34,830 bases of DNA. Source: an uncultured Akkermansia sp. (GTDB taxonomy: Bacteria > Verrucomicrobiota > Verrucomicrobiia > Verrucomicrobiales > Akkermansiaceae). Numbering within the stretch: position 1 is the first letter of the stretch; every line of letters starts with the position of its first letter. The notes beneath the pieces are model-generated. The model saw nothing but the letters and a program-made list of their open reading frames with translations. It was not told where the DNA came from and ran no database searches. Positions 1 to 34,830 of the stretch are shown here, one piece after another. The translations under genes and the position numbers were made by a program. The DNA lies in the NCBI GenBank assembly GCA_947588735.1, contig CANQAD010000017.1, positions 1-34,830 of the forward strand, given 5' to 3'.

Positions 1-90
1 TGGTCCTTGTTCTGCTGCTGGTCCTTGTTCTGCTGCTGGTCCTTGTTCTGCTGCTGGTCCTTGTTCTGCTGCTGGTCCTTGTTCTGCTGC
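1..90. repeat. 18-bp perfect tandem repeat, five copies in window
   Basis: The unit TGGTCCTTGTTCTGCTGC occurs five times without a mismatch from base 1 to 90, and may continue beyond the edge. On the minus strand it encodes the hexapeptide QQQNKD within the BatB-C fusion. Since 18 is a multiple of three, gain or loss of units changes the linker length without a frameshift. Perfect identity of the copies points to recent expansion by slippage or unequal exchange. Confidence 0.95.
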
Positions 91-1523
91 TGTTTCAGGC
101 GTTCAATTTCTTCTTCAATTTTTTGAATTAGCACGCGCAGTTTATCAGAATTTTGCTTCGCCTGTATAAGGTCAGGCTTGGCGTGCAGAGCGTCCTCATA
201 CGGGGAGAGTATGGATTTGAGTTCATCCACAATTTTTTGAAGAGCCTCGGGGGAGACTTTTGCACCGGATTCTTGTGTGCAGAGGTTGCGAATCTCTTCA
301 AAGCAAGCACGCGCGCGTTGGTTTCCGAGCGCCAGAAGTGCGGCTGATTGCAGCCCAGGATCGTCGGTCAGCAGAGCTTCGGATAAGAGTTCGCGGGCTG
401 TGTCTGTGTTGTTATTGCGCAGAGCGTGCAGAGCCTCGGCATACGATTTAGCAGGGGATCGTGAAGCCTCCGCATACCCGGGAGTTGGCAAAAACAGCAA
501 AGCTACGGGAAGCAACAGGGCGCCTTGCCGCGGCACATGCCAGCCCGTGGCCAAAAGGATACCTGCAAGGAGAAGGAAAAGCGCCGGAATTGCAAACCAC
601 GCAAAAAGATCCCTTGGCACGCGCCCGGAATCAAAAGCTTCCTCATGTTTGGTGAGTCGTGAGGCCGTGTCGCGAGCAAAGGCGGAGAGATCCGCGCCAG
701 AACCCATGACGAAAAAATCACCGCCGGTATCGCGGGCAAGGCGTTGCAGGGAAGCTGTGTCCAGCTTGCTGATGACATGCTTGCCGGAGGCATCCTGCCA
801 GAGACCGTTCTCTCCATGGGGATCGGGGATCGGGGCTCCGGTGGGAGTGCCCACTCCCACCGTGATGACGAGCATGTTTTTTTTACGGGCCTCCTCGGCC
901 AGGGAAACCGGTGTGTCCACGGTGTCTTCGCCATCGCTGAGAATGACGAGAGCGTTTGCGCTGTCTGGCGCACTGCGGGTAAAAGTGGAGAGAGCGCAGC
1001 GCAGAAGCTGGTCAAAATTGGTTCCTCCACTGCCGGCCCAGTCCCGGTTCACCTGCTCCAGGGCATCGCGCAGGGCAGTGTGGTCGTGGGTGAGGGGAAC
1101 TACGAGATCCGCCTCACCAGAAAAAACAATGAGCCCAATTTTATCGCTTGGAAGGGCATCGATGAGTTCATAAGCCGCAGCACGGGCTTCTTCCAGACGG
1201 GAGGGAGCGACATCCGTCGTTTCCATGGAGCGGGAAATATCCAGAGCAATCAGCAGGTTGCGTCCGGTAGCCGAGGCAGATCCGGGTTCATAGCCGTTGA
1301 TGGGGCGGGCAAGGGCGAAAATGATGCATACGAGTGCGGGAATAAGAAGGAAAAGAGGCAGCGCGACGCGCCAGGCAGGAGGCGCGATGACCAGCTCCGG
1401 ATGCTGTGGAGACACAAGCGCGGTCCATGCTTTGCCGAGACGCCGCCGCCACAGCAGAACCGTCACTCCCAGTATGACCGGGAGCAGCAGGAGCATCAGA
1501 ACGTGCGGGTATAGAAAACTCAT
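1..1523 (-). CDS. BatB-like VWA protein fused to BatC-like TPR region (partial, runs off left edge)
   Basis: About 507 residues are visible; the 3' end lies outside the window. Two membrane segments sit near residues 8-25 and 52-71, followed by a von Willebrand factor A domain with a MIDAS motif DISRS (about 95-99), a TNF threonine motif and LSDGEDT. A further hydrophobic stretch pair follows the VWA domain, then an alanine-rich helical, TPR-like part (ALHALRNNNTDTARELL) and a charged coil ending in repeats of QQQNKD. BatB and BatC are usually separate genes in Bacteroides-type aerotolerance operons, so this looks like a BatB-BatC fusion. The ATG overlaps the stop of the upstream gene in an ATGA (1520-1523), implying translational coupling. 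Membrane-anchored VWA proteins of this operon are thought to form a periplasm-facing complex with MoxR; the exact role is unproven. Confidence 0.85.
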   Translation of the reverse strand, partial: MSFLYPHVLMLLLLPVILGVTVLLWRRRLGKAWTALVSPQHPELVIAPPAWRVALPLFLLIPALVCIIFALARPINGYEPGSASATGRNLLIALDISRSMETTDVAPSRLEEARAAAYELIDALPSDKIGLIVFSGEADLVVPLTHDHTALRDALEQVNRDWAGSGGTNFDQLLRCALSTFTRSAPDSANALVILSDGEDTVDTPVSLAEEARKKNMLVITVGVGTPTGAPIPDPHGENGLWQDASGKHVISKLDTASLQRLARDTGGDFFVMGSGADLSAFARDTASRLTKHEEAFDSGRVPRDLFAWFAIPALFLLLAGILLATGWHVPRQGALLLPVALLFLPTPGYAEASRSPAKSYAEALHALRNNNTDTARELLSEALLTDDPGLQSAALLALGNQRARACFEEIRNLCTQESGAKVSPEALQKIVDELKSILSPYEDALHAKPDLIQAKQNSDKLRVLIQKIEEEIERLKQQQNKDQQQNKDQQQNKDQQQNKDQQQNKD

Positions 1524-3151
1524 GGCGCAAAGCGGGTGCGTAATTCTGAAAAAGAAAAGCCAAGCAGCAGGAGAATAAGAGCCGCCGACAGCGGGTACAT
1601 AAAGAGTGACTCGTAGCTCACTAATGTGCGGCGAGTGGCATCCGTCTTTTCCAAGGAATCAATGCTGCGGAAAGCCTGTTGCAGTTGGGCGCCGCTGCCG
1701 GCGCGGTAAAAACGCCCTCCTGTGAGAGAAGCAATCTCACGCAGCGTTTTTTCATCAAAGATATCGACATCTGCCGTGTAACGTGAGAGACGCTCATCTC
1801 TACCAATGGCAATGGTGAAGATTTTGATGCCAAGTTTGGCAGCTTCCCTGGCGGCATCGACAGGGGAGATGGAGCCGCTGTTGTTCACGCCATCTGTCAC
1901 AAGGATGATGACCTTGGATTTGGTTTCTTCGCGTTCGTGCAGACGAGTGGCAGCCCCGGCGATGGCCGTGCCGATAGCCGTGCCGTCCGGCTCCACATAG
2001 CCGGGGCGATCGGGTTGGCCAAATTGTCCGACCTCGGGTAAGTAGAATTGCTCCATAATGTAGCGCAAGATGGCATGATCAAGCGTGAGCGGGCTGCAAA
2101 GCTTAGCCCGACCCGCAAAGGCCAGCAGACCAATGCGATCGTTGGGGCGATCTGCGATGAAGTTGGAGATAACGTGCTTGGCGGCTGTGAGGCGGTCCAC
2201 CTTGGTGCGCACGGATCGGCCTCGGTCATCACGCACAGAAAAAACCATGTCACGCAGGCTCATGGAACCGGAAAGATCACAAGCGATCATGATGTCGATG
2301 CCGCTTACTTTCTGTTCCTCGTGCTCGAAACGCCAGCGAGGTTGAGCAAGAGCCAGGATGAGGGCAGCAGCAGCCAATGCAGAGCAGACGGGGCCGATGC
2401 GACCGGCAAGAGAGCGCGGCTGGCGCAGCATGGAGCTAATAAACTTGAGAGTTGGCAGACAGATGCTGCCCTCTGCGCCCCTGTGACGTCGCAAAAAGAG
2501 AAGAGGAATAATGAGCAGCAAAGCCCACAGCCAGCCGGGATCGCCCCACACAAGCTCACGTGAGCCACCCACTGCTGCCAGAGGGAAAAACGCGTGCAGC
2601 GGTGGGGAGGTGGGAGGATTCTGCAAGGCTTGTTGTGCCTCGCGAATTTGGCAGAGGATGTCGCGCGCACGGGCGAGAAAGTCGCTCATGGCGGCGGCGT
2701 CACCAGCGTCACTGTCGGCGTATTTGAGTTCGGCGAGCTGTTCAAGCAAGGAGAGCATGGGCAGGCGCAGGGCCTCGGGTACAGCAGCCAGAGAATCGAT
2801 GCGGCGACTGAACTCTTCGTGCGTCTCGTAGAGAGCGGGATCCTGCAGCTCCCCTTGCAAGAAACGGCGGAGGATCATGGAGAGTTGCAGGCTGAAGTCG
2901 CGAAGCAGCGGAGGGCAGTTTGTTTCCAGAGCATCTAAGGCATCCAGCGCTTGCTGCGCCGGGGAAATAGGAACCTCCTCCGTACGCGTGCGCCTCCGAT
3001 ACAGGTAGATATACAGCCCGGATCCCATGAGGACGATGAGTAGAGCAAGGAGCAACCACCACATCCAGCCGGCAGAGGCAAACTGCTCGGACGGAAGCTC
3101 GGGGGCGAGCTCCGGGATGGAATCAAGAATGCTGGTGAATTCAGGTGGCAT
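1520..3151 (-). CDS. DUF4381 domain fused to BatA-type VWA protein
   Basis: 543 residues in one uninterrupted frame. Residues 1-180 look like a DUF4381 protein: a short N-terminal ectodomain, a membrane segment at about 29-50, then a helical cytoplasmic domain (LRDFSLQLSMILRRFLQGEL). From about 200 a BatA-type protein begins: membrane segments near 205-220 and 250-270, then a VWA domain with MIDAS CDLSGSMS (291-298), VTDGVNNSG, and a final membrane helix near the C terminus (MYPLSAALILLLLGFS). In related operons DUF4381 and BatA are normally separate adjacent genes, so this is an apparent fusion. It begins 3 nt after the DUF58 gene ends and overlaps the next gene by 4 nt, consistent with one tightly coupled operon. 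Confidence 0.88.
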   Translation of the reverse strand: MPPEFTSILDSIPELAPELPSEQFASAGWMWWLLLALLIVLMGSGLYIYLYRRRTRTEEVPISPAQQALDALDALETNCPPLLRDFSLQLSMILRRFLQGELQDPALYETHEEFSRRIDSLAAVPEALRLPMLSLLEQLAELKYADSDAGDAAAMSDFLARARDILCQIREAQQALQNPPTSPPLHAFFPLAAVGGSRELVWGDPGWLWALLLIIPLLFLRRHRGAEGSICLPTLKFISSMLRQPRSLAGRIGPVCSALAAAALILALAQPRWRFEHEEQKVSGIDIMIACDLSGSMSLRDMVFSVRDDRGRSVRTKVDRLTAAKHVISNFIADRPNDRIGLLAFAGRAKLCSPLTLDHAILRYIMEQFYLPEVGQFGQPDRPGYVEPDGTAIGTAIAGAATRLHEREETKSKVIILVTDGVNNSGSISPVDAAREAAKLGIKIFTIAIGRDERLSRYTADVDIFDEKTLREIASLTGGRFYRAGSGAQLQQAFRSIDSLEKTDATRRTLVSYESLFMYPLSAALILLLLGFSFSELRTRFAP

Positions 3152-3154
3152 GGA

Positions 3155-4045
3155 TCAGTGGAGGAAAAGCCGACTGCGGCGTTTGAAAAGAGCACGCAGC
3201 TTGGGCATAAAGTCATCGTTGGTAAGCAGGTGAAGACTGTCGATTGCCATTTGTCCGAAGAGCTTATCCCACTCTGCAAAATGGGAATGCACGCGTTTGG
3301 CATGTTCTGCACGCAGGGAGGCATCTGACAGATTGGCGGCGAACTGGGCGCCGCTTTCCGCATCCAGCGCATAGATGCGACCGGCCGGGGGCAGGGTCAT
3401 TTCCAACGGATCGTTCACGCGCATGGGGATCAGCTCGTGGCGGAAGTTGAGCTTACCGATGGCCTGCTTATCCGGGGCAAAGAGAAAATCGCTGATCATG
3501 ACCAGCAGCGTCTTTTTGCGCTGGGTGCGCAACAATTCATCCACTACCGAGGCCACATCTTCACCGGCACCGTCCGGTGGTGCGGTGAGAATGGCACTGA
3601 GCACGCGCAGATATTGGCGCGCGCCTTTGGCGGGAGGCAGGTAGAAATGCGGGTTGCAGCCAAAGATAAGCAGCCCGGTCTTATCGCCGTTGAGCGCAGC
3701 GCTGTAGGCAAGAGTGGTGGCGATACGCGCGGCGTACTCCAACTTGGAATCCGGACTCAGGCCGCTCGCATAGCGCATGGAGGCGCTGGCATCTACTGCG
3801 AGAAGGAGAGCTTGCTCACGCTCCTCGTGAAACTTGCGTACGTAGGGGATACCAGTGCGGGCGGTGACTTTCCAATCGATAAAGCGCGGTTCATCACCGG
3901 GCGTGTATTCACGGAATTCATCGAAGTCAAGTCCCTGTCCGCGGAAGCCGGATCGATACAGCCCGGCGAAGGTGGCAGTGACCAAACGCCGCGCCTGCAT
4001 CTCAATGCGGCGAACCCGCTGCATGATGTCCTGCGTCTTATCCAT
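3155..4045 (-). CDS. DUF58 domain-containing protein
   Basis: 296 residues. The family signature is clear: FRGQGLDFDEFREYTPGDEP followed by RFIDWKVTART (about 35-64), then a VWA-like fold with VDASAS (84-89). There is no signal peptide or membrane helix, so it should be cytoplasmic. DUF58 proteins are almost always encoded directly after a MoxR AAA+ ATPase and before BatA/BatB membrane proteins, as here; the moxR stop lies 27 nt upstream. Its molecular role is not established; a substrate or adaptor of MoxR is the common hypothesis. Confidence 0.92.
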   Translation of the reverse strand: MDKTQDIMQRVRRIEMQARRLVTATFAGLYRSGFRGQGLDFDEFREYTPGDEPRFIDWKVTARTGIPYVRKFHEEREQALLLAVDASASMRYASGLSPDSKLEYAARIATTLAYSAALNGDKTGLLIFGCNPHFYLPPAKGARQYLRVLSAILTAPPDGAGEDVASVVDELLRTQRKKTLLVMISDFLFAPDKQAIGKLNFRHELIPMRVNDPLEMTLPPAGRIYALDAESGAQFAANLSDASLRAEHAKRVHSHFAEWDKLFGQMAIDSLHLLTNDDFMPKLRALFKRRSRLFLH

Positions 4046-4072
4046 GAACGTGACGATCCAGCTCTGCCTTCA

Positions 4073-5062
4073 TCAGGGAACGGGAACTTTCGAGAGGATG
4101 CGGTCAATGACATCATCTGCCGTTACATTGGCCGCCTCGGCTTCATAGGAGAGAAGGATGCGGTGCCGCAGGATATCGTGAGCCAGATCCTTCACATCCT
4201 GCGGAGTTACGTACGCGCGCTGGCGAGTAAATGCGAGCGCTTTGGAGGCCAAGGCGATGTTGATGGTGGCACGAGGGGAAGCGCCCGCCCGCACCATGCC
4301 GGCCAGCGTGCGATCGACCTTTTCCGGGGAACGCGTGGTACGCACTAAATCAACAATGTAGTGCTGCACAGCCGGATCGATGAAAATTTGATCCACCAAT
4401 TCGCGAGACGCCTCAATGTCCAGCGCATCCACCACCGGATGAGTGGCGGGGGGAGGTTCCGTGCGACCCATGAGGGTGAGCACTTGCAGCTCTTCATCGC
4501 GCGTGGGATAGTTCACCACCACCTTGAAAAGAAAACGGTCGAGCTGCGCCTCGGGGAGCTGGTAGGTGCCTTCTTGTTCAATGGGATTTTGTGTGGCAAG
4601 AACGAGGAAAGGAGCGGGCAGCGGGTAACTGGTCTCGCCCAGAGTGACCTGACGCTCCTGCATGGCCTCCAGCAAGGCGCTCTGCACTTTGGCCGGTGCG
4701 CGGTTAATTTCATCCGCCAGGATAAGGTTGGCAAAGATGGGCCCTTTTTTGGGCGAAAATTGACGCAGATCCGGGTTGTAGATCATGGTGCCAACCAAGT
4801 CTGCCGGCAGAAGATCCGGTGTGAATTGGATGCGCGAGAACTCGGCGTGCAGGGCGCCCGCCAGCGCTTTCACAGAGAGAGTTTTGGCGAGTCCGGGGAC
4901 ACCCTCCAGCAGCACATGCCCCCTGCAAAGCAGGCACAGGATAAGGCGTGAAATGAGATCCTGCTGGCCAACTACGACCTTACCGATTTCCAATTTGGCC
5001 GTACTGATCCACGCAGACCGGTGCACGATCTGGTCAGTTAATTCCTTGGTGTTTGTTTCCAT
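4073..5062 (-). CDS. MoxR family AAA+ ATPase
   Basis: 329 residues, typical for the family. Walker A is GVPGLAKT (54-61), Walker B LILADEIN (113-120) followed by RAPAKVQSALLEAMQERQV, and the sensor region reads LATQNPIEQEGTYQLPEAQL; the C-terminal lid with TLAGMVRAGASPRATI is also present. MoxR ATPases act as chaperone-like remodellers, with neighbouring VWA proteins as likely partners. The ATG at 5062 is preceded on its strand by GAGGGAAG, a good ribosome-binding site, which fixes the start. It is the first gene of the operon that continues with DUF58, DUF4381-BatA and BatB-C. Confidence 0.95.
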   Translation of the reverse strand: METNTKELTDQIVHRSAWISTAKLEIGKVVVGQQDLISRLILCLLCRGHVLLEGVPGLAKTLSVKALAGALHAEFSRIQFTPDLLPADLVGTMIYNPDLRQFSPKKGPIFANLILADEINRAPAKVQSALLEAMQERQVTLGETSYPLPAPFLVLATQNPIEQEGTYQLPEAQLDRFLFKVVVNYPTRDEELQVLTLMGRTEPPPATHPVVDALDIEASRELVDQIFIDPAVQHYIVDLVRTTRSPEKVDRTLAGMVRAGASPRATINIALASKALAFTRQRAYVTPQDVKDLAHDILRHRILLSYEAEAANVTADDVIDRILSKVPVP

Positions 5063-5113
5063 ACGCTTCCCTCAGGATAGCACGTTGGCCGGTCAATTCA
5101 AGCTGCTTTTTGC

Positions 5114-5126
5114 AGTGTGACACACT
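5114..5126. promoter_or_regulatory. 13-bp palindrome upstream of moxR
   Basis: AGTGTG-A-CACACT is a perfect inverted repeat with 6-bp arms and a one-base centre, about 52 nt upstream of the moxR ATG. Position and symmetry suit a dimeric regulator. No second copy was seen, so this is only a candidate operator. Confidence 0.25.
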
Positions 5127-5153
5127 TTGGCGGGCAATCGTTGAAGGCGGCTA

Positions 5154-5569
5154 TTCTACAGGCACATCAGTCCCGAGAAAAACGCGACCCTGCAGCCGAC
5201 GAAAATGGCGTCCAAATAGTGATCATTTTTTGATAATTCGCGATGACGATTTGAATGCGAGCACGCTACCCTCGAGGTGCAGGGCGGCAGACGGTTGTAA
5301 GATCGTTTAGCCAGCCTTCAGGATTGCCACGCATGGACGAAAGTACGTGGGACGAGCTTGAGGCAAAGCGAATGCGGAGCGGAATTTTCGGAAGCAAAGG
5401 TGTGTGAGGAGGAGGCATCCGGAGTTACGCCATGCCGGGTTCGCCACCTTGCGCAATCGTCAATGGGTTGCCGTCATGCCGACGAGCTTTCATCCTCTTT
5501 CGAAGGCATGAGAGATGAATTGAATTGCGCCTGGAGTCAATTTTCCTGGGACGCGTGTGTTCTACAGGC
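5154..5569. repeat. Repeat element E1 with terminal inverted repeats and 10-bp flanking direct repeat
   Basis: This gene-free interval between moxR and the lipoprotein gene holds a degenerate member of the window's repeat family. The left end reads ACATCAGTCCCGAGAAAA (from 5164) and the right end, reverse-complemented, ACACGCGTCCCAGGAAAA (to 5559). The 10-mer TTCTACAGGC lies directly outside both ends (5154-5163 and 5560-5569), as expected of a target-site duplication. The interior has the family's GATGACGATTTG block and a segment (5415-5442) shared with element E6. The right copy of the 10-mer contains the stop codon of the lipoprotein gene, so the insertion would have landed exactly at that gene's end. 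Confidence 0.7.
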
Positions 5570-6329
5570 CGATGCGATCGGTGATGACATCTGTGATGGG
5601 GCGATTTCGAATCTTGTCGATCAGGGTAGAATCACCGAGCATATCCGGAGCGCATTGGCGCACAAGTTTGCCGAGACGCTCTGCCCAAGAGCGCAAGTTA
5701 ACATCCGCATTGCCGGTTTTTTTATACGCCTCGGCAGAAATGAGGCGTGCGGTTTTGCGATTGCTGTCCTTGCAGGCAAGTAACAGCTCCCCGGATTTGA
5801 CATCGCGAATGGTGAGTTCAAGGCAAATATCACCCTCGGCGAATTTTCCCACAACATTGGAAACACCGGGTATTTTGATGAAGTGGCCGGTGATGCTGGA
5901 GAGGATGCGCAGCAGAGGGCGCTGCGGGCGGAAGTGAACCAGCGCCGTGTCCACGCGGATACAGGCTTTTTGAGGGTCATCAGTAAGCGACCAGTCGGTC
6001 TTGTTGGCAGCATTGCTTTCTTGCAGAGCTTTGCTGACGTAGCTCACCATGTAGTCGTGCATTTGGGGAACCATGAGGGGAGCCAGTTCTGGCTGGTCTT
6101 CTTCGACCTTCGAGATATCCAAGGGGGCAATGTAGATTGAGCCTCTTTTTTGATGGCGGTAGGGGTTGCCACCTCCCCATGTCCACCCGCCATTTACTGA
6201 ACTCTTCAAAGAGCGGCGCAGTTGCACATCGTAGAGTCCACTCTCCGAAGTAAGCGTGTGTTGTTGTGCACAGGAGGCACACAGCAGGGAGAGCAGAAGA
6301 AGCAGGGTGAAGCAACGCAGTGCTGACAT
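5562..6329 (-). CDS. Lipoprotein, possibly DUF3313-like
   Basis: 255 residues from the ATG at 6329; a TTG six codons upstream is in frame but lies inside the predicted -10 region, so I prefer the ATG. The N terminus is a lipoprotein signal (LLLLLSLLCASC, with the final Cys as likely lipidation site). The mature part has IYIAPLDISKVEEDQ, a central ITGHFIKIPGVSNVVGKFAEG and a beta-rich LELTIRDVKSGELLLACKDS, a pattern resembling DUF3313 envelope lipoproteins; I hold that family assignment loosely. The gene appears monocistronic, with element E1 directly behind its stop and repeat copy A upstream of its promoter. Confidence 0.8.
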   Translation of the reverse strand: MSALRCFTLLLLLSLLCASCAQQHTLTSESGLYDVQLRRSLKSSVNGGWTWGGGNPYRHQKRGSIYIAPLDISKVEEDQPELAPLMVPQMHDYMVSYVSKALQESNAANKTDWSLTDDPQKACIRVDTALVHFRPQRPLLRILSSITGHFIKIPGVSNVVGKFAEGDICLELTIRDVKSGELLLACKDSNRKTARLISAEAYKKTGNADVNLRSWAERLGKLVRQCAPDMLGDSTLIDKIRNRPITDVITDRIGL

Positions 6330-6335
6330 GCTGCC

Positions 6336-6364
6336 AGCATACCACAATGCGGGAGAACTTGCAA
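6336..6364 (-). promoter_or_regulatory. Promoter of the lipoprotein gene
   Basis: TTGCAA (6359-6364), a 17-nt spacer and TATGCT (6336-6341) read on the minus strand. A transcript starting about 7 nt beyond the -10 box would begin at or next to the ATG at 6329, that is, be leaderless. Confidence 0.5.
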
Positions 6365-6384
6365 TACTTGTGCCGACAAAGGCA

Positions 6385-6583
6385 GGGCAACCGCATTAGG
6401 AAATGCGGTTGCTATTTACGATTGACGAGTTATGAATTACGATTTATTGATCATGTGCGCGTTGCGCAGATTTTTTTTTGAATCATGAACGTAGGCAGGA
6501 GAGTTCTTGAGAGCCATCATCATGATGATTGCTTGTTGTCATGTTTTTAATGCGTATCAACAATAATATCAGCCAACAAGGGC
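6385..6583 (+). repeat. ~200-bp repeat, copy A, with leading hairpin
   Basis: The first 26 bases form a hairpin (6387-6412: arms GCAACCGCATT and AATGCGGTTGC, loop AGGA). The rest aligns with the reverse complement of 23820-24020, sharing blocks such as TTTTTTTGAATCATGAA, CTTGAGAGCCATCA and an ATGCGNATCAAC block. It fills most of the gap between the UvrA-like gene and the lipoprotein promoter. No reading frame is conserved between the copies, so it is likely non-coding. Confidence 0.75.
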
Positions 6584-6635
6584 ATTTTCTCCGTTGATGA
6601 ACTTCTTTCAAATGCGTTTGCCCTGCCGACAAAGG

Positions 6636-9077
6636 TCACGGAGCGCCGGCGGAAATGATGCGTCCGCCTTCATCCCCGGCTCCGGGACCGAGTTGCACCA
6701 AATAATCTGCCCGCGAGAGCATGCCGGGGTGGTGCTCAATGCACAAGATGGTGTGCCCGGCGTCACGAAGGCGGTAGATGGCGCGCAGCAGTTGGTCCAC
6801 CTCTGCGAAGTGCAGACCTGTAGTAGGTTCATCCAGGATGAAGAGGAGTTTTTTCTGGAGGGGGGTGCGTGGATTCCGGTTCGGGGCAGCTTTGGCTAAA
6901 TACGTAGCCAATTTGACGCGCTGCGCTTCGCCTCCAGAGAGCGTTTCAGCAGCGCGATCAAGCGGAAGATAGCTGAGACCGACATCGACCATGGCCTGCA
7001 GGATGGCAACAGCCGCAGGTATGCTTGCAAAGAAAGAGAGAGCCTCCTGCACGGATAGGGCCAGGGCCTGAGCGATGGACTTGCCCCGCCATGTAACCTC
7101 CAGCGTTTCACGGTTGTAGCGAGCGCCGTGACAGGCATCACAAGGGGTGTGGAGATCGGCCAGAAAATTCATATCCACCTGCAAAGAGCCAGTGCCGCAG
7201 CAGCGTTCGCAACGTCCGCCGCGCACATTCAGGGAAAAGCGCGTCGGCGTGTAACCGCGTGCGCGCGACAAAGGCAGCTGCGCGTAGAGAGGACGCAGCA
7301 CATCCAGCAGTCCTGTGGCCGTGGCGGGGGTGGAACGTCCACTGGCGCCAATGGGACTTTGGTCCGCCACGACAGCGCGCAAGATGTCTTTCGCACCGCT
7401 TAATTTGCCTGCTTTGAGAGCGGGGATCAGGCAATCGTGCACCAGAGTGCTCTTGCCGGATCCGCCAGGACCTGCCAGGCACGTGAAAGCGGCGACGGGG
7501 AATGAAAAGTCGATATTTTTCAGGTTATGGGCATTGGCGCTGCGCAGAGTGATCCAGCCGTGTGCGCCGGGGGTGATGGGAGTCGAGCGTGCATATGACC
7601 GGCGCCCAGCAAGCCAGGCGCCGGTCAGGGAATTTGGATTTTCCATGAGCTGAGCGCAGGTGCCTGTGGCCACAATATTTCCTCCCTCCGGTCCGCTGCC
7701 GGGGCCCATTTCCACGATGAGGTCTGCGGCACGCAGAAGATCGGCATCATGCTCTACCACCAAGACGGTGTTCCCTTTGTCGCGCAGGTGTTGCAAGGCT
7801 TGGATGAGTCGTTGGGTTTCGGAGGAATGCAGCCCAATAGTAGGTTCGTCCAGCACGTAGAGTACGCCGGAAAGACCACCGCCAATTTGGCCGGCCAGTC
7901 GCGCGCGTTGCAGCTCGCCGCCAGAGAGGGTGGGGGCCGGCCGGTCGAGAGACAGGTACCCGAGCCCGAGCTCCTGCAGGCATCGCAAGCGGGTTTGCAG
8001 GGCGTCCAAGGCAGGGTGAAGGGCGCGGCAAAATGCAGCGGGCAAAGTCAGTGAATTCAGGAGCTCAAGATTTCGCTGCACCGTGGCGTGGCAGAAGTCG
8101 CCAAGGCCGATATCGCACTCGCCAAAATGCAGGGTGACAGCCAGTGCAGTCGGGTTGAGGCGCATGCCGCCACAGGCCGGACAAGTGAGGAGGGCATGAC
8201 GAGGATTTTCAAGGAAACCACGACCCGTGCATTTGGGACAAGCGCCACGCGGAGAAAAGGGGGAGAAGAGTTCCGGACTGAGATCTGGCAGAGTGAAGCC
8301 GGTGTGCTCATTGCGGAAGCGCGTGTGGAAGCAACGCAAAAGCGGCTCGGTCTGACCGGGAGCCTGAGTTAGTGCGCGCACTTCATCCGGGCATAGGCGC
8401 AGTGCACTTTGCAAGGAATCAGCGATGCGCGAGAAGTTCTCCGGCTTCACAATGAGTCGGTCCACCACGAGCTCCAACACCGCTTGCGGTGGCGGCAAAT
8501 TGCCCTCAAGCTCATCCAAGTCGCGCAGCTCGCCATCCACGCGCAAGCGCAGGTAGCCAGCCTTGCGCAGCTGCAGAGCGCTCAGTCCCCCTTCTTCTCC
8601 ATCACCAAAATGCCCCGTAAGAGGCGCCAGCAGGGAGAGCCGGGTGCCAGTGGGCAGTTGGCAAAGAGAGGAGGCGATTTCATCTGTGCTGAGCCGTGTG
8701 AGAGGTTCGCCAGTGGCTGGGTCATGTGGTGTGCCAATGGCGGCGTATATGATGCGCAGGTAATCGAGAGCTTCAGTTACGCTGCCGAGCACCGCACGTG
8801 AGGTCGGGGAGGGTAATCCCTGCTCAAGACAGAGAGCGGGGGGCAGTCCTTCAATGCTCTCTGCCTCAGGGCGGGTAGGGCGTGCCATCATGCGGCGCGC
8901 AGAGGGGGAGAGACAATCCAGAAAGCGGCGACGGGATTCGGCAAAGAGGGTATCACGTGCCAAGGTGCTCTTGCCGGAGCCACTCGGACCAGCCAATACA
9001 ATCATTTTGCCAGTTGGCAAGCAGAGATTGATGTGCCTAAGCGTGTTCAGGGAGGCCCCTCTGATGCGAATATCCAT
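6636..9077 (-). CDS. uvrA: Short UvrA-like ABC ATPase (excinuclease subunit A paralogue)
   Basis: 813 residues from the ATG at 9077 (MDIRIRGASLN), against about 940 for standard UvrA. Both ATPase modules look intact: Walker A GPSGSGKST and GPGGSGKST, signatures TLSGGELQRARLA and TLSGGEAQRVKLA, Walker B LYVLDEPTIGLH and LFILDEPTTGLH. A shortened segment corresponding to the UvrB-binding region is recognisable (LRVDGELRDLDE). Two departures stand out. The first Cys pair of the first zinc module is replaced (RFRNEHTGFTLPDLSPELF where CPxCG is expected) although the second, GACPKC, remains. About 100 residues normally between that module and the CxxCxGxRL motif are missing. The second zinc module (CERC...CDAC) is kept. 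It follows the second bactofilin by 8 nt. It could be a repair protein or a UvrA2-type tolerance protein. Confidence 0.88.
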   Translation of the reverse strand: MDIRIRGASLNTLRHINLCLPTGKMIVLAGPSGSGKSTLARDTLFAESRRRFLDCLSPSARRMMARPTRPEAESIEGLPPALCLEQGLPSPTSRAVLGSVTEALDYLRIIYAAIGTPHDPATGEPLTRLSTDEIASSLCQLPTGTRLSLLAPLTGHFGDGEEGGLSALQLRKAGYLRLRVDGELRDLDELEGNLPPPQAVLELVVDRLIVKPENFSRIADSLQSALRLCPDEVRALTQAPGQTEPLLRCFHTRFRNEHTGFTLPDLSPELFSPFSPRGACPKCTGRGFLENPRHALLTCPACGGMRLNPTALAVTLHFGECDIGLGDFCHATVQRNLELLNSLTLPAAFCRALHPALDALQTRLRCLQELGLGYLSLDRPAPTLSGGELQRARLAGQIGGGLSGVLYVLDEPTIGLHSSETQRLIQALQHLRDKGNTVLVVEHDADLLRAADLIVEMGPGSGPEGGNIVATGTCAQLMENPNSLTGAWLAGRRSYARSTPITPGAHGWITLRSANAHNLKNIDFSFPVAAFTCLAGPGGSGKSTLVHDCLIPALKAGKLSGAKDILRAVVADQSPIGASGRSTPATATGLLDVLRPLYAQLPLSRARGYTPTRFSLNVRGGRCERCCGTGSLQVDMNFLADLHTPCDACHGARYNRETLEVTWRGKSIAQALALSVQEALSFFASIPAAVAILQAMVDVGLSYLPLDRAAETLSGGEAQRVKLATYLAKAAPNRNPRTPLQKKLLFILDEPTTGLHFAEVDQLLRAIYRLRDAGHTILCIEHHPGMLSRADYLVQLGPGAGDEGGRIISAGAP

Positions 9078-9085
9078 AGTGCGGG

Positions 9086-9766
9086 TCAGAGGGTAGAGTT
9101 CAATGTCTCGCAGACGCCGACATGCCGACCTCCCGGGTCGATTTGCATAGATGCAGTACTGCACGAGCCGGTGAGTTGGCCGGAAGTGAAGATATGCACG
9201 GCGCCCCGGGCATGCAAGCGCCCGATCAGCGTCCCGTGGATCTCAGCTCGCTCAGCAGAAATCCCGGGCTTGACCTCTGCGGTTGCACCGCGCTGCACTA
9301 CAAGCAGGGAGGCAATGATCTTGCCCCCCATAACCGCATGCCCGCTCAGCGAGAGGGTGCCTGTGGCCCGTAGAGAGCCGCCCACACACCCTGCCACGCT
9401 CAGATTGTGGCACACTACATCCAGCTGGGAGAGGTTGACGTTGGCCGGGATTTTCACATCGCCGAGCGTGCGTACGTGAAGGTGGTGCGTGCCGGGCTTG
9501 ACAGTGACGTTGCTCGTGTTCAGATGGGCAAAACAGTGGGGACACAGAGCAGAAAGAGCCGCCGAAGGAATGCTGCAGGTTTTGTTGCATTCGTAGCACA
9601 CGACCTCGCGCGTGGGCACGGAAACGCGCGGTTCGCGCTCCACAGAGACAGAGAAGGGGTCACGCCGTCTGTGTCCCCCCTGCGGCAAATAACCCGAAAC
9701 ACCGGGAGCCTCCAGCGGTTGGGTGATATAACCCGGATCCGCGGAGGCTTGCCTCGCATCAATCAT
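9086..9766 (-). CDS. Bactofilin-like protein with N-terminal zinc-ribbon
   Basis: 226 residues. Residues 1-50 are polar and probably disordered; residues 57-78 hold a Cys quartet CYEC...CPHC, a likely zinc ribbon. From about 85 a right-handed beta-helix of the polymer-forming bactofilin type follows, seen in its repeating short strands (VKIPANVNLSQLDVVCHNLS, ATGTLSLSGHAVMGGKIIAS, KPGISAERAEIHGTLIGRLH). Its ATG overlaps the stop of the preceding bactofilin gene (ATGA, 9763-9766), and the UvrA-like gene follows. Bactofilins form nucleotide-independent filaments that scaffold envelope or chromosome-associated functions; the fused ribbon suggests binding to a nucleic acid or protein partner, which is inference. 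Confidence 0.8.
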   Translation of the reverse strand: MIDARQASADPGYITQPLEAPGVSGYLPQGGHRRRDPFSVSVEREPRVSVPTREVVCYECNKTCSIPSAALSALCPHCFAHLNTSNVTVKPGTHHLHVRTLGDVKIPANVNLSQLDVVCHNLSVAGCVGGSLRATGTLSLSGHAVMGGKIIASLLVVQRGATAEVKPGISAERAEIHGTLIGRLHARGAVHIFTSGQLTGSCSTASMQIDPGGRHVGVCETLNSTL

Positions 9767-10398
9767 ACCAAGAGGTTGGAGGTGTCATCACTGACGGAAG
9801 GAGAGGAAGTGCGCCGGGCGCTTTTCCTGGACGGGGAGACGGGAGACTTGAGCGGGGCAGTGATGCCGAGATTGGAGCCAGCCTGCACATGGCCGATGAT
9901 TTGAGCTCCCTCCTGGACAGAAATGCTGTTAGCGGTGACATCGCCCTGCAATTCGGCGGTTGAGGAGAGTACGACGCGGTCGGAGACCACGACATTGCCA
10001 ATCACCTTACCGTGGATGATGGCGCTCTTGGTGCGAATAGCCGGTTGATTCTTGTCCGTGCCGGAAATTTTTGCGTTAGCTCCCACGGTAAGTTCACCGT
10101 CGGACACGATCTCGCCTTCCACGATACCATCCACTAACAAGTCATCCGTAAAGCGCAGGGTACCTATGACAGTGACATCGGAGTTGAGCACGTTACTGTT
10201 GGAGGATGAAGGAATATCCGGGGCAGATTCACCGAAAGGGGACAAACCGGTATCCGGCGTAGCATAAAAGTCGGCGGAGGGATCAGCGGGATCTCCTGCG
10301 GGTGCGTCCCACGGAGTACTGACAGGTTCTTTGGAAAAATCGGAGGACGCTTTAAGATCGGAATCCGAAGTGTTCTTGGAGTTGTTGAAGAATGTCAT
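9763..10398 (-). CDS. Bactofilin (polymer-forming cytoskeletal protein)
   Basis: 211 residues from the ATG at 10398 (MTFFNNSKNTS); an in-frame ATG further upstream at 10461 overlaps the predicted -10 box, so I reject it. The first ~65 residues are acidic and low-complexity, then a bactofilin core starts (VTVIGTLRFTDDLLVDGIVE, then GEIVSDGELTVGANAKISG and IIHGKVIGNVVVSDRVVL), ending in a Ser/Arg/Lys-rich tail (SPSRKSARRTSSPS). Layout of disordered N terminus, beta-helix and basic tail is usual for the family. First gene of a three-gene operon with the zinc-ribbon bactofilin and the UvrA-like ATPase. Confidence 0.88.
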   Translation of the reverse strand: MTFFNNSKNTSDSDLKASSDFSKEPVSTPWDAPAGDPADPSADFYATPDTGLSPFGESAPDIPSSSNSNVLNSDVTVIGTLRFTDDLLVDGIVEGEIVSDGELTVGANAKISGTDKNQPAIRTKSAIIHGKVIGNVVVSDRVVLSSTAELQGDVTANSISVQEGAQIIGHVQAGSNLGITAPLKSPVSPSRKSARRTSSPSVSDDTSNLLV

Positions 10399-10459
10399 AA
10401 TTAAAGCGGGTTGAGACTTTTGTGTGGAGGCGCAGAAGCGCTGCGTTCTTACGGAGCCC

Positions 10460-10501
10460 ATCCTACCCGAAAGTGCGTTCCTTGTCCATCCGAAAGTGCG
10501 T
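10460..10501 (-). promoter_or_regulatory. Bactofilin promoter with tandem 12-bp direct repeats
   Basis: On the minus strand TGGACA (10483-10488), a 17-nt spacer and TAGGAT (10460-10465) form a plausible promoter. CCGAAAGTGCGT on the plus strand occurs twice, at 10467-10478 (inside the spacer) and 10490-10501 (just upstream of the -35), 23 bp apart, which is about two helical turns. That arrangement suits a repressor or activator binding one face of the DNA. Confidence 0.45.
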
Positions 10502-10565
10502 CTTGCCCATATTTTTTACACATCGCGACATGAGTTCGCCTCAGAATGATGCAATATTCACACCA

Positions 10566-11237
10566 TCAGCATTCAGCCGTATAGATTGAGGCAATGCCGC
10601 CGCAGAGAGGCAGGTGTGTGGGGCAGGCAAAGCCCGCCAGCCGAAGAAGATTGAGCATGTCGTCGCCGCGGGGAAATTGTTCAATGCTTTGCCCGAGGTA
10701 AGAGTATGCGAGGCGGCTGCCCGTGAACCATGCGGCCAAACACGGCATGACATGGTGCAAGTACAGACGGTAAGGGGCTCTGGCAATGCCGCAAGGAAGA
10801 GAGAAATCGAGCACAAGCAGGTGTCCGCCCGGGCGCAGCACGCGGCGGAACTCGCGCAGAGCTGCTGTGTAATCCGGCAGGTTACGCAGACCGAAGGCGA
10901 TGGTGAGCACATCAAAGGAGGCGTCAGATAACGGCAGGTGCATGGCGTCCGCCTGCAGGGTATGGGTCAGGCCGCGCTTCCGTGCGATAGCCAGCATGGG
11001 CGCGCAGAAATCGAGCCCGATCACTCGTGTTTCCGGCAGTTCGCGGGAAATATCCAGCGCCAAATCACCGGTTCCGGTAGCCACGTCCAGCAACTCTGCA
11101 GGGCGCCAGTCCGCCACAATTTGCACCGCGCGAGCGCGCCAGAGGATATCTGCTCCCAGGGAGAGCAGATGGTTGGCTGCCACGTAGCGCGTGGCAATGG
11201 CGCTAAAGGTATCGTGAACAAAGCGCGGATCGGGCAT
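10566..11237 (-). CDS. ubiE: Ubiquinone/menaquinone C-methyltransferase (UbiE/MenG)
   Basis: 223 residues, slightly shorter than the ~250 of typical members. The class I methyltransferase SAM site is LLDVATGTGDLA; family-specific motifs are NHLLSLG near the N terminus, AFGLRNLPDY, EFRRVLRPGGHLLVLDFS and YLGQSIEQFP. It methylates demethylmenaquinone (or the ubiquinone precursor) in respiratory quinone synthesis. It starts 6 nt after the isocitrate dehydrogenase stop, so the two are probably co-transcribed, linking TCA flux and respiration. Which quinone is made cannot be told from the sequence; menaquinone is likelier for the inferred phylum. Confidence 0.88.
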   Translation of the reverse strand: MPDPRFVHDTFSAIATRYVAANHLLSLGADILWRARAVQIVADWRPAELLDVATGTGDLALDISRELPETRVIGLDFCAPMLAIARKRGLTHTLQADAMHLPLSDASFDVLTIAFGLRNLPDYTAALREFRRVLRPGGHLLVLDFSLPCGIARAPYRLYLHHVMPCLAAWFTGSRLAYSYLGQSIEQFPRGDDMLNLLRLAGFACPTHLPLCGGIASIYTAEC

Positions 11238-11243
11238 GGCAGC

Positions 11244-12476
11244 TCAGGATAGAATGTGAGCGACCAGCGCTTCGGCGTAGTCGGAGGTGCTCAACGCAGT
11301 GGCGCCGGGAATGAGAGAAGCCAGATCCGCCGTGACTTGATGCGCTGCAAGAGTCGCCTGAATCCCGCGCAGAAGGGCGTCCGCCGCCTCTTTCCAGCCG
11401 ATGTAGCTGAGCATCATTTGAGCCGAAAGTAAAAAAGAACATGGGTTCACCTTGTTCTGATTCGCCAACGCAGGAGCGGTACCATGCGTGGCTTCAAAGA
11501 CAGCGTGGCCTGTGTGGTAATTGATGTTGGCGCCGGGGGAGATACCGATGCCGCCCACTTGCGCCGCGAGGGCATCAGAACAGTAATCTCCGTTCAGATT
11601 GAGCGTAGCAACCACGGAATGTTCTGCCGGATGCAGCAGAATTTCCTGCAAAAATGCATCGCAAATGCAGTCCTTGATGATGATGCCGCAAGGGAGCTGG
11701 CGCCATGAGGCCTTGCCACAGGGCGTGGCTCCGAATTCTCGCTCAGCAAGCGCGTAGCCCCAGTCACGGAAAGCGCCTTCGGTGAACTTCATGATATTGC
11801 CCTTATGCACCAGCGTGACGCTGGGTCGGTGATGGTCGATGGCGTACTGAATGGCGGCCTGTACGAGGCGTTCAGTCCCCTCGCGCGAGACGGGCTTAAT
11901 GCCGAAGCCGCTCGTTTGCGGGAAGCGGACTTTGGCGGCGCGTTCCGGGAAAGTGGAGCACAGCCAATCGCGCAGGGCTTGCGCTTCGGCGGTGCCAGCG
12001 GCAAACTCAATACCCGCATAAATATCCTCCGTGTTTTCACGGAAGATGACCATGTCCACCAGCTCGGGGTGTTTAACGGGGGTTACCAGTCCCTCAAAAG
12101 AACGCACCGGTCGCACGCAGCAGTAGAGATCCAGACCCTGGCGCAGTGCGACATTCAGCGATCGTATGCCGCCGCCCACGGGTGTAGTGAGCGGGCCTTT
12201 GATACCCACCAGAAAATCTCGGAAGGCTTCCATCGTCTCCTCCGGCAGCCAATTGCCCGTGGTGTCGTACGCTTTCTGCCCGGCGAGTACCTCCAGCCAT
12301 TCGATGCTGCGTGCATCGGCGTACGCTGAGCGTACGACAGCATCAATTACCGGTTGCGAGGCGCGCCAGATATCCGGACCAGACCCATCCCCGATGATAT
12401 GCGGGATGGTGGGGTGAGGCGGCACAACGAGGCCGTCAGACTGCATGGTGATGGGTGTTGGCATGTTTTTACTCAT
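11244..12476 (-). CDS. icd: Isocitrate dehydrogenase (Icd type I, atypical cofactor residues)
   Basis: 410 residues from the ATG at 12476 (MSKNMPTP), close to the usual ~416. The substrate loop [20 protein letters not shown] and [16 protein letters not shown] are diagnostic of the E. coli-type enzyme, which oxidatively decarboxylates isocitrate to 2-oxoglutarate. The cofactor region differs: where the E. coli enzyme has GTAPKYAGQDKVNP this has [14 protein letters not shown], and VTYDFER is VTADLAS, so all four residues that hold the NADP 2'-phosphate (Lys344, Tyr345, Tyr391, Arg395) are replaced. NAD+ preference is therefore plausible. Its start overlaps the end of the small upstream gene by 8 nt. 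Confidence 0.93.
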
Positions 12477-12726
12477 CACTCGCGTCCTCCTCATCATCCT
12501 CTATAAATTGAGCCGTGGTGGAGTACACCGGCTTGGCTTTAACGCGTTTTACGGCTGCGGAGTGGGCGGGTTCCGCCTTCTGGCTGTCCAAATGGCAATA
12601 CGCAAAGACAGCGGCCACCACGAGCGGCGGAAGCACGTAAAAGAGAACCCCTTGTCCCTTTTGTTTGACTTCGGAACTCTGGATTTTAAAATCGAAAGCT
12701 GGTTGATGATTTTCGGGAAGAGCCAT
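12469..12726 (-). CDS. Small single-pass membrane protein upstream of icd
   Basis: 85 residues: a polar N terminus ([15 protein letters not shown]), one membrane helix at about 27-47 ([20 protein letters not shown]), a basic stretch rich in Lys/Ala, and an acidic tail [10 protein letters not shown] recognise no family. It is supported as a gene by a strong promoter immediately upstream and by its stop overlapping the icd ATG (ATGAGTAA), which suggests coupled translation. Function unknown. Confidence 0.7.
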
Positions 12727-12737
12727 AACGTGCGCGT

Positions 12738-12766
12738 ATCATAGCACCAATTACCCCACATGGCAA
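12738..12766 (-). promoter_or_regulatory. Promoter of the small membrane protein-icd-ubiE operon
   Basis: TTGCCA (12761-12766), spacer of 17, TATGAT (12738-12743) on the minus strand. Only 11 nt separate the -10 box from the first ATG (12726), leaving a leader of about 5 nt and no room for a ribosome-binding site. Confidence 0.6.
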
Positions 12767-12786
12767 GGGAAGACTGTGGGTGTAGC

Positions 12787-13172
12787 AGGGCAAACCCACA
12801 CGTGTCCCAAGAAAAAGCACCCCCGACAGGTCGTTAACGGCACATCATGAAGCATAAGCCATTGGTTATTTACGAATGACGATTGACGATTGACGATTTC
12901 GATTTGAAAAGCTAGCGAGCCGGAGGCTCGGGAAATGCGGAGCGGTAGCGACGGGGAAGGGCGGAACCACGCGCAAGACTAATGAGAAAGCTGAGTGGGG
13001 GAGCGAAGCTGAAACACAAGGGGATTTTCGAGTTACGATTTTTGATTTTCGATTTGGGAAATTTGCGCGCTGGCGCGCGGGGAGGCGAAGCGCTCTGCCA
13101 TTTTCGTCCGAAGAAAACGCATGGGAAATGGGTTCAATGAACCCGGAGAATATTTTATTGGGACACGTGTGG
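12787..13172. repeat. Repeat element E2
   Basis: First of two adjacent elements filling the 940-bp gap before RNase PH. The left end AGGGCAAACCCACACGTGT continues TCCCAAGAAAAAGC; the right end TTATTGGGACACGTGTGGGG is its inverse, including the same ACACGTGT variant. Inside lie TTTACGA/TGACGAT micro-repeats, a hairpin CGAGCC-GGA-GGCTCG (12916-12930), the core ending in GAAACACAAGGGGATTTTCG, and near the right end a hairpin GGGTTC-AAT-GAACCC (13130-13144). No convincing coding sequence. Confidence 0.8.
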
Positions 13173-13642
13173 GGCAAACCACATCCGTCCCAGGAAATAG
13201 CAATCCCAACAGGCGGTTATCGTCGCATCATGGAGCATGAGCCCTTTGTAATTTTCGATTTTCGAATGACGATTTGGAGAATTTGCGCGCTGACGCGCGA
13301 AGCTGCGGAGCGTGAGCGACGGGAAAGAGAGAAACCGCGCGCAAGACTAATGAGAAAGCTTGGCGAGGAAGCGGAGCTGAAGCACAAGCAGATTTTCGAT
13401 TTTCGAATGGCGATTTGGGAAGAGTGCACGCTGGCGTCCGGGGTTGCGAAAGCTCGTGAGGCGAGCTTGAGGCAAGCTTTTGCGAAGCAGAATTTTCGAA
13501 GACGAGAGTGAGAAAGTAGAAAAAAATTTCCAAGCGCCAGCTCGCGCCTCGGTGCGCTCACTTTGTAAATCGTTTATCGTAAACCATAAATTGTAAATGG
13601 GTTGCATGAGTTTTGAACAGCTTTATTGGGACGGATGCGCGC
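13171..13642. repeat. Repeat element E3
   Basis: Abuts E2. Left end GGGGCAAACCACATCCGTCC followed by CAGGAAATAGC; right end CTTTATTGGGACGGATGCGC carries the inverse of the same ATCCGTCCCA variant. It contains two diverged cores (GCGCGCTGACGCGCG near 13285 and a degenerate one near 13425) and a segment (13535-13600) whose reverse complement reappears in E4 at 15850-15910. No transposase or other credible gene. Confidence 0.7.
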
Positions 13643-13669
13643 TTGCTCTGAAAAGTGCAAGATTGCCAC

Positions 13670-13699
13670 TTGACATATCAGGCGTGAGTGTGGTAGGGT
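13670..13699 (+). promoter_or_regulatory. Candidate RNase PH promoter
   Basis: TTGACA (13670-13675), 18-nt spacer, TAGGGT (13694-13699). The -35 is perfect, the -10 keeps only the three most conserved positions. Nine nt separate it from the ATG, overlapping a GGAAAG ribosome-site-like sequence, so the true start could lie elsewhere. Confidence 0.35.
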
Positions 13700-13708
13700 G
13701 GAAAGAGT

Positions 13709-14437
13709 ATGGCAAAGACACGCAATGATGGAAGAAGAGCAGACGAAATGCGCACCCTCGTATTCCGCCCGGGGGTTGCGCCTCAGGCTTTGGGCTCGGT
13801 GCTGGTGAGTTTCGGCAGGACGCAGGTGATATGCGCCGTATCAGTGGAGGAGGACGTCCCCGGGTGGATGAAAGCACGGGATATGAGCGGCGGTTGGTTG
13901 ACGGCGGAGTATTCCATGCTTCCGTACTGCACCCCCGTACGCAAAAGACGCAGCACTGGTGGCAAGGTAGATGGACGCGCGGTGGAGATCCAACGGCTTA
14001 TTGGCCGCTCGTTGCGCGCCGTCGTAGATTTAGAGGCGCTTGGCGCGCGCACCGTGTGGGTGGATTGTGATGTTTTGCAGGCGGATGGAGGCACCCGCAC
14101 GGCGAGCATCAGCGGTTCTGCTGTGGCGTTGCAGCTGGCTTTTCGGCGCATGGTGCAGGAGGGAACGCTTGCGCGTAATCCTATGCGTCAACTCGTATCG
14201 GCGGTTTCCGTGGGGAAGGTGAGCGGCGGGGCGTTGCTGGACCTGTGTTATGAGGAAGATTGCGCAGCCGAGGTGGACATGAATGTAGTTCTCACGGAGC
14301 GAGGGGAATATGTGGAGCTGCAAGGCAGCGGAGAAGAGGCGACATTCACGCCGGAGGAACTGACGCAAATGCTGGCGCTGGCGCACAGTGGCATTCAGCG
14401 CATACTGGCGGCGCAGCGAGTGGCAATCGGCGCGTGA
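13709..14437 (+). CDS. rph: Ribonuclease PH
   Basis: 242 residues, normal for the family. The N terminus NDGRRADEMR matches the conserved R(x)DGR(x)xxxLR start, and GWLTAEYSMLPYCT, GRAVEIQRLIGRSLRAVVDL, VDCDVLQADGGTRTASISG and DMNVVLTERGEYVELQGSGE are family blocks with the phosphate- and metal-binding residues. The enzyme is a phosphorolytic 3'-5' exoribonuclease trimming tRNA precursors. GGAAAG precedes the ATG by five bases. It faces the EIIA gene convergently with only 15 nt between the stops, and lies just beyond element E3. Confidence 0.96.
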   Translation: MAKTRNDGRRADEMRTLVFRPGVAPQALGSVLVSFGRTQVICAVSVEEDVPGWMKARDMSGGWLTAEYSMLPYCTPVRKRRSTGGKVDGRAVEIQRLIGRSLRAVVDLEALGARTVWVDCDVLQADGGTRTASISGSAVALQLAFRRMVQEGTLARNPMRQLVSAVSVGKVSGGALLDLCYEEDCAAEVDMNVVLTERGEYVELQGSGEEATFTPEELTQMLALAHSGIQRILAAQRVAIGA

Positions 14438-14452
14438 AAAAGAGGAAAAGAA

Positions 14453-14908
14453 CTACACCTCCAGCTCGGCGCTGAGGGTTGCTTCCAGCTTTTCCGGGGA
14501 TTCGGCCAGAGCGCACAGCTCAGCTTCGGTCAGGCTCTTTCGCCAGCGCACAATGCGGGAGAGTAGCTGCAGGTGCACCTCCGGATTTTCCCACGGGACA
14601 ATAAGCAGGACGATGAGGTGTGCTTCCGCTGTGGGCCAAGGGATGCCGGTTCGACTGAAGGCTACATAGACCCCCGTACGCTGAAGTCCTTGCACTCGGG
14701 CATGAGGCACAGCCAGACCGAGACCGATGTAGGTGGATTCCACCTGCTCCCGATCCATAGCATCGGTGATGATCTCATCCTCGTTGTGACTTTCGTTAAA
14801 CTGAATGGCGGCCGTGTGTACAAGAGAACGCAGAGCTTGTTCCCAATCGACAGCAGGAAAGTCTTGCTCATGTACCTTGAGCAGCAGCTGATCCATTAAC
14901 TTGTCCAT
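14453..14908 (-). CDS. PTS EIIA-type (PtsN-like) regulatory protein
   Basis: 151 residues, the size of a stand-alone EIIA of the mannitol/fructose/nitrogen class. The phosphorylatable histidine motif is GLGLAVPHARV (His69), followed by VYVAFSRTGIPWPTAEAHL and LLIVPWENPEVHLQLLSRI, typical of the fold. No transporter subunits lie nearby, so a regulatory role as in PtsN is likelier than sugar uptake. It starts 26 nt downstream of secG and is probably last in the panD-secG-EIIA operon. Confidence 0.85.
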   Translation of the reverse strand: MDKLMDQLLLKVHEQDFPAVDWEQALRSLVHTAAIQFNESHNEDEIITDAMDREQVESTYIGLGLAVPHARVQGLQRTGVYVAFSRTGIPWPTAEAHLIVLLIVPWENPEVHLQLLSRIVRWRKSLTEAELCALAESPEKLEATLSAELEV

Positions 14909-14934
14909 GATCAGTCGGAGAAGACGATTGAAAA

Positions 14935-15336
14935 TTACTGAGCCTCCGCCGGAGCTTCTTCTGCGGGCGGCTCGGGGGATTCCGCAGCCGGTTCGGCAGG
15001 TTGTGAGGCAGGCTGTTCCGGAATCGGCGCGACGGGTTGCTGAGTTGCCGGGGCTTTGTCATCCGTCAAATCTGTAGGGTGGCTGCGCTTGTACTGCGCG
15101 TTCATGAGCACCGCCAGCACGAAACAGAGAATCATGAAAAGCGTCCCGAAAAAGACCGTCCCTTTCTTGAGCACGTCAGTGGTCTGCGCACCAAAAGCCT
15201 GGTCCGTCATTTGAGCGCCGAACGCTGCGCCGAGTCCTTCCTGCTTCGGGCGCTGCATGAGCACGACGAGCAGCAGCAGCGCGCTCACAATAAGCAGCAG
15301 GGCAAATACAATGTAGATGGAAGATTGCAGAAACAT
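14935..15336 (-). CDS. secG: Preprotein translocase subunit SecG
   Basis: 133 residues. Two membrane helices (about 7-27 and 60-80) flank the conserved loop MQRPKQEGLGAAFGA...FGAQTTDVLKKGT, the SecG hallmark. The C terminus is a Pro/Glu/Ala-rich tail of about 45 residues, an extension absent from short SecG proteins and presumably cytoplasmic or periplasmic and disordered. SecG assists SecYEG/SecA protein export in the inner membrane. Located 50 nt after panD and 26 nt before the EIIA gene. Confidence 0.93.
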   Translation of the reverse strand: MFLQSSIYIVFALLLIVSALLLLVVLMQRPKQEGLGAAFGAQMTDQAFGAQTTDVLKKGTVFFGTLFMILCFVLAVLMNAQYKRSHPTDLTDDKAPATQQPVAPIPEQPASQPAEPAAESPEPPAEEAPAEAQ

Positions 15337-15386
15337 GGCGGAGGGATTGTAGCGGAAGAGAGCAGGGTTGTAAAGAGCGGAGGTTG

Positions 15387-15725
15387 TCAGGAGATAATTT
15401 CGTTGAGTTCATTGCAGACGATGCGCTTCGGAGTAATCGGCTTGTCGTCCAGCGCAAAGCTCATGATGACCACGCGTTCACCGGCCTTGACAAGGTGAGC
15501 AGCACCGCCGTTGATGATGATTTGACCGGTTCCTGGAGGCCCGACAAGAACGTAGGTTTCAAAGCGATGACCGGTGGTCACCGAGGCTACGAGCACTTTT
15601 TCGCCGGGCCAGAGACCGGCGGCTTCGACAAGGTCCTGCGGGATCTCAATACTGCCCTCGTAGGCTACATCCCCGCGAGTCACCTTGGCTCGGTGAATTT
15701 TCGACTTGAGCTGCGATACGAGCAT
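15387..15725 (-). CDS. panD: Aspartate 1-decarboxylase
   Basis: 112 residues from the ATG at 15725; an upstream in-frame start would extend into element E4, so I reject it. KSKIHRAKVTRGDVAYEGS contains the Gly-Ser self-cleavage site (S24 or S25) that yields the pyruvoyl cofactor, and GQIIINGGAAHLVKAGERV is the second family signature. The enzyme converts L-aspartate to beta-alanine for pantothenate and CoA. It is first in an operon with secG and the EIIA gene, with a promoter at 15749-15778. No other pan genes are in the window. Confidence 0.95.
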   Translation of the reverse strand: MLVSQLKSKIHRAKVTRGDVAYEGSIEIPQDLVEAAGLWPGEKVLVASVTTGHRFETYVLVGPPGTGQIIINGGAAHLVKAGERVVIMSFALDDKPITPKRIVCNELNEIIS

Positions 15726-15748
15726 AGTCTTGCTGTTTGTCGGGCACT

Positions 15749-15778
15749 TATGAAACAACTTTTTGCCGCAAAGGTCAA
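15749..15778 (-). promoter_or_regulatory. Candidate panD operon promoter
   Basis: TTGACC (15773-15778), 18-nt spacer, TTCATA (15749-15754) on the minus strand, about 23 nt before the panD ATG. Element E4 begins roughly 19 bp upstream and leaves the promoter intact. Confidence 0.35.
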
Positions 15779-15796
15779 GCAAAAACACGTTGAAAG

Positions 15797-16057
15797 CAGG
15801 GCAAGCGCGCATTTGTCCCGATAAAGTTTCTTTAAGACAATTTAAATAATTTACAATTAGCGATTTAAAATAGACAGCCGTGCAAAGTGAGCGCACCGAG
15901 GCGAGAGCGGCCCGTTGGGAAGTTTGCTCTATTTTTCCATTTCATCCCAGTGCATTTGCCCGGAAATCGACGCCAAAACAACCGTTCCAAAACTGTAAAT
16001 GGTTCGTGTTTTTTGGGGGACAAATGTGGGGCCAACGCATTTTCTTATGCATTGGCC
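15797..16057. repeat. Repeat element E4 with terminal hairpin
   Basis: Fills the gap between panD and nth. Left end CAGGGCAAGCGCGCATTTGT then CCCG; right end GGGGGACAAATGTGGGGCC. Its 15850-15910 part is the inverse of 13535-13600 in E3 (shared CAAAGTGAGCGCACCGAGGC). The right end runs into an imperfect hairpin (16030-16057, arms GGCCAACGCAT and ATGCATTGGCC) related to the hairpins of copies A and B and of E7. It lies about 47 nt beyond the nth stop. Confidence 0.65.
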
Positions 16058-16104
16058 CTGACACCGAAAGTACCCGCGCGCACGGGCGCCCGACGCAGAA
16101 ATGT

Positions 16105-16722
16105 TCAGCGGCGCAACCGGGCGCAAATGGCGCAGCAGGGATTGCAGCCGCGTGCCGGACAAAAACTTCGTCCCCAGAGGATGAATTGGAGGTGCAGCTT
16201 GCCCCACGCATCCTGCGGGTAGAGGCGTTTGAGATCAGTCTCAACACGCTGCACGGTATGACCGCTGCTCAACGCCCAGAGCCGAGCCAGGCGGAAGATA
16301 TGCGTATCCACCGGGAAAGCAGGGAAACCGAATGCCTGGTTCATGACAACGCTTGCAGTTTTATGGCCCACGCCTGGCAGAGCCTCCAGTTCTTCAAAGG
16401 ATTTCGGCACTTGGCAGCCATAACGTTCGGTGAGGATACGTGCTGTCTGAACGAGATGAAGGGCTTTGGAATCCGCCAGACCGCATGTGGCAATAAAGGG
16501 ACGCAGTTCATGCGGTTCCATGGCGGCCATTGCCTGCGGATTGCCCGCTACTTCAAAGAGAGCGGGCGTTATCTTGTTCACGCGAGCATCTGTGCAGCGC
16601 GCGGAAAGCATCACGGCCACAAGCAAGGTGAAGGCATCCCTGTGCTTGAGCGGCACCTGAGGTTCCGGAAAAGCGCGATCCAATTCGGCTGCGACCAGCG
16701 CGGCACGTTGCGTAATACGCAT
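16105..16722 (-). CDS. nth: Endonuclease III
   Basis: 205 residues. The helix-hairpin-helix LPGVGHKTASVVMNQAFG carries the catalytic Lys and FPVDTHIFRLARLW the catalytic Asp, as in bifunctional DNA glycosylase/AP lyases that remove oxidised pyrimidines. The iron-sulfur loop is unusual: the C terminus FCPARGCNPCCAICARLRR has five cysteines spaced C-x4-C-x2-C-C-x2-C, not the usual C-x6-C-x2-C-x5-C. The frame around it is clean with no sign of a frameshift. It lies 35 nt behind the small lipoprotein gene and is probably last in that operon. Confidence 0.92.
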   Translation of the reverse strand: MRITQRAALVAAELDRAFPEPQVPLKHRDAFTLLVAVMLSARCTDARVNKITPALFEVAGNPQAMAAMEPHELRPFIATCGLADSKALHLVQTARILTERYGCQVPKSFEELEALPGVGHKTASVVMNQAFGFPAFPVDTHIFRLARLWALSSGHTVQRVETDLKRLYPQDAWGKLHLQFILWGRSFCPARGCNPCCAICARLRR

Positions 16723-16757
16723 GGCGGGGAAGAGACAATCAGATCCAAAAGGGGATG

Positions 16758-16973
16758 CTACCGTCGGGAATTGCTCAGAGGACCGAGGATAGCCTCACCT
16801 TCCTGGCGCGTGGTGCGGTTCCAGGATTTCATGACATCGGTGCTGCCTTTGGGCTGCACGACCGTTCGGTTGGTGGGGGGCACAGGAGGCACGGCACGCT
16901 GGCAAGCGGGCGGGCATCCCAGTGTCACCACCGCGACCAGAAATGTTCCCAAAGCTCTTTCCCGGTGAATCAT
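16758..16973 (-). CDS. Small putative lipoprotein
   Basis: 71 residues from the ATG at 16973. The N terminus (MIHRERALGTFLVAVVTLGC) is a basic-hydrophobic signal ending in a plausible, not perfect, lipobox; the mature part is Pro-rich (RAVPPVPPTNRTVV) and ends in MKSWNRTTRQEGEAILGPLS, which looks structured. It fits between the coiled-coil gene (21 nt upstream) and nth (35 nt downstream) on the same strand. I recognise no named family; small envelope lipoprotein is the best reading. Confidence 0.55.
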   Translation of the reverse strand: MIHRERALGTFLVAVVTLGCPPACQRAVPPVPPTNRTVVQPKGSTDVMKSWNRTTRQEGEAILGPLSNSRR

Positions 16974-16994
16974 CGCACGCAACGTTCAAGAATA

Positions 16995-17858
16995 TCAGGA
17001 ACCCATCGGAACCTTGCGGAGAACCAAGTCGCCCACCTCAAGCATGACTCCACGGGGCAGCTTCTCCTCATCGTACTCGGCTACCACCTGACCGCCGCTT
17101 ACGCTCACAATACGCAGCGTGGCGATGGCAATACCATTGCGTTGCACGAGCAGTGGGGTTGTGTCCCCCGGGTAAAAGCCGCTGTCTTCACCGGCATTGA
17201 AGACGACGAAATGCCACTGCGGATTGACCGCAGCAATGGTATATTCAAGGCCGTTGTTGCGGTAAGTTTCCATGAACTTGACATTCTGTTCTTTCTTGGC
17301 ATTGAGGTCCACGGTAGCTTGACTCACTTCTTTGTTGAGCTCCTCGCGTTGAGCGACAAGTTTCTTGCTCTGCTCGTCAAGCTTGGCAATGGCTTCAGAA
17401 TTCTCCTGCACATAGCTGTGAAGCGTGTCGGCAGCGTTCTCCGTGTCTGCATTTTCCAGACCGGGGATACTCTGGAGCTGGGCAGAGAGCTCGTTCTTTT
17501 GTTGCTCGAGTTCGTCCTGGTGTTGGGCGGCCTCTTCATTACGCGCAATCATACGCTCCATTTCGGCCTTATGGTTTTCGGCGGCGCGGCGGGCGTCATC
17601 CAACTTTTCAACAGCATTGAGAGCCTCCGCCTGGCGTGACTTGTTCGCTTTCAGCGCATCACTCCGGGTCTTGGCAATCGTGGCAGCCTCCGTGACGAGG
17701 TTTTTGTTGGTAAGAACCATACCGGCCGGCTCCGAGGTGAAGCCGGTGCGGGCCCCTACCAGCATGCGCATGGTTGTATCTTGGCTGGATGCGTAGTAGT
17801 AGCCGACAAGTCCCAGTACAACTACGCAGCTGAGCAGGATGTAGGTAACGATTTTCAT
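16995..17858 (-). CDS. Membrane-anchored coiled-coil protein with C-terminal beta domain (paralogue 2)
   Basis: 287 residues. One N-terminal membrane helix (about 4-23, ILLSCVVVLGLVGYYY), a long coiled coil (about 55-185, rich in Glu/Lys/Gln/Ala), then a beta domain: VNPQWHFVVFNAGEDSGFYP, LVQRNGIAIATLRIVSVSGG, VMLEVGDLVLRKV. The pattern of an N-in anchor, periplasmic coil and small barrel recalls MreC or FlgT C-terminal domains, but overall identity to those is not obvious. It starts 20 nt after the gene for a clear paralogue, so the two may form a hetero-oligomer. Function unknown. Confidence 0.82.
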   Translation of the reverse strand: MKIVTYILLSCVVVLGLVGYYYASSQDTTMRMLVGARTGFTSEPAGMVLTNKNLVTEAATIAKTRSDALKANKSRQAEALNAVEKLDDARRAAENHKAEMERMIARNEEAAQHQDELEQQKNELSAQLQSIPGLENADTENAADTLHSYVQENSEAIAKLDEQSKKLVAQREELNKEVSQATVDLNAKKEQNVKFMETYRNNGLEYTIAAVNPQWHFVVFNAGEDSGFYPGDTTPLLVQRNGIAIATLRIVSVSGGQVVAEYDEEKLPRGVMLEVGDLVLRKVPMGS

Positions 17859-17878
17859 AGTAGAAAAGGGTATCGTGT

Positions 17879-18769
17879 TCAGTCTTTCTTCACCGGACGC
17901 ACGGAGACAACACGGTCGCCGGGCTCAACCGACTCTCCGGCAAGCAGGGTATTCATGATGATGTCGCAGCTCGAACGGTTGCTCTCCACCAGTGTCACGT
18001 TCAATTCGCAAATTTTACGCTCGTCGCGCATAACGGCGAGGTGCGAACCGATGATAACGCCTTCATCCACACCGGCGTCCACAATCACGTAATCCCAAGA
18101 CGGGTCAGCGATCACCACGCTGCAGTCGAGAGTCTCGGGCGACACGCGGGCCTGCCGTTCACGCGCCAAAGCGTCCTCGCTTTTGATGGCCTCGTTCAAG
18201 CTGTCTTTGCGGCTTTGAAGAGCTTGAATGGAGGATTCATCCTTGGCGATTTCGCCGGCGATCTCCTCACGTTTGGCTTTCAGTAAATTGATATTACTGG
18301 CGATGTTGCTGAGCACGTCCGGATCGGAGGCATCCATGTCGGCCACTTCCACATCGCCGCGTTCCCGCAAATCAGAGAGAGCTTTCTGGAACACCTCGTC
18401 ATTCACGAGAGTATCCAGCATACTTTGCTTTTTCTCGTTAAATTCGTCAATGGCGCCGCCCATGCTCTTGAACTCAGCCTCAAGCCGCTGAATCTCGGTG
18501 GTGTAGGTGACGTCTTCTTCGCGGAACTTGGCCTCCTGTTGTTCAGCGTCAGCTTTGCACTTGACGAGCCACTCGCCGCGCATGCGAGCGTAGGCGTCAA
18601 TGCTCTCATCGGTAAAGATTTCTTTGTTCTTTGCTATGGCATTATCATACTGGGCTTGCAGAGCCGCCACCTCACCGTTGGCAGAGACGAGTCCCTGGTG
18701 AGTTTTGTAAAAGACGAAAGAGCCCGCAGCAAGCAGTACGAGAGAGACTATGACGATATATTTCCACAT
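17879..18769 (-). CDS. Membrane-anchored coiled-coil protein with C-terminal beta domain (paralogue 1)
   Basis: 296 residues from the ATG at 18769 (MWKYIVIVSLV); earlier in-frame starts fall in the promoter region. Membrane helix at about 4-21, a charged coiled-coil region over about 30-200, then a C-terminal beta domain with IADPSWDYVIVDAGVDEGVI, LAVMRDERKICELNVTLVES and ESVEPGDRVVSVRPV. The same order of motifs (P-W-VV-AG-D-G, then V-R-I-L-V, then VGDxV) appears in the next gene, so they are paralogues by tandem duplication. First gene after its own promoter at 18801-18829. Function unknown. Confidence 0.82.
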   Translation of the reverse strand: MWKYIVIVSLVLLAAGSFVFYKTHQGLVSANGEVAALQAQYDNAIAKNKEIFTDESIDAYARMRGEWLVKCKADAEQQEAKFREEDVTYTTEIQRLEAEFKSMGGAIDEFNEKKQSMLDTLVNDEVFQKALSDLRERGDVEVADMDASDPDVLSNIASNINLLKAKREEIAGEIAKDESSIQALQSRKDSLNEAIKSEDALARERQARVSPETLDCSVVIADPSWDYVIVDAGVDEGVIIGSHLAVMRDERKICELNVTLVESNRSSCDIIMNTLLAGESVEPGDRVVSVRPVKKD

Positions 18770-18800
18770 AGCTGGTGTAGTTGGGAGCTGTACGCTATCC

Positions 18801-18829
18801 TTTTTACACCAGAACAAGCCGCTCTGCAA
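18801..18829 (-). promoter_or_regulatory. Candidate promoter of the coiled-coil/nth operon
   Basis: TTGCAG (18824-18829), 17-nt spacer, TAAAAA (18801-18806) on the minus strand, about 31 nt before the first ATG and directly behind the pnp terminator. Confidence 0.35.
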
Positions 18830-18870
18830 TCAAAAAATACACATTGGCGAACATTTTTTTTATTTTTTAC

Positions 18871-18912
18871 AAAAAGAAAGAGAAAGACCGCTCACCCGTG
18901 GCGAGTGAGCGG
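18871..18912 (-). terminator. Rho-independent terminator of pnp
   Basis: On the minus strand the arms CCGCTCAC (18905-18912) and GTGAGCGG (18888-18895) close a 9-nt loop and are followed by a T-rich run with C interruptions, then a further poly-T stretch. It lies 31 nt after the pnp stop. Confidence 0.85.
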
Positions 18913-18943
18913 CGCTTCAATCTTTCAGGGTGAAAAAGCAGGC

Positions 18944-21085
18944 TCAGGCCTGGTCGGCAGCTTCCCTGGCTCTACGGTCGCGAGCCGCCGCGCGCATGGA
19001 CATCTTTACGCGGCCTTTGTCGTCAATGCCGATGCACTTGGCTGTGACGATATCACCGACCTTGACAACATCTTCCGTTTTCTGAGTACGCCCTTCGGCA
19101 AGCTCAGAAATGTGGATAAGACCGTCCTTGCCGGGGAGAACCTCCATGAAGGCCCCGAATTCTTTGGTGGATACGATTTTGCCTTCGTAGATTTCGCCAA
19201 CTTCGATTTCCTTGAACATACGACCGATGAGGAAGAGGGCGCGTTCCACGCCTTCCTGGCGGCTGCCATAGATGCGTACGGTGCCGTCTTCCTCAATGTT
19301 GATATCCGTGCAGGTTTCAGCTTGCAGGGCTTTGATGTTCTTGCCGCCGGGACCAATAAGCTCTCCAATGCGATCTTCGGGAATGGTGGTGGTCGCAATG
19401 CGCGGAGCCTTCGGACTGAGCGGCTGCGGCGCAGGAATTGCATCGCACATGGTGTCGAGCACCTGCATACGCCCCTGTTTGGCCAGATGAATGGCGTCCT
19501 CCAGAATCTCCAGCGGAATGCCCGGGAGCTTCAGATCCAGCTGGTAGCCCGTCACGCCTTCTGCCGAACCGCAGAGCTTGAAATCCATGTCGCCGTAAAA
19601 GTCCTCTGAACCAATGATGTCCAACAGTGTCTTATAACGCTTTGGCACGCGGTCGCCGGGGTTTTCAAACTCGGTCACAAGGCCGACGGAAATGCCGGAT
19701 ACAGGGCGTTTGAGCGGCACGCCTGCTGCAAGCAGGGACATGGTGCCGGCGCATACGGAGGCCATGGAGGTAGAGCCGTTGGATTCCATAATTTCGGAGG
19801 AAACCCGGATGGCGTAGGGGAATTGATCCTCAGCAGGAATCACTGGGGCGATCGAGCGTTCAGCCAGGGCGCCATGACCGATTTCGCGGCGGTTTTGTCC
19901 GCCGAAGCGTCCGGTTTCACCCACGGTGAAGGGTGGGAAGTTGTAGTGCAGGATGAAGCGTTTTTCGTCCACCGAGCCGGTGTAGTTGTCCAGATATTGC
20001 TTTTCTTCCAGCGGAGCAAGAGTTGCCAGGCAGAGCGACATGGTTTCGCCGCGCGAGAAGAGAGCGGAACCATGCACGACATTGGGCAGCACATTAACCT
20101 CTGCCTTGAGCGGGCGAAGCTGCTTGATGCCGCGGCCGTCAGCACGTCTGTCATGCTCCATAATGGAGATGCGGAAAGCCTTTTTCTGAATGTACTCAAA
20201 GACCTGTTCCACGTCAAAGTCGGTAGCTTCCGGGTGGGCTTGCTTAATGGCGGCTTCCACCTCGTCGCGCAGGGCGCCTACTTGCTTTTGGCGCTGAATC
20301 TTATTGGGGGCATAAATGGCTTCCTCAATGCGATCGCCGGCAATCTGGTAGCCGATTTCGAGCAGCTCGGGCTTGGCCACGGTGAGCTCATACTCGCGGG
20401 TGGGCTTGCCGCATTGGGCGCGCAGCTCTTCCTGCGCGGCGCAGATCTTAGCCACATTCTCCTGGGCTACATGGAGAGCCCGAATGAAATCCTCCTCGGG
20501 CAACTCTTTGGCAGAACCCTCAATCATGATCACCTGGTCTTTGGAACCGGCGTACACGAGATCCAGGTCGGACTCCAGACGTTGCTTGTTGGTGGGATTG
20601 ATGACAAATTCGCCATTGATCCGCCCCACGCGCACGGCGCCAACAGGTTCGGCAAAAGGAAGATCCGAGATCACGCACGCGGCAGAGGCTCCGTTGATAC
20701 TCAGGATATCCGGTTCATTCTCGCCATCGGCTGCCATCAGCAGTGAAATCACCTGCGTGTCGTAAAAGTACCCCTTCGGGAACATCGGACGAAGAGGCCG
20801 ATCGGTCATGCGGCAGGTCAGGATTTCTTTTTCCGTTGGACGTCCTTCGCGTTTGAAGTACCCGCCGGGGAAAAGCCCTGCGGCCGCAGCTTTTTCTTTG
20901 TATTCGACCGAGAGCGGGAAGAAGGTCTGCCCTTCCTTGATCTTTGTCGCGCTTACGACAGTTACCAGCACCACGGTATCCCCGCATCGTACGGTGACGG
21001 CGCCATCTGCCAATCTCGCAATTTTACCTGTTTCAATAGTGATGGGATTGGCGCCCACGGCGCACTCAACTTTGTATATACTCAT
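18944..21085 (-). CDS. pnp: Polyribonucleotide nucleotidyltransferase (PNPase)
   Basis: 713 residues with the full domain order: two RNase PH-like domains separated by a helical linker, a KH domain ([18 protein letters not shown]) and an S1 domain ([20 protein letters not shown]). The second PH domain holds the catalytic residues in [12 protein letters not shown] (counterparts of E. coli Asp486, Asp492, Lys494). PNPase degrades RNA 3'-5' by phosphorolysis and is a degradosome component. Unlike many genomes, no rpsO lies upstream; the gene has its own promoter, a ~125-nt leader with a hairpin and its own terminator, so it is monocistronic. Short C-terminal tail after S1. Confidence 0.97.
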
Positions 21086-21163
21086 TTTCTTTTCGTATTC
21101 GTCTTATGTCGGCTCCATTCTGCACCGCAGGAAACCGAAGCCGACGATTGCTTCCCTTGGTCA

Positions 21164-21181
21164 GGTGGGCACACACCCACC
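21164..21181 (-). promoter_or_regulatory. Hairpin in the pnp 5' leader
   Basis: GGTGGG-TGTGTG-CCCACC on the minus strand, a perfect 6-bp GC stem within the predicted pnp leader, about 80 nt before the ATG. Structured pnp leaders mediate autoregulation in E. coli; similar use here is inference. Confidence 0.4.
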
Positions 21182-21216
21182 GCCTCAGCACGTTCTTCAC
21201 ACACAAAGGCAGCAAC

Positions 21217-21245
21217 ATTATACGCCTGATTCCTTCATGATGCAA
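21217..21245 (-). promoter_or_regulatory. pnp promoter
   Basis: TTGCAT (21240-21245), 17-nt spacer, perfect TATAAT (21217-21222) on the minus strand. Predicted start near 21210 gives a leader of about 125 nt. Confidence 0.75.
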
Positions 21246-21262
21246 GCCTTTAACGTGTACTA

Positions 21263-21647
21263 ACCACATTTGTTCCAGGAAAAAGCATCCCCAGCAGGCG
21301 ATTATCGTCGCATAACGAAGAATAACCCATTGATAATTTTCGATTAACGACTGACGATTTGGAAAGAGTGCGCGCTGGCTCTCCAAATCGTCAATCGTAA
21401 CTCGAAACTCGAAAATCCCCTTGTGTTTCAGCTTCGTTCCCCCACTCAGCTTTCTAACCAGTTCTGCGCGCAGTTCCGCCCTCCCCCCGCTGCTCACGCT
21501 CCGCATTTCCCGAGCCTCCGGCTCGCTATCTTTTCAAATCGTGATTCGTAATTCGTAAATCGTAAATAACCAAATGGTTATGACGTATGATATGCCGTTG
21601 ACAACTTATTGGGGATTGCTTTTTCTTGGGGCAAATATGGGTTTGCC
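21263..21647. repeat. Repeat element E5, near-palindromic
   Basis: Both ends are of the left-end type: CCACATTTGTTCCAGGAAAA at the left and, inverted, GGCAAACCCATATTTGCCCC at the right, each followed inward by AAGCATCCCC/AAGCAATCCCC and a GTCGCATAAC or GGCATATCAT block. A single inverted core lies between (stem CGAGCC-GGA-GGCTCG, with AACTGGTTAGAAAGCTGAGT). It fills the space between the pnp promoter and the hemB promoter without overlapping either. Confidence 0.78.
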
Positions 21648-21668
21648 GTGGCGGCGCAAAGTTTCGGC

Positions 21669-21697
21669 TGGCATCAGGGAGAGGGATATGGTAGAAT
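21669..21697 (+). promoter_or_regulatory. Candidate hemB promoter
   Basis: TGGCAT (21669-21674), 17-nt spacer, TAGAAT (21692-21697), giving a ~53-nt leader that contains the GC-rich palindromic stretch CGCCCGCGGGCG. Confidence 0.4.
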
Positions 21698-21756
21698 CGC
21701 CCGCGGGCGGGGACGTCAAACCAGCCCGGTCCCACGCCGTCCCAGTTTAACTTGTT

Positions 21757-22755
21757 ATGATGAAATTACCGATACGACCTCGCCGAAACAGAAAAAATGA
21801 GGCCATGCGCGGTTTGGTGAGAGAAACCACGCTCAGTGCAGCGGATCTGATCTGTCCCATGTTTGTGCAAATGGGGGAGGAGGACGAGCCGATAGAATCG
21901 CTGCCGGGTTGCACCCGTTGGAGCGTGTCCGGTCTCGTGCGTGAGTGCCGCCGTTTGCACGGGTTGGGCATACCATGTGTCGATCTCTTCGGCGTGGTGC
22001 CGGAAAGGCTCAAAACGCCGGACGGCGCGGAAGCGCACAATCCACAGGGTATCGTGCAACGCGCTATCCGAGCCCTGAAGGCCGAGCTGCCCGGTCTGTT
22101 GGTGATGACGGATGTGGCGCTTGACCCGTACAGCTCTTATGGGCAGGACGGCATTGTGCGCGAGCTTCCGGGTGGCGGGGTGGAGGTGCTCAACGATGAG
22201 ACTGTGGAGGCTTTGGTGCAGCAGGCGCTCAGCCACGCTGAGGCCGGGGCGGACCTTATTTCTCCGAGCGATATGATGGACGGGCGGGTTGCAGCTCTGC
22301 GCTCAGCCCTGGATGAACGAGGGTACACGCAGGTGTCCATCATGAGCTACACTTCCAAGTACGCATCGGCTTTGTACGGCCCCTTTCGTGGCGCTTTGGG
22401 AAGCGCTCCTAAGGCGGGGGATAAAAAAGGCTACCAGATGGATCCGGCCAATGCACGTGAAGCGTTGCGAGAGGCGGCGCTGGATGAGCAAGAGGGGGCA
22501 GATATTTTGATGGTGAAGCCTGCCACGTATTACTTGGATGTGATTGCGGCAATGCGGGGACAGACGAAACTGCCCATCGCAGCATACCACGTGAGCGGGG
22601 AATATTTGATGCTTAAATCCGCTGCAGCGTCCGGCTGGTTGGATGAAAAGGCAGCCACCCTGGAGGCTCTCGTAAGCATCCGCCGCGCTGGAGCCGACAT
22701 GATTCTCACCTACGCTGCGCCGCAGGTGGCAGAATGGCTTGCACGGAGGGATTGA
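21757..22755 (+). CDS. hemB: Delta-aminolevulinic acid dehydratase (porphobilinogen synthase)
   Basis: 332 residues. Catalytic lysines are Lys201 in SIMSYTSKYASALYGPFR and Lys254 in ADILMVKPATYY. The metal loop reads DVALDPYSSYGQDG (119-132), with Asp in place of the zinc-binding cysteines, so this is the zinc-independent, Mg-dependent class. It condenses two aminolevulinate molecules to porphobilinogen for haem and related tetrapyrroles. Two adjacent ATGs (21757 and 21760) are possible starts; no clear ribosome site distinguishes them. The downstream EEP-type gene starts 3 nt after the stop. Confidence 0.96.
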   Translation: MMKLPIRPRRNRKNEAMRGLVRETTLSAADLICPMFVQMGEEDEPIESLPGCTRWSVSGLVRECRRLHGLGIPCVDLFGVVPERLKTPDGAEAHNPQGIVQRAIRALKAELPGLLVMTDVALDPYSSYGQDGIVRELPGGGVEVLNDETVEALVQQALSHAEAGADLISPSDMMDGRVAALRSALDERGYTQVSIMSYTSKYASALYGPFRGALGSAPKAGDKKGYQMDPANAREALREAALDEQEGADILMVKPATYYLDVIAAMRGQTKLPIAAYHVSGEYLMLKSAAASGWLDEKAATLEALVSIRRAGADMILTYAAPQVAEWLARRD

Positions 22756-22758
22756 GGG

Positions 22759-23784
22759 ATGAAGACCTTTTTTCAGAGACTGATGCGGCGCAGTGATTTT
22801 CTGCTCGTTTTGCTGTCCGTACTCATCAGTATTTTGCTCTACTTGTACTTTGCGCCTTCGGCACAAGAGGTTTATGCTGTTGAGGCGCCGCAGGCGGTTG
22901 CTTTGTCCGCGCCGGTTGAAGTTGAAGGAGAGGGATCATCTTTTGCCGTGCCGAAAGCCGGTCCGCCGGTTCGGTTTCTCATGCTTAACACGCAAAATTA
23001 TTTTGTACCGGGGGACAAGCCTCGCTCCCAGCACTTTCGCGCCATGAAACCCGTTCGCAAGCGTGAAGCCGTGGCGAGCGTGATTGCTTCCGCTAAGCCG
23101 GAGATTGTGGGACTGGTGGAGATTGGGGGGCAGGCGGCTTTGCAAGATCTGGTGCGACGCCTGGCGAGCCGCGGCCTGCATTATCCGTACACCAGAGTGC
23201 TGGAGAGATGGGGAGAAGATCGTGCTCTGGCCATCCTCTCGCGCTATCCCATTGTCAAGGATTACTCCGTTGCAGAGTGTCTGCTGGAGGGTGGAACAGC
23301 GAGGCGTATGCTGCGCGGAATTTTGGACGTGCTTGTCAAATTGCCGGATGGAAGGCATTTTCGCATCATGGGAGCGCACCTGAAGTCGAAGCGAACGGAC
23401 GATCCGATAGCGGCGGATCTGCTGCGCAGTCGCGAGGCGCGCACATTGGCTACTCATGTCTTGAATGCCACACGGGCGATGCCGCAGATGCCCATTCTCG
23501 TATATGGCGATTGGAATGCCGCTCCGGATGAGTCCTCCCTCACCATCCTCACGCAGGGGAGAACGCGTGCCAGCGCTCTGCGACGCCTTTCCCCGCGCGA
23601 TGACCGCGGTGAGAGCTGGACCATTTACTATAAGAAGGGCGACCAGTACAACGCTTACGATCAAATGTACGTCAACGCCGTACTCTCGCGGCGCATGGGG
23701 AAAAAGACCGGCATGGGAATTGTAACCGGCGAGGCTGCCGGTGAGGCCAGCGACCATCGCGCAGTGTGGTGCGAGATTCGCTGA
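22759..23784 (+). CDS. Membrane-anchored endonuclease/exonuclease/phosphatase family protein
   Basis: 341 residues. An N-terminal membrane helix (about 14-32, LLVLLSVLISILLYLYF) is followed by a linker and then an EEP-fold domain starting near residue 70: LMLNTQNYF, VGLVEIGG with the metal-binding Glu, LAILSRYPI, IMGAHLKSKR, VYGDWNAAPDE and ASDHRAVWCEI, which together give the Asn, Glu, His, Asp-Asn and Asp-His active site. The catalytic domain is probably periplasmic. Substrate (DNA, phospholipid or a phosphoester) cannot be told. Three nt after hemB, so almost certainly co-transcribed. Confidence 0.9.
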   Translation: MKTFFQRLMRRSDFLLVLLSVLISILLYLYFAPSAQEVYAVEAPQAVALSAPVEVEGEGSSFAVPKAGPPVRFLMLNTQNYFVPGDKPRSQHFRAMKPVRKREAVASVIASAKPEIVGLVEIGGQAALQDLVRRLASRGLHYPYTRVLERWGEDRALAILSRYPIVKDYSVAECLLEGGTARRMLRGILDVLVKLPDGRHFRIMGAHLKSKRTDDPIAADLLRSREARTLATHVLNATRAMPQMPILVYGDWNAAPDESSLTILTQGRTRASALRRLSPRDDRGESWTIYYKKGDQYNAYDQMYVNAVLSRRMGKKTGMGIVTGEAAGEASDHRAVWCEIR

Positions 23785-23819
23785 GCTGCGTCGTCAAGCC
23801 CTGCGGAGTTTCGCGCGAG

Positions 23820-24020
23820 ACAACCGTGTTGCCGGATATCACCGTTGATGCGCATCAAAAATCATGACGACAAGCGGTCATCACGCTGATGGCTCTCAAG
23901 ACCCATTTTACGGACATTCATGATTCAAAAAAAACTTCGCAAAGCGCACATCATCAATAAATAGCAAATAGTGTTCCAAAAATCGCAAATAGCAACCGCA
24001 TTTCCTAATGCGGTTGCCTT
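23820..24020 (-). repeat. ~200-bp repeat, copy B, with hairpin overlapping a gene's stop codon
   Basis: Reverse-complement counterpart of 6385-6583. The hairpin (23992-24017) has the same 11-bp arms GCAACCGCATT and AATGCGGTTGC as copy A. The stop codon of the large helical-repeat gene (TAG at 24005-24007) lies in the hairpin loop, so the last codons of that gene (Gln-Pro-His) belong to the repeat. Downstream T-rich sequence (TATTTGCGATTTTT) might let it act as a weak terminator on the minus strand. Confidence 0.75.
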
Positions 24021-26458
24021 GGGGTTTCGCGCTGTGCCCCGGAGAGGATATCGCCGGGCAGAAAATGGGTGCTGCGTATGGCGCGGGCCCAGTCGAGAAA
24101 GGCTTCCGCCTTCTTGGGATCGCGCGGGGCATCGGAAGCCGGTGAGCCGGACCATGCGGCGATATGCTCGGCCAGTTGCGCAGCCTCGCTGAAGCGGTTC
24201 AGGCAGGTAAGACGGTGCACCGCGCCTGCGCCGGCGTAATAATAGAAGAAATCACACGCATTCCCCGGCGGAGAGACTTCTTTGTCGTGCTCCTTCACCA
24301 CGTGCAGATAGTCCTGCAGAGCAACATCGTTGAGCCGGGCGCGTGCGGCGTGGGCCGCGTGCTGCAGACGTGCACGTTCAAACCACACATGCGGCAAATC
24401 GGGGATATCCAGAATGGCTGAGCTTGTTGCGAGCGCGCGGTCGATGCCCGCCTGATCACCCGTGGCGGCGTAAGCATCCGCCAGAATGGTGAGACGGTGT
24501 GCGCGCAGCTCCGGGCTCAATCTGGTCTCGGGAAGAGACTCCAGCAGATCGAGCGCCTCAGGGTGGCGACCGATGCGCGTGAGAACGGACGCCTGTTCAA
24601 TGACGGCAACCGGCGCCAGCGCAGTTCCCATTCGTGCGCATTCTGCGTAGAGTTTGACGGCGTGTTGCAGCGAGGGAAGGGTTGCACAAGCGACGCATTC
24701 CTTGCCGGCATGAAGCAGTGCGGAAGCTTTTTGCTCTCCCGAAGGCAGGTTCCCCGCAAGTGCCAGCAGCACGTCTCGCGCTTCCGCGTGCCGATCAATG
24801 CGTGACAGACGATCCGCCAAGCGCTGGGAGAGGGCGACCTTACGCGGTTGAGATGAGGCTTGCTCGCAGAGGCGGCGCAACAGGATCAGCGTGTTTTCCT
24901 CATTCGGCGGGTTGGCGTTGTCTGCGGCTTTCTCAAGAATCGCCGCGTAGAGCAGCTCATCCTCATCAGACCAGGCGGCGCGCTCCTCGCTGGAGAAGCC
25001 AGGAGTGTTGTAAAGGTGCTGCAGAGGATCGGCAGGAGGGTGAAGTCGAAGCAGGCAAACTCTGGCGCGCACGGCCTGGAGTTTGGAAGGCTGCAGACGC
25101 ATCACCTCCCGCAATTCCGCATCCGCTTGTTCGGCCCGATCTGCCGACAGCATTTGCGCATGGGCGAGTAGCAGCGCCCGGCGTGCCGGGGCGTTTTGTG
25201 CAGCGCGTATAAGTTTTTCGGCGGCTGCCTGGTCGCCGTTGCGCATGTGACAAATCATGGCGTTGACCAGCGCGAGGATTCGCAGACGATCCGGAGCAAT
25301 TTCCGCACAATTCGTGAAGATTTCGGCGGCTTTTGCCGGTTCATCCTGTGAGACCATGGCGCGTAAAAAAAGCGAGTCCGCATCTTCGGATGCCGAAGGA
25401 AAGGATTCGAGCAGTCTGGTGTAGAGCTCCGCCTGGTTCATGTCGCCGCGCAGGATCAGTCGGCGGGTGTGCTCCTGCAGGATGGTGCGCGTAAGCGGTT
25501 CCCCGGGCAAGTCTGCAACGGCGCGGTTGGCCAGCGCCGCAGTATCTGCGCCACGGGCAGTGGCTTCATCCATGAGCAGGATCAGGGCGAAAGCAGCGCG
25601 CTGCGCGTGCGCAGTGTCCTCGGCCCATTCATGGAGTTTGCTGCGAGTGTAGGAGCTTTGCTGGCCCTCTTCGTGCTGATGCAGTCGGCAAAACGCCGCT
25701 TGAAGCAACGGTGATTCCGGATTGGCCGTAATAAATTGCAGCAGGGTTTCTTCGCCCAGGCCGGCGGCGTCCTGTTCGTCATCCGTTTCTTCATCGATGG
25801 GATCGCTGTGGGGCTGGGCGCTTTCTTTCGCGTAGTACAACTCGGCAAGCTCCAATCGTGCAAAGTGGCGGGCCGTCGTGTCCAGCGTGCTGTCATTTTC
25901 CAGCTCACGAGCGTATTCAATGCCGCCGGCAAAATCACTCATCTTGCGCCGCAGGGGCAGCCCCAGCAGCTTGACGATAGATTGAAGTTTTGTGTTTTTT
26001 TGAGCCATTTTCTGCAGCGCGGAGTAGGCGGAGGTGTCGGCGGAGGCGTCACGCGCAGATAGTTGCTGATCGGCAAGTGCCGCTGAGGCAAGCGCCCGGA
26101 TGTGTTCGTCCTGAGAATGGGTGAGCCGTTCTATCATATCGGTGCAGCTAATCTCCGGGCTGTGCTTGGCGCAGTAGAGAAGCCCTCGTGCCGCGTAAGG
26201 GTACAGAGGATGCCCGGCAGGCACTTGCTCCAACAGTTCAGCGGCCTCGGTCAGACGCCCCATTCCCAGGAGGGCGCGCCCCTTCCAGTAGGCTGCTTCC
26301 TCGTCCTTCAGCCCCTGCTTGTCTCTGCGCAGCAGCTGCCAGGCCTGAATCGGTTTTCCTGCGCGCAGCAGTTGTTCTGCCTGATTGTCCGCCTGTCCCG
26401 TCCCGGCTGCAATAGCGAGGATGAGTGAAAGCATGGGAATGGCGGTTTTGGAGAGCAT
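24005..26458 (-). CDS. Large exported helical-repeat (TPR-like) protein
   Basis: 817 residues from the ATG at 26458 (MLSKTAIPMLSLILAIAAG), whose start gives a good signal peptide (cleavage near GTGQA-DN). The rest is Ala/Leu/Glu-rich with many helix pairs of TPR character, for example AEQLLRAGKPIQAWQLLRRD, RLTEAAELLEQVPAGHPLYP and AEARDVLLALAGNLPSGEQK, and ends in a motif around FYYYAGAGAVHRLTCLNRFS. No enzyme motif seen. Role probably as a periplasmic scaffold. It begins 10 nt after the M23 peptidase stop and ends within repeat copy B, which contributes the last residues. Confidence 0.82.
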   Translation of the reverse strand: MLSKTAIPMLSLILAIAAGTGQADNQAEQLLRAGKPIQAWQLLRRDKQGLKDEEAAYWKGRALLGMGRLTEAAELLEQVPAGHPLYPYAARGLLYCAKHSPEISCTDMIERLTHSQDEHIRALASAALADQQLSARDASADTSAYSALQKMAQKNTKLQSIVKLLGLPLRRKMSDFAGGIEYARELENDSTLDTTARHFARLELAELYYAKESAQPHSDPIDEETDDEQDAAGLGEETLLQFITANPESPLLQAAFCRLHQHEEGQQSSYTRSKLHEWAEDTAHAQRAAFALILLMDEATARGADTAALANRAVADLPGEPLTRTILQEHTRRLILRGDMNQAELYTRLLESFPSASEDADSLFLRAMVSQDEPAKAAEIFTNCAEIAPDRLRILALVNAMICHMRNGDQAAAEKLIRAAQNAPARRALLLAHAQMLSADRAEQADAELREVMRLQPSKLQAVRARVCLLRLHPPADPLQHLYNTPGFSSEERAAWSDEDELLYAAILEKAADNANPPNEENTLILLRRLCEQASSQPRKVALSQRLADRLSRIDRHAEARDVLLALAGNLPSGEQKASALLHAGKECVACATLPSLQHAVKLYAECARMGTALAPVAVIEQASVLTRIGRHPEALDLLESLPETRLSPELRAHRLTILADAYAATGDQAGIDRALATSSAILDIPDLPHVWFERARLQHAAHAARARLNDVALQDYLHVVKEHDKEVSPPGNACDFFYYYAGAGAVHRLTCLNRFSEAAQLAEHIAAWSGSPASDAPRDPKKAEAFLDWARAIRSTHFLPGDILSGAQRETPRQPH

Positions 26459-26468
26459 GGAACGGGGG

Positions 26469-27572
26469 CTACTTTTTGGGAGCGGGCATTCCTTCGCTCG
26501 CAGGGAGAGCATGGGTGTCCGGCGCGGGCTTTTTTTGTTGGAAAATGTGTTGAATGTAGCGCAGACCGGAAGCGGTAAGCGCAGCATCCTTACTGCTGTT
26601 TTTCACACGATTGACGGTTACGTTTTGCTGAAGCGTGGGCACGGAAATGCAGCTGATGACTGTCGGTGCGGAGACAGATTGCGTTGCCGGGTAGAAGCCA
26701 AGAGGAATTCCTTCCGCACTGAAAGCTACATCCAGCGACCGGGTGTCCGGCGTTATGGGCCTGCGCAGCAAAAATGGGTGTCTGCGCAGTATGTCTACCT
26801 TCTCCCCGTGGTAGGGCACGCGCACGCGGTAATGCTCCTTCAGGCTCATCCAATGTTTGCGCAGGGAGAGCGGTTGCCCTTGCGCACAGGCGCGCAGAAC
26901 GGGTACGGGGTCAATGCCCGCCAGGTTGAGCCCGTTGTAGATGCCATGCTTGTTGGTAGGCGGGCAGAACTGGTCGTAGTGCGAGTGCAGCATCAGCCCG
27001 ATTTCCAAGTGCACGTGGGAGCGCTCACGGTTGATGCCCACACCGCTGTGGCCCATTTTTCCGATCACGTTGCCAGTCCCCACGCGCTGGCCGATTTGGC
27101 AGTCCACACGGGCCAGGTGGGCGTAGAGGCTGTAAATGACGCCTTCGGGGACGCGGTGGCTCACCACCACATAGCGACCGTAGTTGCTCAGACCGGGGTT
27201 TGCGTTGACATAAGACACAACGCCGGGAGCAACGGGGTGAATGAGGTCGAGCGGTTCTCCAGCCGCATCGCGCTGCATGGGCTTGATGTCCGCTCCCTCG
27301 TGAATGCGCGAAAACATCACGCTCCCATCTGAGGCGCGGAAGGGATTGCGTACCATGCCGTATCCTCCGGCCTGCCAGGGTTTGCTCTTTTCGCCTTCAA
27401 AGTTGCGGTCGCAGTACATGTAAAAATTTTCCCCTCGGCCGGAGATGATGTGTCGGTTGGCAGTGGGAAAGCGGTACACCAGATCCGCGCGATCGGGCGG
27501 CGTCATCTGCGCTTGCCCAAGCGCGGCTCCGCACAGCAGCAGGGTAATTGATTTCTGGAAAGGCCGCCTCAT
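26469..27572 (-). CDS. M23 family metallopeptidase
   Basis: 367 residues with a signal peptide (about 1-22, cleavage near GQAQ). The LytM-type zinc site is complete: HEGAD (His91, Asp95), SLYAHL (His152) and SHVHLEI (His186, His188). Such enzymes cleave peptide cross-links of peptidoglycan or processed envelope proteins. A long C-terminal region (about 220-367) follows, ending in a Pro/Ala/Lys-rich tail and showing no motif I recognise. Its ATG overlaps the stop of the upstream lipoprotein gene (ATGA, 27569-27572) and the helical-repeat protein follows, so all three likely act together in the envelope. Confidence 0.9.
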   Translation of the reverse strand: MRRPFQKSITLLLCGAALGQAQMTPPDRADLVYRFPTANRHIISGRGENFYMYCDRNFEGEKSKPWQAGGYGMVRNPFRASDGSVMFSRIHEGADIKPMQRDAAGEPLDLIHPVAPGVVSYVNANPGLSNYGRYVVVSHRVPEGVIYSLYAHLARVDCQIGQRVGTGNVIGKMGHSGVGINRERSHVHLEIGLMLHSHYDQFCPPTNKHGIYNGLNLAGIDPVPVLRACAQGQPLSLRKHWMSLKEHYRVRVPYHGEKVDILRRHPFLLRRPITPDTRSLDVAFSAEGIPLGFYPATQSVSAPTVISCISVPTLQQNVTVNRVKNSSKDAALTASGLRYIQHIFQQKKPAPDTHALPASEGMPAPKK

Positions 27573-28150
27573 CGCGCTCCGCTTGAAAAGATTTCGCCGA
27601 TCGCTCGTCCGGTGTAGTCCCTTTTCCCTTTTTGTTTCGTCGGGTCTATCTTGGGCAGGGGGCGCGGGTTTTTCTTCATAAAGCGTTTCTTTTCCATTTC
27701 CTCATTTTCCGGCGGAATGTCGCGCGCAATTTCCTTCAGGTCATAGCCATTCAGTCCGCCCCATATCACCAGCTTGCCATCGGTAATGGGTCTGTCAATG
27801 CGCACGGGTTGGAAAGCCAGCCCGTTTACCACCGGCAAGATAAGCATACCCTCTTTCTCCAGAGATACGCTGTACAGGCGGTTGACCAGCTCGTCCTTCA
27901 GCGTCAGCACGATCCCGTAACTGCCGTCCTGCATGTTCATGAAAGAATGGTAGGATTTGAAATTCTTGTGCGTGACGATGGGCATGCGCGTGTACGGGCG
28001 CCCGTTGTACATCAGCAGGAACTTGGACGTGCTGCCCTCGGTGCTCCTGGCCTCTGAAAGGAAGAAAATGGGATATGGCTTCTGTTGGCATGCGCTGAGC
28101 AGCAGAACAAGCGCCGCGAGCATCAACAAGTGGCATCGAATGGTCTTCAT
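27569..28150 (-). CDS. Lipoprotein with a SecD P1-head-like domain
   Basis: 193 residues from the ATG at 28150. Signal MKTIRCHLLMLAALVLLLSAC has a good lipobox (LSAC, Cys21). Residues ~75-140 (YGIVLTLKDELVNRLYSVS, LPVVNGLAFQPVRIDRPITD, GKLVIWGGLNGYDLKEIARD) follow the pattern of the SecDF first head domain (gkVlsaPvvnepItgG...ItGnF...eA..LA). The C terminus is basic and polar (KKRFMKKNPRPLPKIDPTKQ). No transmembrane SecD portion is present. This is a resemblance seen by eye. First gene of an operon with the M23 peptidase and the helical-repeat protein. Confidence 0.78.
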   Translation of the reverse strand: MKTIRCHLLMLAALVLLLSACQQKPYPIFFLSEARSTEGSTSKFLLMYNGRPYTRMPIVTHKNFKSYHSFMNMQDGSYGIVLTLKDELVNRLYSVSLEKEGMLILPVVNGLAFQPVRIDRPITDGKLVIWGGLNGYDLKEIARDIPPENEEMEKKRFMKKNPRPLPKIDPTKQKGKRDYTGRAIGEIFSSGAR

Positions 28151-28163
28151 AAGCTCGCAGAAA

Positions 28164-28192
28164 ATGATAGCACACTCTTCTCCCCAGTGCGA
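28164..28192 (-). promoter_or_regulatory. Promoter of the lipoprotein-M23-helical repeat operon
   Basis: TCGCAC (28187-28192), 17-nt spacer, TATCAT (28164-28169) on the minus strand; 13 nt from the -10 box to the ATG, so a very short leader. Confidence 0.45.
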
Positions 28193-28220
28193 GCCTAAAA
28201 ACAGCCCCCGCGGCAAACAC

Positions 28221-28707
28221 CGGGGCAAATGCACATTTGTCCCAAGAAAAAGCCATCCCCGTAAGTTGTTAACGGCACATCATACAGCATAAAGAATTGA
28301 TTATTTGCGAATTACGATTTACGAACCACGATTTGAATATCAGCGCGCCGGCGCGCGGGGTGCGAAGCAAAAGGAAGCGGAATTTTTGGAGACGAGATGC
28401 GATGATCAAGGGAAAGCATCCGGAGTGATGCCATGCCGGGTTGACTCAGCGCCGCCCCATCGGCGCTTGCTTCGGAGCCGCCTCACGACTCTTGCCTCAA
28501 ACTCGCCCCACGCGTTTTCGCCTCTGCGAGGCAAAAGCTGCGCTTTTGTCCAATCCTCCTGCGCGCCCTCGGAGGCTTTCACGGCCTTGCTGAATCGTCC
28601 ATGGTTTGCTGTCTCGCTGGCTTCCTTCTTTCGTCCATAGAAAACGCAAGGGAAATGGGTTCAATGAGCCCGGAGAATATTTTTGGGGGACACGTGTGCT
28701 TTTGCGC
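28221..28707. repeat. Repeat element E6
   Basis: Fills most of the gap before aconitase. Left end GGGGCAAATGCACATTTGTC then CCAAGAAAAAGCC; right end GGGGGACACGTGTGC. The stem GCGCGC-CG-GCGCGC lies near 28345. The segment 28416-28442 matches E1 (5415-5442), and the right end shares the block AAATGGGTTCAATGAGCCCG with E2, where the hairpin arm differs by one base that still pairs as G-U. The right end lies about 20 bp upstream of the aconitase promoter. Confidence 0.75.
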
Positions 28708-28726
28708 GGCTCTGCGTTTTTTCTCC

Positions 28727-28754
28727 TTGCATTTACCGAAGATAAGAGTACACT
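28727..28754 (+). promoter_or_regulatory. Candidate aconitase promoter
   Basis: TTGCAT (28727-28732), 16-nt spacer, TACACT (28749-28754), 22 nt before the ATG at 28777. The -35 box is identical to that of pnp. Confidence 0.5.
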
Positions 28755-28776
28755 GTGCGCGAGCTCAGAACGCAGT

Positions 28777-31494
28777 ATGGACACGATACGCACATTTACG
28801 ACGGGAGAAGGCAAGAAGGCGCGCTTTTATTCACTACCGGCTCTGACGGAGCAGGGGTTCCCCGGCATACGTCGCATGCCGATATCGTTGCGTATCGTGC
28901 TGGAGAGTGTGCTGCGCAATTGCGACGGATTGCGGGTGACGCAGGAGGATGTCGAGAAGCTTGCGGGTTGGAAGGCTGGAGAAAAGGCGGACTTTGAGGT
29001 GCCCTTTACGGTGGCGCGCATCATATTGCAGGATTTGACGGGTGTGCCGTTGCTGGTGGATTTGGCAGCCATGCGGGATGCCGTGCAAGCGCGCGGCAAG
29101 GAGGCCGGGAAGATGGAGCCGCTCGTGCCGGTGGATTTGGTGGTGGACCACTCGGTGCAGGTGGATTGGGCGGGGTTCCCCGGTGCGCTGCAGAAAAACA
29201 TGACGCGCGAATTCGAGCGCAATGCCGAACGCTACAAGTTCCTCAAATGGGGCCAGCAAGCTTTTAACTCTTTTTCGGTGATTCCCCCCGGCACGGGCAT
29301 CGTACACCAGGTGAATCTGGAGCGCCTTGCTCGCGGGGTGATGCAACAGGGGGATCTCTTTTACCCTGATTCGCTCGTGGGTACGGATTCCCACACCACC
29401 ATGATCAACGGCCTGGGGATTGTGGCATGGGGAGTGGGCGGTATTGAGGCCGAGGCAGGCATGCTGGGCCAGCCGATTACTTTCCTTGCGCCGGAAGTTG
29501 TGGGCGTGCGGTTGACAGGTCGATTGCGCCCCGGAGTAACGGCAACGGATCTGGCGCTGCGCGTCACTCGGATGTTGCGCGCGCATGGCGTTGTGGGCAA
29601 GTTTGTGGAGTTTTTTGGAGAAGGGGCGGTCGCTCTCTCTTTGCCGGATCGCGCCACAGTGGCCAATATGGCTCCGGAATACGGCGCTACCATGGGCTTT
29701 TTCCCCATGGATGACGTGAGCGCAGATTATCTGTTGTCCACCGGGCGCAGCCGCGAGCAGGTGGATACCTACATTGCTTATTACCGGGCGCAGCAGATGT
29801 TCGGTATGCCGCAGGACGGGGATATTGATTACAGCGCCACGCTGACGCTTGACCTGGATAGCGTGCAGCCTGCCGTAGCTGGTCCCCGCCGCCCTCAGGA
29901 TCTCATCCCGCTCGCGGAACTGAAACAGAGCTTTCCGAGCATCTGCGAGAATACCTTCGGTCGCCCCGTAAGTGCGGAGACCGTGCGGGTGCAGATGCAC
30001 GGCGATGCCGGCAATCCTGAAGCTCCCGCACAGCATGAGGTGGAGCTGCGCGATGGATCGATTCTCGTGGCTGCCATTACGAGCTGCACCAACACCAGCA
30101 ACGAGGGACTCATGCTTGCCGCGGGCATTCTCGCCAAAAAGGCGCTCGCGTTTGGGTTGCGTGTGCCCGCGCACGTCAAGACGAGCATGGCGCCGGGTTC
30201 GCGCGCGGCGGCGCAGTACTTCAAGCATGCAGAGCTTACTGCCGCTCTGGAGGCCGTCGGCTTCTCCATTGTCGGCTACGGCTGCACCACCTGCATCGGT
30301 AATTCCGGACCGCTCAACAGTTCCATTGAAAAGGCGCTCGAACAGCATCCGTTCATCTCCTGCTCGGTGCTTTCCGGCAACCGCAATTTCGAGGCGCGCA
30401 TCCACCCGCGCGTGAAGGCGAACTTCCTCATGTCGCCTCCGTTGGTGGTGGCCTTTGCGTTGGCCGGCCGGGTGGATATCGATATGGAAAACGAGCCGTT
30501 GGGACACACTCCGGAGGGACAGCCTGTTTACCTGCGCGATGTTTGGCCCACGCCGCAGGAGCTTGCCGCCGCCCGCGCACTTGCCTGCACGCCGGAGGAG
30601 TACCTCTCTTGCTACGGTTCTCCAACGCCTGAGTGGGATGCCATTTGCCCGCCTCAGGGAGCCACCTTTGCCTGGCAGGCGGACTCCACCTACATCCATC
30701 GCCCACCCTTCTTCGATTCCTTTACCGGCGAAAAACAGCAGATAAAGGACATAACCGGTGCGCGCGCCCTCGGCATCTTTGGGGATAGCGTGACCACCGA
30801 CCACATTTCCCCCGCCGGAGCCATCAAGCCCACGGGACCCGCCGGGCAATTTCTAGCTGCGCATGGCGTACAGCAGCGCGACTTCAACACCTTCGGTTCG
30901 CGCCGGGGCAATGATGAGGTTATGGTGCGCGGCACCTTCGCCAATGTGCGCATCCGCAACCTGATGACTCCCGATGTGGAGGGGGGGTACACCCTCTACT
31001 TCGGCGCGCGGCCTGTAAGCGAGCCGGACGCGGCAATCTCCGCACCCACGGGCGCTCCCACATTCATCTACGATGCCGGTATGGCCTACAAGGCCGACGG
31101 GGTGCCCACCATCATCATCGGCGGGGCGGACTATGGCATGGGGTCCAGCCGCGACTGGGCTGCCAAGGGAACCTCTTTGCTCGGCGTACGGGCGGTCATT
31201 GCCAAGAGTTTTGAGCGCATCCATCGTTCCAATCTTATCGGCATGGGGGTGCTCCCGCTTGTCTTCGCCAACCCGGCGGATTACGATCGCGTTCGTGACC
31301 TGAAGGACGCCCTCTTTTCCATCACCGGTTTGAGCAACGATATGCCTCCGCGCAGCGCCGCTGCTCTGCAGGTGCAGCCGACGCAGGCTCCGGCGTTTTC
31401 TCTGCCGCTCGTCGTACGTCTCGATACCCCCATCGAGCTGGAGTATTTCAGAGCCGGTGGCATCCTTCAGTACGTGCTCTCCCGCTATTGCTGA
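28777..31494 (+). CDS. acnA: Aconitate hydratase (AcnA/IRP1 type)
   Basis: 905 residues from the ATG at 28777 (MDTIRTFTTGEGKKARFYSL), close to the ~890 of AcnA; upstream in-frame ATGs lie in element E6. Iron-sulfur ligands are in SCTNTSN and GCTTCIGNSG, with the substrate-binding blocks GTDSHTTMINGLG, FNTFGSRRGNDEVM and GGADYGMGSSRDWAAKG. It isomerises citrate to isocitrate through a [4Fe-4S] cluster in the TCA cycle, feeding the isocitrate dehydrogenase encoded about 16 kb away. No other TCA gene is adjacent. Monocistronic, followed by a convergent tRNA gene. Confidence 0.97.
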   Translation: MDTIRTFTTGEGKKARFYSLPALTEQGFPGIRRMPISLRIVLESVLRNCDGLRVTQEDVEKLAGWKAGEKADFEVPFTVARIILQDLTGVPLLVDLAAMRDAVQARGKEAGKMEPLVPVDLVVDHSVQVDWAGFPGALQKNMTREFERNAERYKFLKWGQQAFNSFSVIPPGTGIVHQVNLERLARGVMQQGDLFYPDSLVGTDSHTTMINGLGIVAWGVGGIEAEAGMLGQPITFLAPEVVGVRLTGRLRPGVTATDLALRVTRMLRAHGVVGKFVEFFGEGAVALSLPDRATVANMAPEYGATMGFFPMDDVSADYLLSTGRSREQVDTYIAYYRAQQMFGMPQDGDIDYSATLTLDLDSVQPAVAGPRRPQDLIPLAELKQSFPSICENTFGRPVSAETVRVQMHGDAGNPEAPAQHEVELRDGSILVAAITSCTNTSNEGLMLAAGILAKKALAFGLRVPAHVKTSMAPGSRAAAQYFKHAELTAALEAVGFSIVGYGCTTCIGNSGPLNSSIEKALEQHPFISCSVLSGNRNFEARIHPRVKANFLMSPPLVVAFALAGRVDIDMENEPLGHTPEGQPVYLRDVWPTPQELAAARALACTPEEYLSCYGSPTPEWDAICPPQGATFAWQADSTYIHRPPFFDSFTGEKQQIKDITGARALGIFGDSVTTDHISPAGAIKPTGPAGQFLAAHGVQQRDFNTFGSRRGNDEVMVRGTFANVRIRNLMTPDVEGGYTLYFGARPVSEPDAAISAPTGAPTFIYDAGMAYKADGVPTIIIGGADYGMGSSRDWAAKGTSLLGVRAVIAKSFERIHRSNLIGMGVLPLVFANPADYDRVRDLKDALFSITGLSNDMPPRSAAALQVQPTQAPAFSLPLVVRLDTPIELEYFRAGGILQYVLSRYC

Positions 31495-31565
31495 TCCTTG
31501 GCGGTCGTATCATGGACGCCGCTCATGGGAAATCGCCTCGTGAGTCAACCTTCGTCCTTCCCGAT

Positions 31566-31602
31566 AAAAAAGAGCCAGGCACGTCCTCTGAACATACCTG
31601 GC
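31566..31602 (-). terminator. Rho-independent terminator of tRNA-Ala
   Basis: On the minus strand arms GCCAGGTA (31595-31602) and TGCCTGGC (31574-31581), with one wobble pair, are followed by TCTTTTTTAT. It starts 4 nt beyond the tRNA 3' end. Confidence 0.8.
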
Positions 31603-31606
31603 GCCA

Positions 31607-31679
31607 TGGAGCATAGGAGATTCGAACTCCTGACCTGTTGCGTGCGATGCAACCGCTCTACCAACTGAGCTAATGCCCC
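31607..31679 (-). tRNA. tRNA-Ala, anticodon CGC
   Basis: 73 bases fold as a complete cloverleaf: acceptor arms GGGGCAT/ATGCTCC with one G-U, D arm GCTC/GAGC, anticodon stem GTTGC/GCAAC around the loop ATCGCAC (anticodon CGC, reading GCG), variable loop AGGTC, T arm AGGAG/CTCCT with loop TTCGAAT, and discriminator A. CCA is not encoded and must be added after transcription. It has a promoter 14 nt upstream and a terminator directly downstream, so it is a single-gene unit, convergent with acnA. Confidence 0.95.
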
Positions 31680-31693
31680 GCTTGACGCGGCTC

Positions 31694-31722
31694 ATGATAC
31701 ATGAAATTGCTCGAAAGTGCAA
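31694..31722 (-). promoter_or_regulatory. tRNA-Ala promoter
   Basis: TTGCAC (31717-31722), 17-nt spacer, TATCAT (31694-31699) on the minus strand, starting transcription about 7 nt before the mature tRNA. Confidence 0.65.
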
Positions 31723-31736
31723 GCACGAATATTCAT

Positions 31737-32577
31737 TGACCAGGGCAAACGCTACATTTGTTCCATGGAATAGCACCCGCAATGGGCGATTAACGGTACG
31801 CCATAAAGCGTAAGATGTTGGTTATTTACGATTTACGATTTACGATTTACGATTTGGGAAGCTAGCGCGCAGGCGCGCGGGGAGGCGGAGCTGGAGTGAC
31901 GGGGGAGAGTGGAACCGTGCGCAGAACTGGTTAGAAAGCTGAGCGGGGGAGCGGAGCGTGAGCGGCGGGGGAGAGTGGAACCGCGGGCGGAGGTGGTTAG
32001 AAAGCGGCGGGGGAGCGGAGCTGAGACGCGAGGGGATTTTCGATTCTCGATTGACGATTTGGGAAGCTAGCGCGCTGGCGCGCGGGGAGGCGGAGCGTGA
32101 GCGGCGGGGGAGGGTAGAACCGTGCGCAGAACTGGTTAGAAAGCGGCGGGGGAGCGGAGCTGAAACACAAGGGGATTTTCGATTCTTGAGTTACGATTGA
32201 CGATTTGGGAAGATAGCGCGCAGGCGCGAGGGGAGGCGGAGCGTGAGCGGCGGGGGAGGGTGGAACCGCGGGCGGAGGTGGTTAGAAAGCGGCGGGGGAG
32301 CGGAGCTGAGACGCAAGAGGATTTTCGATTTTCGATTTTCGATTTTCGAGTTACGATTGACGATTTGGGAAGCTAGCGCGCAGGCGCGCGGCGAGGCGGA
32401 GCTGGAGTGACGGGGGAGAGTGGAACCGTGCGCAGAACTGGTTAGAAAGCTGAGCGGGGGAGCGGAGCTGAAACACAAGGGGATTTTCGATTGACGATTT
32501 GGGAAGCCAGTGAGCACTCTTTCCAGATCGTCATCGTCAATAGCAAGCGCATGTCCCCATGCGGTTGCCCTGGGTCA
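31737..32577. repeat. Repeat element E7 with four tandem cores
   Basis: The largest element, occupying the whole gap between the tRNA promoter and aspS. Terminal inverted repeat TGACCAGGGCAAACGC at the left and, inverted, TGACCCAGGGCAACCGC at the right. Inside, cores start near 31861, 32066, 32212 and 32372 (spacing 205, 146 and 160 bp), each opening with GCTAGCGCGC or GATAGCGCGC and a GCGCGC-AG-GCGCGC-type stem and ending near GGGGATTTTCGAT; the first carries an internal partial duplication. Micro-repeats TTTACGA (x4, about 31823-31855) and TTTTCGAT (about 32318-32350) separate parts. The right end is a hairpin (32543-32568, arms GCAAGCGCATG and CATGCGGTTGC) 20 nt beyond the aspS stop. Confidence 0.85.
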
Positions 32578-32588
32578 AACAGGTTTGA

Positions 32589-34457
32589 TCAGGCCTCGGC
32601 GGGGGTATCGGGAGCGCCATTTTGAGCGGCGGCTTTTTCCGCCTCCAGTTTTTGACGAAGCTTCTCCGGGAGCTTGACCTGGATGTGGATGTCGCGCAGT
32701 TGATTGGGTTCGGCAGGAGCGGGGGACTCACTCATGAGATCCGCCCCGCGGTTGTTCTTCGGGAAAGCAATGACTTCGCGGATGGAGGTACACTCGCCCA
32801 GCAACATCACGACGCGGTCCAGTCCCAGCGCGAGACCGCCGTGCGGCGGGGCGCCGAAAGAAAAAGCGGAAAGAAGGTGGCCGAACTGCTCCTGAATCGT
32901 CGCTTCATCCAGCCCGAGTGCGCGGAACGTAGCGTCCTGCAGGTCGCGCTCGTGGATACGGATGGAGCCGCCGCCGAGCTCGTTGCCGTTGAGAATGATG
33001 TCATAGGCTTCAGCGCAAAGGTCGGTGGAAATCTCGCCGCGCAGCACCTTGTCCACGTCCTCCGGCACAGGGCGTGTGAAGGGGTGGTGGATGGCGCAGA
33101 AGCGCTGCGTTTCCTCGTCCCAGCCGAAAAGCGGGAAACGGGTCACCCAGAAGAGGTCGATATCGTGATTGTCTTTGAGCAGCTCCATGTATTCCGCGCA
33201 TTCGAGCCGCACGCGGCCGAGGATGGTGCAGCTTTGTTCCCATGGGCCGGCAGCAAAGAAGATGCAGTCGCCGTCCTCGATGTGGAGTCGTTCCTTGAGG
33301 GCGTTGATCTCGGCATCCGTGAGACGTTTCGTGATGGGGCTCTTCCACCCTTCGCGGTCATTCACATCGCGCACCTTGATGTAGGCGAGCCCCTTGGCGC
33401 CGGCTTCCAAAGCCGTCTGCGTCAGGGAATCCACCTGCCCGACGGAGGGGGAGAAGTTCTTGGCGTTGATGGCTTTCACCACGCCGCCCGCGGCGATTGC
33501 GCCGGAGAAGACGCGGAAGTCGCTCTTCTCAAAAATATCCGAGCAATCGATAAGCTTCATCGCGAAGCGTCGATCCGGCTTGTCCGAGCCGTACTGATCC
33601 ATGGCATCGTGCCACGTGACGCGCTCAAAGGGAGTCGCAATTTCCTTCCTGACAGCCTCGCGGAAGACGCGTTGCAGCATGGCTTCCACCCAGCCGTAGA
33701 TGTCCTCCGGGGTGATGAAGGAAGCCTCGATATCAATCTGCGTGAACTCCGGCTGACGGTCTGCTCGCAGGTCCTCATCGCGGAAGCAGCGCGCCACCTG
33801 AAAGTACTTCTCCAGCCCGGCCACCATGAGCAGCTGCTTGTACTGCTGCGGAGCCTGCGGCAAAGCGTAAAAAGTCCCAGGGGTGAGACGGCTTGGCACC
33901 AGGAAGTCGCGCGCCCCCTCCGGAGTGCTCTTGGACAGGATGGGAGTTTCAATTTCCAGAAAGCCTTGCTCATCCAGATAATCGCGCATGGTTTTGGTGA
34001 TGCGGTGGCGCAAAATCATGTTGCGCTGCATCTCCGGACGACGCAGGTCGAGAAATCGGTATTTGAGCCGGACGTCTTCGTTGGCCACGTGACGATCCAG
34101 CTGAAATGGAAGCACGGCCGCACGGTTCAGGATGGTCATCGCATCGGCTTCCACCTCAATTTCGCCGGTGGCCAAATCCGGATTCGTGGCATCCACCTCA
34201 TCCGTTTTGAGACGCGGCACAACAACGCCGGACACCTGAATGACGGACTCCACGCGCAGCGCCTCGGCCTGCTTTGCCAGCTCCGCCTGATTCTCCGGGT
34301 GAAAAACGACTTGCGTTTTCCCCTCGCGATCCCTCAGGTCAATGAAGATGACGCCGCCGTGATCACGCACGGTATCCACCCAACCGACCAACGTGACATG
34401 CCGGTCAATGTGGGCGGGACGGAGTTCATTGCAGGTGTGGCTTCTGTACGCACTCAT
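32589..34457 (-). CDS. aspS: Aspartate--tRNA ligase
   Basis: 622 residues from the ATG at 34457 (MSAYRSHTCNELRPAHI). Bacterial-type layout: OB-fold anticodon domain (VGWVDTVRDHGGVIFIDLRD), class II catalytic core with motif 2 region FRDEDLRADRQPEFTQIDIE, an inserted GAD domain, and motif 3 GLALGLDRVVML. A tail of about 45 residues follows the core (APAEPNQLRDIHIQVKLPEK and an Ala/Glu-rich end). RDHGG has His where discriminating enzymes such as E. coli's have Leu (RDLGS), a change associated with non-discriminating AspRS that also charge tRNA-Asn. Monocistronic, flanked on both sides by repeat elements E7 and E8. Confidence 0.96.
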   Translation of the reverse strand: MSAYRSHTCNELRPAHIDRHVTLVGWVDTVRDHGGVIFIDLRDREGKTQVVFHPENQAELAKQAEALRVESVIQVSGVVVPRLKTDEVDATNPDLATGEIEVEADAMTILNRAAVLPFQLDRHVANEDVRLKYRFLDLRRPEMQRNMILRHRITKTMRDYLDEQGFLEIETPILSKSTPEGARDFLVPSRLTPGTFYALPQAPQQYKQLLMVAGLEKYFQVARCFRDEDLRADRQPEFTQIDIEASFITPEDIYGWVEAMLQRVFREAVRKEIATPFERVTWHDAMDQYGSDKPDRRFAMKLIDCSDIFEKSDFRVFSGAIAAGGVVKAINAKNFSPSVGQVDSLTQTALEAGAKGLAYIKVRDVNDREGWKSPITKRLTDAEINALKERLHIEDGDCIFFAAGPWEQSCTILGRVRLECAEYMELLKDNHDIDLFWVTRFPLFGWDEETQRFCAIHHPFTRPVPEDVDKVLRGEISTDLCAEAYDIILNGNELGGGSIRIHERDLQDATFRALGLDEATIQEQFGHLLSAFSFGAPPHGGLALGLDRVVMLLGECTSIREVIAFPKNNRGADLMSESPAPAEPNQLRDIHIQVKLPEKLRQKLEAEKAAAQNGAPDTPAEA

Positions 34458-34480
34458 GGTATCAATAACGGAGAGCGCCC

Positions 34481-34508
34481 AGTTTACTCGCGCGCGTCGG
34501 GATGTCAA
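34481..34508 (-). promoter_or_regulatory. aspS promoter
   Basis: TTGACA (34503-34508), 16-nt spacer, TAAACT (34481-34486) on the minus strand; leader of about 17 nt with no evident ribosome site. The -35 box lies about 18 bp from the edge of element E8. Confidence 0.6.
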
Positions 34509-34526
34509 GCCTATTTTGGCAACACC

Positions 34527-34830
34527 CGGGCAAACGCCACATTTGTCCCATGGAATAGCACCCGTAATGGGCGGTTCATGGCGAGGTATATGGCGGAAGA
34601 CGTTGATTATTTACGATTTACGATTTACGATTTGGGGAATTCGCGCGCTGGCGCGCGGGGAGGCGGAGCGTGAGCGGCGGGGGAGGGTGGAACTGCGGGC
34701 GGAGGTGGTTAGAAAGCTGAGTGGGGGAGCGGAGCTGAAACGCGAGGGGATTTACGATTTACGAAGTCAACCATAATTTGGTATAGCGTGAAATTTTTAT
34801 GGAGCAACATTTCAGAATAAGGCTCCGCTT
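34527..34830. repeat. Repeat element E8 (continues past right edge)
   Basis: Left end CGGGCAAACGCCACATTTGT then CCCATGGAATAGCACCC, most similar to the left end of E7 (shared CATGGAATAGCACCCG). TTTACGA micro-repeats (x3) lead into one core with the stem GCGCGC-TG-GCGCGC and AGGTGGTTAGAAAGCTGAGT. After about 34765 the sequence becomes AT-rich and unlike the other members; the right end is not seen. Confidence 0.75.

Follow-up and report, generated by a model that had tools for sequence, protein, structure and literature searches.

What does a free-standing lipoprotein that resembles the P1 head of SecDF do beside the gene of an M23 peptidase, and do the two form a unit with the large exported protein that is encoded next to them? 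The question is raised by three neighbouring minus-strand genes in a 34,830-nucleotide stretch of DNA, hereafter called the window, from an uncultured Akkermansia sp. with a genome of 2.2 Mb (contig CANQAD010000017.1). The first-pass annotation of the window had seen in these genes a conserved trio, possibly a complex for post-export quality control or wall remodelling. Here, we describe the lipoprotein and the peptidase as a core two-gene envelope operon, which in one lineage has acquired the third gene as an addition.

The features of the locus are collected in Table 1. On re-reading, the coordinates and the spacing given earlier for the three genes, a 4-nt overlap followed by a 10-nt gap, proved correct. 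The gap, which separates the stop codon of the M23 gene from the start of the TPR-like gene, follows from placing that start at the signal-peptide-like ATG at 26458, which was preferred over an earlier in-frame ATG at 26587. The possible terminator is graded as weak because terminator-like sites in the region are not above chance in number (6, against a mean of 5.7 in shuffles). A sigma-70-like promoter was sought in positions 23700-28700 and none was found.

Table 1 Features of the lipoprotein and peptidase locus in the window.
Feature	Position	Strand	Details
SecD-head lipoprotein gene	27569-28150	minus	ATG at 28150, stop ends 27569, 193 aa
M23 (LytM-type) peptidase gene, exported	26469-27572	minus	ATG at 27572, stop ends 26469, 367 aa
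Exported TPR-like helical-repeat protein gene	24005-26458	minus	817 aa
ATGA overlap, lipoprotein stop / M23 start	27569-27572	minus	4 nt
Possible intrinsic terminator	23863-23885	minus	about 120 nt past the third (TPR-like) gene; weak

The lipoprotein begins with a bacterial lipoprotein signal peptide, the lipobox of which, LSAC, occupies residues 18-21 and ends in Cys21. A lipobox-like pattern, sought with a loose expression, is present in 76 of 93 relatives. Taken singly, the window sequence has no SecD match in Pfam, in NCBIfam or, by sequence, in the PDB, and PF22599 does not match it at E ≤ 1; the evidence for its homology to the SecD head therefore comes from its family and its fold. A SecDF_P1_head search over 57 genomes of the order gave weak matches below the cut-off that fall on members of the lipoprotein family. 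The PF22599 E-values of five members are 2.3e-4 (G064), 8.5e-4 (G046), 0.03 (G051), 0.07 (G043) and 0.09 (G050), which correspond to 15-22 bits against a cut-off of 27 bits. When 40 lipoproteins of the order were scanned one by one, PF22599 was the family matched by most, with 5 of the 40 at E ≤ 1 and a best value of 3.4e-4. Among 69 lipoproteins at the level of the class, PF22599 matched 26 (E ≤ 0.1, best 2.8e-6) and the NCBIfam model secD matched 11 (best 1e-4). Profile-profile alignment of the lipoprotein family with 23 SecD heads of the order, using hhalign, gave E-values of 4.8e-9 and 9.4e-13. The reverse search, with profiles of the lipoprotein family, retrieves long frames, mostly of 770-945 aa, and all four of those checked by Pfam are SecDF.

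The AlphaFold2 model of the lipoprotein has a pLDDT of 96-98 over residues 51-140, and all seven of its Foldseek matches at E ≤ 0.001 are SecDF. Alignment with VIA-align superposes residues 26-147 on chain 3aqo_A with a Z-score of 11.4 and an rmsd of 3.5 Å over 112 aligned residues, while the first unrelated chain reaches a Z-score of 3.8. Judged from the family profiles and the predicted model, the entire folded part of the lipoprotein is a SecDF P1 head. The earlier view of a stand-alone lipoprotein resembling this head is thus borne out by family profiles and fold, with a profile match to SecDF head domains for the family and not for the single sequence. The placement of the head at residues 75-140 was right in its identity but too narrow in its extent, since the fold match spans residues 26-147.

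The lipoprotein is not SecD itself, because it lacks transmembrane segments and a separate SecDF is encoded in the genome. In the 193 residues, Pfam finds neither the SecD_SecF_C transmembrane domain nor the P1 base, and the N-terminus holds a lipoprotein signal only; the genome's own SecD head sits elsewhere, in an 875-aa open frame. Because of this frame, and because 57 of 59 genomes searched for relatives of the lipoprotein have one, we rejected the view that it is a broken or displaced piece of SecD. A match to a coronavirus C30 / 3C-like protease (E 0.2) was at the level of chance, and this reading was dropped because the match does not recur among the family members. The C-terminal part of the protein, about residues 150-193, is a Lys/Pro-rich tail of low model confidence that carries KRDYTGRAIGEIF. 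Its final stretch, residues 161-193, is likewise modelled with low confidence, yet the end is kept in most of the 35 genus loci compared, as RDYTGRAIGEIF, KDFTGRTVGEIF, KDEHGRIIPELY and similar sequences, and the motif is missing or changed in L018, L020, L024, L026 and L035-L039. The conservation of a motif within a flexible tail suggests a putative docking site.

The second gene encodes a complete LytM-type peptidase, as had been claimed. The protein scores 50.6 bits with the Pfam Peptidase M23 model (cut-off 28.7 bits) and has the motif that defines the family, which consists of the HxxxD and HxH zinc ligands plus a catalytic His. Residues H91, D95, H152, H186 and H188 are invariant in alignments of 35 and of 76 M23 sequences, and with its zinc ligands invariant the protein is probably a catalytically active metallopeptidase. 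A conserved C-terminal region reaches about residue 345. The structure model, with a pLDDT of 90.9, matches the LytM-type enzymes LytM, Csd1/Csd2 and ShyA and the LytM domain of DipM. M23 is chiefly a family of wall peptidases, and by analogy with the family the substrate would be peptidoglycan. Verrucomicrobiota would offer such an enzyme a target, since the peptidoglycan of V. spinosum is described as canonical and cross-linked, with tetra-tetrapeptides (PMC12283558). A plasmid collection gave two partial matches and no full-length relative of the M23 protein.

The two genes are closely linked. An M23 ortholog lies directly downstream of the lipoprotein in 50 of 57 loci (L005-L061), which represent one locus per genome with a lipoprotein match. 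The seven exceptions comprise two loci at contig ends (L030, L061), four loci of genera g8 and g16 (L043, L044, L046, L049), and L018, which is without M23. In the Akkermansia-group genome to which L018 belongs (G032), the TPR gene directly follows the lipoprotein and no orthologous M23 is found elsewhere in the genome. Of 93 loci in which a head-domain gene precedes M23, 82 have the nearest in-frame M23 start at most 30 nt from the lipoprotein stop; the overlap geometry is -4 in 24 and -1 in 13. The choice of the nearest start codon in these 93 loci biases the figures toward closeness. Even distantly related families of the class share the order and the coupling of the pair. A fusion of lipoprotein and M23 was sought at the long lipoprotein frames of G265, G283 and G250, and each time M23 was in a separate frame.

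Across the class, both genes occur in 74 of 94 genomes, a count that leaves out second matches in lipoprotein-bearing genomes and from which the matches of 15 genomes, taken as SecDF, were dropped on the lipoprotein side. A SecDF-sized frame was seen for five of the latter (G117, G137, G164, G322, G207), and the other ten (G094, G099, G123, G134, G149, G167, G224, G272, G330, G336) were dropped by assumption. In 70 of these 74 genomes, the lipoprotein gene lies directly upstream of M23 and in the same orientation, and in the remaining four (G043, G047, G050, G192) the pair is apart. M23 is found alone in nine of the 94 genomes and the lipoprotein alone in two (G056, G155), while nine have neither. 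The Fisher value for the co-occurrence is 2e-6, a figure that ignores kinship. In a phylum sample, the M23 family is present in 138 of 288 genomes (E ≤ 1e-20), of which 55 (138 minus 83) belong to other classes; 19 of these 55 were inspected, and no head domain was found upstream of M23 in any of the 19. Within the phylum, M23 thus has the wider distribution; the lipoprotein either became associated with it in this class or has disappeared from the others. Together with the nine class genomes that have M23 alone, these 55 genomes indicate that M23 can work without the lipoprotein.

The third gene has a narrower distribution. The large exported repeat protein proposed earlier is TPR-like, with 29.3 bits for PF12895 (cut-off 27.2 bits) and the other TPR models under their cut-offs. 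Of the 35 genus loci, 34 have a homologue and one, L030, ends at a contig edge; the three genes are consecutive in 33 of the 35 (L018, without M23, being the second exception). Outside the genus, no homologue was found in 57 loci (L040-L061, L125-L159); among 80 named loci, 30 have it (L164-L193, the titles of which give Akkermansia, Akkermansiaceae, Verrucomicrobiales or uncultured bacterium) and the other 50 do not, with the reservation for all these counts that some loci are short on the TPR side and that a more distant copy would escape notice. The TPR-like gene is a lineage-specific addition, which adjoins the pair in the Akkermansia group alone, so a complex of all three proteins would be at most a genus-level elaboration. 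A SecD match and a conserved gene linkage, both of which the first-pass annotation had anticipated, were therefore found, but the conserved unit is the pair, linked across the class, and the trio is confined to the Akkermansia group.

Strong linkage to a single, apparently active M23 makes a lipid-anchored partner of M23 the simplest reading. A detached SecD head may well have been reused, and we give this about an even chance, as a membrane-anchored partner, either a regulator or a dedicated holdase, that would physically bind a peptidoglycan endopeptidase. In the arrangement that we infer, which covers the binding, the direction of control, the site of action and the substrate of the pair, the lipoprotein head, plus the conserved tail in Akkermansia, would bind M23 or a segment of it. 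The lipid-anchored head would hold, place or control M23 on the side of the wall that faces the membrane, and the TPR-like protein added in Akkermansia would perhaps be a scaffold. In SecDF, the head presumably handles polypeptide that has emerged beyond the membrane. The P1 domain of SecDF is described as stimulating precursor transport, with the handling of precursor tentatively assigned to the I form (PMC9508474), and the P1 head of SecD as having a hydrophobic pocket (PMC8669966). Counted against the partner reading are a paired-column coevolution signal no stronger than in its shuffled controls (values below), the occurrence of M23 alone in nine of the 94 class genomes and in 55 genomes of other classes, that of the lipoprotein without M23 in two of the 94 and in G032, and the separation of the genes in four of 74. 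A bolder proposal, which we regard as a long shot, is that a detached piece of the export motor became the control subunit of a wall-cutting enzyme: the SecD head, as a lipoprotein, would grip the freshly exported M23, or unfolded chains about to pass the wall, and the mesh would be opened only at export sites, which would couple secretion and wall opening across Verrucomicrobiia.

The main rival to the dedicated partner holds that the lipoprotein serves many exported proteins, as a general holdase or Sec-linked factor comparable to a free SecD head, with M23 a mere operon neighbour. The sole good fold relatives of the lipoprotein are SecDF heads, the glycine framework of SecD heads is partly retained in its family, and other free-standing SecD heads of the order adjoin unrelated genes, such as L076 near apparent oxidoreductase genes, all of which speaks for a general function. 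However, such a function hardly explains why the lipoprotein is linked to one M23 in 70 of 74 genomes across the class, and the two genes are missing together from nine of 94, so we consider this rival unlikely. It could also be imagined that the lipoprotein is an inhibitor, a safety lock that silences the endopeptidase until it is needed, and not an activator or placer. M23 enzymes are frequently kept in check, and the lipoprotein is encoded first and is probably translationally coupled, so that a lock would precede the enzyme; but no inhibitory segment was recognised in the lipoprotein, and M23 survives alone in nine class genomes and in other classes, which leaves the lock a doubtful explanation.

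Two further readings would ask less, or more, of the gene order. Conserved neighbours that are only co-transcribed, with no shared mechanism, would agree with the paired-column mutual information, in which the top pair (lipoprotein 63 and M23 202, z 6.02) does not exceed the controls, for which sequences were shuffled inside close clusters (maximum 6.02), and with the four genomes where the genes are apart and neither was lost. We hold this to be very unlikely, since families of the class that are far apart have retained the order and the coupling. An obligate trio that performs quality control after export, along the lines of the first-pass annotation, accords with the consecutive genes of 33 out of 35 genus loci, but the absence of the TPR gene from each of the 57 loci examined outside the genus and from 50 of the 80 named loci speaks against it. 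Quality control itself found no support, as neither an unfolded-protein protease nor a link to stress was seen and M23 is a family of mainly wall peptidases, and we judge the obligate trio to be most improbable. Wall remodelling, the other function suggested at that time, is plausible through M23, the zinc ligands of which are all kept.

Wall-cutting enzymes must be controlled, and we know of no controller of such enzymes in Verrucomicrobiota, including the gut symbiont Akkermansia. The class-wide pair names a concrete candidate for this function. Furthermore, the lipoprotein is a soluble single-domain SecD head with a testable binding partner, and it could reveal the role of the head in SecDF. 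Each part of the pair is of a known kind. In the portions of the literature searched, which concern SecDF and the P1 head, peptidoglycan hydrolases of Akkermansia and Verrucomicrobia, and activators of M23, no description of the pair was found, and the combination of a detached SecD-head lipoprotein with a class-wide wall-peptidase operon was not met. The main text of the report on essential genes of V. spinosum, a species in which targeted mutagenesis is available, does not contain the terms M23, SecD or lipoprotein (PMC12283558).

Comparison with known systems sets the pair apart from each of them. Residues 26-147 of the lipoprotein share the fold of the SecD/SecDF P1 head (PF22599; T. thermophilus 3aqo/5yhf, D. 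radiodurans 5xan/5xap), to which they are homologous by profile. In contrast to SecDF, the lipoprotein has no P1 base, transmembrane helices or SecD_SecF_C domain and is anchored by lipid, and the SAP motif of SecD heads has been lost. The fold, the zinc ligands and the catalytic histidines of the window M23 are common to LytM, ShyA and Csd1/Csd2, whereas its conserved C-terminal region and its SecD-head lipoprotein partner gene are its own; to our knowledge, SecD-like proteins are not among the partners of other M23 proteins. The idea of a lipoprotein that acts on a wall hydrolase likens the pair to NlpI-MepS and to ActS and its amidases. NlpI, the lipoprotein that acts on MepS, is a TPR protein, and we know of no SecD head in either NlpI or ActS. 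ActS, a lipoprotein acting on amidases, is described as itself a degenerate LytM protein (PMC8360153). Other free-standing SecD-head proteins of Verrucomicrobiales, among them L076 (161 aa), are exported single P1 heads like the lipoprotein of the window, but L076 has different neighbours and is far closer to SecD (PF22599 E 1.3e-25).

Another free-standing SecD-head protein, which is exported and has 161 amino acids, is encoded in L076, a Verrucomicrobiales locus from a different family within the same order. It was found with the Pfam profile SecDF_P1_head, searched against 57 genomes of the order, and its gene adjoins oxidoreductase-like genes. The origin or spread of such detached heads has therefore not been a single event.

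G017 and other Akkermansia-group genomes also have open frames of 240-565 amino acids, apart from SecDF, in which the SecD-head profile matches once or twice; the same search gave no second match of this kind for the genome that the window comes from. In one Akkermansia-group locus (L018, genome G032), the M23 gene is missing and the lipoprotein gene directly adjoins the TPR gene; no orthologous M23 gene was found in the rest of that genome.

Several repeats were also observed in the window. An exact tandem repeat with an 18-nt unit, TGGTCCTTGTTCTGCTGC, is located at the contig edge. A dispersed intergenic repeat, with a unit of about 125-155 nt, is composed of GATTTACGATTT/CGATTTGGGAA runs followed by GCGCGC-rich sequence. 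Some copies are in tandem, spaced by 146 nt, and one copy has 69 matches in the window's genome. Neither this repeat nor a 70-nt stretch, present twice with 90% identity, had a match in Rfam. The first 70-nt copy contains the inverted repeat GGGTTCAATGAACCC, and both copies lie upstream of mutually unrelated genes, presumably one RNase PH-like and one aconitase-like.

Positions of the SecD-head frames and repeats
Feature	Sequence	Positions
SecD-head protein	L076	1333-1818
SecD-head open frame (example)	G017 (comparison genome), C1; comparable places in other Akkermansia-group genomes	1388197-1388865
18-nt tandem repeat	window	1-110
Dispersed intergenic repeat	window	31797-32516, 34575-34764, 12883-13448, 21431-21560, 28218-28336
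70-nt repeat copies	window	13102-13171, 28629-28698
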